Below, piece by piece: positions 1 to 64,000 of a stretch of 64,000 nt of DNA. The stretch spans positions 186,001-250,000 of the forward strand of contig JAKLJW010000001.1 in NCBI GenBank assembly GCA_023150935.1. Direction: 5' to 3'. Source of the DNA: Candidatus Binatia bacterium (GTDB lineage: Bacteria > Desulfobacterota > Binatia > HRBIN30). Positions within the stretch are counted from its first letter, which is position 1. Every line of letters starts with the position of its first letter. The notes beneath the pieces were generated by a model. The model saw only the letters and a list, made by a program, of their open reading frames with translations, was not told the DNA's origin and did not search any database. The position numbers and the translations under genes are program-made.

Positions 1-7
1 GGCAAGC

Positions 8-931
8 TCAACCTTCGTCGCCGCCGGCGCCCAGGGCGGCGGGACCCCGGGCCGCAGCGCCCCCGGCCGCCAGGGCTAGCAACGTCAGCACGTAGGGGAG
101 GGCCAGTAGGGCCTGATACGGGATCGGAAGGCCGAGCGCTTGGACGTGGAACTGCAAAGCAGTGGCAAAGCCGAACAAGAGCGACGCGAGCAGGATCCCG
201 GAGGCGGACCAGCGCCCAAAGATCACGATGGCCAGAGCGATAAAGCCGCGGCCCGCTGACATGCCTTCGACAAACGTATGCGCGTACGCCACGGAAAGGT
301 ACGCCCCCCCGATTGCGGCTAACGCGCCGCAGCCGAGGATGGCAAGGAACCGCACGCGGCCCACTTGCACTCCCTGGGCGGCTGCGGCCACGGGGTCTTC
401 TCCCACCATGCGCAGTCGCACCCCGGTAACGGTCCGGTACATCCCCCACGCCAGCAACGGCACGATGGCGAACGCGACGTACCCGATCCAGGTTTGGGCG
501 AAAAACGCCGGTCCGATTACAGGGAGCCCCGATAGGCCGGGCAGCGGCCACCTCGCCACGGGGGCCACGGTGAGCGCTGCACCCGTCACACCGAAGAGGG
601 CTCGGTAGGCGACGCCGGTGAGACCCAGCGCCAGGAGATTGAGTGCGATGCCGGCCACCACCTGGTTCGCTCCCGCAACCGCGACCGCCCAGGCGAAGCC
701 GCCGGCCAGTAGCATCCCGGTAACCAGGGCGGCGCTTACACCGGCGAGCGGCGATGCCGTCGCGTATGTAACCGCCATGGCCGCGAACGCCCCGACGAGC
801 AGCATCCCTTCCAGCCCGACGTTGATGACGCCGGCTCTCTCCACGAGCAACTCCCCTTCGGCCGCCAACAATAAGGGTACCGCCATTGCCACGGTGGATT
901 CCAGAATGCCGCTGGCGAGACTCGCATCCAT
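8..931 (-). CDS. ABC transporter permease, nucleoside/simple-sugar (BMP-linked) type
   Basis: Inner-membrane permease subunit of an ABC importer of the BPD_transp_2 family, most like the second permease of basic-membrane-protein/nucleoside systems (YufQ/NupQ type). About 307 residues, almost wholly hydrophobic with 8-9 predicted membrane segments. The typical N-terminal motif LLVERAGVINVGLEGMLL lies near residue 30 and the central loop ends in a GEDPVAAAAQGV-like EAA region. An in-frame TTG lies at 943, but the ATG at 931 looks better. It is the first gene of a leftward operon whose remaining members lie outside the window. The exact substrate cannot be read from the sequence. Confidence 0.85.
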   Translation of the reverse strand: MDASLASGILESTVAMAVPLLLAAEGELLVERAGVINVGLEGMLLVGAFAAMAVTYATASPLAGVSAALVTGMLLAGGFAWAVAVAGANQVVAGIALNLLALGLTGVAYRALFGVTGAALTVAPVARWPLPGLSGLPVIGPAFFAQTWIGYVAFAIVPLLAWGMYRTVTGVRLRMVGEDPVAAAAQGVQVGRVRFLAILGCGALAAIGGAYLSVAYAHTFVEGMSAGRGFIALAIVIFGRWSASGILLASLLFGFATALQFHVQALGLPIPYQALLALPYVLTLLALAAGGAAARGPAALGAGGDEG

Positions 932-1018
932 ATCCACCCACAAGCTATGTGAAGAACCTCACGGTGGGCAAGATGCGGTGGCGTGCCATGCATTGGATGC
1001 CCGCGGCGGTGGTAGGGC

Positions 1019-2824
1019 ATGACGATCAGGCAATCCGCGCGGGCTGGTGAACTCGATCTGACCGTCCACGTACCCGAGAACGCTCGGCCGGTCGTGGCGT
1101 TCGCCGGCTCCGAACTGGCGGGCTACATATCCCGCATCTCCGGAGCGCGAACGGTGGTGCGCTCGGCGGCGGCACTGTCCGGCCTCGATGCGCTGGTGCT
1201 CGGCTCCGTCACCGGTGCGCCCGTGCAGAACCTGGGGGGAGAGAAGGCCGGTTTTCGCGTCCGGTCCGATCGTCGCTGCGTCGTCCTGAGCGGCGCCAAC
1301 CCACGGGCCGTGCTCGACGCGGTCTACGCGCTGCTGGCCTCGTGGGGATGCCGATGGTCGCCCCACGGTGCCGGTGAAGAGCAGTTGCCGCACCTTTCGA
1401 CTTTCCCACCGCCGGCCGTATCGATTTCGGCGAGGCCGCGTTTCGCGGCGACGGGCTACGCGGCCGACCTGATGACGTGGCATGCTTCGGAGCCGGCGCT
1501 GTACCGCGAGCGCCTCGTGGAGGACGCAGCGCTGATCGATTGGATGGGAAAGACGGGGGCAAGCCGCTTCCTCTACATAAGACACCCCGCCGACGAACTA
1601 CTCACCGTTCCCGAACTGCAGGACGATCTGAATCGGCGCGGCATCGCGGTGGAGTTGGGCGGACACGTAATTCCCGCTCTGGTGCCGCGCGACCTGTTTG
1701 CCGTCCATCCCGAGTACTTCCCCTGCGGCCCCGACGGTGTGCGCAACAGCAATGGCAACATCTGTACGGCTCAACCGGCGGCACTCGATACGGCGCGGCG
1801 GAATGCCGTGGACTGGGCCCGCGCACATCCGGGCGTTGCGGGCTTCCACATCTGGGGCGCCGATCTCTGGCAGGGAGGGTGGTGTCTGTGCGCCGAATGC
1901 AGTGGGGTGAGCGTCCAGGATCAGAGCCTGGCTCTCTGCAATGCCGTGGCTCGCGGTCTGAGGGATGCGGGTATCGCCTGCCCGGTGTACTATCTTGCCT
2001 ATCACGACACGATCGAGCCGATCGGTAAGCTGGTACCGGATTCGACCGTGTGGGTCGAGTTTGCGCCGCGCGAGCGTTGCTACGGACACCGACTCGACGA
2101 CCCGCAGTGTCGGACCAACCGCCGGTACGCGATGGCTCTCGAGGAATATGCCAAGCGATTCGACGGGCGGGTACGGGTATTCGAGTACTACGCCGATGCC
2201 ATCTTGTTCTGTGGGTGCGCGGTGCCCCTGACCGCCGTCATCGAAGGAGACCTCGCGTATTACGCGCGTTTGGGCGTGCCGGAAATAACCATGCTGCAGT
2301 TCGGCGCTGTTAGTCGCCTGGCGTACCCGACCAACTTCGTTGCCTTTGCGGCTGCGGCCGCGGCCGGGGGCGAAACCGGGGCGGCAATGACCGGCTATTG
2401 CCGGCGGTTCGGCGCCGCGGCGCCGGCTCTCGGGACGGCGCTTGCGGAGGTGGAGGCGGCTATGGGGCAGGTGGTGCGCTACGGCGACGTCCGGCGTCCG
2501 CCGCGAGCGCCGGACGCGGCGGAGCGCGTGCGCAGTCGTGCCGCAGCCGCCGTCGCTGTCATGGATCGTATTGTGACGAGGCTCGCGACGGCGGGCGGAA
2601 GCCCGGCCGACGAGGTGAGAGAGATCCTTCGCTACACCCGCGAAGTGCTGGCCGGCGTGGAGGCCCGGTGCGACGGTCCCGACGGTGCGGCCCGGGCAAA
2701 CGCCCACTACCTCAAGGCGGCGGAACGGGCCCGGCGGTGGAGCCGCGATGCGGCCGGTGTGTGGGGCACGGTCGACCTGCCGCGATTGCACGAGTTCTAT
2801 GAGGTCGTCTTTCCGCAACTCTGA
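1019..2824 (+). CDS. DUF4838 domain-containing protein
   Basis: 601-residue protein of the DUF4838 family, whose members resemble glycoside hydrolases and are often annotated as having an alpha-glucuronidase-like N-terminal domain. The N-terminal 100 residues carry the small alpha/beta domain (AGSELAGYISRISG). The central part has the family signature around residues 275-300 (GFHIWGADLWQGG, with a CLCAEC cysteine cluster). No signal peptide is visible, so a cytoplasmic location is likely. The start ATG follows a GGTGGTAGGG stretch. It is divergent from the ABC permease, so both promoters lie in 932-1018. A carbohydrate-related role is inferred from family only. Confidence 0.75.
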   Translation: MTIRQSARAGELDLTVHVPENARPVVAFAGSELAGYISRISGARTVVRSAAALSGLDALVLGSVTGAPVQNLGGEKAGFRVRSDRRCVVLSGANPRAVLDAVYALLASWGCRWSPHGAGEEQLPHLSTFPPPAVSISARPRFAATGYAADLMTWHASEPALYRERLVEDAALIDWMGKTGASRFLYIRHPADELLTVPELQDDLNRRGIAVELGGHVIPALVPRDLFAVHPEYFPCGPDGVRNSNGNICTAQPAALDTARRNAVDWARAHPGVAGFHIWGADLWQGGWCLCAECSGVSVQDQSLALCNAVARGLRDAGIACPVYYLAYHDTIEPIGKLVPDSTVWVEFAPRERCYGHRLDDPQCRTNRRYAMALEEYAKRFDGRVRVFEYYADAILFCGCAVPLTAVIEGDLAYYARLGVPEITMLQFGAVSRLAYPTNFVAFAAAAAAGGETGAAMTGYCRRFGAAAPALGTALAEVEAAMGQVVRYGDVRRPPRAPDAAERVRSRAAAAVAVMDRIVTRLATAGGSPADEVREILRYTREVLAGVEARCDGPDGAARANAHYLKAAERARRWSRDAAGVWGTVDLPRLHEFYEVVFPQL

Positions 2825-2875
2825 CTTCCGGCGGCCGAGTCGCTTCGTGCCGGCGGTTGAACACGGAGGAAAGCC

Positions 2876-4582
2876 ATGCGCAGAAGGACCCGATATCTAC
2901 TCCTTGTTGCCTTGCTGATCGCCATAACTGCGGTCGCCATCCGTGTGCGGTTTCGCGGGCCGGCGGTGGCGGACGGCAGTTACCTGGTACTCGACTTCGG
3001 CGGAGAATACGCCGAGGGACCACCGCAGGATCTCCTCGGCACCCTGCTGTACCGGCGCGAGCCGACCATGGTCGATGTCCTGACTCTGATTCGCGGAGCT
3101 CAGGTGGACAGCCGGATCAAGGGAATCATCGCTCGCATTACGAACCTCGACGTCGGCTGGGCCAAGGTGCAGGACTTCCGCGATGCGCTGATCGCTTTTC
3201 GGGAGTCCGGTAAGACGCTGGTGGCGCTGCTCGAACAGGAGGTGCGTAGCGCTAACCGCGAGTATTATCTGGCGACTGCGGCGAATCGCATCTACGTGTC
3301 TCCCAACGGTACCGCGCCTTTGAACGGTCTTGCCGCCCAGTTCCTCTTCCTCGGCGGCGTGTGGGAAAAACTAGACGTGGAAATGACCGTGGAAAAGATC
3401 GGCGAGTACAAGAGCATGGGGGACATGCTGGCCAATCGCCGCATGACCGCCGCCCACAGGGAGATGGCGAACGCGCTGCTGGACAGCGTTTCCGGGCAGC
3501 TCGTTGCCGGCATCGCTGCCGGCCGGGACTTGCAGCCGGAACGCGTTCGCGCACTTATCGATTCGTGTCCCGTATCGGCGGCAGAGTTCGCTGCGGCAGG
3601 GTTGGCCGACGGGAGCAAGTACCTCGACGAGATTCGGGTCGATCTCGGAGGACCCGACGCTCCGCTGGTGACGATGGAGGATTACGCGCGGGTGCCGGCG
3701 ACGGCGCTCGGGCTCGGCAAGGGTCCCCAGATCGGGGTGGTCTTCGGTGTCGGCATGGTCGCCATGGGGGAAAGCGGCACCGGCGTCAATGGGCAGGTGC
3801 TCGGCGCCGCAACGGTAAGTAAAGCCATTGCGGAGGCGGCCGCCGACGACGGGATTCGCGCCATCCTGCTTCGTATCGATAGCCCCGGCGGATCGGCCCT
3901 CGCCTCGGACCTGATCTGGCGTGCCACGCAGGATGCGCGACAGAAAAAGCCGATCGTCGTGTCGATGTCGGACATCGCCGGTTCGGGGGGATACTACATC
4001 GCTGCCGGGGCGAATCGCATCGTGGCGCAGCCGGCAACCCTGACGGGTTCGATCGGCGTGGTCGTGGCGCGGCCGAATATCGAGGGGCTCCTCGGTCGGT
4101 TGGGGATCAATACGGAGACCATTTCGCGCGGCCGGGTCGCCGACCTCGATATCCTCACGACACCGCTCAGTGTCGCGGGCCGGGCGAGGTTGGTCGAGGA
4201 AACGCGGGTCGTGTACGACGTGTTCGTCGACCGCGTGGCGAGCGGTCGCAATCTGTCCAGGGAGCGGGTCGACGAGATCGGACGCGGGCGTGTCTGGACC
4301 GGAGCGCAGGCGAAGGAGGTCGGCCTGGTGGACGAACTGGGCGGATTGCATGCGGCGATCGAGGCGACGCGGACGGCGGCCGGTATCGACAGCCTGCAGG
4401 AAGTAGAGCTCGTCTACTACCCGCGACGAAAGAGCGTTGTCGAGCGCCTCGGTGACCTGGTCAGCGCGCACACCGCCGGCCGGCTGCCGCAGGAGATTAG
4501 ACTCGCACTCGGTACCCTCGCGGTGCCCTTCGCCGACGGCACTTTGCTTGCCGTGATGCCTGCGGGCATCGACATCAGGTGA
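2876..4582 (+). CDS. sppA: Signal peptide peptidase SppA, long (67K) type
   Basis: Membrane-anchored serine protease that degrades cleaved signal peptides. 568 residues, the double-domain length typical of the 67K class. One N-terminal membrane segment spans residues 5-22. The Ser-Lys dyad is split across the two repeats as expected: Lys179 in IGEYKSMGD (N-terminal repeat) and Ser370 in GSGGYYIA (C-terminal repeat). [12 protein letters not shown] and the later [20 protein letters not shown] motif are also family-typical. An AGGAAAG-type ribosome site (cacggaggaaagcc) precedes the ATG. It is a single gene, convergent with the SDR gene downstream. Confidence 0.93.
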
Positions 4583-4587
4583 CCGGA

Positions 4588-4610
4588 GCCCGCCGGCGCC
4601 GACCGCGGGC
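4588..4610. terminator. Candidate bidirectional terminator hairpin
   Basis: A GCCCGC...GCGGGC inverted repeat sits in the 39-bp gap between the convergent stops of sppA and the SDR gene. No T-run follows, so an intrinsic terminator is only plausible. Confidence 0.3.
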
Positions 4611-4621
4611 AGAGGGTGGCA

Positions 4622-5458
4622 CTACAGTCCGGCGGGCATCCCGCCCGCGATCGGCAAGGCGACGCCGGTCAGGTACCCGGCCGCCGGCGTGCAGAGGAAC
4701 AGCACGACGTCGGCAACCTCTTCGGGGCGACACTGCCGCCGCAGCGCGATTTTCTCGGCCGCCCGCCGGCGCGCTTCCTCGACGGTGATCTCTTCCATCA
4801 TAGAGATGAACTCGTACTCGTCCTTACCCATGTCGGTGTCGACCATGCCGGGACATATGGCGTTGCAGCGTATCCCCAGCGGGCCGAACTCGGCGGCGAT
4901 CGACTTCGTGAACCCGACCACCGCGAACTTCGAGGTGTTGTACCCGGCCATCAACGGGCCCGCTCCGAGTCCAGCGGTCGATGCGGTGTTGACAATGACG
5001 CCGCCACCGCGATCGATCATGGCGGGAACCGCCAGTTGGCAGAAGTGAAACATGCCGGTCACGTTGACGGCCAGGCTGAGCTCCCATTGCTGTGCGGTCA
5101 TGTTGAGGAGTGGGCCCACGCCCACTGCCGTGCCGGCGTTGTTGAACAGGATGTCCACGCCGCCGAAGACGCGCAGTGTGTCGGCTACGCACTTCTCGAT
5201 GTCGGGGCGCCGAGTAACGTCGACCTGACAGGCGTGACCGCGTGCGCCGAGCGCTTCGATCTCGCCGACCAGCTCGTCGAGTTGCGCACGATCGTCGCCC
5301 ACGCCGTAGAACGCGAGGTCCCCTTCGTAGCGGCGACAGATGTCGGTCACCACGACGTTGCAGCCGGCCGCGGCTAGCCGCAGAGCCGAGGCGCGTCCGA
5401 TGCCGTGCGGGCGCCCGGCGCCGGTGACGATGGCAACTTTCCCTGCCAGTGACTTCAT
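4622..5458 (-). CDS. SDR family NAD(P)-dependent oxidoreductase
   Basis: Classical short-chain dehydrogenase/reductase, 278 residues. The nucleotide-binding motif TGAGRPHGIG lies at residues 10-19, NNAG near 105, the catalytic Ser region NTASTAGLGAG near 160 and the YNTSK active-site motif near 173. The chosen ATG at 5458 is preceded by AAAGGAA. The frame is open further upstream but has no homology there. The substrate is unknown. A slight insertion (LAFYGVGDDRAQLDELV) separates the cofactor motif from the NNAG segment. Confidence 0.88.
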   Translation of the reverse strand: MKSLAGKVAIVTGAGRPHGIGRASALRLAAAGCNVVVTDICRRYEGDLAFYGVGDDRAQLDELVGEIEALGARGHACQVDVTRRPDIEKCVADTLRVFGGVDILFNNAGTAVGVGPLLNMTAQQWELSLAVNVTGMFHFCQLAVPAMIDRGGGVIVNTASTAGLGAGPLMAGYNTSKFAVVGFTKSIAAEFGPLGIRCNAICPGMVDTDMGKDEYEFISMMEEITVEEARRRAAEKIALRRQCRPEEVADVVLFLCTPAAGYLTGVALPIAGGMPAGL

Positions 5459-5516
5459 GAGGTAGGTTCCTTTCTTTCCGGTGCCCGCGTCTCTGTCCCC
5501 GGAGCGGCCGGTACGG

Positions 5517-7331
5517 TTACGGGGAAAGGCGCTGCAGGTATTCGCGGGTCGTCTGTGCGATGGGTCCTGTCGGTTCGAGCCGGAGCGCTGCCTCCAGCTC
5601 GCGGCGAGCGCCGTCACGGTCCCCCAGTGCGAGCAACACCTGCCCGAGCAGGCTGTGCGTCTTGGCCATGCTCCAGTCGGCGTAACGTTCCGTCGCTCCC
5701 GGCAACCTTGCGAAGCTCAACGCGCGTTCGAAAGCCGCCCGTGCACCGTTGACGCTGGCGGCGGCGCGCACCGAATCGCCCTGACGGCTGGCCACCTCCG
5801 CGCGTTGCATGAGGGTCATGCCGAGGTTGTGGTAAGTCGTCGGGTGGGGGGCGATCGCCAGGGCCGCCTCGAATGACTCGATAGCTTCATCGTATCGTTT
5901 CATCCGGCGGTAGACGTTGCCGAGGTTGTTGTGGGTCATGACTCGACCCTCGGGGTCGGACTTGCCGGTCAGGGCGAGCCGCAGTTCCTTCTCGGCACCC
6001 GGAACGTCGCCGCGGTCCAGCAGGGCCGCCGCCAATTCGCGATGCGGCATGCCATGTCCCGGAGCGGATTCTGCGGCGACGCTCCAGAACGCGTAGTTGT
6101 CGCGCCATACCCGTCCGTACGCCACGGTCTGGGCGCCAAAGGCTATACCCAGCGCCCCGATCGCCACCGCCCCTGCCCAGGGCGGCGCCGCGCGCCAGCG
6201 GCGCATCAGTACGACGACTCCCCAGGCGATCAACACGCACGAGGCAACGCTTGGAACGTACAGATAACGGTCGGCGATGGCAGCGGAGGCGCTGCGGCGG
6301 ACGATCACCGTCAGCGACGGTGCCAGCATGATAAAGAACCACGCCACGAGAAATGTGACGCCCCACTGACGCCGCCGCCATGCCGTAACGGCCAGAGCTA
6401 CGCTACCGAGCACCGCGAGCGCGGCGATCGCCCCGTACACCGGCTCGCCGGGGACCTCGGGGACGTAAGGGGAAAGGTCGAGTGGGAGTAGACTGCGCTC
6501 GACATACACACCCAGGGCTTGCAACAGGGAGGCGGCGATTTCCATCGCTCCGGCACCCGACGCGCTGCCGCCCACCGGTGTGCCGATCGCGTGGTTTCGC
6601 ATTGCTATGTAAATCGCGGTGGCGAGGCCGAGAGGGACGTACTGAATCCAACGCAGGCGGTGCTGTTCCAGGAGGTCAATGATCGGCACGAGGACCAGGA
6701 CGGCTACCGCCAGCTCCTTGGAGAGCAGGGCCAGGAAATACGTTCCCGCGCCGAGCCACGGAGCCCGGGTGTGCCGGCGATCGAGAAAGAGCAGGATCGT
6801 GAGGAGGATGAAGGTGCAAGCGACGACGTCTGACCGGCCGGCCATCCAGGCGACGGATTCGACATGGGTCGGGAACACGGCGAACAACAGCGCGCCGCAA
6901 CTGGCGACGAGATCGTCGCGATCGAACAGGCGCCGGGCAACCAGGAATACCAGGAAGGTGTTTAGGGCGTGGGCGCCGACCACGGAAGCGTGAAACCAGA
7001 ACGGCGACTCCCCGGCGAACGAGCGGTCGATCAGGTAAGTGATGAAGATCACCGGACGATAGTAGAATTTCGGAATACTCGGCGGCAGCGCGATCAGGTC
7101 GGCGACCGAATCGATGTCGCGCAGTTGTGCGAGCACGAGCGGATCGTCCCACACGAAGCCGTTGCGCAAGGTGGGCGCATAGACGGCGATCGCAACGGCT
7201 ACGGGCAGTAAGGCGGCGGCCAGAAGTGGCAGCCGGACCCGCGCCGAAGGCGCGGCGTTGGTGCCTGCCGGCTGCGGCGGCGGTAGCGGCGACGGGCGGC
7301 CCGGCCCGCGCGGCGCGCGGCGGTGTTGCAT
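5517..7331 (-). CDS. TMTC-like multipass membrane protein with C-terminal TPR repeats
   Basis: About 604 residues. The N-terminal ~400 residues form 10 or more membrane helices. An early FVWDDP motif after the first helix and the FPTHVESVAWMAGRSD loop are typical of the TMTC/ArnT-PMT GT-C superfamily. The C-terminal ~190 residues are TPR units (RVMTHNNLGNVYRRMKRYDEAIESF, and two more). Family knowledge suggests a lipid-linked-sugar glycosyltransferase fold; bacterial members are functionally uncharacterised. Start: ATG at 7331, or an upstream in-frame GTG at 7343. It stands alone between the SDR gene and thiE, on the same strand. Confidence 0.75.
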   Translation of the reverse strand: MQHRRAPRGPGRPSPLPPPQPAGTNAAPSARVRLPLLAAALLPVAVAIAVYAPTLRNGFVWDDPLVLAQLRDIDSVADLIALPPSIPKFYYRPVIFITYLIDRSFAGESPFWFHASVVGAHALNTFLVFLVARRLFDRDDLVASCGALLFAVFPTHVESVAWMAGRSDVVACTFILLTILLFLDRRHTRAPWLGAGTYFLALLSKELAVAVLVLVPIIDLLEQHRLRWIQYVPLGLATAIYIAMRNHAIGTPVGGSASGAGAMEIAASLLQALGVYVERSLLPLDLSPYVPEVPGEPVYGAIAALAVLGSVALAVTAWRRRQWGVTFLVAWFFIMLAPSLTVIVRRSASAAIADRYLYVPSVASCVLIAWGVVVLMRRWRAAPPWAGAVAIGALGIAFGAQTVAYGRVWRDNYAFWSVAAESAPGHGMPHRELAAALLDRGDVPGAEKELRLALTGKSDPEGRVMTHNNLGNVYRRMKRYDEAIESFEAALAIAPHPTTYHNLGMTLMQRAEVASRQGDSVRAAASVNGARAAFERALSFARLPGATERYADWSMAKTHSLLGQVLLALGDRDGARRELEAALRLEPTGPIAQTTREYLQRLSP

Positions 7332-7514
7332 GGCATCACGCACTGGCTCGCCCGTCGGCCCGCGTCACTGTGGGCCTGCCGCTTGTAGAACAGCAAGGCT
7401 CGTTTGTCGCGGCCATCGTGAGGGATGCTGACGACATGACGATTGTAACCCTTCACCCCACCCTGCGACCGTTTCCGCGCGACGCCGGACTGTATGCGAG
7501 CCCTGTTCGCAGTG

Positions 7515-8141
7515 TCAAGGTGAGGCGATCCGCAGTGCCTGCGCGAACGCGCGCACCGCGTTGGCGGGGTCTGCTTCGCCGAGCACCGCGGCAATTGCGG
7601 CGACGCCGTACGCCCCCGTCCCACGCACACCGGCAACGCGCTCCGGGGTCATACCGCCGATTGCGTACACGGGCACGCCCACGGCCTCCACCACCGCACG
7701 CAAGCAGTGGAGTCCCAACGGCGGCCCGTAGCGGCGCTTCGACGGCGTGTCGAAGACGGGACCGAACACGACGAAGTCGACCCCGGCGGCGGCTGCCGCG
7801 CGCGCTTCGTCAAGCGAATGCGCGGAGACACCTATCAGCCGCTGCGTTCCGAGCAGGCGCCGTGCATCGGCCGGGGAGAAAGATGCGGTGGGAAGGTGGA
7901 CGCCGGCGGCGTCGACCGCGAGTGCGATGTCGACGCGATCATTGATCAGCACGGGTGACCCGGCAGCCGAACAGACGCTCCGGATCTCCCGGGCCAACGC
8001 ATACAGGGTCCGGACAGGGAGGTCCTTTTCTCGCAATTGAACGAGACACTCGCCGGCTGCGGTGGCAGCCGCAATCGCGCTGCAAAGATCGTGGCCCCTG
8101 GTCCGGGTGCGATCGCTGACGACGTACAGACGCGGCAACAT
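7515..8141 (-). CDS. thiE: Thiamine-phosphate synthase
   Basis: Condenses HMP-pyrophosphate with the thiazole phosphate to give thiamine phosphate. 208 residues, normal length for ThiE. The order of motifs is family-typical: LYVVSDR at the N-terminus, QLREKDLP (pyrophosphate/pyrimidine binding), LINDRVDIALAVDAAGVHLP, IGVSAHS, VVFGPVFDTPSKR and a C-terminal YAIGGMTPERV. It is the last gene of thiS-thiG-thiE, 21 bp after the thiG stop. Confidence 0.92.
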   Translation of the reverse strand: MLPRLYVVSDRTRTRGHDLCSAIAAATAAGECLVQLREKDLPVRTLYALAREIRSVCSAAGSPVLINDRVDIALAVDAAGVHLPTASFSPADARRLLGTQRLIGVSAHSLDEARAAAAAGVDFVVFGPVFDTPSKRRYGPPLGLHCLRAVVEAVGVPVYAIGGMTPERVAGVRGTGAYGVAAIAAVLGEADPANAVRAFAQALRIASP

Positions 8142-8162
8142 CGAGCCAGCCGGCCGGGTTCC

Positions 8163-8936
8163 TCAGCTCAAGAGACCCTCGATGGGGCTGGAGGCGCTGG
8201 CGTAGAGTTTCCTCGGTATCCGGCCCGCCAGAAACGCTTTGCGGCCGGCCTCCACTCCGAGCCGCATGGCTTCGGCCATCAGCAGCGGGTCGTCCGCACC
8301 GGCGATGGCCGTGTTCATCAACACGGCGTCGCAGCCGAGTTCCATGGCTAACGCGGCATCGGAGGCGGTACCAACCCCGGCGTCGACGATTACGGGAACC
8401 CGCGCTTGCTCGAGGATAATCTTGATGTTGTAGGGGTTTCTGATGCCGAGCCCGGAACCGATGGGCGCCGCCAGCGGCATCACGGCCACGCAGCCGATTT
8501 CCTGAAGCACACGGGCCGCGATCGGATCGTCGTTGACGTACGGCAGCACCGCGAATTCTTCGCGCACGAGCACGCGGGCCGCCTCTATTGTGGCCGGAAC
8601 GTCGGGGAAAAGGGTTTGCTGATCGCCGATTACTTCCAGTTTGACGAGGTCGCCGACGCCTGCAGCGCGCGCCAGCCGGGCCGTTCGCACGGCGTCGTCC
8701 GCCGTGTAACATCCGGCGGTGTTCGGAAGAATCGTGATGCGGCGCAGATCGAGGTAGTCGAGCAGATTCTCAGTGCTCGTATCGGTGATGTTGACGCGCC
8801 GCACCGCGACCGTGACGATCTCCGCCCCCGCAGCCTCAACCGCCGCGCGCGTCTGCGCGAAATCGCGGTACTTACCGGTGCCAACAATGAGTCGGGATCG
8901 GTAGTCCTTACCAGCCAACGTTAACAGATCGCTCAT
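8163..8936 (-). CDS. thiG: Thiazole synthase
   Basis: Forms the thiazole ring of thiamin from deoxyxylulose-phosphate, dehydroglycine and ThiS-thiocarboxylate. 257 residues. Family motifs: LIVGTGKY near residue 16, ETVTVAVRR-like segment near 40, the Schiff-base lysine in LVKLEVIGD near 98, [15 protein letters not shown] and the C-terminal [22 protein letters not shown] phosphate site. The start ATG lies 4 bp after the thiS stop, implying translational coupling. No thiO/thiH is visible nearby, so the dehydroglycine source must lie elsewhere. Confidence 0.95.
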
Positions 8937-8940
8937 GTCC

Positions 8941-9141
8941 TCACCCGCCGCCGACGAAGTGCACGATCTCGACCTCGTCCCCGGCCACGAGCCGGTGCGC
9001 TCCGTACTGGTCGCGGCGTAGAATCACACGGTTAACTTCGACGACGATGCGGCGCTCCTGCAGACCCAGTTCGGCGACGAGATGCGCCACACTGAGGCCT
9101 TCGGGGAATTCTCCGGGCTCGCCGTTCACGGTCAAGCGCAC
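8941..9141 (-). CDS. thiS: Sulfur carrier protein ThiS
   Basis: Small ubiquitin-fold sulfur carrier of 66 residues, adenylated and thiocarboxylated at its C-terminus. It ends in the required Gly-Gly (IVHFVGGG). I chose the GTG at 9141 ([12 protein letters not shown]) because ThiS proteins are 65-67 residues and begin exactly with this strand. The frame continues upstream but that part is antisense to purH and non-homologous. First gene of thiSGE. I looked for a TPP riboswitch between 9142 and 9343 and saw none. Confidence 0.88.
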
Positions 9142-9343
9142 CGGCGGAACATAGTGGCGCGCCCCAACCTTTACAACCACCAGGCCTTTTGGTAACTCCC
9201 GCGCACTCACCGGTCCGACGCCGCCGATACATCCAGAACACCTGGCGACGATGGGTAGCGGGACCATCCGGTGTGGCGCGTTGCCGACGCCGGAAGTCGC
9301 CTGCGGGACGGTTGCGTTATGCCCGACCGGTGGGGGAGACGGC

Positions 9344-10900
9344 ATGGCCAGAATTACACGCGCCCTCGTCAGCGTTAGCGACAAGACCGGTCTCGTCGAG
9401 TTCGCTCGTGGACTCCGCGAGTTCGGCGTCGAAATCCTCTCGACCGGCGGTACTGCCCGGCTGCTCGGCGATGCGGGCATCCCGGTGGTTCCGGTCAGCG
9501 CTTATACCGGGTCGCCCGAGATCCTCGACGGACGCGTGAAGACCCTGCATCCCAGGATCCACGGTGGACTGCTGGGGCGCCGAGACGATCCCACCCATCG
9601 GGAGCAGATGGCCGCCAACGCTATCGCGCCCATCGACATGGTGGTGGTCAATCTGTACCCGTTCGAGTCCACCGTGGCGCGCCCGGATTGCTCGCTTGCC
9701 GACGCCATCGAGAACATCGATATCGGCGGACCGTCCATGTTGCGCTCGGCGGCCAAGAATCACCGGGACGTCAGCGTGCTGGCCGATCCCGCGGACTACA
9801 CTGCGGTCCTCGAAGAGATGCGCGGCAGCGGTGGCGGGGTGTCAACGGAGACGAACGCCCGCCTGGCGCGCAAGGCCTTCCAGATGACCGCCCGGTACGA
9901 CGGAGCGATTGCCGACTACCTCGGGAGCCTCCAGGCAGGGGAGCGGATCGAGTTCGGCGAAACCATCCACATCGGCCTGCGCAAGGCGCAGGACCTGCGT
10001 TACGGCGAGAACCCGCACCAGGCGGCGGCGCTGTACGGCGACTTCTTCGCCGGCGTCGAGCAGCTCCACGGCAAGGAGCTGTCGTACAACAACATCGTCG
10101 ACATCAACGCGGCCATCTTCCTCATGCTCGAGTTCGCCGCCGACCGCGATGCGACAGTCGCCATCCTGAAGCACAATACGCCATGTGGGGTCGGCAGCGG
10201 TCCCACCGTGGTCGAAGCATATCGGCGCGCGTATCGGACCGATCCGGAGTCGCCCTTCGGCGGTATCGTCATCAGTAGCCGGGTGTGGGATCGCGAGCTG
10301 GCGCGTGAGGTGGACGAGATATTCACCGAGGTGTTGGTTGCGCCGGCGTTTACCGCTGACGCTCTGGAGGTGCTTCGCGAGAAGAAGAACCGGAGACTGA
10401 TGCGCTGGAACCCCGAAGTCGTCGCGGACCGGTACAGACGCGAGCTGCGCGGGGTGTTTGGCGGTGTGCTGGTGCAGGATGCCGACCGGGGGACCGAAGA
10501 TCCCAGCGGCGCGCGGGTGGTGACTCGACGGTCGCCCACGGCGCGGGAAGTGGCGGCAATGGCCTTCGGGCTCAAGGTGGTGAAGCACGTCAAGTCGAAC
10601 GCCATCGCCTTCGTAGCCAATGACCGCACTCTGGCGCTCGGCGGCGGAGCGACTTCGCGCGTCGATCCGGTTCACGCGGCCCGTGACAAGGCCGCCCGAG
10701 TCGGTGTCTCGCTTGCCGGGTCAGTGCTCGCCAGTGACGCTTTCTTCCCCTTCCCGGACGGTGTCGAGGTGGCCGCGGAGGCCGGTGCGGTGGCTATCGT
10801 TCAGCCCGGGGGCAGCGTGCGCGACGTCGAGGTGATCGCCGCGGCCGACCGCCTCGGCCTGGCGATGGTGTTTACCGGGGTTCGGCATTTTCGGCATTAA
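9344..10900 (+). CDS. purH: Bifunctional AICAR formyltransferase / IMP cyclohydrolase
   Basis: Performs the last two steps of IMP synthesis. 518 residues, normal length. The N-terminal IMP cyclohydrolase domain (residues 1-~195) has SVSDKTGLVEFA, ILSTGGTARLL and the NIDIGGPSMLR motif. The C-terminal AICAR transformylase domain has the catalytic KHNTPCGVG with Lys/His. The start ATG at 9344 follows GGGGGAG, while the frame is open 93 bp further upstream without homology. Divergent from thiSGE. It is followed 118 bp later by purD on the same strand. Confidence 0.96.
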   Translation: MARITRALVSVSDKTGLVEFARGLREFGVEILSTGGTARLLGDAGIPVVPVSAYTGSPEILDGRVKTLHPRIHGGLLGRRDDPTHREQMAANAIAPIDMVVVNLYPFESTVARPDCSLADAIENIDIGGPSMLRSAAKNHRDVSVLADPADYTAVLEEMRGSGGGVSTETNARLARKAFQMTARYDGAIADYLGSLQAGERIEFGETIHIGLRKAQDLRYGENPHQAAALYGDFFAGVEQLHGKELSYNNIVDINAAIFLMLEFAADRDATVAILKHNTPCGVGSGPTVVEAYRRAYRTDPESPFGGIVISSRVWDRELAREVDEIFTEVLVAPAFTADALEVLREKKNRRLMRWNPEVVADRYRRELRGVFGGVLVQDADRGTEDPSGARVVTRRSPTAREVAAMAFGLKVVKHVKSNAIAFVANDRTLALGGGATSRVDPVHAARDKAARVGVSLAGSVLASDAFFPFPDGVEVAAEAGAVAIVQPGGSVRDVEVIAAADRLGLAMVFTGVRHFRH

Positions 10901-11018
10901 GTTCGCGCGGCCGGACGAACGGTATACGCAGACGAGACGAGCGGCCGTGGACGAACAACGAACGACTACGAACTGACGCCGTGCGGCCAACCCCCAACCA
11001 TCGATCATCAGGCTCAGT

Positions 11019-12296
11019 ATGAACATTCTTGTCATCGGAAGCGGTGGGCGGGAACACGCACTGGCGTGGCGGATCCGTCAATCGCCGCGGGTTCAGCGCG
11101 TTTACGCGGCACCCGGCAATGCGGGCATAGCCGAGGTCGCCGACCTGGTGCCGCTGGCTGTCGACGATATCGCCGGGCTGGTGCGCTTCGCGTTCGACGC
11201 CCGCATCGACCTGACCGTGGTCGGGCCCGAACTGCCGTTGACCCTGGGCATCGTCGACGAATTCGAGCGCCATGGTCTGCGCATCTTCGGGCCGCGGCGC
11301 GCTGCCGCTCAGCTGGAAGGGAGTAAGGCGTTCACCAAGGAGTTACTGCGCCGGCACGGCGTCCCCACCGGTTATTTCGGTGTCTTCGACGATCCGGACG
11401 ACGCCGTGCGGTATATCCGCGAGGTCGGTGCGCCGATTGTCGTCAAGGCGGACGGGCTCGCCGCCGGCAAGGGTGTGCTGCTCTGCCAGACGTTGGGGGA
11501 GGCCGAAGAGGCGATTAACGAGCTGATGCGGACCAGGCTGTTCGGTGACGCGGGCAAGCGGGTTGTTGTCGAGGAACTCCTCGAGGGCGAGGAGGTGTCC
11601 TTCATGGCTGTGACCGACGGCAGTACGGTACTGCCACTGGCAACGTCGCAGGACCACAAGCGGGCTTACGACGGCGACACCGGACCGAATACAGGCGGCA
11701 TGGGCGCGTATTCCCCGGCGCCGATCGTCACGCCGGAACTGCAGGCGCGCATCCTGCGCGAAATCATGGAGCCGGTGGTCCACGCCCTGCGAGCCGGCGG
11801 GGTCGAGTACAAGGGTGTGCTCTACGCCGGTTTGATGATTGGTGCCGCGGGGCCCAAAGTCCTGGAATTCAATGTGCGGCTCGGGGATCCGGAGTGCCAG
11901 CCCTTGATGCTGCGCCTGCGGAGCGATCTGGTGGATCTGATGGAAGCCTGCATCGACGGGCGTCTTGCCGGTCACGAGGTCGATTGGGATCCCCGCGCCG
12001 CCGTATGCGTGGTGCTCGCTGCCGGAGGGTACCCGGGGACGATCGACCGGGGGCGGGTAATTCACGGGCTGGAGGCCGCGGGTGCCTGGCGCAACGGGGT
12101 GGTTTTTCACAGCGGCACGGCGCGCTACGACGGGGAGGTGGTCACCAGCGGTGGTCGTGTGCTGGGCGTGACTGCCCTCGGAGATACGGTCAAAGCGGCG
12201 GTTGACGAGGCTTATGCCATGGTAAGTCGAATCCGCTGGGACGGCATGCACTATCGGCGCGATATCGCGCACCGGGCACTGGAGGCGGAAGGATGA
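11019..12296 (+). CDS. purD: Phosphoribosylamine-glycine ligase (GAR synthetase)
   Basis: ATP-grasp ligase joining phosphoribosylamine and glycine in purine synthesis. 425 residues, normal length. The N-terminal domain begins [15 protein letters not shown], the ATP-grasp core contains [13 protein letters not shown] near residue 142, and [20 protein letters not shown] and [11 protein letters not shown] are the family signatures. The stop overlaps the purE start (ATGA at 12293), so translation of the two is probably coupled. Confidence 0.96.
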
Positions 12297-12808
12297 CGGA
12301 CGGCGCCGCAATAGTTGGCATCTTGATGGGCAGCGACAGCGACTGGGCGGTAATGTCCGCGGCCGCGGAGCGGTTGCGGGCACTCGATGTCCCGCACGAG
12401 GTCATGGTGCTGTCGGCGCATCGTTCGCCCCAGCGCACCGCCGAGTACGCAACCGGCGCCCGGGCGCGTGGTCTACGGGTGATCATTGCCGGCGCCGGCA
12501 TGGCCGCACACCTTGCGGGCGTGGTTGCAGCGCATACGACGCTGCCGGTCATCGGCGTGCCGCTTGACGCCGGCAGCCTCGCGGGGCTCGACGCATTACT
12601 GGCGACCGTGCAGATGCCTCCCGGTATTCCCGTCGCGACGGTTGCAATCGGAAAAGCCGGCGCGGACAACGCCGCTATTCTGGCCGCGCAGATCCTCGCG
12701 CTCTCGGATGCGGCTCTGGCGGCGCGTCTCGAGGCGCTCAAACTCACTCTGGCGCAACAGGTGGAAGAGAAGGATGCGCGCCTGCAGCAAGAGCGTGCGG
12801 GCCGCTGA
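12293..12808 (+). CDS. purE: N5-carboxyaminoimidazole ribonucleotide mutase (class I PurE)
   Basis: Converts N5-CAIR to CAIR in purine synthesis. 171 residues, as usual for class I Pur[10 protein letters not shown] at the N-terminus, LSAHRSPQR (active-site Ser-His-Arg) near residue 42, [18 protein letters not shown] and the [21 protein letters not shown] segment are all present. The start overlaps the purD stop by 4 bp and the 3' end overlaps the tsaC start by 35 bp. A class I PurE normally needs PurK, which is not in the window. Confidence 0.95.
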
Positions 12809-13460
12809 CGGGGACGGTGTCAGGACCGCGGTGCGCGTACTGGCGGAGGGCGGGCTGGTCGTGTACCCCACGGAAACCCTGTACGGATTGGGCGTCGACG
12901 CGACCAATGCCAACGCCGTCGACCGCCTGGTCGCGCTGAAGGGGCGCGAAACGGGCAAGCCGATCGCCTTGCTGGTGGCGGACCGTCCGATGGCCGAATC
13001 GGTGGTGCGCGCGATAACGCCGATCGCGGATGTGCTGATGCGGAGATTCTGGCCGGGCCCCCTGACGATCGTCCTCGATGCCGATCCGGCGCTGCCCCGG
13101 CCGCTAAGTGCGGGGACGGGAACGATCGGCTTGCGGGTGTCGAGCCACCCGACGGCAACTGCCCTCGTACGGGAGCTGGCACGGCCCGTCACCGCATCGA
13201 GCGCCAACCCCGCCGGCTGCGGTCCGCCAACTTGTGTCTCGGAGGCCATGGGATATTTTGCGGAAGCCGTGGAACTGTACCTCGACGGCGGGCGGGTGCC
13301 CGGACAGCCGCCGTCGACGGTCGTCGATGTCCGCGGGGACACGTTACGTATCTTGCGTCCGGGCGCGGTGTCTGCGGACGCACTCCACGCCGCGGTCGGT
13401 GCGCGTTCGGCGGTGCTGCCGGCGCCGAGAAACCGGAGACGGATGTCCCCGAGAAAGTAG
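12774..13460 (+). CDS. tsaC: L-threonylcarbamoyladenylate synthase (Sua5/YrdC/TsaC family)
   Basis: Makes threonylcarbamoyl-AMP for the t6A modification at position 37 of ANN-decoding tRNAs. About 228 residues with a single YrdC domain and no Sua5 C-terminal domain. Motifs: [48 protein letters not shown] and TASSANPAG. Start is either ATG 12774 (inside purE, preceded by GGAAGAGAAGG) or GTG 12795; I cannot decide between them. The stop TAG is followed 2 bp later by the DUF1015 start. Confidence 0.9.
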
Positions 13461-13462
13461 AT

Positions 13463-14743
13463 GTGGTCGTGGCAATCCTTCGCCCCTTTCGTCCCTTGCG
13501 TTACAACCCGGCGCTCGTGCCCAATCTGGCCGCGGTGGTGGCGCCGCCCTACGACGTCATCACCCCGACGCAGCGCGACGCTCTGTACGAACGCGACCCT
13601 CACAACGTTGTGCGGCTCATCCTGAATCGCAGCGACGATCCGTACGCGGCGGCGGCGGCCAACCTCGAAGACTGGCGCCGCGAGAAGATCCTGATCCAGG
13701 ACGACGAGCCGGCCATCGGCTACCATGTCGAGCACTTCACCCTGCCCGATGGCGAACGGCGCACCCGCACGGGCATTCTCGCTGCGGTTCGGCTGGAGGA
13801 CTTCGATAGCGGCGTCGTCCGGCCGCACGAGCGCACATTCGCCAGACCGAAGGAAGACCGGCTGCGACTGATCAGGGCGTGCCGAACCAATCTGAGCGCC
13901 GTCTTCGGCATGGTTGGCGGCAACGCCGATGCCCTCGAACCGCTGCGCGGCGAGGCGATGCGTCGCCACCCCGATGTCGAGGTGCACGACGACCTTGGTG
14001 TCGGACACCGGCTATGGTTCGTCCGCCAGACCGACGCGATCGCGGCGGTGACGACCGCTCTGGCGGAAGCGACAGTGTTTATCGCCGACGGCCATCATCG
14101 CTACGAGACGGCTCTCGCGTACCGCGACCTGCGCCGCGCCGAAGGGGTGACCGGCCCGGGAGCGCCGAGCAACTTCGTGCTCATGTACCTCGCCTGTACG
14201 GCCGATCCGGGACTGGTAATCCTGCCAACTCATCGGGTGTTGGGCGGGCCGGCGGCGCCGCCGGCGGCGGTCATACTCGAACGCCTGCAGGCGCATTTCT
14301 CGCTCGAGCGGGTCCCGCAAGCGGCCATGAGCCAGCGACTGGCCGAAGGGGCGCGGGGGAAGCAATTCGGGGTTGTGCTGGCCGAGCAGGGCGACGGCCT
14401 GGTGGCGTCCGTTCGCGACGAAGCGCGCGTGAGCCGATACCTGGACGATCTTCATTCCTCGGTGCGGTCGCTCGACGTGGCCATTCTCGATAGCGCGGTC
14501 TTGCGCGGACTGCTCGGCATCGACTGCGCGGCCGCGGCGCAGCAGGGGTGGCTGACCTACACCCACGACGCCGGGGCGGCCATCGCGGCGGTCGCCGGCG
14601 GCGCGACGGCGGCGTTCCTGATGAGTGCGCCCCGGGTAGAGGACGTGGTTACGGTGTGTATGGCCGGGCAGACCATGCCGCAGAAGTCGACTTACTTCCA
14701 CCCAAAGCTCCTCACCGGGCTGATGTTCCACGTCCTCGATTGA
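13463..14743 (+). CDS. DUF1015 family protein
   Basis: About 426 residues, the usual length for DUF1015, a widespread family without established biochemistry. The start is highly typical: LRPFRPLRYNP, then VVAPPYDVITPTQRDAL. Later ERTFARPKEDRLRL, IADGHHRYETALAYRD (His-His near residue 210) and the C-terminal MPQKSTYFHPKLLTGL close the family pattern. GTG starts at 13463 or 13469 fit the domain boundary, with GAGAAAG just upstream. It is the last gene of the purD-purE-tsaC-DUF1015 block, so co-transcription is likely. Confidence 0.85.
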   Translation: MVVAILRPFRPLRYNPALVPNLAAVVAPPYDVITPTQRDALYERDPHNVVRLILNRSDDPYAAAAANLEDWRREKILIQDDEPAIGYHVEHFTLPDGERRTRTGILAAVRLEDFDSGVVRPHERTFARPKEDRLRLIRACRTNLSAVFGMVGGNADALEPLRGEAMRRHPDVEVHDDLGVGHRLWFVRQTDAIAAVTTALAEATVFIADGHHRYETALAYRDLRRAEGVTGPGAPSNFVLMYLACTADPGLVILPTHRVLGGPAAPPAAVILERLQAHFSLERVPQAAMSQRLAEGARGKQFGVVLAEQGDGLVASVRDEARVSRYLDDLHSSVRSLDVAILDSAVLRGLLGIDCAAAAQQGWLTYTHDAGAAIAAVAGGATAAFLMSAPRVEDVVTVCMAGQTMPQKSTYFHPKLLTGLMFHVLD

Positions 14744-15059
14744 ATCCGTCAGGTCGGTTGCGGCTCGGAGAAACACGTTGGCAGTCGGCCGAGGCACAGG
14801 CCGAACGATCAGGTGTGCCTCCCAGCCTGTTGGCGGCGGGCGAGTTCTTTCATTGACAAAGGGAGTCCAGCGAGGGTACACAGTCCTGCAAAAGGGAGTA
14901 GGGGTGCAACGGCGGCCGGAAGCGACTGCGTGGGACAGGGGGAAAGGGCCGTGTTCCGACGCGGGATCGGAGTGGCGCAAAGGTTACGGTTGGAGGCTTT
15001 GCGACGATTGAAGGAAGTTCAGGGGAATCTGACTTCGGGAGCGGACACGAGGGGGGGAC
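14744..15059 (+). other. 316-bp leader region upstream of the surface-protein genes
   Basis: No convincing gene. It holds a small hairpin after the DUF1015 stop (TCGGCC at 14785 with GGCCGA at 14799), a possible promoter at 14853-14882, and a perfect CGCAAAG/CTTTGCG inverted repeat (14976-14982 with 14997-15003, 14-nt loop) in what would be a ~170-nt 5' leader. I compared it by eye with the c-di-GMP and cobalamin riboswitch consensus and did not find a match. Confidence 0.4.
14853..14882 (+). promoter_or_regulatory. Possible sigma70-like promoter
   Basis: A perfect TTGACA (14853-14858) is followed after 18 bp by TACACA (14877-14882), a weak match to TATAAT. It points at the small secreted protein and thioester-domain gene. 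No experimental support. Confidence 0.3.
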
Positions 15060-15347
15060 ATGACTGGACGAATTGGGCGTGGAGAGAAGCCGAGCGGCCG
15101 CGGCTGTATCGCAGCGGGTGTCGTGCTGTATGTGGCTTTGCTGTTGTTTGGGGGCCAATCGGCGTCGGCCGTGGTCAATCCGACACCGACGCCGGCAGTG
15201 CGACCGCGGGTGGAAACCGAACGACTCGCACCGGCAAAGGGCGCGTCTCGATTTTCCGCATCCCTTGCAGATGCTTCGCCGGCGTTGGGACGGCGAGGGG
15301 ACGATAACTCATTAAACGCTGGGGGCGTCGCTGCCCGGAGTCGCTGA
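15060..15347 (+). CDS. Small secreted hypothetical protein
   Basis: 95 residues. A positively charged N-terminus is followed by a hydrophobic segment at about residues 17-32 (IAAGVVLYVALLLFGG) and a likely signal-peptidase site at SASA|VV. The mature part is about 57 residues, Pro/Ala/Arg-rich, with PTPTPAVRP just after the cleavage site. The ATG is preceded by a run of seven G (ribosome site). It lies 10 bp upstream of the thioester-protein gene, so the two may be co-expressed. No recognisable domain; it could be a leader or accessory peptide for the surface protein, or spurious. Confidence 0.45.
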   Translation: MTGRIGRGEKPSGRGCIAAGVVLYVALLLFGGQSASAVVNPTPTPAVRPRVETERLAPAKGASRFSASLADASPALGRRGDDNSLNAGGVAARSR

Positions 15348-15357
15348 GGAGGAATCG

Positions 15358-18195
15358 ATGACGCAAGTTGTTCGAACTGCTCTCGTTGCTGCTGGCGTCA
15401 CCATCTCGCTCGCCGTCATGTCCGGGCGGACGATGGCGACATGTTCAGGGGGCGCGACCGGCGAGTTGACCGGCACAGGTCGCGGCGAAGGCGTGAGCGG
15501 TACCCTTAACGGAAGCCCACACTCCGCCGGCTTTGCGGGGGTCATTCGAGCTACGATCAATGGAGTTCCGAACGTACCGACTTTCTGCATCAACCTGCTG
15601 AATCCGATTTCCGTCGGCGACTGCTTCAACGCTGGAGGACCGACGTCGCCGCATGTCACCTGGCTGCTGAATCACGGGTATGGACCGGACGATAACGTGC
15701 CGGGCACCACGGCGGAGAAGAACGCCGAGAACGCCGCGCGGCAAGCCGCCGTGTGGTACTTCTCCGACGGGTTCATCACCACCGACTCGCACCAGACACG
15801 GGTGCAGGCGATCATCAACGGCGTGCCGGCAAACCCCGATCCACAGGCGGACGTGCCGCAGATGAATCTCGGCCCGGCGTCGTCCGTCCTCGCCCTCCCG
15901 GACGACACCGTACAGGCTCTCATCGTTAACGTCACACTCGGAGGCCAGCCGCTGGTGGGCCAGGTCGTCAATCTGAGCGCGACCTTCGGTACGTTGAGTT
16001 CGGGTACCGTGACCACTGACGGGTCAGGTGCCGCGAGCTTCACGCTTACAAATACGGCCGGCACGCCCGGCACGGCTACCGTTACGGCCACCTTTACCGG
16101 CGCGTTGCCGGCGGGAACCATCTTCGAGCCGGTTGTGTCGGGTAAGCAGCGATTGGTGCTCGCCACGTCGGCGAACGCGGTCGTGGTCGCGGATGCGACG
16201 GTTCAGTGGGTTAACGGCGGCACGATCGTTGCCCACAAATTCCTGGACGCTGACGCCGATGGCACGCAGGATCCCGACGAGCCGAACCTCGCCAGCTGGA
16301 CCATGCGCCTGTATGCCTGCGACCCGGCCTGCGACGGGTTGGGTTGCAGTCTGCTCACCTCCTTGACAACCGACTCCAACGGCAACGCCAACTTCGGTAG
16401 CCGTCCGGCCGGTTGTTACCGGGTGGACGAGGTCTTCCCTGCACCTGCACCGGGACACCACAACTGGCGCAACGTAACCGATGCGTCACAGCTCTTCACG
16501 TTGGCGAGCAATCAGGGCGTGCAGGTCGTTTTCGGCAACATCATCGATTCGGTGATCGTGGTGCAGAAGTTCAACGACCTCGACGGCGACGGAATGCAGG
16601 ATGGCAACGAGCTGTTCCACAACGGCTGGCTCATGATGCTGCACCGTCTGGTGAACGGTAGCTGGATTCCGCTGCGCCAGGGTTTGACGGTCGACGGTCA
16701 GGTTGTATTCTCGGATCTCCCGGGGGGACACTACCGGATCGAGGAGGAGCAGCGTTCCGGGTGGTGGAACACCACGCCGGGTAATCCGTACGAGCTGGAC
16801 CTTGCCCCGGATAGCATCGTGACAGTTACGTTCGGCAATATGCCAGACTGCGACGACAACAACGCTTGCACGGATGACAGCTACGATCAGGGCGTGCAGG
16901 CTTGTGTGCACACGCCGCTTTCCGGGCCGGCGTGCGACGACGGCACTGCCTGCACCCAGACCGACACCTGTCAGAACGGCACCTGTGTCGGTAGCAATCC
17001 TGTTGTCTGCACGGCCCTCGATCAGTGCCATGTCGCCGGTACGTGCGCTCCGAACACCGGGCTGTGCAGCAATCCGACTGCACCCGAAAACACCCCCTGC
17101 AACGATGGCAGCCCGGTCACCGAGCAGGATCGATGCGTGAGTGGTGTCTGTGTGGGAACGCCACCCTGCGACGATAATAACGCCTGCAATGGCATCGAGA
17201 CCCCGAACGGACTGGGCGGCTGCCTGCCCGGCGTACCGCTCCTCTGCGATGACGGCGATGCCTGCAACGGCGTCGAGACCTGCAACCCCTCCAGCGGGTG
17301 TCAGGCAGGGACGCCGCCAACGTGCGACGACGGCGACGTGTGCAACGGCACCGAAACCTGCGACGCGCAGCTCGGCTGCCGGAACGGTGCGCCGCTCGTG
17401 TGCTCCGACGGTATAGCGTGCAACGGCATCGAGACCTGCGACGCCACTGCAGGCTGCCTCCCGGGGACGCCGGTGGATTGCTCCGCGTTTGTCGATACGT
17501 GCCACGATGCCGCCTGTGGCGAGCCGGATGGTGCGTGCGTGGTGACCCAGAAGATAGACGGGTTCGCTTGTGACGACGACGACGTCTGCACGTTGAACGA
17601 TCGCTGCATTGCCGGCGTGTGCACGGGTGCGACCACCGGCGATACCGACGGTGACGGTTATTGCGACCTGCAGGAACAACAGGCGCAGTGCAACATCACC
17701 GATCCGCGAGAGATCCCTCCGCAACCGACGACTTACGCGGGAGGACGGGTGGCCGGCCCCGGCGAGATTCTGCTTACCTTCCACGCGCCGCTTGACCGTG
17801 ACGTCCCGGTGGCTACGGACCCCAGTTGCGCGACCGTCGGGGTCTGCAACGCAACGAGCGGGTTCTGTACGGCGGGACGCATCTCCGATCCTTGCGATGT
17901 CGACGCCGACTGCAACTTGCCGAGTGGGACCTGCCGGGTGGTGGTCAACTACGCCTCGACACCCAGCCCGGTTCCCGATCTGGCGCTTATCGACGTCCAG
18001 CTCGTCGGTCGAGTGAGGTTGCCGAAAGAGTCGATCCTCGCTCTGTTCCAGCCGGTAACTCCCGGTTGCACACGCAAGGTCGACGTTCCCGTAGGCGCGC
18101 CCGGCTTCAAGAAGACGGGAGTTCTGTTCAAGGCACAGGGCACAACCGGCGGCAAGCTACGCAAGGACAGGGACCTGATACGCTATAAGGAATAG
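15358..18195 (+). CDS. Secreted surface protein: thioester (TQXA-like) domain, Ig/SdrD-B repeats, Cys-rich repeats
   Basis: 945 residues, signal peptide at 1-27 (SLAVMSGRTMA). Residues ~55-140 look like a thioester domain: Cys77 in PTFCINLL and Gln129 in ARQAAVWYF match the Cys and QxAIW partners that form the internal thioester in Gram-positive covalent adhesins. Then comes a bacterial Ig-like domain (~175-265), two SdrD-B-like domains (VAHKFLDADADGTQDPDEPN near 290 and VVQKFNDLDGDGMQDGNE near 400), and a Cys-rich zone (~498-790) of CDDGDxCNGxETCD units. The C-terminus is a beta-rich domain ending KLRKDRDLIRYKE. GGAGGAAT precedes the ATG. An adhesin role is inferred from the family. There is no LPXTG sorting signal. 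Confidence 0.8.
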   Translation: MTQVVRTALVAAGVTISLAVMSGRTMATCSGGATGELTGTGRGEGVSGTLNGSPHSAGFAGVIRATINGVPNVPTFCINLLNPISVGDCFNAGGPTSPHVTWLLNHGYGPDDNVPGTTAEKNAENAARQAAVWYFSDGFITTDSHQTRVQAIINGVPANPDPQADVPQMNLGPASSVLALPDDTVQALIVNVTLGGQPLVGQVVNLSATFGTLSSGTVTTDGSGAASFTLTNTAGTPGTATVTATFTGALPAGTIFEPVVSGKQRLVLATSANAVVVADATVQWVNGGTIVAHKFLDADADGTQDPDEPNLASWTMRLYACDPACDGLGCSLLTSLTTDSNGNANFGSRPAGCYRVDEVFPAPAPGHHNWRNVTDASQLFTLASNQGVQVVFGNIIDSVIVVQKFNDLDGDGMQDGNELFHNGWLMMLHRLVNGSWIPLRQGLTVDGQVVFSDLPGGHYRIEEEQRSGWWNTTPGNPYELDLAPDSIVTVTFGNMPDCDDNNACTDDSYDQGVQACVHTPLSGPACDDGTACTQTDTCQNGTCVGSNPVVCTALDQCHVAGTCAPNTGLCSNPTAPENTPCNDGSPVTEQDRCVSGVCVGTPPCDDNNACNGIETPNGLGGCLPGVPLLCDDGDACNGVETCNPSSGCQAGTPPTCDDGDVCNGTETCDAQLGCRNGAPLVCSDGIACNGIETCDATAGCLPGTPVDCSAFVDTCHDAACGEPDGACVVTQKIDGFACDDDDVCTLNDRCIAGVCTGATTGDTDGDGYCDLQEQQAQCNITDPREIPPQPTTYAGGRVAGPGEILLTFHAPLDRDVPVATDPSCATVGVCNATSGFCTAGRISDPCDVDADCNLPSGTCRVVVNYASTPSPVPDLALIDVQLVGRVRLPKESILALFQPVTPGCTRKVDVPVGAPGFKKTGVLFKAQGTTGGKLRKDRDLIRYKE

Positions 18196-18214
18196 CGACG
18201 GGTCCACCCGTCGC
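18195..18214 (+). terminator. Candidate terminator hairpin
   Basis: A perfect 9-bp inverted repeat, GCGACGGGT and ACCCGTCGC separated by CC, starts at the last base of the thioester-protein stop codon. No T-run follows. The position directly after the stop makes termination or mRNA 3' protection likely. Confidence 0.5.
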
Positions 18215-18259
18215 GGGCCGAATCGGATGGGTGTCGGTGGAACCGTCGTCGGCAATCGC

Positions 18260-18270
18260 GGGGGGGGGGG
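18260..18270. repeat. Homopolymeric tract of 11 G
   Basis: An 11-G run lies 7 bp upstream of the ATG chosen for the YkgJ gene, and inside the frame if translation starts at the upstream ATG (18227). Tracts of this size can slip during replication. Confidence 0.8.
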
Positions 18271-18277
18271 CGGTGGG

Positions 18278-18733
18278 ATGACCGATGCGGTGGGAGAATG
18301 TAACGCTTGCGGGGCGTGCTGTCGGGTCTTGATGCTCCAACGCTCCCCGGACGAGATCCGCGCGATGGCGGCGGTGACGTCTGTCCTCGGCATCCCCTCC
18401 GATATGACTTTCGCGGCCGCGCACTGGCGCCTGCTCAGCCGCGAGGAGGCAGAGCACCGTAATCCGTTCTACGTGAACCGCCTGCCAGCCGAGGTGTTCT
18501 TCTATTCCTGCGACCGGGTGGGCGCCGATGGCAAATGTCAGGCATACGAGGATCGCCCACTCGTCTGCCGCGGTTACCCGTGGTACGACCAGCCGGTGCG
18601 TAACCTGCCCCTCCCGCATCCGGAGTGCGGCTACCAGATCGACATCCAGGCCGCGTGCGGTGGTTGCGCGACCGGGAGAAAGAATCTCCCGCCCGCGGGT
18701 GACCCGGAGGCTGGGGCCGATCGCGCGGGTTAG
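18278..18733 (+). CDS. YkgJ family cysteine-cluster protein
   Basis: 151 residues from ATG 18278 (168 from 18227). Eight conserved cysteines typical of the CxxCxxCC zinc/iron-sulfur family: CNACGACC at the N-terminus, YSCDRVGADGKCQAYEDRPLVCRGYP-type segment in the middle and CGGCATG near the C-terminus. Family members are thought to bind metal; function is unsettled. The ATG at 18278 starts directly at the conserved domain. The upstream alternative adds a poly-Gly stretch encoded by the G-run. The stop overlaps the convergent DUF3303-like gene by 4 bp. Confidence 0.8.
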   Translation: MTDAVGECNACGACCRVLMLQRSPDEIRAMAAVTSVLGIPSDMTFAAAHWRLLSREEAEHRNPFYVNRLPAEVFFYSCDRVGADGKCQAYEDRPLVCRGYPWYDQPVRNLPLPHPECGYQIDIQAACGGCATGRKNLPPAGDPEAGADRAG

Positions 18734-19059
18734 CGTCGCCCGGGGCGGTGCCGGCGGCGCGGTCCCTGGCGCGATCGCTGCGGGTCGTGCCCGAGCGCGG
18801 CAATGCTCGAGACGACGTCGCTCGCCGCGTGTATCGATACCCGCATGGTCGGCCCGTAGTGCAACACAAAGGCGTTGAGCGCTTCCACGCTGTCCGCCTC
18901 GATGACTGCGATACCGCGAAACGGTGGATCGCGGTCTTGCCAGACGTACTCTCCGACCAGCCGGAAACCCTCGGGCTGCGCGGTGTCCCATTCGATGCGC
19001 CTGGCGATGACAGGCTCGAGGTTCTCCCAGGTGAAGTCGTACTCGGCGATGAACAGCAT
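18730..19059 (-). CDS. DUF3303-like small protein
   Basis: 109 residues. The N-terminal ~85 residues form a ferredoxin-like dimeric alpha-beta unit of the DUF3303 kind: MLFIAEYDFTWENL, then WQDRDPPFRGIAVIEADSVEALNAF, then a VSIHAASDV ending. The C-terminal 20 residues are Arg-rich and probably disordered. The start ATG at 19059 has GGAGTCCAC upstream. It lies 10 bp after phaC on the same strand, so it is probably co-transcribed with it. Function unknown. Confidence 0.65.
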   Translation of the reverse strand: MLFIAEYDFTWENLEPVIARRIEWDTAQPEGFRLVGEYVWQDRDPPFRGIAVIEADSVEALNAFVLHYGPTMRVSIHAASDVVSSIAALGHDPQRSRQGPRRRHRPGRR

Positions 19060-19069
19060 GTGGACTCCT

Positions 19070-20263
19070 TCACGCCACCGAGGCGGCAACGTGTCGCGGC
19101 CCGACGGTGTCGACCCCACGCGGAGCGCGCCGCGCTCGCCGGGGAGTTTCGGCAAGACGCTCCCCGGCGGCCGACTGTCGGTCGGCGTGCGAACGCACGG
19201 CCAGCCAGCGTGCCGCCGGACCCCAGACGTGCCGCGGTGCGGTCGCGCCTGCGAACACACCCATGTGACCGCCCGGCGCCAACCGAAACGTCTTGTCGCG
19301 CGAGCCGACGGCGTCCATAACCGCCTGCACCGCCGGCACCGGCGCCACCTCGTCGGTGCGCCCGGCGAAGGCCAGCAGCGAGGCTTCCACCGTCCACAGG
19401 TTCGCCGACTTGCGGCCGAACTTGAGATCGCCGGTAACCAGTTTGTTCTCGCGCACCACCTCGTGGAAGAACTGGACGAAGGCCGCCTGCGGGTACTCGA
19501 TGAACTGCGACACCCACTGATTCATGGCGTCGAAGCCGTTGACGTACTCCTTGTCCCACAGGTTCATTACCAGATCGGCGTAACGCGTGACGTTCTTGAC
19601 CGGCGTCAACATCCGGAACACCGTGCTCGAAAGGCCGCCGGGAACGTTGCCGATACGCCGTGCGATGAACTCCAACTGATCGCCCCCGTACTTCACTATC
19701 CAGGCAAAGAGCCCCGTCTTCGCCGTATCTATCGGGGCTCCGATACTTACGATGTTGCGCACCGAGCGGTCGCGGTTGGCCGCCGCGTGCATCAAGGCGA
19801 AGATCCCGCCCATGCAGTAGCCGAGCATCGATAGCTCGGAACTGCCGGCGTCGCGCCTGGTCGCGCGGGCCGCCGCCGGCATCCAGTCGAGCACGTAGTC
19901 GTCGATCCGCACATAGGAGTCCGTATGGTCCGGCTCGCCGAAGTCCACGAGGTACACGCGAAAACCCTGCCGCAACAGGAATGCAACCAGGCTCCGGTTG
20001 GCATAGAGATCGAAGATGAACGGCTTCACCATCAATGGCGGGACGAGCAGGACGGGGAGATCGTGGCGCGGCGCGACGCCGTCCAGACGGTAGCGTCGGA
20101 CCTGGAGCTTGTCGCGGCGATAAACGATGTCGTACGGTGTCCGCCCGACAACGATCATCGGATCGCGCACCAACCAGTCGATGCCGTTAACGAAACGCAG
20201 CGCCGTCCGATGCGCCTCGATGCGCGCCAGACGCTCGGCCTGCTGCAAGACGTTCTCGAACAT
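19070..20263 (-). CDS. phaC: Poly(R)-hydroxyalkanoate synthase family protein (class III-like PhaC)
   Basis: 397-residue alpha/beta hydrolase of the PHA-synthase family. The lipase-like box is GYCMGG with nucleophile Cys150; Asp304 (FAGRTDEVAPV) and His333 (APGGHMGVF) complete the triad. LLVPPLMVKPFIFDLYANRS and the WPD-like NLWDKEYVNG segment are also family-typical. The length is close to class III PhaC (about 355) with a 40-residue basic C-terminal extension. No phaE, phaR, phasin or phaA/B is nearby, so polymerase activity is inferred. Start ATG 20263; an in-frame GTG 9 bp upstream is an alternative. Confidence 0.85.
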   Translation of the reverse strand: MFENVLQQAERLARIEAHRTALRFVNGIDWLVRDPMIVVGRTPYDIVYRRDKLQVRRYRLDGVAPRHDLPVLLVPPLMVKPFIFDLYANRSLVAFLLRQGFRVYLVDFGEPDHTDSYVRIDDYVLDWMPAAARATRRDAGSSELSMLGYCMGGIFALMHAAANRDRSVRNIVSIGAPIDTAKTGLFAWIVKYGGDQLEFIARRIGNVPGGLSSTVFRMLTPVKNVTRYADLVMNLWDKEYVNGFDAMNQWVSQFIEYPQAAFVQFFHEVVRENKLVTGDLKFGRKSANLWTVEASLLAFAGRTDEVAPVPAVQAVMDAVGSRDKTFRLAPGGHMGVFAGATAPRHVWGPAARWLAVRSHADRQSAAGERLAETPRRARRAPRGVDTVGPRHVAASVA

Positions 20264-20390
20264 GAGCCCCACCGTAAAGGACGGAGGGGAGCCTTTCAAT
20301 CGGAGCCGGGTGGCTTGCGTAACCGGTGACGGGTGGCGCACTGTAGCGAACGACCGGGAAGGAACGAGGACAGGAAAGGCCGGAGGGACC

Positions 20391-21326
20391 ATGCGCATAG
20401 GATTGATGTTGGGCGACAATACGGCACCGCGCGATAGCCTCGAACGGCACATCGCGCGGGTGCAGGAGGCGGAGCGGGACGGGTTTGCGACGGCCTGGTT
20501 CGCACAAACGTTCGGTATGGATGCCATGACGTTCGCCGCGGTGGTCGGCCGCGTCACGACGCGCATCGAGCTTGGGACCGCGGTCGTGCCGACGTACCCG
20601 CGCCACCCGGTCGCGATGGCGCAGCAGGCCCTGACGGCGCAGATCATGACCGGCGGTCGTTTCGCGCTCGGTATCGGGCTGTCCCATCAGGTGGTCATCG
20701 AGACGATGTACGGCCTGTCGTTCGCGAAGCCGTACTCGCACATGAAGGAGTACCTCGCCGTGCTGGCGCCGCTGATTCGCAGCGGCAGCGTTTCGTTTGC
20801 CGGCCGCGAGTACACTGTGAATGCACCGCTCACGATTACCGGGGCGACGCCGTGTCCGATTCTTCTGGCGGCACTTGCGCCCAGGATGCTCGCGCTTGCG
20901 GGATCGATCGGCGACGGAACCATTACGTGGATGACCGGTTTCAGGACCCTGCGCGAGCACACGATCCCGCGCTTGACCGCCGCGGCGACCGAGGCCGGGC
21001 GGCCGGCGCCGCGCGTGGTCGTAGGGCTGCCAGTCGCGGTGACGAACGACGTCAAAGGGGCGCGGGAAAGCGCGACCAAGGCTTTCCAGGTTTACGGGTC
21101 GCTGCCGTCGTACCGTGCGATGCTGGATCGCGAGGGTGCAGAGGGGCCGGCGGATGTGGCGATCGTTGGCGACGAGGCGGAGGTTGGTGCGCGTCTGGAG
21201 GAGCTGGCGGCGCTCGGTGTAACCGATTTCCTGGGTGGGCTCTTTGGCATGCGCGCGGAGCCGGACGCGATGGTCGAGCGCACGTGGGCTTTCCTTGCCG
21301 AGCGCGCACGCCGCGCAGCGGCCTGA
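20391..21326 (+). CDS. LLM-class F420-dependent oxidoreductase
   Basis: 311-residue luciferase-like TIM-barrel protein of the subgroup often called F420-dependent LLM class oxidoreductases. MRIGLMLGDN at the N-terminus, GFATAWFAQTFGMDAMT, RIELGTAVVPTYPRHPVAMAQQ, GRFALGIGLSHQ and PYSHMKEYLAVLAPLI are characteristic. Start at the ATG after CGGAGGGACC; the frame is open upstream but without homology. Divergent from phaC (127-bp gap). It needs F420 or FMN; no cofactor genes are nearby. The substrate is unknown. Confidence 0.88.
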   Translation: MRIGLMLGDNTAPRDSLERHIARVQEAERDGFATAWFAQTFGMDAMTFAAVVGRVTTRIELGTAVVPTYPRHPVAMAQQALTAQIMTGGRFALGIGLSHQVVIETMYGLSFAKPYSHMKEYLAVLAPLIRSGSVSFAGREYTVNAPLTITGATPCPILLAALAPRMLALAGSIGDGTITWMTGFRTLREHTIPRLTAAATEAGRPAPRVVVGLPVAVTNDVKGARESATKAFQVYGSLPSYRAMLDREGAEGPADVAIVGDEAEVGARLEELAALGVTDFLGGLFGMRAEPDAMVERTWAFLAERARRAAA

Positions 21327-21372
21327 CGGCCGGGCCTTGCGACACGCCGCCACGGAGGCTCCAACCGGGCCG

Positions 21373-22296
21373 ATGACCTCAGTCTGGCACGATCTCCACT
21401 GGGTACTGCCGCTGCGCTCCGAGGCGATGACGGCGGTGATGAATGGCTTCACGGCGCTCGGTTACGTTCCGTTCTTCCTCGCCTGCCTGCCGCTCGGGTA
21501 CTGGCTCTGGGACAAGGGCCTGTTTACGCGTCTCGCGGTACTCGTCGTCATGACCGCCTTGCTCAATGCGTTCCTCAAGGACGCCTTCCATGACCCCCGC
21601 CCCGATCCGGCCTTCGCTCTCGACGCTCGCGTGGGCGACTCCTACGGAATGCCCAGCGGGCATGCGCAGGTGGCGGCCGCCATGTGGCTCTGGCTCGCCT
21701 ACGAACTGCGTCGCGCATGGGTGTGGGTCGCGGCGCTCGCGATCGTGGCCGGAGTCTCATTCAGCCGCCTCTATCTGGGCGTGCACGACGTCGAGGACGT
21801 GGTCATCGGTCTCGCCGCGGGCTTCGCCAGTCTGGCGATCTTCCGCTTACTGCTCTCGGACCGTTTTCGGCATTGGCACGATCTGCATCCCCTGGCGCAG
21901 CTTGCGTTGCTGGTCGCCGTGCAACCGATCGTCTGGTTGGCGTGGCCTGGGCCGGACGGCCCGGGCGGAGCGAGCGCCATCCTTGCCTTTCTGCTCGGCT
22001 GGTGGGCCGGCGTGCTCTACGACCGCCATCGAATCGGTTTTCGCCGCCACCAGAGCTGGACGGTGGCGCTGGTGGCGGCCACGCTCGGGATCGCCTTCCT
22101 CTTCGCTTTTCTCGACCCACTGCAGCGGGGGCTGGTCGCCGCCGGTATCGGGAAAACAGCGGCCATCTGGATTCAGATGCTGCTGGTTGCCCTCTACGTC
22201 ACCGTTATTGCCCCCGCCTTGTTCCGTGCCGCCGGTGCCGTCCTTCCCGAGCCGATGAGTCGGGATACATTCCCCTCCGAGCGGAGAGGTCTGTGA
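21373..22296 (+). CDS. PAP2 superfamily membrane phosphatase
   Basis: 307-residue integral membrane protein with 8-9 hydrophobic segments. The three phosphatase motifs are complete: KDAFHDPRP (Kx6RP), PSGHAQ, and SRLYLGVHDVEDV (SRx5Hx3D). This predicts hydrolysis of a lipid phosphate or pyrophosphate at the membrane. ATG 21373 lies 46 bp after the oxidoreductase stop. The C-terminal third, with extra helices, is longer than minimal PAP2 proteins. Confidence 0.9.
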   Translation: MTSVWHDLHWVLPLRSEAMTAVMNGFTALGYVPFFLACLPLGYWLWDKGLFTRLAVLVVMTALLNAFLKDAFHDPRPDPAFALDARVGDSYGMPSGHAQVAAAMWLWLAYELRRAWVWVAALAIVAGVSFSRLYLGVHDVEDVVIGLAAGFASLAIFRLLLSDRFRHWHDLHPLAQLALLVAVQPIVWLAWPGPDGPGGASAILAFLLGWWAGVLYDRHRIGFRRHQSWTVALVAATLGIAFLFAFLDPLQRGLVAAGIGKTAAIWIQMLLVALYVTVIAPALFRAAGAVLPEPMSRDTFPSERRGL

Positions 22297-22370
22297 GCGT
22301 CCGCCTGCCGCCGACGCAGTGCGTGGTCGTCTCGCCGCGGCGGCCGGGTTAGCCTACCCGTACGCGGCGG

Positions 22371-23177
22371 TCATGTCTCGGTCGGTCCCGATATCCCGGT
22401 CGAGAGTAGGGGCGCGGGCGCGTGGGCTATCGATCGCCACATTTCCGGATCGTGTCCGGTGACGATGAAAGCTCCTCGGTCGCGAAGTGCGCGTAAACGT
22501 CGGAGCGCGGCTACCATTTGTTCGCGATCGAAGACGGCCGTGGGGAGATGGAGGTTGTCGAGCGTGCGCCGCAGGTAACAGGCGTCTGCCGCGAGTACCA
22601 GGTCGTCTCCGCCGACGCGTATCCGGAGAGATTGGTGCCCCGGCGTGTGCCCGTGGGTCGGCAGGCATACCACCGATCCGTCTCCGAAGACGTCGTGCTC
22701 GCCGTCGATCAGGCGCAAACGATGGCCGTGATCGTAGTCCTGCGGGTCGTAGTACACCCGCTCGACGAGATCGGCGTCGTGGGCGGCCTCCCATTCCCGT
22801 CGTTGCACAAGCAGGGTGGCGTTCGGGAGTTGCGCGTTGCCGCCGCAGTGATCGAAGTGCAGGTGGGAGTTGATGACGAGATCGACCCGCTCCGGCGCGC
22901 AGTCGACCTGCGCAAGGCGGGTGCCGATTTCCTCGCCGGGGTCGAAATGCACGGTGTGGAACGGCGCGAGCCGACCCAGCCGGGTGTTGGCATCGGTCTG
23001 GGCATCGACGTGAAGCCCGGTATCGAAGAGGGCGCGGCCCTTAGGATGATCGATCAGGAAGGCGGGGACGGGGACGGTGAGGTGGCCGGATTCGCCATCG
23101 AGCAGCAGGGCGGTGGGTACCGTAAGCGAACCGCAGGTGAAGGCGTACACGCGCAGTGACGGTGCATCGGTCGGCAT
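22371..23177 (-). CDS. Metallo-beta-lactamase-fold hydrolase, N-acyl-homoserine-lactonase family
   Basis: 268 residues. The zinc-binding motif HLHFDHCGG lies near residue 108, followed by the further ligands His in LPTHGHTPGHQ and Asp in LVLAADACY, and a C-terminal His in VTGHDPEMW. The pattern and length match AhlD/AttM-type lactonases, which open the ring of quorum-sensing acyl-homoserine lactones; related members hydrolyse other lactones. Start ATG 23177 follows GAGGAG. It sits 70 bp downstream of tRNA-Ser on the same strand. Confidence 0.83.
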   Translation of the reverse strand: MPTDAPSLRVYAFTCGSLTVPTALLLDGESGHLTVPVPAFLIDHPKGRALFDTGLHVDAQTDANTRLGRLAPFHTVHFDPGEEIGTRLAQVDCAPERVDLVINSHLHFDHCGGNAQLPNATLLVQRREWEAAHDADLVERVYYDPQDYDHGHRLRLIDGEHDVFGDGSVVCLPTHGHTPGHQSLRIRVGGDDLVLAADACYLRRTLDNLHLPTAVFDREQMVAALRRLRALRDRGAFIVTGHDPEMWRSIAHAPAPLLSTGISGPTET

Positions 23178-23247
23178 TCTGGGACTCCTCGACATGGAAC
23201 GTGGAGAGTACGGTTGGGTGCAGCGCGGTACGGTACGGGAGTCACAG

Positions 23248-23332
23248 CGGAGGGGGAGGGATTCGAACCCCCGAGCCCTTGCGGGCTGCCGGTTTTCAAG
23301 ACCGGTGGTTTCAACCACTCACCCACCCCTCC
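23248..23332 (-). tRNA. tRNA-Ser (anticodon UGA)
   Basis: 85-nt tRNA read on the minus strand. The acceptor stem GGAGGGG pairs with CCCCTCC, discriminator G, anticodon loop CTTGAAA (anticodon TGA) closed by CCGGT/ACCGG, a long variable arm (AGCCCGCAAGGGCTC hairpin) as in class II tRNAs, and T-loop TTCGAAT. The 3' CCA is not encoded. No attachment-site duplication is visible next to it. Confidence 0.97.
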
Positions 23333-23417
23333 GCAGGCGACCTCTGACGTAGCGGAAGTCGGGGGTGGGGTCTATGGCGGGGGGGACTTGAGGGTCTGAG
23401 GGCGTGGGGGCGCGGGG

Positions 23418-24260
23418 TTAGAAGCGGACGTTGAGGCTGCCGCGCTGAATGGCGTCTGGGGGTTGCATCGGCGGGTCGGCGGGCACCCAGCAGGTTCCCC
23501 CCCAGCACGTCTTGACGTCTGGCTTTTGAGGCTGGCTGACCCCGGGGGGACCCTTGAATGCGCCCGCTCGGTCAGCTTGCGGGACGGTGCCCGCGGTGCC
23601 CATACGTGCCGCGGCCATTGCAGGTAGGGTGCTGGGGACAATCTCCAGGTCTTCAATGTACTGCCGGAAGCTGGCATCGGCGATGCGCGTCGGCCGCGAT
23701 GGGGCCGCGCCGCGCCTGATCGTACTGACCTCTTGCGCGGTGACCGCCACCCCGCGCCGCGTCGGCCAGCGATTGCTATGCACCTGCACAGTCCCTGCGA
23801 CACCGACGACGTCGCTGACCTCGGCTACGGGGTCGTACGTCATGACGAACTCCGTCCCGGTCACCGCGGCAATCGCCACCGGTGTGACGACCTCGAACCG
23901 CGACCGCGCTGCTCGCTGGTCACTGACAACGGTGCGCAGCGAACCGCGCTCCAGCTTCACCTTCGACGTCGATTCTGCCACGTCGGCAGGTGCCAGACGT
24001 TCGAGGAGGACCTCAGAGTCCTCCCCAATGTTTAAGGCTTCGTCGCCCAGGCTCAGCAACACCCGCCCTGATGGACCCGTGCGCAGAGCGTCGCCGGCGT
24101 GGACCTCGGCTCCGAGGGCCGCCGGTGTCCATGCTCCCTCGCGGCCTACCTCGGCGGTGCCGTCGAGCGCCGCAATCGTCCCCACGGTTTGCGCTGTCGC
24201 CGTCACGGGCGCCAGCAGGAACGCAACCGACAGGGCGAATCTGTGGAACCTGGACCACAT
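23418..24260 (-). CDS. FecR-domain secreted protein
   Basis: 280 residues with a signal peptide (FALSVAFLLAPVTATAQ). Residues ~20-150 form a FecR domain: VGTIAALDGTAEVGREGAW, VHAGDALRTGPSGRVLLSLGD and GSLRTVVS..RFEVVTPVAIAAVTGTEF. The remainder is Pro/Gly-rich with CWGGTCWVP near the C-terminus. Unlike the classical FecR it has no N-terminal anti-sigma region and is exported, as in stand-alone periplasmic FecR proteins. It begins 4 bp after the TPR-barrel stop, so it is the last gene of that operon. Confidence 0.8.
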   Translation of the reverse strand: MWSRFHRFALSVAFLLAPVTATAQTVGTIAALDGTAEVGREGAWTPAALGAEVHAGDALRTGPSGRVLLSLGDEALNIGEDSEVLLERLAPADVAESTSKVKLERGSLRTVVSDQRAARSRFEVVTPVAIAAVTGTEFVMTYDPVAEVSDVVGVAGTVQVHSNRWPTRRGVAVTAQEVSTIRRGAAPSRPTRIADASFRQYIEDLEIVPSTLPAMAAARMGTAGTVPQADRAGAFKGPPGVSQPQKPDVKTCWGGTCWVPADPPMQPPDAIQRGSLNVRF

Positions 24261-24264
24261 GACT

Positions 24265-25812
24265 TCAGTACCTGGCCGTGACCGCGAGCGAAACGATGTT
24301 GCGGTCATACGTATAGACTCCCTGATTGGAATCGTTGAACAAGCCGAAGTAGGCGAGCGTGAGATCGAGATAACTGGTCAATGACTTGTTCGCCGAGCAG
24401 AGTATCCGGTACTGGTTATCTTTACGGCCGTCGCTGGCCGGATCGTAATCCTCGTAACGGTAGTCGAACTCCAGCTGTGCGCCGATGCCCAGCGGGAATC
24501 CCCACCCACCGCCTACCTGCACCTCGTTGCCGTTATAGCCGAACTCGTCTCCGGAGGTCCTGGTCGGGACCTGAGTGTCGAAGCGGTAACCGAGAAAGGC
24601 GTAACGGTCCGGCGCGCCAAAGTAGCCGTACTGGCGTACACCCGGCGAGTAGTTGTTGCCGTCGAGCACCTCGACGTCCGGTTCGAGGAAATCCCAGTAC
24701 CTGTACCTGAAGTAGATCTCCGTGCGGCCGAAGTCGCCCTCCGGTACCGACAGCCACGGCAGGGCCGTGGCCTGGGACAAGTAGCTGCTCGTCTGCCGCA
24801 CGTAGTAGTCGTACTGACCGAGCAATCCCAAGCGGACCGGCCCGGCATCGTAGATGAACTGCACTGCGGGCCGATTGTCCATGAGGTTGTTACTGTTGAG
24901 GCTGAAATGCAGTGTTTGCGAGAAGTCGTAGCCGAGCGTTAAGGTGGCACGATCGGTCAGCCGTGCGGCATAGACGCCGCCGGCTAGCAATACCACGCGT
25001 CCATCTGCCTGCCTGCCGAATCCGTACTGATTCTGCAGCGGCTCGTCCGACGGGGCGAGAACTACGTTGCTGTCGTACTGCAATCCGAGCGAGGCATACA
25101 GCGTGTACGGTCGTGCCAGGGGTGCCGCGCCCTCCGTCAACTTGTCCAGAAAGGCCTGCGACTCCTTCGCCATCGCGGAGTCGGGATTGGTGGCGATGAC
25201 ACTGTCGAAGTACGTCTGAGCGGCGGCCCAGTCCTGAGCCTGATAAGAAGTGACGCCAAGGTAGTACTTGCTCGGAACATCCAGTTTCGCGTCGCTTGTG
25301 CCGGCGCGTGCGAAGTTGGTCCGCGCTCCGGCAAGGTCGCCCGTGCGCAGTTGCGCGAGGCCGAGGGAGAACGACGCATCGGCAGCCAGCGCCGGCACGC
25401 CCTGCGCCTTTTCGAGCCACGGGATGGCGTCGTCGTACTGCCCGGTCTGCACCAGAGCGTCGCCGAGCTCGAGCCAGCCCTGTTGCAGATCCGGCTTGGC
25501 CGCGAGGGCAGCCTTGAGGTCGTCCACGGCCGCGGCGTTGTTACCGAGGCGCGCCTGCGTGATGCCGCGATAGTACCGCGCGAAGGTGTCGGCCGGATCG
25601 GCGGCGACCGCCTCGTCGAACTTCTGCAACGCTGCCTGATACTTTCCGGCATGAAAGTCCACGAGGCCGCGGGAGTAAAGAAGTTCCGAGCGCTCGGACG
25701 CTAACGCCGTGGCGGACAGGAACAGACACAGCGCAGCGACCTGTGCCCACGTCCTTCCCTGCGGCCGCACCCGCACCGTTGGCCGCTCCCTATCTGATCT
25801 CAATGAAGCCAT
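24265..25812 (-). CDS. Outer-membrane protein with periplasmic TPR repeats and C-terminal beta-barrel
   Basis: About 515 residues. Signal peptide around residues 22-40 (AALCLFLSATALA). TPR units run through ~200 residues (SRGLVDFHAGKYQAALQKFDEAV, and four or more further units). From ~230 to the end, alternating strands begin with YASLGLQYDSNVVL and end with a terminal aromatic Tyr (SLAVTARY), typical of a BAM-inserted barrel. The layout resembles PgaA/surface-lipoprotein assembly modifiers, which move substrates across the outer membrane. ATG 25812 overlaps the upstream lipoprotein gene by 23 bp, implying coupling. Confidence 0.78.
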   Translation of the reverse strand: MASLRSDRERPTVRVRPQGRTWAQVAALCLFLSATALASERSELLYSRGLVDFHAGKYQAALQKFDEAVAADPADTFARYYRGITQARLGNNAAAVDDLKAALAAKPDLQQGWLELGDALVQTGQYDDAIPWLEKAQGVPALAADASFSLGLAQLRTGDLAGARTNFARAGTSDAKLDVPSKYYLGVTSYQAQDWAAAQTYFDSVIATNPDSAMAKESQAFLDKLTEGAAPLARPYTLYASLGLQYDSNVVLAPSDEPLQNQYGFGRQADGRVVLLAGGVYAARLTDRATLTLGYDFSQTLHFSLNSNNLMDNRPAVQFIYDAGPVRLGLLGQYDYYVRQTSSYLSQATALPWLSVPEGDFGRTEIYFRYRYWDFLEPDVEVLDGNNYSPGVRQYGYFGAPDRYAFLGYRFDTQVPTRTSGDEFGYNGNEVQVGGGWGFPLGIGAQLEFDYRYEDYDPASDGRKDNQYRILCSANKSLTSYLDLTLAYFGLFNDSNQGVYTYDRNIVSLAVTARY

Positions 25813-27079
25813 CGGTGCATTCCGGGGTCCGTTGCGTCGGTACCCCATCGACCAGGGTGGTGTACTCGGCATCTCCGCGCGGGCATTCGAGAGGCGCCCG
25901 ACCGCTCGCCGTAGGACTTACGGTCACCGCGCAGGTGTACAGGATTGCCGACGGGATCTGAATCGGCTCCGGCACAAAGGGATCGCCGACGATCGCCCGG
26001 ACCGCATTGCAATCCAACCCGGGCTCGCACCCCAACGGCAGGAACGCGGTTGTCAGTGGGACCCCGAGGGCGCCGTTCACACTGCAGTCCGGTACGGGCG
26101 TGCCCCCCGGTGTTTGCGTCGGTTGCGGGTTGATCTGAATCAGCGCCGGATCGAACGATACGTGGTTCTGGGTCGCGATCACCAGTTGATCGGAAGCGTC
26201 AATGCTGACCGCGAAGGACGTGGTCCCACCCGGGGCAGCGCTACCCGAGCCGACGCGAATGACGACCACGCTGGCCGTCGGCGTTGGTGTCGGCGTCGGG
26301 GTGTCTGTCGGCGTTGTCGTTGCCGTGTCGGTGGGTGTCGGCGTCGCCGTGGGGGTGTGCGTGTCCGTGCTCGTGGGGGTCGGCGTCGGGGTGTTCGTCG
26401 GCGTGTTCGTGAAGATCGGGGTCGACGTGTGCGTCGGCGAGGATGTCGGTGTCGATGTCGCGGTTGCCGTCGAGGTTGCCGTCGACGTCGGTGTCGCGGT
26501 CGGTGTCTGTGTCGGCGTTGGCGTGAGCGTACCCAGCCGCTTGACACAGACCACCCCCGAATCGGTTTGCGGCTCGATCTTCCTGCCGACGTCTCCGCTG
26601 TCGTAGTTCGGTCCAACCGCTTGATCGGGAGCGGCGCAGTCGACACCGAGATTCGCCGGGTCGGTCGGGCAGCGCCCGGATATACCGGCGGGAGCGGGTA
26701 CGACGTCCGACGGGAAACCGGCGATCGAAAATATCGCCTCTCCCCGCCGCAGATCTACGATCTTGAGTTGCCGGGCGCGGAAGGTCGGATCGCCGCGCGG
26801 GATCGCCGTACAGCAACTAGCAGTGCCTTCGCCGCTTACTTCGTTCGAGCTGAACACGATCCGAATGGCTTCGACGTCACGCGGTATCTCGGTTTCGGCG
26901 CTGAAACCGTCGCACTCGTCGCCGGCCTGGCTTCCCGCCCGCGGCCAGGCGGCGCGGAACGCGAGCGAACCGGAACCGCCTTCCGACGACGTTCCGGCAT
27001 CGCAACCAGCCAGGGCCACGAGCAGCAACGCCGCGCCCGTCAAGGCTGAGATCGACCGCTGTGAGAAGCCTGACGACAA
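25790..27079 (-). CDS. Putative lipoprotein with Thr-Pro linker and cohesin-like domain
   Basis: About 429 residues. A clear lipobox (LLVALAGC) lies ~25 residues after a TTG codon at 27079 that is preceded by AGGGGGA; the frame stays open to an ATG at 27184, but that would put the lipobox too far in. Residues ~30-190 form a Cys-containing domain. About 80 residues of Thr/Pro/Ser repeats follow, then a C-terminal beta domain starting VVVIRVGSGSAAPGGTTSF, which looks like a cohesin-type fold. Its end (ILYTCAVTVS, PLECP) parallels the C-terminus of the neighbouring dockerin protein, so the two share a domain. Confidence 0.65.
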   Translation of the reverse strand: MSSGFSQRSISALTGAALLLVALAGCDAGTSSEGGSGSLAFRAAWPRAGSQAGDECDGFSAETEIPRDVEAIRIVFSSNEVSGEGTASCCTAIPRGDPTFRARQLKIVDLRRGEAIFSIAGFPSDVVPAPAGISGRCPTDPANLGVDCAAPDQAVGPNYDSGDVGRKIEPQTDSGVVCVKRLGTLTPTPTQTPTATPTSTATSTATATSTPTSSPTHTSTPIFTNTPTNTPTPTPTSTDTHTPTATPTPTDTATTTPTDTPTPTPTPTASVVVIRVGSGSAAPGGTTSFAVSIDASDQLVIATQNHVSFDPALIQINPQPTQTPGGTPVPDCSVNGALGVPLTTAFLPLGCEPGLDCNAVRAIVGDPFVPEPIQIPSAILYTCAVTVSPTASGRAPLECPRGDAEYTTLVDGVPTQRTPECTDGFIEIR

Positions 27080-27197
27080 ACCACTTCCCCCTCTGCCCCC
27101 CCTGGGGCCCGCAACACAAGATGTACGGCCCCGATACCGCGACTGCCTCGCCCTTGTCAACCCGAAAACCGGGGATTGTCGCAACTTGACGGCTGCC

Positions 27198-27983
27198 TCA
27201 CGGTGTCACCGTCACCGCGCCGCCGCGGCAGATAGCGGCGAGGCCTCTTGGAATGCCTTCGACGATGACCCCGACGGTTGTGGTCTCGGCACAACTCACG
27301 GGGAGTCGGCCTGGCTGGGTGCCCGCTGCGACACGCACCGCGCACACATACAACGGTTGGCCGGCAGGGATCGGGGAGGCGCGGCCGCCCCGGCTCACGA
27401 TCATCGCACGCACGCATTCGGAGGTCGGGCACTCGGGGCCGCTGAATTTCGTGAAGACCCCGGCGAGATCGCCGGTGGCCGGACGGCACTCGCCTGCGAG
27501 CTCGAGTTCGGGCGGAATTGCCAGGGAGTTCTGCGTTCCGTAAACCGACTGCGAGAATGCGGCGTCGAGGCTGACCGGCAAGTCTCCCACGGCACCGGCC
27601 GCCACGCTTACCGTCCCAACGGTTATGCCCGGGGCAGCGTCGCAACCTTGCAGGGCATCGCCGACCGCCGCCACGATGGTGTCGATCTCGACCGTCTCGC
27701 CGATGCCCGGACAGGCCTGCACCGGGGCGTTGCCGATGGCGATGTTAACCAGGAGGACTATCTCGTCGACGGTTATCGTCCCGTCGCCGTCGCAGTCGCC
27801 GATGCAAGATCGGGCCGCCGCCACTCCGGGCGCGGTCCAGGCGAACAGTGCCAACAGACCCGCGAACACGAGTCGGAGAGGGAGATTTGCGCTGGGCCGC
27901 CTTCTTGACCCGGTTGCGCCTCGCCCCCCGCGATCTGGGGTGGCGCCGGAGAAACCGCAACAGAAAACGGTCTTTACATCCAT
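27198..27983 (-). CDS. Secreted protein with dockerin-like and cohesin-like domains
   Basis: 261 residues. The hydrophobic signal at residues 35-55 ([19 protein letters not shown]) lies after an unusually long basic N-terminus, so the true start may be further in. Residues ~58-112 carry two Ca-binding dockerin-type loops ([20 protein letters not shown] and [20 protein letters not shown]). Residues ~115-261 form a cohesin-like beta domain related to that of the lipoprotein next door ([15 protein letters not shown]). It is the first gene of a four-gene leftward operon: dockerin protein, lipoprotein, TPR barrel, FecR protein. Confidence 0.65.
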
Positions 27984-28144
27984 GCCGGTGCCGTGCTTAT
28001 GGAATGACTACAGCACCGGTAGCGCCTGCGTGTTCGGTTTGTCAACAACGAGGCGGCCAGGTGGGGCTTGTCCGGGGGCGGGCGCGACAGTGCTGTGGTC
28101 CGGGTTGCCGGTTGGTCGGTTTTGAGCACTGGGGGCGCAATCAT

Positions 28145-29830
28145 ATGAGCTACCGGGGTGGAATCCGATGGGCTCGCGGCGCACTGCGCGGCGCGGGCTT
28201 CACGCTGGCGCTGGGGGCGGCGCTGGCTTTAGGCGAGGTGTTGACGGGGCCGCCCGCCGCCAACGCGGCCCCCTGTGTGGGCGATTGCAACTGGGATCCT
28301 CGGCAGGCGCCGGAGCCGGAGTTCCCGGTCGGGGTAAGCGAAGGTTTTCTTTGCGTGAAGATGGCAAACCGTGTCGAGCCCCGTGTGCCGGCCAGCATGT
28401 GTGTCGCGTGCGACATGAACGGCGACGGCCAGGTGGTTTTCGAAGAGGGATTGACGGCGTGGTTCAACGTGCTTTCGGATAGCAGGTCCTGCATCAGGAT
28501 GCCGACTCATACGCCGACCGCGACGCCCAGCGCGACGCCCACCTTCACCCCGACGGCCGTCGCCACGCCGACGGCGACCGATACGGCGACGCGGACGCTT
28601 ACCTCAACCCCTACACACACACCCACAAACACGGCCACGGCGACGCCCACGCATAGCGCAACCGGTACGGCTACGGCGACGGCGACGCTGTCGGTCACTC
28701 CCATCCCGACGCATACGCCGACTAATTCGGCAACGGCTACTCCGACGCACACGGCAACCTCGGGCCCGACGCTGTCGGCGACGATCACGCCTACGGCGAC
28801 GCAGACACCGAGACGCTTCTTCGCCTACGTCGCCAACTCGCTGGACAACACCGTGTCGGTCATCGACACGGCGCTGCGGCGGGTCATTGCGACCGTCCCG
28901 GTCGGCACCCAGCCGGAGAACGTCGTCGCCAGCCCGGAGGGTGACGTCGTCTACGTTGCCAGCTTCGGTCAGACCGGTTTGTCGGGGTCTGTTTCGGTCA
29001 TATCCGTTGCGAGCAACCGGGTGGTGCCGCCCACGATCGTTCCGGTCGATACGGGAAAGGGGACGCGCGGCGTCGCCTTCGTGGTTCCAGTCACGGGCCC
29101 CATTCGGGATGTCCTCGTGACCCAGGCCGGGACCAGTAACGCTCTCTTCCGCATCGACAAGGCGACCCAGCGGACCTCCGCAAGCATTTCGGGCGGGAGT
29201 TTCGCCGACCCGTACGACATCGTGATCGACAACGAACGCGACACCGCGTTCGTCAGCAATAGCGCCACCGTGGGGCGCGTCGGCGAGGTGAACTCGGTGA
29301 CGATCCTGCGGATATCCGACCTGACGCCGCTCAGAAAACTCTCGGTGGGTACCAACCCGCGAGGCATGGCCTTCTCCCGGGCGCTCGGTGTCGTGTTGGT
29401 CGCCAATTTCGAGAGTGACAACATGTCGATCGTTGCCTCGCGCGAAGGCAGCGCGCCGCCCGACGTCACCCGGATTCTGGCGACCGTAAGCGTGGGTGAC
29501 GGTCCCCAGGACATCGATCTTACCCCCGACGAGCAGTACGCTCTGGTTGCCAACGTCAACGGGCGGAGTGTTTCGATCGTCGATGTGGAGCAGGCACTGA
29601 CGTTGCCCACTTCGGCGGTTGTGGCCACGGTTCCGATCGGCGAGTTGGTCCGCGGCGTTGCCGTTACGCCCGACGGACGCTTCGCTTACGTAACGGATGG
29701 TCCCGGGGGCGAGGTTACGGTCTTCGATATCGGGGTCGCCCTGGTCGACCCACCCGGATCGATCGTGGCGCGGATCCCGGTCGGTCGTGCCCCGCGCGGG
29801 ATCGACATGGTCCCGCCGGCCGACGACTGA
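28145..29830 (+). CDS. Secreted YVTN-type beta-propeller protein with Thr-Pro linker
   Basis: 561 residues. Signal peptide to about residue 37 (PPAANAA). Residues 40-120 hold Cys-containing segments with one EF-like loop ([15 protein letters not shown]). About 95 residues of TPTATPT-type repeats follow. The C-terminal ~330 residues are a beta-propeller: [41 protein letters not shown] and [18 protein letters not shown] are successive blades. A GGGGGC ribosome site precedes the ATG. Divergent from the dockerin operon. Propellers of this kind serve as binding scaffolds; no enzymatic residue is recognisable. The stop lies 9 bp before the CHAT gene. Confidence 0.72.
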
Positions 29831-29839
29831 GGGGAAGGC

Positions 29840-32695
29840 GTGGAAGGCTTTCGGACGGACCCGGTGGCCTTCGAAACGACGCGAGACCGGGGCGGCGGTA
29901 CCGCGGCCGGAGTCGAACGGTGGGCCCGGCGCTGGCCGCTGGTCGCCGTCGTGGCTCTTGTGACGATTGCCTCGGCCCTGTGCCGGCAGGCGGTTGCAGA
30001 CGAATCTGCAGGTCAGTTGCGGGCGCGCGCGAGGGATGAAATTCGCGCGGAGAAGTTCGACGCCGCGCTGCAAACTGCCCAGCATGCCGTCGAGCTGGAC
30101 GAACGGCTCCACGGACCTGACGATCCGGAAACCGCCGCCTCCCTGAACGTGCTCTCGGCAGCTTACCTCGGCCTCGGCCAGTACGTGCGCGCGCAGGAAA
30201 CGGCCGAGCGCGCCCTCGCCATCCGCGAGACGACGCGCGGCCCGGACGACCCGGAAACCGCCGAATCGTTGAACGACCTCGGTGTCGTCTTCCTCTACCT
30301 GAAACAACCCGAACGCGCCGCCGCTCCCATTCGACGCGCGCTCGCGATCCGGAAAAAAAGGTTGCCCGCCGCCGATCCTCTGATCGCGGAATCCGAAGGC
30401 AACCTGGCCGCCGTTCTCGCCGGCCGCGGCACGACCTTGGACGCAAAAGGCGACCGGCAGGAGGCTGCAGCAGCTCTGACCGAGGCCGCCGAAGGCTTCG
30501 AACGCGCCCTCAAGATCAAGGAAACCGCACTCGGCGCCGGCCACCCTTCCACCTGCGCAACCCGCTCCAACCTGGCGGCAACGTATTTGCGATTGTCCAA
30601 ACTCGGGTCCGGCGCCGATCAAACCCGCCTGCACGCTCGGGCGCAGGAACTGTCGGCGCAGGCTAAGTCGTGCACGGCCGCCGCCGAACCCGGACTGGCG
30701 GCGGCCGCCGCACAGATCAACCAGGGCTGGGCCCTCTGGCGCCAGAACGTCGCCGCCAACGCCCGCAGCGTCGTCGTGCTCGATCAGATGCGCGATCTCT
30801 TCAAGCAGGCCGCGACCGCGCGCGAACAGGTGCTCGGCGCCGATCACCCCGAGACCGCAAACGCGCTCGTCATGCTGGCAACGACCGCGCAGGCCGTCGG
30901 CAATTATCGGCAGGCCCTCGAACTGTTCCGCCGGGCCCTGGCCGCCGAGGATCGCATCCTTGCCGACTTCGTCGCCGCGGGCGACGAGCAACAGCGGCTC
31001 AATCTCCTGCGGCAGGCGCAGGGACACTACTGGGCGGCGCTCTCGATGATTCAGCGGCGGCTGCCGAAGGATCCGGACGCGGTCCGCCTCGGGCTGGAGC
31101 TGGTGCTGCGGCGCAAGGGCATGATCCTCGACGTGCAGACCCGCGTGCGTGACGCGCTATCGCGGCGCCTCGACGGTGCGGCGGCCGCCGCCTGGCAGCG
31201 CCTCGGCGAGCGCCGGGCAGAGCTGTCCGCTCTGTTGGTGAAGGGCCCCGACCCCGCCGACCCGACGAGCTACCGCAATCGCATCGATACATTGCGCCGC
31301 GAGATCGAACAGGACGAGCGAACCCTCGGCAAACAGAGTGCCATCGTCGCCGAGGAGTTGGCGCAACGCGACGTCACCGCCGCCGCGGTCGCGGCGCGTC
31401 TGCCGAAGGACTCCGTGCTCGTCGAGTACGTTCGCATCCGCGATTGGGACGACCAGAGGCTGGAGTGGATGCCGGCGCAGCGATACCTGGCGTTTGTGCT
31501 GACCCCGGACAGCACGGTGCGGCTCGTCGATCTGGGCGATGCCACGGCAATCGACAAGGCGCTGCGGGCCGGCTTCGCGGCCATCGAGGATCCGAAGGCG
31601 TTTACGGACCCGGTCGCCAACCAGAAGAAGACCGATGCCGCCCTGAGCGCCGTGTACCGCGCCATTGTCGAACCTCTGGGCGAGGAAGCGCGCGGCCGCC
31701 GCGTGTGGATCGTCAGTCCCGACGGCGAGATCAACAAGGCGCCGTTCCCGGCACTGCGGAGTGAGGCGGGTACGTACATGGTGGAAGACCGGCTGGTGAC
31801 CCTGGTGAGCAGCGGTCGCGATCTGCTTCGGACCCAGCCTGGTGACCAGCCTCCGCTCGCCATGCTGATGGTGGCGAACCCGAAATTCGACAGCGCCGAC
31901 ACAACCGTGACCACCGACACCCGGCGGCGCCGTCGCCGCCGCGAGGCAGCGCCGGCGGCCGAGCAGAGTCGCGGCCAGTTCCGCTACCAGTTCGGCGCAC
32001 TGCCCGGCACTGCCGCCGAGGCCGCGGCGATCCGGCCGCTCGTGCGCGGCCGCGCCGAGTTCCTCGAGGACGCCGATGCCACCGAGCCGGCGGTCTGGGA
32101 CGTCATCCTCGACCGCCCGCCGCGGATCCTCCACTTCGCGACGCACGGGTTGTTCGAAGCGTCTGCTCCGAACGAGCCGCCCGATCCCACGGGGCGGATG
32201 GGTGGCGGTGCGGGGGCCGGCCGGCCCGACGACGTTCTGTTGCGATCGTTCCTGGCCCTGGCCGGGGTCAACCGGGTGCGCGACGTGCTCCCCAACGCCG
32301 ACGACGGGGTCCTGTATGCCGCCGAAGTCGCCGACATGGACCTGCACGGCACCGAACTGGTCGTGCTGTCCGCCTGTCAGACCGCTCTAGGCGACGTGCA
32401 GACCGGGGAAGGAGTGTATGGGCTGCGACGGGCCTTTGTGCTCGCCGGCGCGCGCAATCTGGTGATGAGTCTGTGGCCGGTCGACGACGAGGAGACGCGC
32501 AACCTGATGGAGCAGTTCTATCGCGCGTATGGGGAGGGGATGTCGGCACCCGAGGCACTGCGCCAGGCCCAGCTCGTGACCTTGCGCCGGCTTCGCGACG
32601 CCAACCAGCGCGGCGAGGCGGCGCAGCCGGTTGCGCCGGTCGCCCTGTGGGCGCCGTTCGTCATCCAGCAAAGCGGTGCAGCGCCGGCGCAGTAG
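29840..32695 (+). CDS. CHAT-domain (caspase-like) protein with TPR repeats
   Basis: 951 residues, GTG start after GGGGAAGG. One hydrophobic segment near residues 34-52, then TPR/Kinesin-light-chain-like repeats (~55-400; LDERLHGPDDPETAASLNVL and IRETTRGPDDPETAESLNDL), then a C-terminal CHAT protease domain (~550-945). The His/Cys catalytic pair is intact: His769 in HFATHG and Cys846 in LSACQTALG, with GEGVYGLRRAFVLAGARNLVMSLW following as in active members. CHAT proteins include gingipain/separase-like proteases and CRISPR- or gasdermin-linked death effectors. It ends 23 bp from the convergent tssM stop; a link to the T6SS is inferred from position only. Confidence 0.85.
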   Translation: MEGFRTDPVAFETTRDRGGGTAAGVERWARRWPLVAVVALVTIASALCRQAVADESAGQLRARARDEIRAEKFDAALQTAQHAVELDERLHGPDDPETAASLNVLSAAYLGLGQYVRAQETAERALAIRETTRGPDDPETAESLNDLGVVFLYLKQPERAAAPIRRALAIRKKRLPAADPLIAESEGNLAAVLAGRGTTLDAKGDRQEAAAALTEAAEGFERALKIKETALGAGHPSTCATRSNLAATYLRLSKLGSGADQTRLHARAQELSAQAKSCTAAAEPGLAAAAAQINQGWALWRQNVAANARSVVVLDQMRDLFKQAATAREQVLGADHPETANALVMLATTAQAVGNYRQALELFRRALAAEDRILADFVAAGDEQQRLNLLRQAQGHYWAALSMIQRRLPKDPDAVRLGLELVLRRKGMILDVQTRVRDALSRRLDGAAAAAWQRLGERRAELSALLVKGPDPADPTSYRNRIDTLRREIEQDERTLGKQSAIVAEELAQRDVTAAAVAARLPKDSVLVEYVRIRDWDDQRLEWMPAQRYLAFVLTPDSTVRLVDLGDATAIDKALRAGFAAIEDPKAFTDPVANQKKTDAALSAVYRAIVEPLGEEARGRRVWIVSPDGEINKAPFPALRSEAGTYMVEDRLVTLVSSGRDLLRTQPGDQPPLAMLMVANPKFDSADTTVTTDTRRRRRRREAAPAAEQSRGQFRYQFGALPGTAAEAAAIRPLVRGRAEFLEDADATEPAVWDVILDRPPRILHFATHGLFEASAPNEPPDPTGRMGGGAGAGRPDDVLLRSFLALAGVNRVRDVLPNADDGVLYAAEVADMDLHGTELVVLSACQTALGDVQTGEGVYGLRRAFVLAGARNLVMSLWPVDDEETRNLMEQFYRAYGEGMSAPEALRQAQLVTLRRLRDANQRGEAAQPVAPVALWAPFVIQQSGAAPAQ

Positions 32696-32718
32696 GGAGG
32701 GCTCCCGGTGCGGCACCG

Positions 32719-35700
32719 CTATGGCTCCACGATGTCGGTGGGAAGCGGGGCCTCGCGGAGCGCGGCGAGAACCTTGCCGAGTGCCGGCGGGGCGTCGACC
32801 TGGTACGCGACGGTGACCGACTGCACGCCGCTGCGCAGCGATTCCGGATCGCCGGACAACTCGTCGAGGGCGAATCGATGTGTGCCCGAGGCGAAGTCAT
32901 CGAGGAAGGCGAGGAAGCCGACGCCCGGATCGTATGACTTCGACAGTTCGAGTCGCCTGGTCGTCACCTTCTCTTCGTCGCTAATCGGGCCGAGGCCGGG
33001 ATAGAAATAGATCGTTATTGTTGCCGGCCCGCAGGTCTGCACCGACCACGGGACGACAGTGGTGGCTTCGGCCGGATCGTCGGGTCGATTGGTGATGCGG
33101 TAGGCCTTGTTGGCGCAGGTCATCGAGAACACTGTCTGCTCGCCGCGAAAGGCGCGGTGCGCCTCGAAGCGCGTCGGGCCCGCCTCGACGGTCACCGGAT
33201 ACGGTCCACCCGATCCGTCGAGCACCGGCCCTAATTCGGCTCGCCGCGCCCGCAGGGTCTCGAAACCCGGCGCCAGCGGTAGACGCTTGCCGGCCTGCGC
33301 CAGTTCCGCGGGGTCTTTGCCGCCCAGAGCGGGTTTGACCTCGGCCTCGATAAACGCGTCGAGTTTGCCGCCCGGTGCATAGAGCTGCACGAGCTGCGCC
33401 GACGGGGACAGCGGACGCAGTGGATCGACGACCTGCTCGGTCCAGTGTTTCTGCAGTTCGGTGCCCACATCGTGCAGGGCGACATCCCACACCAGGGCGA
33501 GTGGGTTAACCAGCAGGGGTGTCAGCACTGCCGCCGCGGCGGGATCTTTTTCCGTCTGTTGCGCGCTCCAAACGGCCTGATTGAATGGTGCCGTGGATTC
33601 CGCCGACGGTTCGCCTTCGGCGAATACGCTTTGCGTCAGTTCCGCGCAGCTCTCTCCGGAGCGGCACTTATCGAGCTGCGCTTTGACCTTGATCGACGCT
33701 GCGGCGTAGGCGCGGCGGTCCTCCGACCCGGCCCATTGCTGCAAGGCGGCTGTCCACTGCGGTCCCGAAGCCGGGTCGGCCCGGGCGGGAAGCCACGGTG
33801 GGAGGTTGGCGACGGCGTCGTCGATCACCCGATGGAATGGGGAGTCGGGCGTGAGTAGCTGCCCAGCCAGCGTGGCCTCCTGACCGGCGCCGCGCCAGCG
33901 CGCCATGCCCTCGGGGAAGGCCGACAGGAACGCCTGCCACTCGCTGAGGCAGGTCCGCCGATAGTCCTCGCGGAAGGCCTGCAGCGCGGGAGCGACGCTC
34001 GGCACGGCATCCTGAAGTTGTTGCAAGAAGGGTGCGACGACCTCGTCCCAGGTGGCTTTCGTGCACGCGGCATTCACCCTGGGCTCGTCGTGCGTGATCG
34101 GTGCGGGAAGCTTCCAGTAGGCTTCGAGCGTCAGCGGCGGCGCCTGTCGGTTAACCAGCGGGAGGAGGGTATCGAGGCTGAAATTTCGGGTGGAGAGCCA
34201 TTGCTGCAGCCGCTTCTCGTCGCCAGCCAGGGTGCCCCGCAAAACCTCGCGCGGGGGCGCCTGCCAGAGGACGTAGGCTGCGTACGTCCGCGCCAGGGTC
34301 GTCTCGGCGTCCGGCGGCGCGCGACGATCCGCAGCCAGGCCGAGCAGGGTGCGGTGGTCGCTGTCGACGGCGGCCAGCTGGCGGTCCGTGCAGCCGGAGA
34401 CCGACACGCAGCGGCGATGGAGCTGCACCCGACGGGCAACCAGCAGCATCAGCGGAAGCGGATCCTTTTGCTCGGCGAAAGCGCGTTCGAGAGCGGCATT
34501 CAGCGGTTCGACAACGTCGCTGTTAAAGCGACTGACGTAACGGGTTCGCAGGGCGGCCTCGAGGTCGGCGCCGCGGGCGAACCACTGCTTACCCCATGCG
34601 GAGCGCGCGGCGTTCTGGCCGGCAAGCTCTTCGATCGCCTGGCGGCAGCGCTCGACCCGGGTCAGGTCGGGCGGGGAGGCGGTCGCCGGGCCGCCGTCCT
34701 CGGGGCAGGCACCGGCGTCCACCGACGCCACGATTTGCCGGTCGATCAGGTACTCGCGACCGACAACGCCCGCGACCGCGAGGCAGATGCCGGCCGCAAT
34801 GACCACGCTCATCCCGCGCACGAGGCCCCGGCGGCGATGCGCTTCGGGCGTTACCGCGACCAGATTGCGGTCGCGCGGGAGGGTGTGTGCGAACAGATCG
34901 GTGAGGAAGTGCGGCTTGCGAGCCTCGACGCCACGGTGCGGTGTCGGATCCGCGCCGAGGTGGCGGCGCAGCAGCGACACGCGCTCGGGGCTTTGCAAGG
35001 CACTGGCGAAGAAGATCCCGCGGAAAAGCGGCGTGTGATACTTAACGGCCTCGTTGAGCAGCGGCTCGGCGAAGGCAACCACGGCAGGCGCCAGCGCCCG
35101 AAACTCCTCGGGGAAGCAGAAGATCGGCGGGCGCAGAGCCTCGGGCACGTTGCTGTCCAGCAACGCCGCCCGTGCCGTGTGCAGGCGGCGGTAGATCGCG
35201 TCCATCGCGTCGCGCAGGCGTTGCAAGGCGGGACCGCCGCGCCCCTTGTCGTGCGGGGTGGTCGCACCTTGCTCGTCGACGTAGCCGACACACTGGTCGG
35301 CCATCGCCGGCGGTAGCTTGGCGAGGAACTCGCCGAAACCCTCGATCAGGTCGCACCGGGTGACCAGCACGTATACCGGGAAGTCGGCACCGAGCTTCTG
35401 AATGGCTTCTTCGATGCGGTCGCGCACGGTGCTGGCCGCGGCGCGGACGGCGTCTTCGGGTTGCGTGGCCAGCCAGTCGGCGCCGACGGCGACGACCAGG
35501 CCGGTAATCGGCTGGCGGTCGCGATACTGGCGCAGCAGCATCAACAGGCGGTACCACTCGGCACGGTCCTGCTCGACATTGCTCTGCGTGGTGTAACGCC
35601 CGGCGGTGTCCAGCACGAGTGCAGTCTTGGCCACCCACCAGTCGTAGTTGACCGTGGGGGTGGCTTCCGCGGCAGGGGTGAACAGCGGCGTGAACAGGCC

Positions 35701-36111
35701 CGAGCCGCGCACCGCAGCGGTCTTGCCGCTGCCGCCGTGGCCGATCAAGAGGTACCAGGGCAGGGCGTAGACGGGGTCGCCCCGGCCTTTCATTTGAGGA
35801 AGGGCGGCGAGCGCCTGCACCGCGCCGGTGAAACGGGCACGAAATTCCTCCGGCCGTTCGCCGCTGCCGATGACCTGTGTGGCGCCTTCCTGCTGCAGAA
35901 ACCGCCGTTCGCGAAGCCGGGGCAGACCCCAGTAAATGCCCGCGAAGACGCCGATCGCCACCGCAAACGTCAGAATCGCGAGCAGCCACGGCACGCTCAG
36001 CCAGCCGAGCCACCACGACGCCCCGAGCGCGCCGACCGCCGCGATGCCGGCTGCCACCCACACGGCCGCCGCCGAGCGCACCATGGCCTTGACGTCGTCG
36101 AGCACCGCCAC
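32719..36111 (-). CDS. tssM: T6SS membrane-complex protein TssM (IcmF)
   Basis: 1130 residues, normal TssM size. Two N-terminal membrane helices (residues ~14-60), then an intact GTPase-like cytoplasmic domain: Walker A GHGGSGKT (124-131), DTAG (168-171) and LVTRCDLIEGF. A third membrane helix (SVVIAAGICLAVAGVVG, ~435) is followed by the periplasmic part, ending in the beta domain that contacts TssJ in studied systems. With TssL and TssJ it forms the envelope-spanning complex of type VI secretion. Head of the leftward... reading order is tssK, tssL, tssM; it is the last gene, 74 bp after tssL. Confidence 0.95.
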   Translation of the reverse strand: MAVLDDVKAMVRSAAAVWVAAGIAAVGALGASWWLGWLSVPWLLAILTFAVAIGVFAGIYWGLPRLRERRFLQQEGATQVIGSGERPEEFRARFTGAVQALAALPQMKGRGDPVYALPWYLLIGHGGSGKTAAVRGSGLFTPLFTPAAEATPTVNYDWWVAKTALVLDTAGRYTTQSNVEQDRAEWYRLLMLLRQYRDRQPITGLVVAVGADWLATQPEDAVRAAASTVRDRIEEAIQKLGADFPVYVLVTRCDLIEGFGEFLAKLPPAMADQCVGYVDEQGATTPHDKGRGGPALQRLRDAMDAIYRRLHTARAALLDSNVPEALRPPIFCFPEEFRALAPAVVAFAEPLLNEAVKYHTPLFRGIFFASALQSPERVSLLRRHLGADPTPHRGVEARKPHFLTDLFAHTLPRDRNLVAVTPEAHRRRGLVRGMSVVIAAGICLAVAGVVGREYLIDRQIVASVDAGACPEDGGPATASPPDLTRVERCRQAIEELAGQNAARSAWGKQWFARGADLEAALRTRYVSRFNSDVVEPLNAALERAFAEQKDPLPLMLLVARRVQLHRRCVSVSGCTDRQLAAVDSDHRTLLGLAADRRAPPDAETTLARTYAAYVLWQAPPREVLRGTLAGDEKRLQQWLSTRNFSLDTLLPLVNRQAPPLTLEAYWKLPAPITHDEPRVNAACTKATWDEVVAPFLQQLQDAVPSVAPALQAFREDYRRTCLSEWQAFLSAFPEGMARWRGAGQEATLAGQLLTPDSPFHRVIDDAVANLPPWLPARADPASGPQWTAALQQWAGSEDRRAYAAASIKVKAQLDKCRSGESCAELTQSVFAEGEPSAESTAPFNQAVWSAQQTEKDPAAAAVLTPLLVNPLALVWDVALHDVGTELQKHWTEQVVDPLRPLSPSAQLVQLYAPGGKLDAFIEAEVKPALGGKDPAELAQAGKRLPLAPGFETLRARRAELGPVLDGSGGPYPVTVEAGPTRFEAHRAFRGEQTVFSMTCANKAYRITNRPDDPAEATTVVPWSVQTCGPATITIYFYPGLGPISDEEKVTTRRLELSKSYDPGVGFLAFLDDFASGTHRFALDELSGDPESLRSGVQSVTVAYQVDAPPALGKVLAALREAPLPTDIVEP

Positions 36112-36185
36112 GGATTACCTCCACCGCCCCCGCATTCGCGTCCCGGTCGTCCGTAGCCTGCGCAGCCTGCCACGCAACCCGGTCA

Positions 36186-37529
36186 TCAGTCCTTGCCTTC
36201 CGTCGAGATGAAGCAGTAGGCGGCGCCGACCTCCGTGCTCGTGCCGTCGCTGGGCAGCACCGCGCGCAGGGAATCGAGGTACACGCCGGCCCGTTCGGTC
36301 GGCGGCCGGGTCCCGAGGATGGGTTTCGGACTGCTGATCGCCGTCACGAGCTCGGTGCCGAAAGGCGGCTCGACCTGCCATTTCGTCGCGCTGTCCGGAC
36401 CGCCGACGGTCAATGTCGTGCCCGTCAGCCCCGCCTCCCCTTCGCCCGCACCGGGATAGAGATGCCCCACGGTTTCGCGGTCGGCGACGTAGTAGTCGAG
36501 ATACACGTATTGCAGCGGGCGCTTCGCGCTGACCTCGAACACCAGACTGTCGCCGAGGCGATAGACGGTGTTGCAGCCCTTCGGAAGGGTGACGGCCAAT
36601 GCCGTGCCGGCCTGTTGCGCACGCACCCGTAACGGCTCGAGCAGTTCGACGACCTCGCAGAACGGGCGCGGCATCAGCGACAAGTTATCGCGCACATTGC
36701 GCACCTCGGGAACCGCTCGCGCGGTTGCCGTGACCTGCGCTCGCTGCGTCTCGCTTTCGACCCGGCCGGCCAACGTCGCTGTCGCGGTGGCATCGTCGAA
36801 GCCCGCCGTTATCGCACTGCACTCGAAGCCGCGCACTCGCGTCTGGAGATCCGCGAGAATTTCCGGCGGTGTCCTGGGGGCCGGTCCGCGGGGTAGCAGG
36901 AAAAACACCAGCGCCGCGAGCGCGGCAGAGGCCAGAGTCGCCCAGACCAGCGCGAGCGAGCGTGCCGGGCGGCGCGGTGGGGGCTCGGGGACCTCGTAGG
37001 GTTGCGGTGTCAGGCGGAGGCCGCTGCGCTCCAATTCCAGCAGATCGGGGATCGGATCGGGCAGGTGCTGCGCCAGCTCGCGGCGAACCTGGATGAGCTT
37101 GTGCTCCTGCGATTCGTCGTAATAACGGCCGCGGAAACCGAGACACAGACAGAGATGATAGATCTCGCGCACCGCGTGGTCCGTGACCGGCACCTCCGCG
37201 AGCCGCTCGAAGAACTCCTCGCCGGCGTTGGTGGTCCCGTAAAACCGCTTCTGCAGCGGTGCGCGCTTCCAGTTCTGCGCCAGGTCGCGGTTGATGTCAT
37301 GAGCATGTCCGACAATGGCTTCGTCGGCCCAGGCCACGACGGCGAATCGCGCGCGGTCGTAATCGGCGGCCGGTATCTCGTGCCGTTTGACCAGCCGTTC
37401 CTGTTCGGCAAACAACCGGTCCAAGTCCTCCTGCAGCCTGGCGAACGACCGGTCGGTGCCGGTCGAGCGCGTGAAGAGCAACACGTAGGAAATGACCGGC
37501 GTGAAGAGATCGCGCAGGCTGGTGCTCAT
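36186..37529 (-). CDS. tssL: T6SS TssL (DotU) fused to BON-like and DUF4384-like periplasmic domains
   Basis: 447 residues. Residues ~8-190 are the DotU/IcmH cytoplasmic domain (VVAWADEAIVGH, RFYGTTNAGEEFFERL, LCLGFRGRYY). One membrane helix spans ~196-218 (LVWATLASAALAALVFFLLP). The periplasmic part is unusual: a BON-like segment (~235-295, ATATLAGRVESETQRAQVTATARAVPEV-type pattern) and then a DUF4384-like domain (~310-447, GDSLVFEVSAKRPLQYVYLDYYV). Most extended TssL proteins carry an OmpA peptidoglycan-binding domain there instead. It lies 9 bp downstream of tssK. Confidence 0.88.
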   Translation of the reverse strand: MSTSLRDLFTPVISYVLLFTRSTGTDRSFARLQEDLDRLFAEQERLVKRHEIPAADYDRARFAVVAWADEAIVGHAHDINRDLAQNWKRAPLQKRFYGTTNAGEEFFERLAEVPVTDHAVREIYHLCLCLGFRGRYYDESQEHKLIQVRRELAQHLPDPIPDLLELERSGLRLTPQPYEVPEPPPRRPARSLALVWATLASAALAALVFFLLPRGPAPRTPPEILADLQTRVRGFECSAITAGFDDATATATLAGRVESETQRAQVTATARAVPEVRNVRDNLSLMPRPFCEVVELLEPLRVRAQQAGTALAVTLPKGCNTVYRLGDSLVFEVSAKRPLQYVYLDYYVADRETVGHLYPGAGEGEAGLTGTTLTVGGPDSATKWQVEPPFGTELVTAISSPKPILGTRPPTERAGVYLDSLRAVLPSDGTSTEVGAAYCFISTEGKD

Positions 37530-37538
37530 ATTGCCCGC

Positions 37539-38966
37539 CTACTTGCCGTACACGATCACCAGTCGGATCTCGGTGTCGGTGGGCAACTCCGGACAGTAGA
37601 CCGCCATGGTCCGGCGTTCTTGAATCTTGCCCCAATGCTCGTTGCGCCGGTCGATGAGGAAGTACCGGTAGTGGGCGCGCATCAGCAGCTCTTCCGGGGG
37701 CGACTCCAGCACTTCGAGCCGCAGCCCGGTCAGGTACGACTTCTCGAGCTTCGGCATGTCTTCGAGGGCCGTGATCTTCCCCTTGTCCTGAAGCAGGTCC
37801 AGCAGAGCGTTCGGCGCGAGATCGCTGCGGATCGCAAGGTAGTAGCGGTTGTCGCCGGCGAAGAGCTGCTCGTCGATGGCCGCCGCGGAAAAGTACTCGC
37901 CGTCGTAGCGGAGCTGGACGTCGGTTACCGGTCCGGTCGTCATCTCGGTGAGCAGCATGCCGATACGTCGTGACGCGAGATCGAAACACGGGAAAAGCTG
38001 GTCGTGCCGGTACGGCGGTAGCGCGTCCTCCTGACCGGTGGCGCCGAGGACCGAGACGCTCCCCGAGTAAGTCGAGAGCTCGCCGACGAGCTGGCGCAGC
38101 CGCGCGTAGACCACGTGCGGCGGGGTATCGCCCACTTCCAGGTCGTGGTGCAGGACTGGAATGTAGCGGTTCACGGTCTGCATCATCAGCAGGAAACCCA
38201 CGTCGCGCGAACCGAGCTCCACGATCTCGCCCCCGCGGCGGCGGCGATACTCGGCGAGTTCGCGGCCCTTTGCCGTGAGCAGATCGCGAATCTCGCGCAC
38301 GATCCCTTCGAGTACCGGCGAGGAGCGCACGGTGATCGCCGGCGGAATGTAGCGCTTCGAGAGCACTCCGCCGCGGCCGTCGGCGGCGCGCAGTACTTCG
38401 GCGATCTTCACCAGCTCGTAGTCCTGGGAGCGGGCGACCGGGACATCGTAGAGCAAGTGTACGTCGTAGCCCAGGTAGTGTACCTCGCACGTCTGGTCTT
38501 GAGCGGCGCCGAGATCGGCCACCGAGCCGCTCTCGAGGAAGTAACGCCGGTGACTGGGTCCCTCCCGAGTCGGGCGGCCTGCGGGGGCCGCACCCGTGGC
38601 CTGCTCGACGTTGCTGCCTTCGGGTTGGAGCCGGCGGATGGCGAGGTATACCGATAGCGGCTTGCCGCCGGCGTCGAGGTCGCCTTCGAAAGAGCGCGGC
38701 TCGACCCGCGCATTGCTGGGTGCGGCGTCGCCGCGAAACCGCAGCAGCGTCCCATCCCAGGTTACGACCTCGCAATGCTCGATCTGGAAAACGAAGTTCT
38801 GCAGGGCAAGCTCGGTGACCGCCAGCGAGCGCACCCCCCAGCAGAACGGGACGAAGAGGCGGAAGTAGCGGTGCAGGCAGGCCTCGTGGTACCAGTCCTG
38901 TTGCTGGAAATGCTGCGGTTCCAAGAACATCCCCTGTCCCCAGAAGACAGGGCGTAACGGCTCCAT
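37539..38966 (-). CDS. tssK: T6SS baseplate protein TssK
   Basis: 475 residues, a normal size. The N-terminus has the family signature VFWGQGMFLEPQHFQQQDWY. Three-domain layout as in characterised TssK: shell domain to ~180, central four-helix segment (~190-310), C-terminal receptor-binding-like head (~330-475, with PGYEL-type DRRNEHWGKIQERRTMAVYC). TssK links the baseplate to the membrane complex. First gene of tssK-tssL-tssM and divergent from the fused sheath gene; the 218-bp gap 38967-39184 should hold both promoters. Confidence 0.95.
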   Translation of the reverse strand: MEPLRPVFWGQGMFLEPQHFQQQDWYHEACLHRYFRLFVPFCWGVRSLAVTELALQNFVFQIEHCEVVTWDGTLLRFRGDAAPSNARVEPRSFEGDLDAGGKPLSVYLAIRRLQPEGSNVEQATGAAPAGRPTREGPSHRRYFLESGSVADLGAAQDQTCEVHYLGYDVHLLYDVPVARSQDYELVKIAEVLRAADGRGGVLSKRYIPPAITVRSSPVLEGIVREIRDLLTAKGRELAEYRRRRGGEIVELGSRDVGFLLMMQTVNRYIPVLHHDLEVGDTPPHVVYARLRQLVGELSTYSGSVSVLGATGQEDALPPYRHDQLFPCFDLASRRIGMLLTEMTTGPVTDVQLRYDGEYFSAAAIDEQLFAGDNRYYLAIRSDLAPNALLDLLQDKGKITALEDMPKLEKSYLTGLRLEVLESPPEELLMRAHYRYFLIDRRNEHWGKIQERRTMAVYCPELPTDTEIRLVIVYGK

Positions 38967-39184
38967 CGTGGACCTCCGGGCGCTCTCGAATACCGGGCAG
39001 GCCGGCGGCGAGCGCCGTCCGTCTCACTCCCCTAACCTGATGACGGCAGTTGTATCCACGATTGCAACCGGGTGCGCAAGAGCCGTTGCCGGCAGAGAGT
39101 CGGGCGGCGCGGGTACGGTCGGCGCGCGGGTTGTGATAGGGGCAACGCCGGCGCCTCTGGCGCAAAGGTCGCGGAGGGATTGAT

Positions 39185-41059
39185 ATGGCGCAAGAGGTCG
39201 GTCAGCGGCGCGGCGGACGCGGCCGGGTCCCGCGGGTACAAATCGCTTACGATCTGCGCATCGGCGGGGAAGATCGGCGCAAGGAGTTGCCGTTCGTGGT
39301 CGGGGTGCTGGGCGACTTCGCGGGTAACCCGGACCCACCGTTGCCGCGGTTGCGCGAGCGGATGTTTGTGGACATCGGTCGCGGCAACCTGAACGCCGTG
39401 CTCGACGGGCTACGGCCGCGGCTGACTTTCTCGGTCCCCAACCGGTTGGCCCCGGGGGACAGCAAGCTCGCGGTCACGATCCGCTTTGGGACACTCGAGG
39501 ATTTCGGCCCGGAAGCGGTGTCCCGGCAGGTCATGCCGCTACGGGCGCTCGTGAGCCTGCGGCGCCAACTGGTCGCCCTGCGCGAGGCCGGACGCCGCGA
39601 CGGCTCGCTCGAGTCGCAGGTGAAGAAGGACGGCGATGCGCGGGCGTTGGCGGCGGCGCTGCAACGGTGCGGCGAGGTCCCACCGCCGGCCGGACCGGCG
39701 TTCTCCGACGCCCTGCAAGACCTGGCCAGCGCCGCGTGTGGGGGGGCCGACCTCGATGCGGTCCTCAGTGTGCGAATCGCCGATATCGACGTTCTCGTGT
39801 CGGCGCAGGTTAACGAGATCCTGCACGCTCCCGCCTTCCAGCGCCTGGAAGCGGCATGGCGCGGGGTGGCTTATCTCGTGGCGCAGACCGAGACCAGTCC
39901 GGCCCTCAAGGTGCGCCTCCTGCAAGTGTCCAGGGCGGATCTGGTGCGCGATCTGGAGGGCGCCAGCGAGTTCGACCAGAGCGCGCTCTTCAGGAAAGTC
40001 TACGAGGAGGAATACGGAATTCTCGGTGGCGAACCGTTCGGCGTGCTCGTGGGCGACTACGAGTTCGGGCGTCATCCGCAGGACTTCGCGCTCCTCGATC
40101 GCGTGGCCGGAGTGGCCGCGGCCGCGCATGCGCCGTTTCTCGCCGCCGCCGGCCCGGCGCTGTTCGGCTGGGAGAGCTTTGCGCAGCTCGGTCTGCCTAC
40201 CGACCTCCCGCGCCTGTTCGGCAGCACCGAGTACGTCAAGTGGCGGGCGTTCCGCGACATGGAGGATGCCCGCTACGTCGGACTCACCCTGCCGCGTATC
40301 CTGCTGCGCGAGCCGTACGACAGCGAGACCGTCGAGGTCGGTTCTTTCGTCTTCCGGGAGGACGTCGAGGGGCCGGACGCCGCGAAGTACCTGTGGGGCA
40401 ACGCCGCGTTTGCGCTCGGCGCGCGGATTGCCGAGGCGTTTGCCCGCACAGGCTGGAGCGCCGCGATCCGGGGTGTCGAGGGCGGGGGGCTGGTGCGCGG
40501 GTTGCCGAGTCCGTCGGTGGAGACAGACGCGGGCCACGTCGTCGTCAAGGGTCCGCTCGAGCACGCCGTAACCGAGGAACGGGAGAAGGCGCTGGCCGAC
40601 TGCGGCTTCGTGCCGCTGGCTCAATGCAAGGGCACCGACTTCGCCGTGTTCTACAGTGTGCAGTCGTGCCAACGCCCGCGGCCGTACGACACCGACGAGG
40701 CCAATGCCAATGCCCGCCTGTCCACGCAGCTTCAGTACATCCTCGCAACTTCCCGGTTCGCGCACTACCTCAAGGCGATGATGCGCGATAAGACCGGCAC
40801 GGTCACCGACCAGCGCCAGGCGGAGGACTATCTCAACCGCTGGCTCATGGACTACTGCCTCGGAAACCCCGAGAGCGCCGACCTCGAGGCGCGCGCCCGT
40901 AAGCCGCTGAAGGACGGACGCGTAACGGTACGCGAGGCTCGCGGTAAACCCGGTAGTTACGAAGCGGTGATTCACTTGCAGCCCCACTTCCAGCTCGATG
41001 AGCTAACGGTGGCGCTGCGGTTGATCACCGAACTACCGCCGCCGGTGGACCGGCGCTGA
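39185..41059 (+). CDS. tssBC: Fused T6SS contractile-sheath protein TssB-TssC
   Basis: One uninterrupted 624-residue frame carrying both sheath subunits. Residues ~15-150 are TssB/VipA (KELPFVVGVLGDFAGNPD, RLTFSVPNRLAPGDSKL, DFGPEAVSRQV). Residues ~175-624 are TssC/VipB (DVLVSAQVNEILHAPAFQRLE, ASEFDQSALFRKVYEEEYG, GVAAAAHAPFLAAA, RYVGLTLPRILLREPY, HYLKAMMRDK). Between them is a ~25-residue linker without a stop or internal start candidate. TssB (about 160) and TssC (about 490) are normally separate; their summed length fits the fusion. The ATG follows GGAGGGATTG. No hcp or tssE follows, as an IS remnant begins within 300 bp. Confidence 0.95.
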   Translation: MAQEVGQRRGGRGRVPRVQIAYDLRIGGEDRRKELPFVVGVLGDFAGNPDPPLPRLRERMFVDIGRGNLNAVLDGLRPRLTFSVPNRLAPGDSKLAVTIRFGTLEDFGPEAVSRQVMPLRALVSLRRQLVALREAGRRDGSLESQVKKDGDARALAAALQRCGEVPPPAGPAFSDALQDLASAACGGADLDAVLSVRIADIDVLVSAQVNEILHAPAFQRLEAAWRGVAYLVAQTETSPALKVRLLQVSRADLVRDLEGASEFDQSALFRKVYEEEYGILGGEPFGVLVGDYEFGRHPQDFALLDRVAGVAAAAHAPFLAAAGPALFGWESFAQLGLPTDLPRLFGSTEYVKWRAFRDMEDARYVGLTLPRILLREPYDSETVEVGSFVFREDVEGPDAAKYLWGNAAFALGARIAEAFARTGWSAAIRGVEGGGLVRGLPSPSVETDAGHVVVKGPLEHAVTEEREKALADCGFVPLAQCKGTDFAVFYSVQSCQRPRPYDTDEANANARLSTQLQYILATSRFAHYLKAMMRDKTGTVTDQRQAEDYLNRWLMDYCLGNPESADLEARARKPLKDGRVTVREARGKPGSYEAVIHLQPHFQLDELTVALRLITELPPPVDRR

Positions 41060-41250
41060 GTTACGCCGAGTAATGTGACAGCACCCTCCAGTGCCGGCCG
41101 GGTTCCACGTCGTCTGGTAGCGATCGAGACCCGGGCACATTGCCTTGTCGAAAGGTCATCGAGACCGAGCTTACGGGAGGGCGAGGCTCCCGCCAAGCCG
41201 CGACGGTCCGAGGACGGCTCGGCGGGAGCAATCTTTCGTTGACACGCGCT

Positions 41251-41363
41251 TTGTCCGCGCTGCATACGGGCTGTGAAGGGGCGATCGTAAAGAGGAGGGG
41301 GATGGCGGGCAACGTCCGAGACTCGATCTTATGTCAAACAGGGCGTTTGTACCGGCTATCCGC
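41251..41363 (+). repeat. 113-bp direct repeat, copy 1
   Basis: Begins TTGTCCGCGCTGCATACGGG and ends at the point where IstA homology resumes. It matches 44402-44514 in the same orientation with only two mismatches (A/G at 41266, C/G at 41352). The first 33 codon bases of the istA fragment frame lie inside it. The remaining 41060-41250 after tssBC holds no gene I can support, only a CGGGAG/CTCCCG hairpin near 41174. Confidence 0.95.
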
Positions 41364-41654
41364 TCGCTGATCTTTCGCCGGGCCTATGACGCACTGACGG
41401 CGCGGCGCGATGCGTGGAAGGCGGACCTGGAATACTTGCGCATCCTGCACCTGGCCGCGTCGACGATGGAGCACGACGTCGAGCAGGCTCTGGGGCAGGT
41501 ACTGGAGGCAGGCCAGTGTCCCGAGGTCGAGACCCTCAAGCGGCTGGTGGCGCCCGAGACCATCGCCGTGCCGGTGGTGGAGATCCCGGCGGTGGATTTG
41601 ACCAGCTACGACCACCTGCTCACGGCTGAGCTGGGAGCGGCCCATGAAGCGTAG
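41331..41654 (+). pseudogene. istA: C-terminal fragment of IS21-family transposase IstA
   Basis: 107-residue frame. From residue ~12 it matches the extreme C-terminus of IstA (RRAYDALTARRDAWKADLEYLRILHLAA-type segment). The DDE catalytic core and helix-turn-helix (about 350 residues) are missing. The first ten residues come from the 113-bp repeat, so the apparent start is a chance fusion. It ends with the normal 11-bp overlap with istB. Confidence 0.85.
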
Positions 41655-42426
41655 CGATCTCACACAGAGCCTGGGGTTGCTGCTTGGTGGGCTCAAGTTA
41701 CCCGCGTTCGTCGCGTCCCACGAAGCGTTCGCCCAGCAAGCCGAGCGCGAGGGGTGGACCCACGCGGGGTACCTGCGGCGCCTGGTCGAGCTGGAAATCA
41801 CCGAGCGCCGCCAACGCCGCATCGAGCGCCTGCGCAAGGGCTCGGGCTTGCCCACCGACAAGACCTTGGGCGCGCTCAAAACCGAGAAGCTCCCGGCGAA
41901 GGTCCGTCGACAGGTGCCGGCGCTCTGCGAGGGCGGGTTCATCCAGCGGGCCGAGAACGTCTTGGCGTTCGGGTTACCGGGCCGCGGCAAGACGCATCTG
42001 CTCGCGGCCATCGGTCATGAGCTGGTGCAGCGCGGCTATGCGGTGCTCTTCGCGCCGGCATATCGGCTGGTGCAACGGCTGCTCGCGGCCAAGCGCGATC
42101 TGCTGCTCGACCGTGAACTCAAACGGCTCGACGCCTACGACGCCTTCATCCTCGACGATCTCGGCTACGTTCAGTAGGACCGCGAGGAGATGGATGTGCT
42201 CTTCACGTTTCTCTCCGAGCGGTACGAGCGCCGCAGCGTGATGATCGCCAGCAATCTGGTCTTCTCGCAGTGGGATCAGATCTTCAAGAACCCGATGACC
42301 ACGATGGCCGCCATTGACCGCCTGGTGCATCACGCCATCATCTTGGAGATGACCGGGTCGAGCATCCGCGAGGAAGAGGCCAAGGCGGGTCGGCGCGGGG
42401 CATCGGGCAGCGAGGGGGCGCCGTGA
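41644..42426 (+). pseudogene. istB: IS21-family helper ATPase IstB, interrupted by one stop codon
   Basis: The AAA+ helper of IS21 transposition, 260 codons if read through. Walker A FGLPGRGKTH near residue 114, Walker B AFILDDLGYVQ near 168. Codon 178 is TAG where family members read Gln (usual GYVQQDREE), so a single C-to-T change explains the stop. The frame then continues normally (EEMDVLFTFLSERYERRS, SNLVFSQWDQIFK, AAIDRLVHH) to TGA at 42424. Without readthrough the product lacks the C-terminal half of the ATPase. Confidence 0.9.
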
Positions 42427-42717
42427 CGCCCGTGGAGCGAAATCTCGTGGCACATGCCTTCGGGAACCCCTCGGGGCCAAAAACGACCCGCCCAGAGCGC
42501 GCTGGATCGACGATCGCGGGGTGCCGCGGGGTCAGCTATCCCCCCGAAATCACCCATCGCCGCCGCGCGGCCCGACGCTGGGGAGGCACTCCAGTCGCAC
42601 TCCGGTCGCCCTGCGGGCTCCCTCCGTGCTCCTTCCGTGCCCCCCCAGCGTCGTCGGAAAGGAGGACACCTACCGAAGAGATAATCAGCCAACCGGAAGA
42701 TTCGTAACGTTGGACCT

Positions 42718-42790
42718 ATTGGCGATGGGGAAGTCTAATTGTCGCCGGTGGGGAAAGGTAATTGACGTTCGCCAATTGCCATCGCCGTTC
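42718..42790 (+). repeat. IS21-type right-end internal repeats
   Basis: Two imperfect copies of a GGCGATGGGGAAGTCTAATT-like unit (starting near 42719 and 42746, the second GGTGGGGAAAGGTAATTGACG) lie ~290 bp after istB, as in the multiple transposase-binding repeats of IS21-family ends. From 42427 to 42717 and from 42791 to 42987 I see no gene. Confidence 0.6.
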
Positions 42791-42987
42791 CCCTTCGAAT
42801 AGAAGCTCCAGAGGAAGCAACGAGGGTGCAGCGCGGACCAGTTCAACAGGGTTCTCCCGTCATCCGGCCGGCGCCCGTTTTTCTCGTCGCACGCGCACGA
42901 GAGGCCGGATGGCGGAAAACCCCTCGTCGTTAGGGGGCGCAGCTGGAGTTCTCCACGTCCATCCCGATCGTCGATCGAATCTACGGC

Positions 42988-43533
42988 GTGGCGGCGTCGC
43001 GTGCGACGGCGCGCAACCTGGCCGTCGCCGCCGTCATCTGGGCTGCTTCGGCCCTCGGGGTCGTGGCGCTGCAGTCACACGTAACCGCTCATAGCGGCGG
43101 TCGGGCCGTTCCCGACGTCATTCCGTTCTACACGCCCCATCAGCTCTTCGATCTCCTGGAAGAGTACGGCGAGCCGGGGCGCCGGGCCTTCCTCTACTTC
43201 ACATTCTATGACCTCTACTATCCCCTTGTCGCCTACGGCACGGTCTTGATGTTGCTGTGCGCCTTGCTCCGCCCTTTTGTCTCGCGCCGGCCCGCGTGGC
43301 GCACCGCGGTGCTTCTTCCCATCGTTGGGCTTGCCGTAGAGCTTTTTGAACAGTTCGGTTTCCTGCTCGCCCTGGGCACCTTCCCCAGCCGTTGGTTTTC
43401 GCTTGGTGTCGCGCTCTCCGCTCTCAGTGCTGCCAAGTTCATTCTACTTGGGGCATTGCTGGTCCTTCTCGGCTCCCTTGTCGGGGCCCGGGCAGTTCTG
43501 CGCGTGCACCGCCCATCAAGCCGCTGCAGCTGA
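42988..43533 (+). CDS. Hypothetical membrane protein (four predicted helices)
   Basis: 181 residues from a GTG start with only a weak ribosome site. Predicted membrane segments at ~10-28 (LAVAAVIWAASALGVVAL), ~75-95 (LVAYGTVLMLLCALL), ~105-128 (TAVLLPIVGLAVELFEQFGFLL) and ~140-168 (SLGVALSALSAAKFILLGALLVLLG). A Tyr/Phe-rich loop (FLYFTFYDLYYP) lies between helices 1 and 2. I do not recognise the family. It lies between the IS21 remnant and a toxin-antitoxin pair. The composition is compatible with a real gene. Confidence 0.6.
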   Translation: MAASRATARNLAVAAVIWAASALGVVALQSHVTAHSGGRAVPDVIPFYTPHQLFDLLEEYGEPGRRAFLYFTFYDLYYPLVAYGTVLMLLCALLRPFVSRRPAWRTAVLLPIVGLAVELFEQFGFLLALGTFPSRWFSLGVALSALSAAKFILLGALLVLLGSLVGARAVLRVHRPSSRCS

Positions 43534-43667
43534 TTTGCGCCGGCACAGCCGTCCCGAGCAACGCCGCCCGCCGCTCCGAGCCTCGAAGGGCGATCTCAAC
43601 CGGACACGTGCACCCGGGCGTCGAGCCGGTTCCTGCTGGGATGAGGCTTGCCGTGGGTGGTCCCTTC

Positions 43668-43683
43668 ATGTACATGTGTACAT
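43668..43683. promoter_or_regulatory. Palindromic operator directly abutting the antitoxin start codon
   Basis: ATGTACA-TG-TGTACAT, a perfect 7-bp inverted repeat with a 2-bp centre, ends one base before the GTG start of the Phd-like antitoxin. Autorepression by binding of the antitoxin or the toxin-antitoxin complex is typical of such modules. Confidence 0.65.
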
Positions 43684-43947
43684 GTGAAGGCGTATAGCGT
43701 CTCCGAATTGCGCGAGCAGCTGGCTGCGGCCCTCGACCGTGCCGAGCGCGGTGAGGCCGTCGTCGTCGCGCGGCGCGGGCGCCGTTTCCGGATCGTGGCT
43801 GAGGCGAAGGTCCGAAAGGCCGGACGCGAGTCGGCATTCTTCGAGCTGACGGATCCGAACCTGCTGGAGAGAGGTTGGAGCTGGGAGTGGGCGGCACCGG
43901 CAGCGTCGATGCGCCTGGGCAGCCGCCGGCCACCGACACGGCGATGA
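43684..43947 (+). CDS. Phd/YefM-like antitoxin
   Basis: 87 residues from GTG 43684. The N-terminal ~50 residues are the DNA-binding Phd fold (MKAYSVSELREQLAAALDRA, then GEAVVVARRGRRFRIV). The C-terminal part (FFELTDPNLLERGWSWEW) would be the toxin-neutralising tail. No ribosome site is possible upstream other than inside the palindrome, so translation may be leaderless or occluded by the repressor. The stop overlaps the toxin start as ATGA. Confidence 0.75.
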   Translation: MKAYSVSELREQLAAALDRAERGEAVVVARRGRRFRIVAEAKVRKAGRESAFFELTDPNLLERGWSWEWAAPAASMRLGSRRPPTRR

Positions 43948-44315
43948 TCCTGCTCGACACGAACGCGGTCCTGTTCCTCCTCGCTGCCCACCCTCGAGCG
44001 GCGCCGTTGCGGGCGCACGCGGGCAGATTGCGCTTCAGCCCCGTGGTCCTGATGGAGATGCAGTTTCTGCAGGAGATCGGACGCGGGAAGTTTACCACCG
44101 ACAATCCGGTGGACGCCGTCGCCCGCGACGCGCGGTGGGAGGTCGACGATCCACCCCTCGCTGCGGTGGTTCGCCACACGCTCGACCTGCGTTGGACTCG
44201 TGACCCCTTCGACCGGCTGGTTGCCGCCCACGCGCTCTTCCGCAACTGGCGCCTGGCGACCTCTGATCGCTCGCTTCTTGACAACCTCCCAACGCACCTG
44301 ACGCTACCGCTCTGA
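43944..44315 (+). CDS. PIN-domain toxin (VapC-type ribonuclease)
   Basis: 123 residues. PIN-domain acidic residues are in place: Asp in MILLDTNAVLFLL, Glu in SPVVLMEMQFLQEIG, Asp in TRDPFDRLVAAHALF and Asp in ATSDRSLLD. Members cleave RNA in a Mg-dependent way and are blocked by the partner antitoxin. The start overlaps the antitoxin stop by 4 bp (ATGA), the classic coupling. Pairing of a Phd antitoxin with a PIN toxin is common. Confidence 0.82.
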   Translation: MILLDTNAVLFLLAAHPRAAPLRAHAGRLRFSPVVLMEMQFLQEIGRGKFTTDNPVDAVARDARWEVDDPPLAAVVRHTLDLRWTRDPFDRLVAAHALFRNWRLATSDRSLLDNLPTHLTLPL

Positions 44316-44401
44316 GCGACGGGTCGCGTTGACATACGGCATGCGGGACGCTGGCACTCTCGGAACGATTCCTTCAGTTTTCACGCAGCTTCGTACGGAA
44401 C

Positions 44402-44514
44402 TTGTCCGCGCTGCATGCGGGCTGTGAAGGGGCGATCGTAAAGAGGAGGGGGATGGCGGGCAACGTCCGAGACTCGATCTTATGTCAAACAGGGCGTTTG
44501 TAGCGGCTATCCGC
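44402..44514 (+). repeat. 113-bp direct repeat, copy 2
   Basis: Same orientation as 41251-41363, 111 of 113 positions identical. The gap 44316-44649 contains otherwise nothing I can assign. Just after the repeat, at 44593, a short frame begins MRDIRRYIWLR, faintly like the start of IstA, but it is too weak to call. Confidence 0.95.
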
Positions 44515-44649
44515 GCGCGGCTAATGTCGATAGGTGGCCTTATCGGAACTCCCGGCTTACGAACCAGATAGTCGCTTTAGGCGGACTGGACTATGCGCGA
44601 CATCCGTCGCTACATATGGCTGCGCTCGGCACCACTGGGCAGCGGCGAC

Positions 44650-45084
44650 TCAGCCAGCGCTCGGCGGCACAGACTGTCCGTGCCAGTTTTCGACCGCCAG
44701 GCCGGGAACTCTCTTGAACTCCCGAGTGTTGCCGGTCACCACCACGGCGTCGGTCGCCAGCGCGTGCGCGGCCAGCAGCATGTCCATCGCACCGATCGCC
44801 TGGCCACTTCGTTCCAGGTGCGTACGGAGGCGCCCGTAATGCAATGCGGCTTCTCCCGGTAGCAGTTCCAGTGGAACAATCCGCTGGAGTTTCGCCACCC
44901 GGTCGGCGGGCCGCTTCTCGCGCCTTGAAAGCGCTTTCTCGGCGCCGTAGCGGAGCTCGAGGAGCACGACCAGCGACAGTCGCAATTCACCCTCCTCGAT
45001 GGCGCGCGCCATCCGTACCGAGAGCGCAGGATCCCGCCCTCGGAGATGGAACGAAAACGCGTTGGTGTCCGGAAAGTAGATCAC
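44650..45084 (-). CDS. vapC: VapC-type PIN-domain toxin
   Basis: 144 residues. Acidic residues of the PIN site: Asp in MIYFPDTNAFSFHLRG, Glu in LVVLLELRYGAEKA, Asp in AIGAMDMLLAAHAL and Asp/Asn in VVTGNTREFKRVPGL, which together match the VapC pattern including the TNxxEFxRV end. Expected to be an endoribonuclease. It overlaps the VapB stop by 4 bp (ATGA) and is coded opposite to the first toxin-antitoxin pair. Confidence 0.88.
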   Translation of the reverse strand: MIYFPDTNAFSFHLRGRDPALSVRMARAIEEGELRLSLVVLLELRYGAEKALSRREKRPADRVAKLQRIVPLELLPGEAALHYGRLRTHLERSGQAIGAMDMLLAAHALATDAVVVTGNTREFKRVPGLAVENWHGQSVPPSAG

Positions 45085-45323
45085 ACCAACGGCTCGCGTG
45101 GACGGTCGGCGGGAGGGGCGTTGACTTCGGGAAACTCCGGACAGCTTCCCTCGAGCTTCGCGAATTCCCGGGCGCGACGCCGGTTGTCCTCGACGGGCTC
45201 GACGAGGATCCCGCGGGCCGTCTTCGAGAGCTTGGCCGTCGTCCCCGGCAAACGAAAGTCCTTAGGAAGCCGCAACGCCTGCGAACCGCCGTGCTGAAAC
45301 AGCTTCGCCGTCGTGGTCTTCAT
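45081..45323 (-). CDS. vapB: VapB-type antitoxin (AbrB/SpoVT fold)
   Basis: 80 residues from ATG 45323 (an in-frame ATG 12 bp upstream is possible). The swapped-hairpin AbrB motif is clear: TTTAKLFQHGGSQALRLPKDF, then GTTAKLSKTARGILVEPV. The C-terminus (FAKLEGSCPEFPE) would be the toxin-binding tail. It is the partner of the overlapping vapC. Confidence 0.85.
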   Translation of the reverse strand: MKTTTAKLFQHGGSQALRLPKDFRLPGTTAKLSKTARGILVEPVEDNRRRAREFAKLEGSCPEFPEVNAPPADRPREPLV

Positions 45324-45324
45324 G

Positions 45325-45340
45325 TATCTACGCATAGCTA
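45325..45340. promoter_or_regulatory. Possible VapB operator
   Basis: TATCTA-CGCA-TAGCTA, an inverted repeat with one mismatch, lies 2 bp upstream of the vapB start codon. AbrB-type antitoxins bind such short palindromes. Weak evidence. Confidence 0.35.
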
Positions 45341-46018
45341 CTTAACTTTTGGCAGTCAATTCGGCATGCATCGGCCGTCGAGTACAGGTCTGCCCACGAT
45401 CGGAGGAATGAGAAGCCGATCCCGCTTTGCTGACCAAAACGATGCGAGAGATTGTCGGGTCGGACCGTAAACATTCGGAGGCTGACGAGACACCCACGCC
45501 CGATTACGTTCGCACGTTCGCAACCGGCAATCGGGTGCGCCGGCGGCGGTCTGATGCGGCGGTTGTCCGAAACGTTTTCGCATCACCCGGAGTTCCCGAC
45601 ATCGACGTGTTCGCCGTGACGACAAAGCCGCGGGGTTAGTCGGTGCCGGGGTGTTCGGGCTGCCGGCGCTGTCCTCGGGGTGATCGCACAAGTCCGAGGG
45701 GGCCCGCTTGCCGCAGGGGCTCGCCGGTACAGGTCCGGGCGGCGCGGTCGCCAGTCAGGCGACCCGTGACTGGACGTGGTGGGTGTCCAACACCACCCGT
45801 TGGGGGGCAAGCGCTTCCCGTGCGACTTCATGTTTGAGCAGAGCCGTACCGAGGCGGGGCACTTGAGGTCGGAAATTGCGACCTCAAGTGTCTGGGTGGA
45901 TGACGCACGCCGCGGCATGCGTTCGCCGAGCATGAAACGGTCATGCTGGCGAGTGATCCACTGCGCCGATGCGACCCTTGGGCTCGACTGCGTCGCTGGG
46001 GCAGCGTATCATCGCGGC
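45341..46018. other. 678-bp region without a supportable gene; contains a perfect 12-bp hairpin
   Basis: Several short frames exist but none has a recognisable domain or convincing start. A perfect inverted repeat, CACTTGAGGTCG (45861-45872) and CGACCTCAAGTG (45880-45891) around a 7-nt loop, is the only clear structure. It may be an IS end or a terminator without a T-run. Confidence 0.5.
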
Positions 46019-46267
46019 ATGAGTCATCGTGCTCCGCCCTGGCTTCCTCACTCACATGATGACCCGGAGCGTGCACGCTACGCCGCGATGTCGGTGGACG
46101 ATCGTCTGGCTTGCTTCGTCGAAGTCTGCAACCTGGCACAGACCATCATCGATGCACGCCCGGATCGAAGCCAAGTCCTGCGCGGCGTCGACCCGATGAC
46201 CCCAGTGGCGGAGAAGACCTGGCGGGATCTGATCCGCAGAGCACGTGATGCCGGGTACTCCTGGTAG
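46019..46267 (+). CDS. Small hypothetical protein paired with a nucleotidyltransferase
   Basis: 82 residues: MSHRAPPWLPHSHDDPERARYAAMSVD... then an acidic helical region (DRLACFVEVCNLAQTIIDARPDRSQVL). No family recognised. Its stop lies 20 bp inside the following nucleotidyltransferase-like gene, an overlap typical of two-component toxin-antitoxin or AbiE-like modules. It is probably a real gene because of that coupling and a composition suited to a soluble helical protein. Confidence 0.5.
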   Translation: MSHRAPPWLPHSHDDPERARYAAMSVDDRLACFVEVCNLAQTIIDARPDRSQVLRGVDPMTPVAEKTWRDLIRRARDAGYSW

Positions 46268-46811
46268 CCTTGTCGACGCGGTTGCCGAGCTGATCGATCA
46301 TCTCGAAACTTCCGGCCTCGACTATGCTCTTGGTGGAGCGATTGCCTACAGCGCGTGGGCCGAGCCGCGTGCCACCCGCGATATCGATCTGAATCTGTGG
46401 GTATCGCGCCCTGAACTTGACCACACGTTCGATGTGCTTTCCGCCGCAGGCGTCTCGATAGACCGGGATGCCGCACGCCAAGCCGCCGACGAACGCGGAA
46501 TGTTCGTCGGCTATCACGGCGAATATCGAGTCGATGTGTTCGTTCCGAGCGTCCCCTTCTACGCCGAGGCGTTACAGCGTCGTGTTCGCGCCGGCGTAGC
46601 CGGCCGGCACACCTGGGTGCTCTCGCCCGAGACCCTGGCGGTGTTCAAGATGCTCTTCTTTCGACCAAGGGACGTTGCCGACGTCCAGAGGCTGCTCGCA
46701 ATCCAGCACGGAAAGATCGCCACGGCTTTCGTGCGCGAGTGGCTCGTCAAGATGGTTGGCGACGGGGATGAGCGGGTTCGCGAATGGGATCGCTTGGTGG
46801 CGGTGCGATGA
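46248..46811 (+). CDS. Nucleotidyltransferase-fold protein (AbiEii/MNT-like)
   Basis: 187 residues. The nucleotidyltransferase core is visible: ALGGAIAYSAWAEPRATRDIDLNLWV, with GG near residue 28 and the paired acidic residues of the TRDIDL motif, then a third acidic position in EYRVDVFVPS. A helical C-terminus (SPETLAVFKMLFFRPRDVADVQRLL) resembles AbiEii/AbiGii and related DUF1814-type proteins. Such proteins can be toxins transferring nucleotides to tRNA acceptor ends. Start GTG 46245 or ATG 46248. Overlaps the small gene upstream by 20 bp. Confidence 0.72.
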   Translation: MPGTPGSLVDAVAELIDHLETSGLDYALGGAIAYSAWAEPRATRDIDLNLWVSRPELDHTFDVLSAAGVSIDRDAARQAADERGMFVGYHGEYRVDVFVPSVPFYAEALQRRVRAGVAGRHTWVLSPETLAVFKMLFFRPRDVADVQRLLAIQHGKIATAFVREWLVKMVGDGDERVREWDRLVAVR

Positions 46812-46969
46812 GAAGAACGCGCGACAGACGTGGAGTGCGGATAGCCGGTGCAAACGCCCATTTACCATAATCCCGATACTCAGACGTTCCCACCCCTTCG
46901 ACCGGCCGCGCGAAAATCCCAGACGGACCACTGATACGGGGCACACAACGGGCCAGTCAAGCGGCAGCC

Positions 46970-47336
46970 GGCGGCCGCCGGCCGGGGCGGCCGATCGTCG
47001 CCGTAGGCCCCCCCGGACGAGGGCGGGTCGCAGGGGAGTGCCCGCACGGTCCACGTTCACGAGCGTCATGCGCTGAGTGGTCAGGGTGACGGCGACGACG
47101 CGGTCCGGGGAGCCGCCGGCCGCGAGCACTTCCCGGCAGGTCTGGCACAGCGTCCGCCAGTAGAGATCCGGCTGCTGCTCGGCCCACCCCGGACGCGCGG
47201 AGAAGTAGGGCTCGATCGGTTGTTTGACCAGGTGGCGCAACTCGCCGGCCAGGTCTACCAGCGCGGCGCGCACTGACTGGGTCCCGACGTCGATCGCCAG
47301 GATCAGCTCAGCGGATGGGGCGGTAGAATCGACCAT
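46970..47336 (-). pseudogene. N-terminal fragment of an FGGY carbohydrate kinase (glycerol/xylulose-kinase like)
   Basis: The first ~105 residues of an FGGY kinase: LILAIDVGTQSVRAALVD (ATP/phosphate loop), PGWAEQQPDLYW and VVAVTLTTQRMTLVNVDRAG. After TPLRPALV, where kinases continue with the WLDQR motif, the sequence becomes Arg/Pro-rich and homology is lost near 46970-47010. Nearly 400 residues are missing. Start ATG 47336, 54 bp after the chimeric pseudogene on the same strand. The gap 46812-46969 holds nothing recognisable. Confidence 0.8.
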
Positions 47337-47389
47337 GGGATCGCACGAGTCGTGCCGGAGGGGTGACCGCGGAAAGGGCCTGTCACGCC

Positions 47390-47870
47390 TCAACGGGTGT
47401 GTCTCGCGTCATCCGAGTCCGTCGGCGCCTTGTCGTCCAACCCCAGCACCCCGCCGGGGTTCATGATGTTGTGGGGATCGAAGTGGCGCTTGAGTGCCCG
47501 CAACACCTCCATCCGCGCCGCGCCGAGGAACTTCTCCATCCAGGGAGCGAACATCCTGCCAATGCCGTGGTGATGGCTGACCGAGCCGCCGTGCGCGACA
47601 ATCTGGCTGACGACGTCCGCGAGTGTCTGCGCCATCTCTTCCCGCGCCAGACCGAACTCGTAATTCGCCAGGTACCGGGAGCCCCCGTGAATGAGCTTCG
47701 AGGTTGCGGCCGACGTCGCACAGCCGAAGTCCCGCTTCTCGACCGGGGCGACCGCCAACCCGCGGGAGGCCGCGTCGTACGCCACCGCCGCGCCCATGAT
47801 CTTCCTCGCTTTCGGGGCGTCGCCACGTTCGATCGCCGCGTAGATGTCGACGAGAGGGCCCGCTACAAAT
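47390..47870 (-). pseudogene. Chimeric remnant: GntR-type regulator end + GlpD N-terminus + FAD-linked oxidase C-terminus
   Basis: One open frame with three unrelated pieces in series. First, an FCD/GntR-like end (VDIYAAIERGDAPKARKIM). Then it turns without a break into the N-terminal FAD region of glycerol-3-phosphate dehydrogenase (GAAVAYDAASRGLAVA, then TSKLIHGGSRYLANYEFGL). Then it becomes the C-terminus of an alkyl-DHAP-synthase-like FAD oxidase (VAHGGSVSHHHGIGR, then ALKRHFDPHNIMNPGG). None could be functional alone. Together with the truncated kinase downstream it looks like a glycerol-metabolism operon collapsed by in-frame deletions. Confidence 0.75.
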
Positions 47871-47963
47871 AGCGACAAAGGGGACGATGGTACTTTCGGC
47901 ACGGTACGCGAAGGGGGATTCAGCGTCGCCATAATTGCGAACGGCAGTACCTGGTGCTCCACG

Positions 47964-49103
47964 TCAAGGCAGCCCCAGCTCACAGCAAAAGCTCCGAAAC
48001 GGGAGCACCGTCGCTCTTTCGGTCGCGAAGTGCCGGTCGCCGAGGTGGACCTGGAAGAAGCGCGGAATCGGGGTCCGCTCGGCAAAGTAGCGGATTGCCG
48101 GGTTCAGGCCGCGCTCGCCGCTCTTGCACTCCACTGCAAAGAGAGGTTTCCGATCCCGCAGAACGACGAAATCGACCTCGCGCTTGTCGGTGTCGCGCAG
48201 GAAGCGCAGCTCCATTACATATCCTTCGGTGTCTTCCACGAAGTGACAGTATTTCAGAAGCTGGCTGGCGACGAGGTTTTCGAACCTGGGCCCGGGCTCG
48301 GGTACCGCCGACCAATCCCAAAGGTAGAGCTTGCGCTCCTTCTTGACGGCGCGAACCTTCGCGGGCCCGAATGGCGAGATACGGAAACAGACGTATAGAT
48401 TCTCCAGGATGGCGAGCCAGCGCTCCACCGTCTTGTGATCCACCTCGAGGTCCTCACGCAGACTCTTGATCGAAAGCGGGGAACCAACGCGGGCGGGCAG
48501 GAGATCGACGAGCTGCTCTACCAGAGAGATCTCTCGAACCTGCTCCAGATCGCGTAAGTCCTCGCGAACCACTCGGGCGATCCGATCGCGCTGCCAGATG
48601 CGGTGCTCGCGCTCGTCCTGACGCAGCAGGGGCTCGGGAAAGCCGCCGAATCGCAGGAGCGCGTCGACGTCGCTGCTCGCCGGCGCCGGGTTGAGCTCGC
48701 GCAGCGAAAAAGGATGCAGCCGAAAGTATCGGTAGCGACCGGCGAGAGAATCGCCCCCCTTGCGGTAGAAGTCGAGGCGGGCCGAGCCGGTAACGATGAT
48801 CCGCCGTCTGGACTTCTCCGTGTCGTAGATCCCCTTCACCAGGTTCCGCCAGCGCGCGTACTTGTGGATCTCATCCAGGACGAGCCACGGCTCACCGGGA
48901 GGAAGCTCGAGGCGGCGCAGGCGGGCCGCAGCGCGCGGGTCGTCCCAGTTGAAGTAGGCTGGGTGCGTTTCATCGGCCCCTTCCCCAACGAGCGACAGGG
49001 CCAGCGTTGTCTTGCCGACCTGCCGCGGTCCGCCGATGAACACCATCTTGCGGCCGAGGGCGGCGATGACGGCGGGCTCCAGGTAGCGACGGAGTGTGTC
49101 CAT
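47964..49103 (-). CDS. AAA ATPase with DUF4143 domain
   Basis: 379 residues, intact. The AAA_14 domain has Walker A GGPRQVGKTTLA near residue 25, Walker B PWLVLDEIHKY near 72, sensor IIVTGSARLDF near 100. The C-terminal DUF4143 part has the restriction-endonuclease-like pattern (EVDFVVLRDRKPLFAVECKSG with D-ExK). The family is very common in accessory regions; its role is not settled, with defence or mobile-element links suspected. The start ATG is followed by MDTLRRYLEPAVIAAL, the standard beginning. Confidence 0.85.
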   Translation of the reverse strand: MDTLRRYLEPAVIAALGRKMVFIGGPRQVGKTTLALSLVGEGADETHPAYFNWDDPRAAARLRRLELPPGEPWLVLDEIHKYARWRNLVKGIYDTEKSRRRIIVTGSARLDFYRKGGDSLAGRYRYFRLHPFSLRELNPAPASSDVDALLRFGGFPEPLLRQDEREHRIWQRDRIARVVREDLRDLEQVREISLVEQLVDLLPARVGSPLSIKSLREDLEVDHKTVERWLAILENLYVCFRISPFGPAKVRAVKKERKLYLWDWSAVPEPGPRFENLVASQLLKYCHFVEDTEGYVMELRFLRDTDKREVDFVVLRDRKPLFAVECKSGERGLNPAIRYFAERTPIPRFFQVHLGDRHFATERATVLPFRSFCCELGLP

Positions 49104-49123
49104 GATGTGGACATTACTCCATT

Positions 49124-49410
49124 TTACTCATGAGCAAAATGGACCACGATCCCAATCCTTCTTGTCCGCCAAGGGCGGCGCCGACGACAACACCGGATGC
49201 GAAGGCCTGCAAATAGGGTTCGGCGCGACGGCGTTCGATTGCATCGCTCGCGGAAACCGCTGGCAGGCCGTCCGAGAAGGCTCTCAAGTAAGTCCGAAAG
49301 GGCGAGAAAACGATCGGAAGTCTTCGCGCCTGCCTCGAACTCGACGAGCATGTCCACGTCGCTGTCGGCGTTTGCTTCGTCGCTCCGCCGGGGTGACGGA
49401 AATCGGCCTT
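49124..49410 (-). pseudogene. Remnant of an MNT-type (MntA-like) nucleotidyltransferase
   Basis: On the minus strand, DEANADSDVDMLVEFEAGAKT and ALSDLLESLLGRP match the core of minimal nucleotidyltransferases. The usual preceding GSRARG glycine motif is altered (RRS) and the tail shifts frame after LLGRP (an adjacent frame carries IERRRAEPYLQAF). No HEPN partner gene is present. Decayed antitoxin gene at the edge of the accessory block. Confidence 0.6.
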
Positions 49411-49423
49411 TTTCAACGGACCG

Positions 49424-50002
49424 TTAGTCCGGCGCCGCCGGAGTCGCACTCGCCGGGGGCGTCGCTCCGCCTCCTACCAACTCCACCGCACAGGTACACA
49501 GCCGGTCGAAGTCCTCGTAGCGCACCCAGACCGCGCTTTCGTCGTAGGCGACCTTGCCGCAGTCGCGCATGACTTCGAACGCACCGCTGTAACGGGCGTC
49601 GTCGTACCCGACGGCGACCAGCGTGTCGCCGCACGGGTCGGCGGCCGCCGCGTCACCGCCGCCCGTCGAAGAGTCGTTGGCGGGGACCCAGAGGTCGCCC
49701 ACGATCTGCCCCGCTTTCCGGTCGCCCAACAAGAACGCCACCGGGCGCTGGCGCTCGGCAATTACCTGCTTTACTCGCATCGTCTTTTCGGTCGTCTCGA
49801 CGCCCACGATCCGCCGCACACCGTCGACCGGAACCGGCTGGGCATCGCGCTGCGACGGCAGCCCGGCCGCGGGCAGGCGCCGGGGCGGCGCGAGCGGCAA
49901 CGCGTCGCACACCGCGGCCGTAAGCAGCGGCGCTCGCGGCTCGGCGGCGGCCACGGGCGCGACGAAAAGTACGAGGGCAAACAGGATCGGTCGTAGCGAC
50001 AC
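49424..50002 (-). CDS. Secreted papain-fold-like protein next to T6SS genes
   Basis: 192 residues from GTG 50002. Signal peptide ILFALVLFVAPVAAA. The C-terminal half resembles the His-Asn half of C1 (papain) peptidases: LVAVGYDDARYSGAFEVMRDCGKVAYDESAVWVRY parallels the usual AVGYDD..GAF..NSWG..WG..G..W..Y, but the catalytic His is Leu/Val-flanked and unclear and Asn-Ser-Trp-Gly is replaced by RDCGK. The Cys half is missing or strongly diverged. It may be inactive or adapted. It lies 17 bp downstream of the transglycosylase gene, as an operon. Confidence 0.55.
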   Translation of the reverse strand: MSLRPILFALVLFVAPVAAAEPRAPLLTAAVCDALPLAPPRRLPAAGLPSQRDAQPVPVDGVRRIVGVETTEKTMRVKQVIAERQRPVAFLLGDRKAGQIVGDLWVPANDSSTGGGDAAAADPCGDTLVAVGYDDARYSGAFEVMRDCGKVAYDESAVWVRYEDFDRLCTCAVELVGGGATPPASATPAAPD

Positions 50003-50019
50003 TCTGAGGTCCCCGCGCC

Positions 50020-51084
50020 CTACGGGCTCGAAGCGTCGAGCGAGCCCTGCCACTCGCCGTCGACGTAGACGTAGTAGTCGCCATTCTTCGTTGTCCAGTC
50101 GCCGACGAACACCGTCGTGCCCTCCGGCGCCCGTCCGCTCAGACTCTCCAACTCCGCCCGCGCTTCCACGTGCGTCGGGATCGACGCGCCGCCGCGGGTG
50201 AAACGCACGTGCCCGCCGGCGGCGCCGCGGCGCTGCCGGACCGCGGCGAGGTTGCCGCCTTCCTCGCGGAACCACGCGACGTACGCGTTGTAAGCCGCGA
50301 CGAACCGGTCGATGTGGTTGCCGGTCGAGCGCATCCGCCAGGGGTTGCGCGGGTCGAAATACACCCCGCCGGCATTGTAGGCCGCCGCTACCTTCGGCGG
50401 ATTCAGGCTGGTGATCTGTACCTGACGCGGTTGGGTGATGTACGCGGCCGCGAGGTCGACCGAGAACCCGGGGTCGTTCGCCATCTTGATCATGCAATCG
50501 TTCTTCGAGAGCGCCTCGCGACCCAGGGAGCGCAACAGGCTCTGACAGGTCGTGCCCGTTACCTGCATGATTCCGGTGCTCAGCCCGTCGACGCTGCCCA
50601 TACCCTTTTCTTCCGAACACCCCGACTCCGTGATCGCCGTCGCCACGAGATGGGCCACGCCGAGGCCGCGGCCATACCCGCTTGCCGAACGGGTGAAGTC
50701 GTCGGCAAACCGCAGGTAACAACTACGTGCGAACAGGCGCGAGCCGAGCGGGCGCTGTCCGTCGCCGAGAACCACCATGCCGTCCGGATCGACACTCCAC
50801 TTGATGCCGTCGCGGTGCTGCTGCCAACCGGTCGAGGTTACCCCGACGCCCGGCGCCCTCGCCCCGAACGGCGACACCGACTTCGACTCCTCGGCAGGGG
50901 GCGGCTCGGGTGGCAGGGGACGGCCGAGCGCCGGGCCGAGGGTTTCGAACCATCCCGCCCGATCGCGCGAAGGGAGATCGCGAAAGGTGCCCCCTTCGGC
51001 CTCGGCCCGGCGTTGCGGAACTACGGTAAGCAGTGCGATGAGGCCGGCTGCCAGCGCGTATATCGGTCGCGTGCCGCGAATCAT
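50020..51084 (-). CDS. Secreted lytic-transglycosylase-like (SLT) protein
   Basis: 354 residues with a signal peptide (LAAGLIALLTVVPQRRAEA). The lysozyme-like core spans ~135-290: LVATAITESGC with candidate catalytic Glu153, GLSTGIMQVTGTTC, ITQPRQVQITSLNPPKVAAAYNAGG. The C-terminal ~60 residues include a repeat-type WTTKNGDYYVYVDGEWQGS segment. It would cleave peptidoglycan; beside T6SS genes such enzymes act either as wall-remodelling factors for apparatus assembly or as effectors. Divergent from the DUF4123 gene. Confidence 0.75.
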   Translation of the reverse strand: MIRGTRPIYALAAGLIALLTVVPQRRAEAEGGTFRDLPSRDRAGWFETLGPALGRPLPPEPPPAEESKSVSPFGARAPGVGVTSTGWQQHRDGIKWSVDPDGMVVLGDGQRPLGSRLFARSCYLRFADDFTRSASGYGRGLGVAHLVATAITESGCSEEKGMGSVDGLSTGIMQVTGTTCQSLLRSLGREALSKNDCMIKMANDPGFSVDLAAAYITQPRQVQITSLNPPKVAAAYNAGGVYFDPRNPWRMRSTGNHIDRFVAAYNAYVAWFREEGGNLAAVRQRRGAAGGHVRFTRGGASIPTHVEARAELESLSGRAPEGTTVFVGDWTTKNGDYYVYVDGEWQGSLDASSP

Positions 51085-51227
51085 GCGTCGGTCACCCCGG
51101 CGACCTGCAGGCGGAAATATCCCCGTTTCGGTGCATACGAGATTCTGCGGCGCGGATCAATGCGCGCAGCGATTGACTTCGGGTGCGTTCGGTGGTCAGA
51201 GCGTGCTTGTCGCCGGGACCGACGTAG

Positions 51228-51803
51228 ATGCCGTACAACCACCCGGATAGCGTGAAGGATGTCTTGTGGCGGCCGTCGCCGCGGGCCGAACCGCCACAGG
51301 TGTTTGCTATTCTCGACGGTGCGCGCGACGACCGCATCTACCCCGCCATAGAAGCGCTCGTGGAAGACGAAGAACAGGGCGTGTGTTTGCTGCGCGGCGA
51401 ACTCGATTCCGATCTTGCTGCCGCGGCCCCTTATCTGCTGCGTCTCGACCGCGACGCCGAGATCGTTACCTGGCTGCTGACGCAGGGATACGGCGGTAGC
51501 TGGGGGATCTTCCTGCACGCCGAGGTTGAACTCGGCGAGCTCCGCCGGCACCTGCGTCGCTTCCTGATGGTGTACGATCACGCCGGTAAGCCGATGTATT
51601 TCCGGTATTACGATCCGCGGGTGCTGCGCGCGTACCTGCCGACCTGTCAGGCGGCCGAGTTGGAGGCGTTCTTCGGGCCGGTGCGTTGTTACTTCGTCGA
51701 GGACGAGGAGCCGGACAGGCTGCTCGAGTTTGCGTCCCGTGCCGGGGAGACCGTGCGGGTGGCGCACGGGTTGGCGGGGGCGCCGAGCCAACCGCCGATC
51801 TGA
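51228..51803 (+). CDS. DUF4123 protein, T6SS effector adaptor/chaperone
   Basis: 191 residues. Matches DUF4123 (Tap/TEC-type adaptors that load effectors on VgrG): FAILDGARDDRIYPAIEAL, GSWGIFLHAEVELGELRRHLRRFL, GKPMYFRYYDPRVLRAYLP and LEAFFGPVRCYFVED. First gene of a rightward T6SS cargo operon (DUF4123, small protein, Ala/Gln-rich protein, PAAR, periplasmic protein). Its cargo is probably one of the next genes, by analogy. The VgrG that such adaptors bind is not in the window. Confidence 0.88.
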   Translation: MPYNHPDSVKDVLWRPSPRAEPPQVFAILDGARDDRIYPAIEALVEDEEQGVCLLRGELDSDLAAAAPYLLRLDRDAEIVTWLLTQGYGGSWGIFLHAEVELGELRRHLRRFLMVYDHAGKPMYFRYYDPRVLRAYLPTCQAAELEAFFGPVRCYFVEDEEPDRLLEFASRAGETVRVAHGLAGAPSQPPI

Positions 51804-51832
51804 GGCGCGCCGAGCTTCGCGAGAGTACGTGC

Positions 51833-52222
51833 ATGATCATCCGCAAAGACCAGTCCGATGCCTTCCGGGAACAGATGACGAAGAACTTCGAGGATCGTAT
51901 GGCTGCGCACCTGCGTGAGGCGTTTGCGGTCCGCGTGCAGGCGCTCGACGATGCGGCCCTGCGCGGAGAAATCAGGTACGGGATATCCCGCGCGCGGCAG
52001 TACGGCATCGAGACGGAGCGCGACGTCGCCCGGTTTATCGATCTCATGTGGATGCTGCGCCGTGACTTCGACACCAATGCGGAGACGGCGTGGGCCCGTC
52101 CGATCCTTTCCGACCATGCCAGTAGCGCCGAGAATCGTGTGCGGCGCCTGTACGCGAAAGCCCGGGCGCTGCGCTCCCCGCCCCGTCGTGGTGGGCCGGC
52201 GTTCGTCTCGGAGCAGTCCTGA
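51833..52222 (+). CDS. Small T6SS-cluster protein
   Basis: 129 residues, mostly helical and charged: MIIRKDQSDAFREQMTKNFED, then EIRYGISRARQYGIETERDVARFIDLMW. Small helical proteins of this shape are often found between DUF4123 adaptors and cargo genes; I recall the pattern but cannot name the family. ATG 51833 lies 29 bp after the DUF4123 stop. It may be a co-chaperone. Confidence 0.65.
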   Translation: MIIRKDQSDAFREQMTKNFEDRMAAHLREAFAVRVQALDDAALRGEIRYGISRARQYGIETERDVARFIDLMWMLRRDFDTNAETAWARPILSDHASSAENRVRRLYAKARALRSPPRRGGPAFVSEQS

Positions 52223-52236
52223 ACGGAAGCCAGGCG

Positions 52237-54057
52237 ATGGGCCTCTTCGATCGTCTTCTGGGCAGTGCGACGACGCGGGCGGAGGAAGCCGCGGGCACCG
52301 CGGTGTCGCAGGCGACGGCCGCAGCGGAGCAGGCGGCCCAGGGCGCCGCCGGGAATGCGCGGGCTGCGGCTAGCGAAGCCCTGTCCCAGGCCCAGGCTGC
52401 CGCACAGCAAGCCGCGAGTGCCGCGACGCAGGCGGCCGATCGGGCTCAGGCGGCCGCCGCCAGCGCCGCGCAGAGCGCCGGCCAGGCGCTGCAGGCGTAT
52501 GCGAGTCAGGGGCAAGAGACGGCGCAACAGGCCGTAGGTCAGGCCCAGGAGTCGGCGCAAGCGGCGGTGAGTCAGGCGCAGCAGGCGGCGCAAGCTGCGC
52601 AAGACCGACTTCAGCAAGGCGTGGCCCAGGGCCAACAGATCGCGCAGGACGTCGAAGGCCGGGCTCGTCAGGCGGTCGGGCAGGCGCAGGCGATGGCGGA
52701 GCAGGGTGCCGCGCAGGCGCAGGCCCAGGCCCAGCAAATTCAGGCGCAAGCTGAGGCGGCCGCGGGCGCGGCGCAACAGGCGGCGGAGCAGGCGCAGCAG
52801 GCGGGCATGGCGGCGCTCGAACAGGGACAGGCGGCAGTGCAGGCCGCTGCCGGGGCGGGCGAGGAGGCGTTGAACGCGGCGGCGGGGGCCGCGAATCAGG
52901 CGGCGCAAACCGCCGGCCTCGCCGCGCAGCAAGCTGCCGGCGCGGCGCGCGAAGCAGCCACCCGGGCCGAGGAAGCAGCGGCCGGGGCGGCCGAAGTTCT
53001 GCAGAGCCAGCCCGGTGACCTGACCGACAGGATCCAATCCGCCTTCGGTGATGCTCCGGTGGGCAGCCCGGTGTCGCCGTGTCCGCTCATGGCGGCGGCT
53101 CAGCGGGCGGCGGCTAGTGCCGGCGGCGACCTCCAGACTTTGACGCAGAACACGTTGCAGGCCGCGCGTGCCACGCAGGTACCCCTCGGGCAGGCGGCGA
53201 ACGCGGCGGGGCAGGCGGTGAACCGGGCCCAGCAGGCGGCTCAGCAGGCCGCAACGGTAGTGCAGCAGGCCAGGGACGAGGCGACGCGAACGGCGGCGCA
53301 GGTGCAGCAACAGGCCGCGCAAGCGCTGCAAGGTGCCGCGCAACGGGTGCAGCAGGCGGTCGAACAGGGAAAACAGGCGGCGGCCGGCTTCGTCGAAAGC
53401 GCACAGGCGGCGGCGCAACAGGCGCAAGAGCAGGTGACCGCCGCGGTCCAGCAGGCTACCGAGGCGGCCCGCGGCGCCGCGGCGCAGGCGCAGCAGGCGG
53501 CCGCCGGTGCGATGGCCACCGCCCAGGAGGGCGTCGCGCAAGCGCGGGGGCAGGCGGAGGAGATGGCGAGCGGCGCTCGGGAAACCGCGACGGCGGCCGT
53601 CGGCGAAGCCCAGTCCATGGCGCAGGAAGCCGTGGCTCAGGCACAGCAGACGGCGCAGGGGGCCGTGCAACAAGCGCAGGAGCAGGGCCGTCAGGTAGCG
53701 CAAGACGCGCAACAGCAGGCGTTGCAAGCCGCGGCGCAAGCACAACAGGAAGCTGCCTCAGCGCTGGCCGAGGCGCGCACTGCTGCCGGCGAGGCGATCG
53801 GCGCCGTTAACCAGGGCGCGCAGCAGGCGCAGGCCGCCGCGCAACAGGCGGCGGCCGAAGCGCAGACGGCGGGGCAGTCGGCACTAGATGGGGCACGAGA
53901 ACGAGCCCTCGGTGCGGCTCAGGACGCCGCGACCCAGGCGCATGCGGCGGCGCAGCGCGCCACCGAGGCGGCGGGGACAGCGCAACAGGCGGCAAGCGCC
54001 GCCCGCGAGGCACTCGGCTCGGCGCTCGGTGGCCGGCCCGGAGGGTTGCCGTTTTGA
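52237..54057 (+). CDS. 606-residue Ala/Gln-rich coiled-coil protein in a T6SS cargo operon
   Basis: Starts MGLFDRLLGSATTRAEEAAG. Apart from a short non-repetitive island at residues ~250-290 (GDLTDRIQSAFGDAPVGSPV, with a Cys), the whole chain is Ala/Gln/Glu repeats such as AQQAAEQAQQAGMAALEQ, predicted as two long amphipathic helical arms of ~250 and ~310 residues. Almost no Lys, Trp or Tyr. It ends GGRPGGLPF. There is no signal peptide or toxin domain. The codon pattern is high-GC like its neighbours. Placement between the DUF4123 adaptor and PAAR suggests a structural or secreted T6SS component. Function unknown. Confidence 0.75.
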   Translation: MGLFDRLLGSATTRAEEAAGTAVSQATAAAEQAAQGAAGNARAAASEALSQAQAAAQQAASAATQAADRAQAAAASAAQSAGQALQAYASQGQETAQQAVGQAQESAQAAVSQAQQAAQAAQDRLQQGVAQGQQIAQDVEGRARQAVGQAQAMAEQGAAQAQAQAQQIQAQAEAAAGAAQQAAEQAQQAGMAALEQGQAAVQAAAGAGEEALNAAAGAANQAAQTAGLAAQQAAGAAREAATRAEEAAAGAAEVLQSQPGDLTDRIQSAFGDAPVGSPVSPCPLMAAAQRAAASAGGDLQTLTQNTLQAARATQVPLGQAANAAGQAVNRAQQAAQQAATVVQQARDEATRTAAQVQQQAAQALQGAAQRVQQAVEQGKQAAAGFVESAQAAAQQAQEQVTAAVQQATEAARGAAAQAQQAAAGAMATAQEGVAQARGQAEEMASGARETATAAVGEAQSMAQEAVAQAQQTAQGAVQQAQEQGRQVAQDAQQQALQAAAQAQQEAASALAEARTAAGEAIGAVNQGAQQAQAAAQQAAAEAQTAGQSALDGARERALGAAQDAATQAHAAAQRATEAAGTAQQAASAAREALGSALGGRPGGLPF

Positions 54058-54088
54058 TCGGCATGCAGCCCGGACAGGAGAGACGGCC

Positions 54089-54388
54089 ATGATGCCCGCC
54101 GCTCGTATCGGCGATATGCACGTCTGCCCGATGGTGACGCCGGGCGTACCGCCGATTCCTCACGTCGGTGGTCCGGTGCTGCCGCCCGGCTGCCCGACAG
54201 TGCTCATCGGCGGCCTGCCCGCCGCTCGTGTCACCGATATGTGCCTGTGCGTCGGTCCTCCCGACGTAATCGTCAAGGGCTCGACCACTGTTCTCATCGG
54301 CGGCCTCCCGGCGGCGCGGCTCGGCGACATGACCGCCCACGGCGGTGTCATAGTCGTCGGCTGCCCCACGGTGCTGATCGGCGGCTGA
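54089..54388 (+). CDS. PAAR-domain spike-tip protein
   Basis: 99 residues, stand-alone PAAR protein that caps the VgrG spike. It begins MMPAARIGDMHVCP and shows the repeating pattern GGPVLPPGCPTVLIGGLPAARVTDMCLC, KGSTTVLIGGLPAARLGDMTAHGG and GCPTVLIGG, with the Pro-Ala-Ala-Arg motif and the His/Cys zinc ligands at the tip (His12, Cys14, Cys71-type positions). Two consecutive ATGs follow AGGAGAG. No fused effector. Confidence 0.95.
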   Translation: MMPAARIGDMHVCPMVTPGVPPIPHVGGPVLPPGCPTVLIGGLPAARVTDMCLCVGPPDVIVKGSTTVLIGGLPAARLGDMTAHGGVIVVGCPTVLIGG

Positions 54389-54400
54389 GGAGGGGCTCGT

Positions 54401-54919
54401 ATGTGCCGCTATTTCAGGACCGGACCGAGTCGTGCAGCGTCGATCGCCGTTCTGGTTGCGGCGGCGCTTGCGGCGGCAGCCGCGGTGCGTGCGGAGCCCG
54501 CCCCGCGGCTCACGCTGTTCTCTCCCGCCGAGGCGGAGCGGCTGCGGATTGATGACGCCGAGTGGCGGCCGCCACGTCGTTTGCGCGGAGTGCCCCCGGG
54601 GCCGCGGATCGACGTCAAGGCGCCGCAGGTTCGCACCGACACGGACGGGGCTTTGATCGAGACCAGGACCCCGGCCAGCCTCGTGATACGGTTCGAGCCC
54701 AATCCGGCCCCCGTGAACATGGGTTCGCTGGAGGTTACGGCGCGCAAGGGGATCTTCTCGAAGTCGCTAACCGATTTGCTGAAGCCCTATGTGAAGGGTA
54801 CGTCGCTGGCTGTCGACGCTGTGGAGATCCCGGCCGGTAAGTTCATCGTCGAGATCGCCGTTGCCGACGAGAACGGCGCGCAGACCGTCGAGACCTTTCG
54901 GCTACGCGTGGACGAGTGA
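54401..54919 (+). CDS. Periplasmic hypothetical protein in the T6SS operon
   Basis: 172 residues with a signal peptide (SIAVLVAAALAAAAAVRA). The mature part has an Ig-like beta pattern: IRFEPNPAPVNMGSLEVTARKG, then AGKFIVEIAVADENGAQTVETFRLRV. Comparable small proteins occur next to PAAR genes. No enzymatic residues are evident; it could bind carbohydrate or neutralise a cargo (immunity). The start follows GAGGAGGGG, 12 bp after the PAAR stop, so it is clearly co-transcribed. Confidence 0.65.
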   Translation: MCRYFRTGPSRAASIAVLVAAALAAAAAVRAEPAPRLTLFSPAEAERLRIDDAEWRPPRRLRGVPPGPRIDVKAPQVRTDTDGALIETRTPASLVIRFEPNPAPVNMGSLEVTARKGIFSKSLTDLLKPYVKGTSLAVDAVEIPAGKFIVEIAVADENGAQTVETFRLRVDE

Positions 54920-54921
54920 CC

Positions 54922-54959
54922 CGCTCGACGGCCCTTGACGATCGGGTGGGCGTCGAGCG
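54922..54959. terminator. Candidate bidirectional terminator
   Basis: A perfect 9-bp inverted repeat (CGCTCGACG at 54922, CGTCGAGCG at 54951) lies between the convergent stops of the periplasmic-protein gene and the OmpA-family gene. No T-run. Confidence 0.4.
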
Positions 54960-55002
54960 CGGATGGGGAAGGGTGGCGGATCGGAGCAGCCGTCCGGGTG
55001 CA

Positions 55003-55635
55003 CTAAGCCCCGAGGTTGGCGACCTGTACGCGGCGGTTCTTCTGACGACCTTCGTCCGTATCGTTGGAAGCGATCGGGTTCGTCTTGCCCACACCGACGG
55101 CCTGCAGCCGTTCGGGATCGATCTTGTGGGTCCCGGTCAGATAGTTCACTACGCTTTCAGCGCGACGCTGGGACAGTTTCAGGTTGTAGGCAGCGCTGCC
55201 AACGCCGTCGGTGTGCCCTTCGACGACGAAGCAGTATCCCTTGAGCTGGTCGGAGGAGAGCGCCTTGCCCAGTTCGTCCAACGTCTGTGTTGCCGCCGGG
55301 GTCAGGGCCGCGGAGTTGGTGGCGAACTCGACCTTCAATGCCGCCGCATTCGAGACTGGCTTGGCGGCGGCCCCGATCCCGCGGCTCCCTCCGGCCGCGG
55401 CGCGATACGGTTTGCACTGCGGTTTGCCGGCCGGTGCATTGGGGACCGCACCGATACCGCGCGTGCGGCGCCCGCCTTCCGTGCCGGCGGCATCGCCGGT
55501 CGGTTTCAGAACGTCGATCAGTTCCGCACTGGTCGGTTGATGGCCGGTCAGATCGCGCACTTCCTGAGCGGCGACTCCCAACGGGGCGACGCAGGCCAGC
55601 GAGACGAACGCCGCCAGAGACAGGATCGGTTTCAT
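55003..55635 (-). CDS. OmpA-family peptidoglycan-binding protein
   Basis: 210 residues. Signal peptide LAAFVSLACVAPLGVAA. A Gly/Arg-rich linker (~50-95), then a C-terminal OmpA domain (~98-210): VEFATNSAALTPAATQTLDELG, FVVEGHTDGVGSAAYNLKLSQRRAESV and DEGRQKNRRVQV. The Asp and Arg that hold the diaminopimelate side chain are present. It would anchor a partner to the wall. As TssL here lacks an OmpA domain, this protein is a candidate to supply wall anchoring to the T6SS, but that is inferred. Confidence 0.88.
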   Translation of the reverse strand: MKPILSLAAFVSLACVAPLGVAAQEVRDLTGHQPTSAELIDVLKPTGDAAGTEGGRRTRGIGAVPNAPAGKPQCKPYRAAAGGSRGIGAAAKPVSNAAALKVEFATNSAALTPAATQTLDELGKALSSDQLKGYCFVVEGHTDGVGSAAYNLKLSQRRAESVVNYLTGTHKIDPERLQAVGVGKTNPIASNDTDEGRQKNRRVQVANLGA

Positions 55636-55791
55636 GCAGGGCCCTCCCGTTGCCGCAGCCGGACCCGGGGTGGGTCGGGCTGATTGCCGAAACGTGACCG
55701 CACGATCTCTACATAAACCAATTCACCGGCGGGCGACAATGGAGGGCGTGGGGGCTGGCCCGATTTGCGCCGCGCCCCCGCGCCTTGCCGT

Positions 55792-57447
55792 TTACGGCGC
55801 TTTTGCGCTGAACTTGTCTGCCTGGTTCTTTCTGATTCCAGCGCCGGTGTACGTGCTGGTGAAGCAGACGCCCGAATCGCTGTTGATGAATTGTGCGGTG
55901 ATGCCGCCCGTGATGTTCAGGGGCATTGTCGGGTCGGGAGTGTTCGCACCCTTTGCCCTCACGGTGATCCGCGACTTGCTCGTCGTGCTGCCCTTACCGG
56001 TGATACGAGTTACCCCGTAGCTCGCCCCGGTCTTGTCCTTGAACCTGATACCGGTGGTTTGAGCGAGACTCCAGCAGGGCACGCCGCTGCAGAGCTGATC
56101 GCCGGCGACCGAGGCGGCGACGGCGAGACCGTCGCCGTCGTAGACGCACAGGGCGTAGGTTCGCGTCATGAAAGGAATGCCCAGCTCGGCCTGGGTCGTG
56201 GCCTGCCCGTTCGTCCACCGCCAGGTGATCGTGTCTTTGGTGTTATCGGTACTGTTCTTGATGTGCAGGGCCGACCGGAAAGCCGTGCGGCAGCCGGTGA
56301 ACGGCGTTGCCGGGCAGATGCCCACCACGGCAATGGCCGACGGCGATCCGGAGGCCACCCCGGTCGAGAACGGCGAACCGGCGACGGCACTGAGGGAGCC
56401 GTCGGGCGCGATGTCGAACACGCTCACCGAGCGGCCCGGGGAGCCGTGGGTGCCGCCGTTGGCGGCGAACAGGCGGTTAGTCCCCGGATCGATGGCGAGA
56501 CCGGCGGTGCCGTTGCCGCCGGCGGCGAAGGGCGAACCCGCCAGCGGCGTCAGCGCGCCGGTGCCGGCGTTAATACTGTACGCGGAGATATCGCTCGTCA
56601 GGTCGTTGGCCACGTAGAGAACGCTCAGCGTAGGGTGAACGAGGGCGTCGGTAGGGCTATCCCCCGCGGCAAAAGGCGAGCCGGCGATTCCGCTGAGAGT
56701 GCCGCCACCGCCGACCGTGTAGCCGCTGACCGTGTCGTCGGAGCCGTTGGCAACGTAAACGCGCGCGCCGTCCGCGGTCAGCGCGAGGCCGCGTACACCC
56801 GTGCCGGCGGCGAACGGAGAACCGGCCACCGGCGTCAGTGAACCGTCGAGGGCGATGCTGTACACGCCGACGCTGCCCGTGTGGGTCAGGAACAGGCGCG
56901 ACGCGACCGAATCGATGGCGGCATCGAGAGGGGCCGTTGCGACCGAGAAGGGTGCCATGAGAACCATCGAGAGCGCGCCGTTGCTGGCGATGTCGTACAC
57001 GGAAACGTTGTTGGTGATCAGATCGGCCACGAACAGCCGGGTGCCGTCGGCACTGGCGGCGATGCCGTTAGGGCGCGTGCCTACCGTCGAAAAGGGCGAA
57101 CCGGGCACCGTGCTCAAACTGCCGTCGGCGTTGATGTCGAACGCGGCGATGCTGTTGGTTATCGAGTTGGTGGCATAGAGGCGCTGCCCGGCAGAAACCA
57201 CCGATGCGCCGCCGACGCTCGGACTGAAGCTCCCGCCGCCCCCGGTCAGAAACGGCGAGCCGGTAACGGCGGTGAGAGTCCCACCGGTCCCTACCACGAA
57301 CGCGCTAACCGAGTTGTCCGGCGAAGGCCGGTTATTATTGACGTAAACGAACTGCGCCGCGGCCATTGCGGGCACGACCAGGATCGACAACAGGCCGACG
57401 ACGGTACCGACTGCCACCGCTTGCACGTTCAGTCTTTGTTTGGTCAT
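55792..57447 (-). CDS. Secreted lactonase-fold beta-propeller protein
   Basis: 551 residues. Signal peptide (GLLSILVVPAMAAAQ). Residues ~30-365 form a seven-blade YVTN/6-phosphogluconolactonase-like propeller with a repeated blade unit ending in SPFAAGT/GSPFSTG (GTLTAVTGSPFLTGG, GSLSTVPGSPFSTVG, and five more). A separate Cys-containing C-terminal domain (~366-551; CRTAFRSALHIKNSTDNTKD, TGIRFKDKTGASYGVTRI) follows. The blade repeats are strong at DNA level too. Surface or extracellular binding protein is the likely role. The second half of its frame ends at 55792, beside the OmpA gene. Confidence 0.78.
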   Translation of the reverse strand: MTKQRLNVQAVAVGTVVGLLSILVVPAMAAAQFVYVNNNRPSPDNSVSAFVVGTGGTLTAVTGSPFLTGGGGSFSPSVGGASVVSAGQRLYATNSITNSIAAFDINADGSLSTVPGSPFSTVGTRPNGIAASADGTRLFVADLITNNVSVYDIASNGALSMVLMAPFSVATAPLDAAIDSVASRLFLTHTGSVGVYSIALDGSLTPVAGSPFAAGTGVRGLALTADGARVYVANGSDDTVSGYTVGGGGTLSGIAGSPFAAGDSPTDALVHPTLSVLYVANDLTSDISAYSINAGTGALTPLAGSPFAAGGNGTAGLAIDPGTNRLFAANGGTHGSPGRSVSVFDIAPDGSLSAVAGSPFSTGVASGSPSAIAVVGICPATPFTGCRTAFRSALHIKNSTDNTKDTITWRWTNGQATTQAELGIPFMTRTYALCVYDGDGLAVAASVAGDQLCSGVPCWSLAQTTGIRFKDKTGASYGVTRITGKGSTTSKSRITVRAKGANTPDPTMPLNITGGITAQFINSDSGVCFTSTYTGAGIRKNQADKFSAKAP

Positions 57448-57765
57448 ACGTCCTCCCCCTGTGCGCCATGGCGCGTTCGAGCGCGTTTGGGAAACGAGTT
57501 CAGCATTCTCACGAGCCTGTTATTCCCATCTTCGAGTCGAGTGTCAAATCAATATCGTGGCAGAGGCCATGGCGGAGGCCCGGGTCATGAGGCTTCAAGC
57601 TACGGTCTCTCGTTCCGCGAATCGCTTCGGCGACCGACCCTGAAGGTGTCTTCGCAATTCGCGGGTGTCTTATCGGCCGGCTCCAGGGGGCGTGAGTTCG
57701 AGTCCCTCGCTCGCCTGTCTCCCGGTCACTGGTCGGGGCGTCGCGACCAGACGCGACCCTCCCTT
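57448..57765. other. 318-bp intergenic region, nothing assignable
   Basis: Upstream region of the beta-propeller gene. An AGGGGGAGG ribosome site for that gene lies at its left edge (minus strand). I found no gene, and a tRNA T-arm-like string near 57694 does not fold. Confidence 0.5.
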
Positions 57766-58977
57766 CTAACGACGTTGCGCCCCCCCGTTCTGTGGGCATC
57801 CTTCCAGCGCGTTGTTTACGGCGGCGATAACGAATGCGATGTCGACCGGCTCACCGGCCGGAACGCCCTGTTCGCAGGCGGACAGGTCGAGTTCGCCGAG
57901 GACTATGTTCACCAGAGTGAGCAGATCGTCGACGGTCACGCTGTCGTCGCCGTTGCAGTTGCCGGCGCAGGGGGTGGCGAGGTCGATGTCCGCAGCCGCG
58001 TTCTGTGCGCCGACAAACTCGCCAAGATCGCTGCACCCGCCCACCGGCGCGCTGGCGGGAACTGCCCGGTCGTCGTCGATGCACGGCCGAGCTTCGTTGT
58101 TCTCCGGGTCTCGCGGCCCGGTGTAGCGATAGAACTCGTAGCGCCGGATGACCGAGTGCTTGCCCTGGTCGAGTGGGTCCTCGTTGACCTCGGCGTCTTC
58201 CTGTTCGCCTTCGGCGTTGCCCGGCTTGGACTGAATGAGCTTCCACTCCGTTTCGATTTCGGTCTGGTCCGGCACGATGCCGCCGGCGGCACCGAGCAGC
58301 AGCCTTACGAGGTCCTGAGGTTGGAGATCGAGTTCGCTTTCGATCTTGAAGACCTTCATCCACTGCGGCTCGCCATACTGGGCGTGATTCTCTTCTTCGA
58401 TGGGTTCGACTTCGGCACGCACATTGACGCCACCGGCGCCGGGGATCACGTTCCAGACGGGCACGGGAAGATTCACGGTTCGGGGGACAACGTCGAAAAG
58501 CGACTGCGGATCGCCGGGATCCGCGGCGACGAGCCAGCGGTAGGTAGTGCGCGTCGGTGTGGCCCGCAGGCTCACGCCGTAGTGTTCGCAACCGCTGCTC
58601 TGGTAGTTTCCCACCGGTCCGTTCGCGTAGCAGTCGTGCCCGTTCGGCGAGATGTTGGCCGGGGCGACTGGCGTCGCTTCCCACTGGCTGCCGTTCCAGC
58701 GCCGGTAGCGGACGACGACGCGCGGGTGGGCCGGGTCGTCGGCGATGTCGATCACCTCCGGGCTACCGTACCGTATGTAGGAACCGCCGAATGTGTAGGA
58801 CACATCGCTGCTGTCGATGTCCTCCAGTTCGATCTCGAACCCGTGGCACGGGGTGGGGGTGTCGTTGACGACGTCGAAGTTGCTCAGCGTGCCGAACGCG
58901 GTCGCGGAGCTGTCGCCCGGAAGGGCGGGGAGCGACGCGGCACAGACGAGGAGAACCGCTGCCGATAGTCGTATCAT
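57766..58977 (-). CDS. Secreted protein with C-terminal dockerin-like domain
   Basis: 403 residues from ATG 58977 (good AAGGAGA site). Signal peptide RLSAAVLLVCAASLPALPG. A large unassigned N-terminal domain (~25-310) contains DTPTPCHGFEIELEDIDSSDV and Trp/Tyr-rich segments. The C-terminal ~60 residues are dockerin-like: CAGNCNGDDSVTVDDLLTLV and GEPVDIAFVIAAVNNALEGC, closely matching the dockerin segment at 27198-27983. The N-terminal domain is not recognised. Confidence 0.72.
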   Translation of the reverse strand: MIRLSAAVLLVCAASLPALPGDSSATAFGTLSNFDVVNDTPTPCHGFEIELEDIDSSDVSYTFGGSYIRYGSPEVIDIADDPAHPRVVVRYRRWNGSQWEATPVAPANISPNGHDCYANGPVGNYQSSGCEHYGVSLRATPTRTTYRWLVAADPGDPQSLFDVVPRTVNLPVPVWNVIPGAGGVNVRAEVEPIEEENHAQYGEPQWMKVFKIESELDLQPQDLVRLLLGAAGGIVPDQTEIETEWKLIQSKPGNAEGEQEDAEVNEDPLDQGKHSVIRRYEFYRYTGPRDPENNEARPCIDDDRAVPASAPVGGCSDLGEFVGAQNAAADIDLATPCAGNCNGDDSVTVDDLLTLVNIVLGELDLSACEQGVPAGEPVDIAFVIAAVNNALEGCPQNGGAQRR

Positions 58978-59169
58978 GAGATGTCTCCTTGGAGCGAAAT
59001 ACGCTGCCATGCCGGCTCCCCGGGCGCAAGCGCATCCGAGTCAGCCCCGGGCTAAGTACTCGTCGGCATAAGTATGTCGACGTATCCGCAGCCGCTCACA
59101 CTTCGACAAGCTCACCCCTCGACAGGCCTGGCGCGGGCTGACGCCCGCAACCCAAAGCGAACAACCAGC

Positions 59170-59284
59170 CCGTTCGCCCCGAGTAGGAGCCCTTCCCCTG
59201 GGCTCCGTATCGAGGGGCGCGCCCGTGCCGAGCCTGTCCCTCGATACGCTGCCTGAGAAGACGGCGGCTACTCGGGACGAACGG
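59170..59284. repeat. Inverted pair of dispersed CCGTTCG...GTATCGAGG repeats
   Basis: Two copies in opposite orientation: 59170-59216 (CCGTTCGCCCCGAGTAG...GTATCGAGGG) and 59238-59284 (its reverse complement, diverged in the middle). Each has an internal hairpin; in the first, GGAGCCC/GGGCTCC is perfect. This resembles a repeat widely scattered in bacterial genomes (CTTCGACAAGCTC / CGTTCGTCCTGAGTA), and CTTCGACAAGCTC itself occurs at 59101. The rest of 58978-59570 has no confident gene; a 47-codon frame at 59396-59539 is doubtful. Confidence 0.7.
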
Positions 59285-59489
59285 CGGGGCACTGCCGTTC
59301 CATGGCCTGAAGATTTCTTCGCGCCGTGCGCGCAAACACGGAATTCGTGAAACAGGGTGAGCGGGTCGCATCATATAGAATACGTTGGCGAATTCATGAA
59401 CCAGAGTACCGAGGCTCGCGGTCAACGTGGTGCCATGGAATTCGAAACAACCCCGTACGAGCGGGACTCGCGACCACAGTTGTACTCCC

Positions 59490-59516
59490 GACCGGCACGC
59501 CGGTCCCCCGCCGGGG
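59490..59516 (+). promoter_or_regulatory. Tandem hairpins in the leader of the MetE-like operon
   Basis: GACCGG-CACG-CCGGTC (59490-59505) is a perfect 6-bp stem with a tetraloop, followed at once by CCCCG-CC-GGGG. It lies 55 bp before the MetE-like start. It could be a leader terminator or attenuator; no SAM, SAH or cobalamin riboswitch consensus was seen by eye. Confidence 0.3.
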
Positions 59517-59570
59517 AGACCAAACTTGCCGCTCCGTAACGTGCGGAGTATGCTCCGTCGACTCGGACCG

Positions 59571-60557
59571 ATGGAGTTCATCGTTCACAATCACGGCAGC
59601 TATCCGCGCGTCGGCGACAAGCCCGGACAGCAGCGCCTGCGCCGCGCCGTTGCCGCGCACGAACGCGGCGAGCTCGACGATGCCGGCCTCGCCGCGGTGG
59701 AACGCGCCTGTATCGACGAAGTCCTGCATGAACAAGAGGCGGCCGGCGTCGATGTCGTTACGGACGGCCAGCTTCGCTGGGCCGATCCGGTATCGCACTT
59801 CATGGGGACGTTGGAGGGTGTGCGCCTCGACGGTCTGCTGCGGTTCTTCGATACCAATTGCTACTTCCGGCAACCGGTGGTCGTCGGGCCGGTGCGCGCG
59901 CGTGGCGCCGTGCTCGCCGGCGACTTCGTGCGGGCGCGCATGGCCGCGGCGCGGACGGTTAAGCCGGTACTTACCGGGCCTTACACCCTGGCACGGTTGG
60001 CCGTGCGCGAGGGCAGCGTGTACGCCAGCGTCGGCGCGCTGGCGCTGGCCCTGAGCGAAGCCCTGGTAACGGAGGTGGCCGCCCTGGCTGCCGCCGGCGC
60101 GACCGTTATCCAGATCGACGAGCCGGCCATCCTCGCGCACCCGGAGGACATCCGTCTCCTGCGCGAAGTGTGCGAGCCGCTGTGGGCCGCGCGCGGGGCG
60201 GCCGAGTTGGTGCTGGCAACCTATTTCGGCGACGCCGAGCCGCTGTATGCGCAGTTGAATTCCATCCCGGCCGACATCCTGGCGCTCGATCTTGCGTACG
60301 CGCCGGGCCTCGTCGAGGTCATTGCCGCCACCGGTGCGAGCAAGGAGATCGCGGCCGGGCTCGTCGACGCTCGCAGCACGCGCCTCGAGGACGCCGCCGC
60401 GGTGGCGGAGCGGGCGGCTCGTCTCCTGCGCCGCTATGTGCTCGACCGGCTGTACCTCATACCGTCTTGCGGTCTCGAGTACCTGCCCCGGGCGTACGCG
60501 CGGGCTAAGCTGGCGACCCTGGCTGACGCACGGGCGCAGCTTGCGAGGTCCGTGTGA
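59571..60557 (+). CDS. MetE-like protein, first of a split pair (lacks zinc ligands)
   Basis: 328 residues from ATG 59571 (ATG 59550 also possible). UROD/MetE-type TIM barrel: VHNHGSYPRVGDKPGQQRLRR at the start, GVDVVTDGQLRWADPVSHFMG, TGPYTLARLAVRE, IQIDEPAIL and IPSCGLEYLPRAYA. The strand that carries the His-x-Cys zinc ligands in catalytic MetE domains here reads LATYFGDAEPL, as in the non-catalytic N-terminal domain of full-length MetE. So it probably supplies a substrate-binding or structural role with the next gene, overlapped by 4 bp. Confidence 0.75.
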   Translation: MEFIVHNHGSYPRVGDKPGQQRLRRAVAAHERGELDDAGLAAVERACIDEVLHEQEAAGVDVVTDGQLRWADPVSHFMGTLEGVRLDGLLRFFDTNCYFRQPVVVGPVRARGAVLAGDFVRARMAAARTVKPVLTGPYTLARLAVREGSVYASVGALALALSEALVTEVAALAAAGATVIQIDEPAILAHPEDIRLLREVCEPLWAARGAAELVLATYFGDAEPLYAQLNSIPADILALDLAYAPGLVEVIAATGASKEIAAGLVDARSTRLEDAAAVAERAARLLRRYVLDRLYLIPSCGLEYLPRAYARAKLATLADARAQLARSV

Positions 60558-61588
60558 ATCGAGCGGTACTGGCCGATCTCGGCGTGCAGTTGCCGTTGTT
60601 GCCGGTGAGCCTGGTTGGCAGTCTGCCCAGGCCGCCCGAGCTTATCGCGGCGCGGGCGCGGTTCGCACGCGGCAATCTCTCCCAACGGGAGGTCGACGAC
60701 CTGGCGGAGGAGGCGATCGTCTGGTGGCTGCGGCGTCAGGAGGAGGCGGGGCTCGATGTGCTCGTCGACGGCGAGGTTTACCGTGGCGACATGGTCGCCT
60801 ACTTCGCCGACGCGCTCGACGGCATGGAGCTCGCCGGTCTGGTGCGTTCTTACGGCAACCGCTACTACCGCAAGCCGGTCATCCGCGGCCCGGTCCGCTG
60901 GGAGCAGCCGATTACGGTGGGGTGGTGGCGGTTCGCGCAGGGCCGTACGCGGCGGCCGGTCAAGGCGATCGTCACCGGACCGTACACGATGATGGACTGG
61001 TCTTTCGACGAGCACTACCCCGACCGCCGCTCGGCGTGCTTTGCCCTGGCCCAGGAGCTGCACAAGGAAGTCGAAGCGCTGGCCGCCGCCGGCGCGCGCA
61101 TCGTTCAGATCGACGAACCGGCGCTCTCCGTGCGGCCGTCCGAGCTGCCGTGGATCGTCGAGGCACTGCACCGGTTGACCGATGGCATCCGCGCGTACTG
61201 GATCCTGCACGCCTGCTACGGCGCCTTCGAGACGGTCTACCCCGGCATGCTCGACCTTCCGGTGCACAATCTCGATCTGGCCATATCGCAGAGCGCCACC
61301 GATTGGATTGACATCTTTCGCCGGGATCGATTTACGAAGGACCTTTCGGTCGGAGTGGTGGACGTGCACTCGCGGGTGGCGGAAGCGGCGGACGTGGTGA
61401 GCCGGCGTCTCGATCGCGCCCTCGATCTGGTGCCCGCCGAGGCGCTGTGGGTGACGCCGGATTGCGGGCTGAAGACGCGGTTGGCCGACGAAGCCGTCGC
61501 GAAGATCGCGAGCATGGTGGCCGGTGCGCGGCAGGTGCGCGAGAAGCTGACCGGCTCGGGTGCGGCTTCCGGGGCGAGAGCGGGGTAA
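60554..61588 (+). CDS. MetE-like methyltransferase catalytic domain protein
   Basis: 344 residues, GTG start inside the previous stop (GTGA). Matches the C-terminal catalytic domain of cobalamin-independent methionine synthase: SLVGSLPRPPEL at the start, TGPYTMMDWSF, IVQIDEPAL, zinc-ligand segment ILHACYGAFE (His-x-Cys), VDVHSRVAEAADVV and the final ligand Cys in VTPDCGLKTR. Without the long MetE N-terminus it resembles the short MetE-core proteins, which may accept methyl groups from a corrinoid protein. Methyl donor not determinable here. Confidence 0.85.
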   Translation: MNRAVLADLGVQLPLLPVSLVGSLPRPPELIAARARFARGNLSQREVDDLAEEAIVWWLRRQEEAGLDVLVDGEVYRGDMVAYFADALDGMELAGLVRSYGNRYYRKPVIRGPVRWEQPITVGWWRFAQGRTRRPVKAIVTGPYTMMDWSFDEHYPDRRSACFALAQELHKEVEALAAAGARIVQIDEPALSVRPSELPWIVEALHRLTDGIRAYWILHACYGAFETVYPGMLDLPVHNLDLAISQSATDWIDIFRRDRFTKDLSVGVVDVHSRVAEAADVVSRRLDRALDLVPAEALWVTPDCGLKTRLADEAVAKIASMVAGARQVREKLTGSGAASGARAG

Positions 61589-61674
61589 TCCGCGATGGAG
61601 TTGTCGGGTCGCCACTGGCGTCCGGCTTGCGGAGGGCAGGCGCCGCCGGATGACGGCGGCGGTGCGGGAGGATC

Positions 61675-63084
61675 ATGGGGAACGAAGCGAAGACGTACGA
61701 CGCGATAATCGTCGGGGCCGGAACCTCGGGCTCCTGCGTGGCGAGCGCGTTGAGCGCGGCCGGGTTGCGCTGCCTCATCCTCGAGGCCGGCAAGCGATTT
61801 GCGCGGGACACCTATCCGCGCGCCGAACTCGACGCCAACTCGCAGCTCTACTGGGGCGGCGGGATCGAACTCAACACGGACGCGGACATCGGTTTTTTGC
61901 GTGCCCGTGTCGTCGGCGGCGGGTCGATCGTAAACCAGGCGCTGATGGATCGTTTCGACGACGTTGCCCTGGATTCGTGGCGGCAGCGCTCCGGCGTGCC
62001 GTTCTTTACCGGCGAGGCGATGGCTCCGTGGTACGACAAGGCCGAGAGCGAACTCTGCCTGCAGTACATCCCGACCGAGTACCGCAACCGCAACGCCCAG
62101 ATTTTCGCCGAAGGTTTTGCCGCCAATGGGTACGTCTGCGCACCGCTGCGGCGGGCGCAGCGCGACTGCCGTTTTCAAGACGGCAACGACTGCATCGTGT
62201 GCCTCTCCGGATGCCCGATCGACAGCAAGCAGAGCATGCCGGTGACCGTGCTGCGCCGGGCGCTCGAGGCGGGCGCGGAGTTGCGCGCCGAGACCGAGGT
62301 GCTGCAGGTCGCCGAGGTCGACGGCGGCGTGACGGTCACGGCGCGTTCCGCCGGCAACGGCGAGGAGACCTATCGAGCCGGTGCCCTGGTGCTTGCCGGG
62401 GGTGCCATCGGGACTTCGAGCCTGTTGCTGCGATCGGGCTTTGCGGCGCGTTTGCCGCTGCTCGGCCGGAACTTCTACTCGCATCCCCAGTATATGCACC
62501 TGGCCGTCTACGACGATCCGGTGGACGCGCACAAAGGTCCGATGCAGTCGCTCAAGTCGGCGGACCCGAATTTCCGCCGTTACGGGTTCAAGCTCGAGAA
62601 TGTCTACGCCCCGCCGGTCGCCATCGCCATGCTGTTGCCCGGATTCGGACACGCGCACCTCGAGCGGATGCGCCGGTTGCGGCAGTTCGCGTGCATAGAA
62701 GTCTCGGTGCGCGATCAGAATCCGGGCCAGGTCCGCGTCGACGGGCGCGGACAGACTGTTCTGGAGAAGCAACTCGACGGCGAAGACCGGGCCAGGCGCG
62801 ACCGCGGCTTTGCCGCGGTACGCAACATCTTCCTGGCCACCGGGGCGCGCGAGATCGTCGAGGGCAGCTTCGGGATCAGTTTGCACCTGATGGGCGGGTG
62901 CAACATGGGGACCGACCCGGGGACCTCGGTGGTGTCCCCCGAGTTCAAGCTGCATGGCTGCAAGCGCATCTACGCCACCGACGGGAGCATTTTTCCGGAC
63001 GCCCCGGGTATCAACCCGGCGCTGACGATCATGGCTCTGTCGTGGCGGGCGGGCGAACAGATCGTAAAGGACTTGCGTGCATGA
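61675..63084 (+). CDS. GMC-family FAD oxidoreductase
   Basis: 469 residues. FAD-binding motif AIIVGAGTSGSCVASAL near residue 10, LILEAGKRF, ARVVGGGSIVNQALMDR, LAGGAIGTSSLLLRSG, and the C-terminal LHLMGGCNMGTDPGTSVV plus YATDGSIFPDAPGINPALTIMAL that close GMC proteins. A CxxC-containing insert (CIVCLSGCP) near 180 is typical of the cholesterol-oxidase/long-chain-alcohol subgroup, as is HPQYM. It overlaps the next gene by 4 bp (ATGA at 63081). Substrate is probably an alcohol or sterol-like compound, feeding the aldehyde dehydrogenase downstream. Confidence 0.88.
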   Translation: MGNEAKTYDAIIVGAGTSGSCVASALSAAGLRCLILEAGKRFARDTYPRAELDANSQLYWGGGIELNTDADIGFLRARVVGGGSIVNQALMDRFDDVALDSWRQRSGVPFFTGEAMAPWYDKAESELCLQYIPTEYRNRNAQIFAEGFAANGYVCAPLRRAQRDCRFQDGNDCIVCLSGCPIDSKQSMPVTVLRRALEAGAELRAETEVLQVAEVDGGVTVTARSAGNGEETYRAGALVLAGGAIGTSSLLLRSGFAARLPLLGRNFYSHPQYMHLAVYDDPVDAHKGPMQSLKSADPNFRRYGFKLENVYAPPVAIAMLLPGFGHAHLERMRRLRQFACIEVSVRDQNPGQVRVDGRGQTVLEKQLDGEDRARRDRGFAAVRNIFLATGAREIVEGSFGISLHLMGGCNMGTDPGTSVVSPEFKLHGCKRIYATDGSIFPDAPGINPALTIMALSWRAGEQIVKDLRA

Positions 63085-63494
63085 CGACGTCAAGGTGGCT
63101 GAGTGCGGGTCAGTTGCGCGGGCTGCGCAAGGTGGGGGACATCGTCATGCCCGGCAACGACGAGTTCCCTTCGTTTTCGCAAAGTGGCGCCATCGCTCAC
63201 GTCGATCGCATGCTCGACTACGTGAAGGACTCCGATCGCGACGGTTTGCGACTGGTGTTCGGACTGTTTCGGGTACTGCCGGGACCGGCGGTACGGTCGA
63301 TCCTGGCGCTGTCGGAGCGGCACCGCTGGCTGCCGGGCCCGTTGGGAGCGGCGGCCCGACAGATAAACCTCGGTGTCAAAGGGGTCGTGTTCACACTCTA
63401 CTATTCTGACGTCGGGAGCGGACGGTCGATCCACGAGTTGATCGGCTACGATGCGAAGGTGATCGCCCCCGCGGTCCCGTCAGGTGAGGTCTGA
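63081..63494 (+). CDS. Small protein coupled to the GMC oxidoreductase (possible gluconate-dehydrogenase-subunit-3-like)
   Basis: 137 residues: SAGQLRGLRKVGDIVMPGNDEFPSF-type start, then helical segments (GLFRVLPGPAVRSILALSERH) and GVVFTLYYSDVGSGRSIHELIGY at the end. The size, the DxxMPG early motif and the position directly behind a GMC gene resemble small subunits of the gluconate 2-dehydrogenase subunit-3 type, but no twin-arginine signal is seen. Overlap of 4 bp with the GMC gene implies a complex. Confidence 0.7.
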   Translation: MTTSRWLSAGQLRGLRKVGDIVMPGNDEFPSFSQSGAIAHVDRMLDYVKDSDRDGLRLVFGLFRVLPGPAVRSILALSERHRWLPGPLGAAARQINLGVKGVVFTLYYSDVGSGRSIHELIGYDAKVIAPAVPSGEV

Positions 63495-63495
63495 G

Positions 63496-64000
63496 ATGAG
63501 CTACGGATCTGCGGCTGTAGCCGAACAAGACGCTGCCGGCACGACTGGCGCGGTCGAGGTCTTCGAACGGGCGCGTGCGGGTGCCCGTTCGTTGAGGCGC
63601 TTGAGCGTGGCGGAGCGTGTCCGTCACATTGCGGCCCTGCGTGACGTTGTCCTGCGGCGCCGCGAGGAGATCGTCGACCGGATCCAGCAGGATACCGGGA
63701 AGACACGCTCGGACGCCCTGATCTCCGAGGTGTTCGGGGTTCTCGACAATCTCGCGTGGCTCGAGACGGCCGCCGTCAAGGCGCTGCGCGACCGCAAAGT
63801 GCACACGCCTCCGGCGTTGATGGGGAAGACGTCGTGGATCTGGTACGAGCCCCTCGGCACGATCCTGATCGTCTCGCCATGGAACTACCCCTTTTACCAG
63901 GCCCTGGTGCCGATTGCCGTGGCCGTCGTTACCGGCAACACGGTGGTGTACAAGCCGTCGGAATGGACGCCGTTGCGGGGGCTGGTCGAGGACCTGCTCG
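63496..64000 (+). CDS. Aldehyde dehydrogenase family protein, 3' end beyond the window
   Basis: Partial: 168 codons, open at the right edge. ALDH N-terminal part: VFERARAGARSLRRLSVAER, LRRREEIVDRIQQDTGKTR, YEPLGTILIVSPWNYPF (the SPWNYPF motif) and TGNTVVYKPSEWTP (NAD-binding Lys in KPSE). The catalytic Cys and Glu lie beyond the window. ATG 63496 follows TGAGGTCTGAG, 1 bp after the small subunit stop. It is the third gene of an alcohol-to-acid oxidation operon. Confidence 0.92.
   Translation, partial: MSYGSAAVAEQDAAGTTGAVEVFERARAGARSLRRLSVAERVRHIAALRDVVLRRREEIVDRIQQDTGKTRSDALISEVFGVLDNLAWLETAAVKALRDRKVHTPPALMGKTSWIWYEPLGTILIVSPWNYPFYQALVPIAVAVVTGNTVVYKPSEWTPLRGLVEDLL

What the first reader, a model, noticed from the sequence alone, without database searches (positions are those of the whole stretch)
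39185..41059. Natural fusion of the two T6SS sheath subunits TssB and TssC
A single frame covers the TssB segment (KELPFVVGVLGDFAG) and the TssC segment (EFDQSALFRKVYEEEYG) with no stop between. In nearly all described T6SS these are separate genes whose products interlock in the sheath; single-chain sheaths are typical of phage tails. A covalent link constrains stoichiometry to 1:1 and could change contraction or ClpV recycling, since ClpV binds the TssC N-terminus, which is internal here.
Basis: partly seen in the sequence, partly recalled or inferred. Interest (0 to 1): 0.75.

Follow-up and report, generated by a model that had tools for sequence, protein, structure and literature searches.

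The report
Fused second type VI sheath protein
One gene joins the two halves of the contractile sheath of a bacterial injection machine into a single protein; it is a real but uncommon fusion that arose independently several times, and here it affects a spare, second sheath that has also lost the handle by which used sheaths are normally recycled.

Summary
Window 39185-41059 (+) is one 624-codon frame, with TssB at aa 12-148 and TssC at aa 190-618, both over curated cut-offs and with a good ribosome-binding site. No other frame at the junction encodes the missing piece. The interpretation needs four corrections. (1) The fusion is not the organism's only sheath: a separate tssB/tssC pair lies on contig C33 with hcp, clpV and baseplate genes, while the genome's only tssK and tssM lie beside the fusion. 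A relative (G009) has the same second sheath pair, still as two genes. (2) The ClpV-docking helix of TssC is absent, not internal; it is already unrecognisable in G009's second TssC. (3) The fusion is not unique: ten full-length TssB-TssC fusions turned up in Holosporales-type and Planctomycetaceae MAGs, each the only TssB of its genome; a common origin with the window's fusion is rejected (p-AU 7.7e-5). A truncated kind is also common. (4) The AlphaFold model superposes on single-chain phage, pyocin and eCIS sheaths (Z about 15-17). Best reading: a genuine second sheath that became single-chain and probably cannot be recycled by the known TssC-helix route. New variant of a known kind; function untested.

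The parts
39173..39177 (+). Shine-Dalgarno-like GGAGG, 7 nt before the ATG of the fusion
   Evidence: sequence read directly
39185..41059 (+). fused tssB-tssC gene, 624 aa
   Evidence: TIGR03358 and TIGR03355 both over cut-off
39218..39628 (+). TssB (VipA) half, aa 12-148
   Evidence: PF05591, E 4.7e-39
39629..39751 (+). junction, aa 149-189: end of the TssB C-terminal helices, loop aa 161-170 (pLDDT about 63), then remnant TssC helix aa 171-185; the canonical TssC N-terminus with its LLDxI ClpV-docking motif is missing
39773..40672 (+). TssC (VipB) main sheath domain, aa 197-496
   Evidence: PF05943, E 1.2e-119
40697..41035 (+). TssC C-terminal gpW/gp25-like domain, aa 505-617
   Evidence: PF18945, E 1.7e-40
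37539..38966 (-). tssK, the only copy in the genome
   Evidence: PF05936 E 2.6e-95 and TIGR03353; genome search
36186..37529 (-). tssL (DotU) with a C-terminal BON-like + DUF4384 extension
   Evidence: PF09850, PF14326, weak PF04972
32719..36111 (-). tssM (IcmF-like), the only copy by the IcmF N-terminal model; the second half is not recognised by TIGR03348
   Evidence: PF14331 E 3.4e-57, TIGR03348 288 bits, below its cut-off, genome search
41644..42177 (+). truncated IS21-type istB next to the locus; the short ORF 41331-41654 before it has no Pfam match and reads like an IstA tail (inference)
   Evidence: PF01695, profile 4-165 of 238

Best explanation
The gene encodes a real single-chain sheath protomer: the TssB and TssC of a second, fast-evolving sheath pair, fused in frame by loss of the tssB stop and of the first ~30-45 residues of TssC. 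The chain keeps the TssB fold, both TssC domains and the terminal strands by which sheath subunits normally interlink, so it most likely still forms a TssB-TssC-like protomer, arranged like a phage or pyocin sheath subunit. The organism also has a canonical two-gene sheath, so one set of TssK/L/M and one baseplate/tube set appears to serve two sheaths. The fusion has lost the TssC helix that docks ClpV in the studied systems and has an altered TssB N-terminus (the TagJ-binding region), so it is probably not recycled by those routes: a single-use sheath, or a poorly disassembled component of a mixed sheath. Shown: the fusion, its domains, the paralogue, the missing helix, the predicted fold. 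Inferred: polymerisation, contraction, lack of recycling.
For: Both halves score as genuine sheath subunits. The junction is coding and in frame. The separate pair on C33 is a different, canonical sheath with hcp, tagJ, tssE/F/G, clpV and vgrG. tssK and tssM are single copies beside the fusion, while TssF, Hcp and ClpV are single on C33. In G009 the second pair lies in the same gene run as tssK-tssL-tssM, and its TssC groups with the fused TssC (SH-aLRT 99), apart from the canonical pair. 112 of 128 near-invariant TssC positions are kept after long divergence, so the core is still under selection, more loosely than in the canonical sheath, where controls keep a median of 99%. AlphaFold pLDDT 79, pTM 0.85. 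VIA-align Z 27.6-30.7 to TssC chains and Z 15-17 to the best single-chain phage/eCIS/pyocin sheaths over model residues 21-619, i.e. both halves. ClpV docks the TssC N-terminal helix in V. cholerae and EAEC (PMC4239648, PMC5048182), and R2 pyocin, which lacks that domain, is not recycled (PMC5807055). Elsewhere fused sheaths occur as the genome's only TssB hit, one in a clear operon with hcp, tssE, tssF and tssG (by reading), so a fused sheath appears compatible with a T6SS.
Against: No expression or assembly data. The second sheath evolves fast (TssC branch 0.44 against 0.18 for its own paralogue) and lies beside an IS21 remnant, which would also fit decay. The TssB half does not group with G009's TssB2. 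Each long-branched TssC2 floats when the other is removed, so the sister relation could be helped by long-branch attraction. P. aeruginosa ClpV1 does not need the TssC N-terminus (PMC4239648), so loss of the helix does not by itself exclude recycling. The AlphaFold confidence is low at aa 492-514 and 603-616. Only one genome has this particular fusion.
Confidence: 0.5

Rival explanations
1. The fusion is an accessory sheath paralogue that does not build a sheath of its own but caps, nucleates or stiffens the canonical sheath, like other duplicated sheath-like proteins (TssC40/ImpD, and the truncated TssB-TssC fusions found here).
For: Duplicated sheath-like genes inside T6SS clusters are common: truncated B-C fusions in Acidobacteriota, Gemmatimonadota and Rhodobacterales and a full second TssC (ImpD) in Rhizobium. 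Agrobacterium needs both TssC41 and TssC40 for Hcp secretion (PMC3702570). The canonical sheath of this genome is complete.
Against: Unlike the truncated class, the fusion keeps the C-terminal domain and 87% of the near-invariant TssC positions, as a full protomer would.
Confidence: 0.22
2. It is a decaying remnant: a deletion fused tssB and tssC in a second cluster that is being lost, and the frame has not yet broken.
For: Accelerated evolution, IS21 fragment next door, no hcp, clpV or tssF at this locus, altered recycling contacts.
Against: tssK and tssM, needed by any T6SS of this genome, exist only here and are intact frames. The 624-codon frame is clean, with a good ribosome-binding site and coding-type GC. 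G009 has kept its second pair too.
Confidence: 0.15
3. It is an ordinary recyclable sheath: ClpV engages it through TagJ and the TssB N-terminus or through other TssC surfaces, and the fusion is neutral.
For: A TagJ-like gene is present on C33 (assigned by reading), and in the TagJ class ClpV1 does not require the TssC N-terminal helix (PMC4239648).
Against: The TssB N-terminal segment that TagJ binds in P. aeruginosa (8-30) is altered here (near-invariant S5, V24, E25 changed; G009's copy changed more). The canonical TssC of the same genome keeps LLDTIL.
Confidence: 0.1
4. Assembly or base-calling artefact joining two genes.
For: Draft genome with 4.57% contamination estimate; a G7 run near the junction; no reads available.
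Against: No other frame carries the missing TssC N-terminus; the joint is inside a 516-kb contig; the TssC sequence groups with that of a genome of the same order.
Confidence: 0.03

Closest known systems
Canonical two-gene T6SS sheath TssB/TssC (VipA/VipB; solved in V. cholerae, P. aeruginosa, M. xanthus, A. vinelandii)
   Same: TIGR03358 + TIGR03355 over cut-off; up to 62% TssC identity to T6SS sheaths of other phyla; TssC fold Z about 28-31
   Different: one chain; TssC N-terminal ClpV-docking region missing; second copy in a genome that also has a canonical pair
Second, still separate sheath pair tssB2/tssC2 of G009 (same order)
   Same: TssC halves are sisters (SH-aLRT 99); both in or next to a tssK-tssL-tssM run; both lack a recognisable LLDxI motif
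   Different: two genes with an intervening TGA stop in the same frame; different gene order
Full-length TssB-TssC fusions of Holosporales-type and Planctomycetaceae MAGs (L074, L079, L080, L082, L092, L097, L111, L113, L115, L118)
   Same: single chain, 631-693 aa, all three Pfam domains in the three tested
   Different: 43-46% identity; common origin with the window fusion rejected (p-AU 7.7e-5); those tested keep a TssC N-terminal region in the linker; the only TssB in their genomes
Truncated TssB-TssC fusions (e.g. L107, L116, L125; Qingshengfaniella WP_240804492.1)
   Same: TssB and TssC main domain in one frame, inside or near T6SS clusters
   Different: no C-terminal PF18945 domain, about 30% identity, extra to a normal sheath pair
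Single-chain contractile sheaths (phage tails, R2 pyocin, eCIS)
   Same: predicted chain superposes over both halves, Z 15-17 for the best; N-terminal TssC helix absent as in R2 pyocin (PMC5807055)
   Different: about 10% identity; lies in a T6SS locus; no phage-sheath Pfam match
TssC40/ImpD of rhizobia and Agrobacterium
   Same: a second TssC-like protein in a T6SS with TagJ
   Different: ImpD has no TssB half (R. phaseoli copy)

Membership tests
T6SS sheath, small subunit TssB | match to TIGR03358 over the curated cut-off | tested here: met
   128.8 bits against 97.25
T6SS sheath, large subunit TssC | match to TIGR03355 over the curated cut-off with both TssC domains | tested here: met
   578.7 bits against 271.5; PF05943 + PF18945
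T6SS sheath | genetic linkage to T6SS core genes | tested here: met
   divergent from tssK-tssL-tssM, the genome's only TssK and TssM; the rest on contig C33
Canonical two-gene TssB/TssC sheath | two separate polypeptides | tested here: not met
   single 624-codon frame
ClpV-recycled sheath (VipB type) | TssC N-terminal helix with LLDEII-like motif | tested here: not met
   model match starts at position 46; no hit of the N-terminal HMM in any frame
ClpV-recycled sheath (TagJ type) | TssB N-terminus bound by TagJ | tested here: inconclusive
   TagJ-like gene on C33 (by reading), but the TssB N-terminus is altered; binding not testable here
Single-chain phage/eCIS-type sheath | single-chain sheath fold | tested here: met
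   VIA-align Z 15-17 to phage, AFP, pyocin, PVC sheaths across both halves, on a predicted model
Single-chain phage/eCIS-type sheath | sequence membership in a phage-sheath family | tested here: not met
   only T6SS families in Pfam-A
Holosporales/Planctomycete full-length TssB-TssC fusions | common origin of the fusion | tested here: not met
   one clade including the window rejected, p-AU 7.7e-5
TssC40/ImpD | TssC-like protein without a TssB half | tested here: not met
   R. phaseoli ImpD-position protein has PF05943 + PF18945 only; the window protein has PF05591 as well
Functional contractile sheath | assembly and contraction in vivo | not testable with these tools
   needs microscopy or cryo-EM

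The most novel reading that the evidence does not exclude
A T6SS with one baseplate and membrane complex but two sheaths: one canonical and recyclable, the other a single-chain, phage-like sheath that has shed its ClpV handle and fires once. More generally, covalent fusion of TssB and TssC may have evolved repeatedly where ClpV recycling was given up: in the fused-sheath genomes where the best ClpV-model match was checked, it was a ClpB or ClpB-like chaperone, not ClpV.
Probability: 0.3. Interest if true: 0.68.

Novelty: new variant of a known kind. Interest (0 to 1): 0.48.

Why it matters
T6SS sheaths differ from phage sheaths in being two-chain and recyclable. Natural TssB-TssC fusions, arisen more than once, are a comparative experiment on whether the split into two chains serves recycling. 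In the window the ClpV-docking region is gone as well. In the other fused-sheath genomes that were checked, no match reached the ClpV cut-off, and the proteins read out were ClpB or ClpB-like. If confirmed, this would link sheath architecture to recycling and make it directly testable. I found no description of natural TssB-TssC fusions in the open papers searched; most subscription journals are not in that library.

Tried and rejected
Literature searches for a described natural TssB-TssC fusion found none. I first read the 'open_frame_aa' values of 661 and 688 in the genome search as fusions in G009 and G038; the sequence shows an in-frame TGA or TAA between the genes, so that column alone was not used as evidence. 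I considered that the truncated fusions are ImpD/TssC40; rejected, because the R. phaseoli ImpD-position protein has both TssC domains and no TssB. The TssB-only tree was too poorly resolved to place the TssB half. An AU test of a single origin of the other ten fusions did not finish. The absence of a ClpV gene near the ten fusions (0 of 10 loci, against 44 of 49 other loci of 15 kb or more) is confounded by kinship and by short contigs: the unfused alphaproteobacterial loci L087, L094 and L105 also lack one in the flank. In Francisella, ClpB takes part in T6SS disassembly (PMC6063899, abstract), so ClpB could stand in. Promoter and terminator scans gave no more sites than chance.

Full report
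Observation. The window has one open frame at 39185-41059 (+), 624 codons, ATG start, with GGAGG seven bases upstream. It matches the T6SS small sheath subunit at aa 10-147 and the large subunit at aa 190-618, both over the curated cut-offs. Pfam finds VipA, VipB and the C-terminal VipB_2 domain in order. GC at the third codon position stays high in this frame through the junction, and neither other forward frame resembles TssC. A profile of canonical TssC N-termini finds no hit in any frame around the gene. Two ordinary genes joined by a sequencing error would leave the TssC N-terminus in another frame, and it is not there. I had no reads, so an artefact is unlikely but not excluded.

What is missing. 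Canonical TssC starts with about 45 residues that include an LLDxI helix. In V. cholerae and EAEC an N-terminal TssC helix docks into the N-domain of ClpV (PMC4239648, PMC5048182). In the window the TssC model match starts at position 46, and the junction reads LESQVKKDGDARALAAALQRCGEVPPPAGPAFSDALQDLASAACGGADLDAVLSVRIADID. The helix is therefore absent, not buried inside the chain. The organism's other TssC keeps LLDTIL.

Surroundings. Upstream, on the other strand, lie tssK, tssL (with a BON-like/DUF4384 tail) and tssM. A truncated IS21 istB follows the fusion. No hcp, clpV or further baseplate gene was seen at this locus. The genome has a second T6SS locus on contig C33 with separate tssB and tssC, hcp, a TagJ-like gene, tssE, tssF, tssG, clpV and vgrG (several assigned by reading the sequence; TssF, Hcp and ClpV by model). 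TssK and TssM occur once, only in the window; TssF, Hcp and true ClpV occur once, only on C33. So the parts of one machine are split over two loci, and there are two sheaths for one set of the other parts that were counted.

Relatives. Of 15 genomes of the order only two have T6SS sheath genes. The other, G009, has both sheath pairs in one cluster, the second pair in a gene run with tssK-tssL-tssM and still two genes with an in-frame TGA between them. In the TssC tree the window TssC and G009's TssC2 are sisters (SH-aLRT 99), and the two canonical TssCs are sisters (99) on shorter branches. Placing the window TssC with its own canonical paralogue is disfavoured (p-AU 0.011). When either TssC2 is removed the other floats, and the TssB halves do not resolve, so an ancient second pair is the best but not a certain reading. 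Near-invariant TssC positions are kept at 112 of 128 in the window and 104 of 128 in G009's second copy; canonical rows keep a median of 99%. The second sheath evolves faster but is not random. G009's second TssC also scores almost nothing on the N-terminal profile, so the ClpV handle may have been lost before the fusion.

Other fusions. A scan of about 85,000 species genomes with the window protein kept 80 loci. By reading frames, ten of them hold full-length TssB-TssC fusions of 631-693 aa: Holosporaceae, Odyssella, Finniella and other alphaproteobacterial MAGs, and Planctomycetaceae MAGs. The three tested have all three Pfam domains, and in each of the ten genomes the fusion is the only TssB (in G156 two adjoining matches in one frame). 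In the L074 locus the fusion is followed by what reads as hcp, tssE, tssF and tssG. Those tested keep a TssC N-terminal region in the linker (weakly in L092). Joining them with the window fusion in one clade is rejected (p-AU 7.7e-5). Among 395 genomes drawn from the window's phylum, 43 had matches at E <= 1e-20 and none showed another full-length fusion as one match. These are lower bounds, since only the best loci were inspected.

ClpV. In six fused-sheath genomes I searched for ClpV. Five gave long matches below the ClpV cut-off. Four of these proteins were read out: three score over the ClpB cut-off, and the fourth (Planctomycetaceae) scores best on ClpB but below its cut-off. The fifth, G150, was judged only by its similar score. 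The sixth, G153, gave no convincing match. The window organism itself has a true ClpV at 1303 bits and a ClpB-level match at 829. This suggests fused sheaths go with loss of ClpV. It is confounded by relatedness and incomplete MAGs, and unfused alphaproteobacterial relatives also lack clpV near the sheath genes.

Fold. An AlphaFold2 model from 38 aligned sequences has mean pLDDT 79 and pTM 0.85; the loop at aa 161-170 is less certain (about 63), and aa 492-514 and 603-616 are poor. Foldseek and VIA-align give TssC chains first (Z 27.6-30.7). Single-chain sheaths of phages, AFP, PVC and R2 pyocin follow, the best at Z 15-17, aligned from about model residue 21-36 to about 606, so the TssB half packs on the TssC half as in a phage-type subunit. 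R2 pyocin lacks the TssC N-terminal domain and is not recycled (PMC5807055).

Mechanism. The best-supported explanation is that a duplicated sheath pair lost its ClpV contacts and then became one chain, giving a sheath protomer that can probably assemble but is poorly or not recycled through the known routes. Polymerisation, contraction and single use are inferences. The main rival is an accessory paralogue that modifies the canonical sheath: duplicated sheath-like proteins are common (truncated fusions; ImpD), and in Agrobacterium the second TssC is needed for Hcp secretion (PMC3702570). Decay is possible but less likely, because tssK and tssM of the only T6SS lie here and the frame is clean.

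Verdict. The finding is real and moderately interesting: a new variant of a known kind, not unique. What deserves attention is the repeated origin of single-chain T6SS sheaths and their possible link to loss of ClpV-driven recycling.

Noticed in passing
L107 5982-7538, L116 6047-7570, L114 4-1542, L103 6387-7781, L122 2352-3899, L125 1862-3379, L099 4292-5950, L036 8528-10120, L037 9101-10651; plasmid NZ_CP042263.1 (L128 4492-7683): A widespread truncated TssB-TssC fusion (465-531 aa; 1063 aa in Qingshengfaniella) with VipA + VipB domains and no VipB_2, present as an extra gene in genomes with normal sheath pairs in Acidobacteriota, Gemmatimonadota and Rhodobacterales (annotated there as a large sheath subunit). 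Distinct from ImpD/TssC40; function unknown.
   Followed up: partly
G148-G152 (genomes of L074, L111, L115, L113, L118): Genomes whose only TssB is fused to TssC: the best match to the ClpV model is below its cut-off and is ClpB or ClpB-like where read out (three over the ClpB cut-off, one ClpB-like, one judged by score alone), so ClpV may be absent; confounded by kinship and MAG incompleteness.
   Followed up: partly
L015 (G009:C14 138000-157999) and L040: A single T6SS cluster with two complete sheath pairs (tssB1C1 and tssB2C2) and one of most other parts: an apparent dual-sheath T6SS.
   Followed up: partly
window 36186-37529 (-): TssL with a C-terminal BON-like + DUF4384 extension instead of a usual peptidoglycan-binding domain.
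   Followed up: no
window 29840-32695 (+): 951-aa TPR + CHAT (caspase-like) protein just beyond tssM.
   Followed up: no
L048-L068 loci (e.g. Salinicola, Halomonas, Marinobacter, Pyrinomonadaceae): tssB and tssC are often in the same frame with only a stop and a short gap between them, so a single stop-codon loss could fuse them; this may explain why fusions recur.
   Followed up: partly
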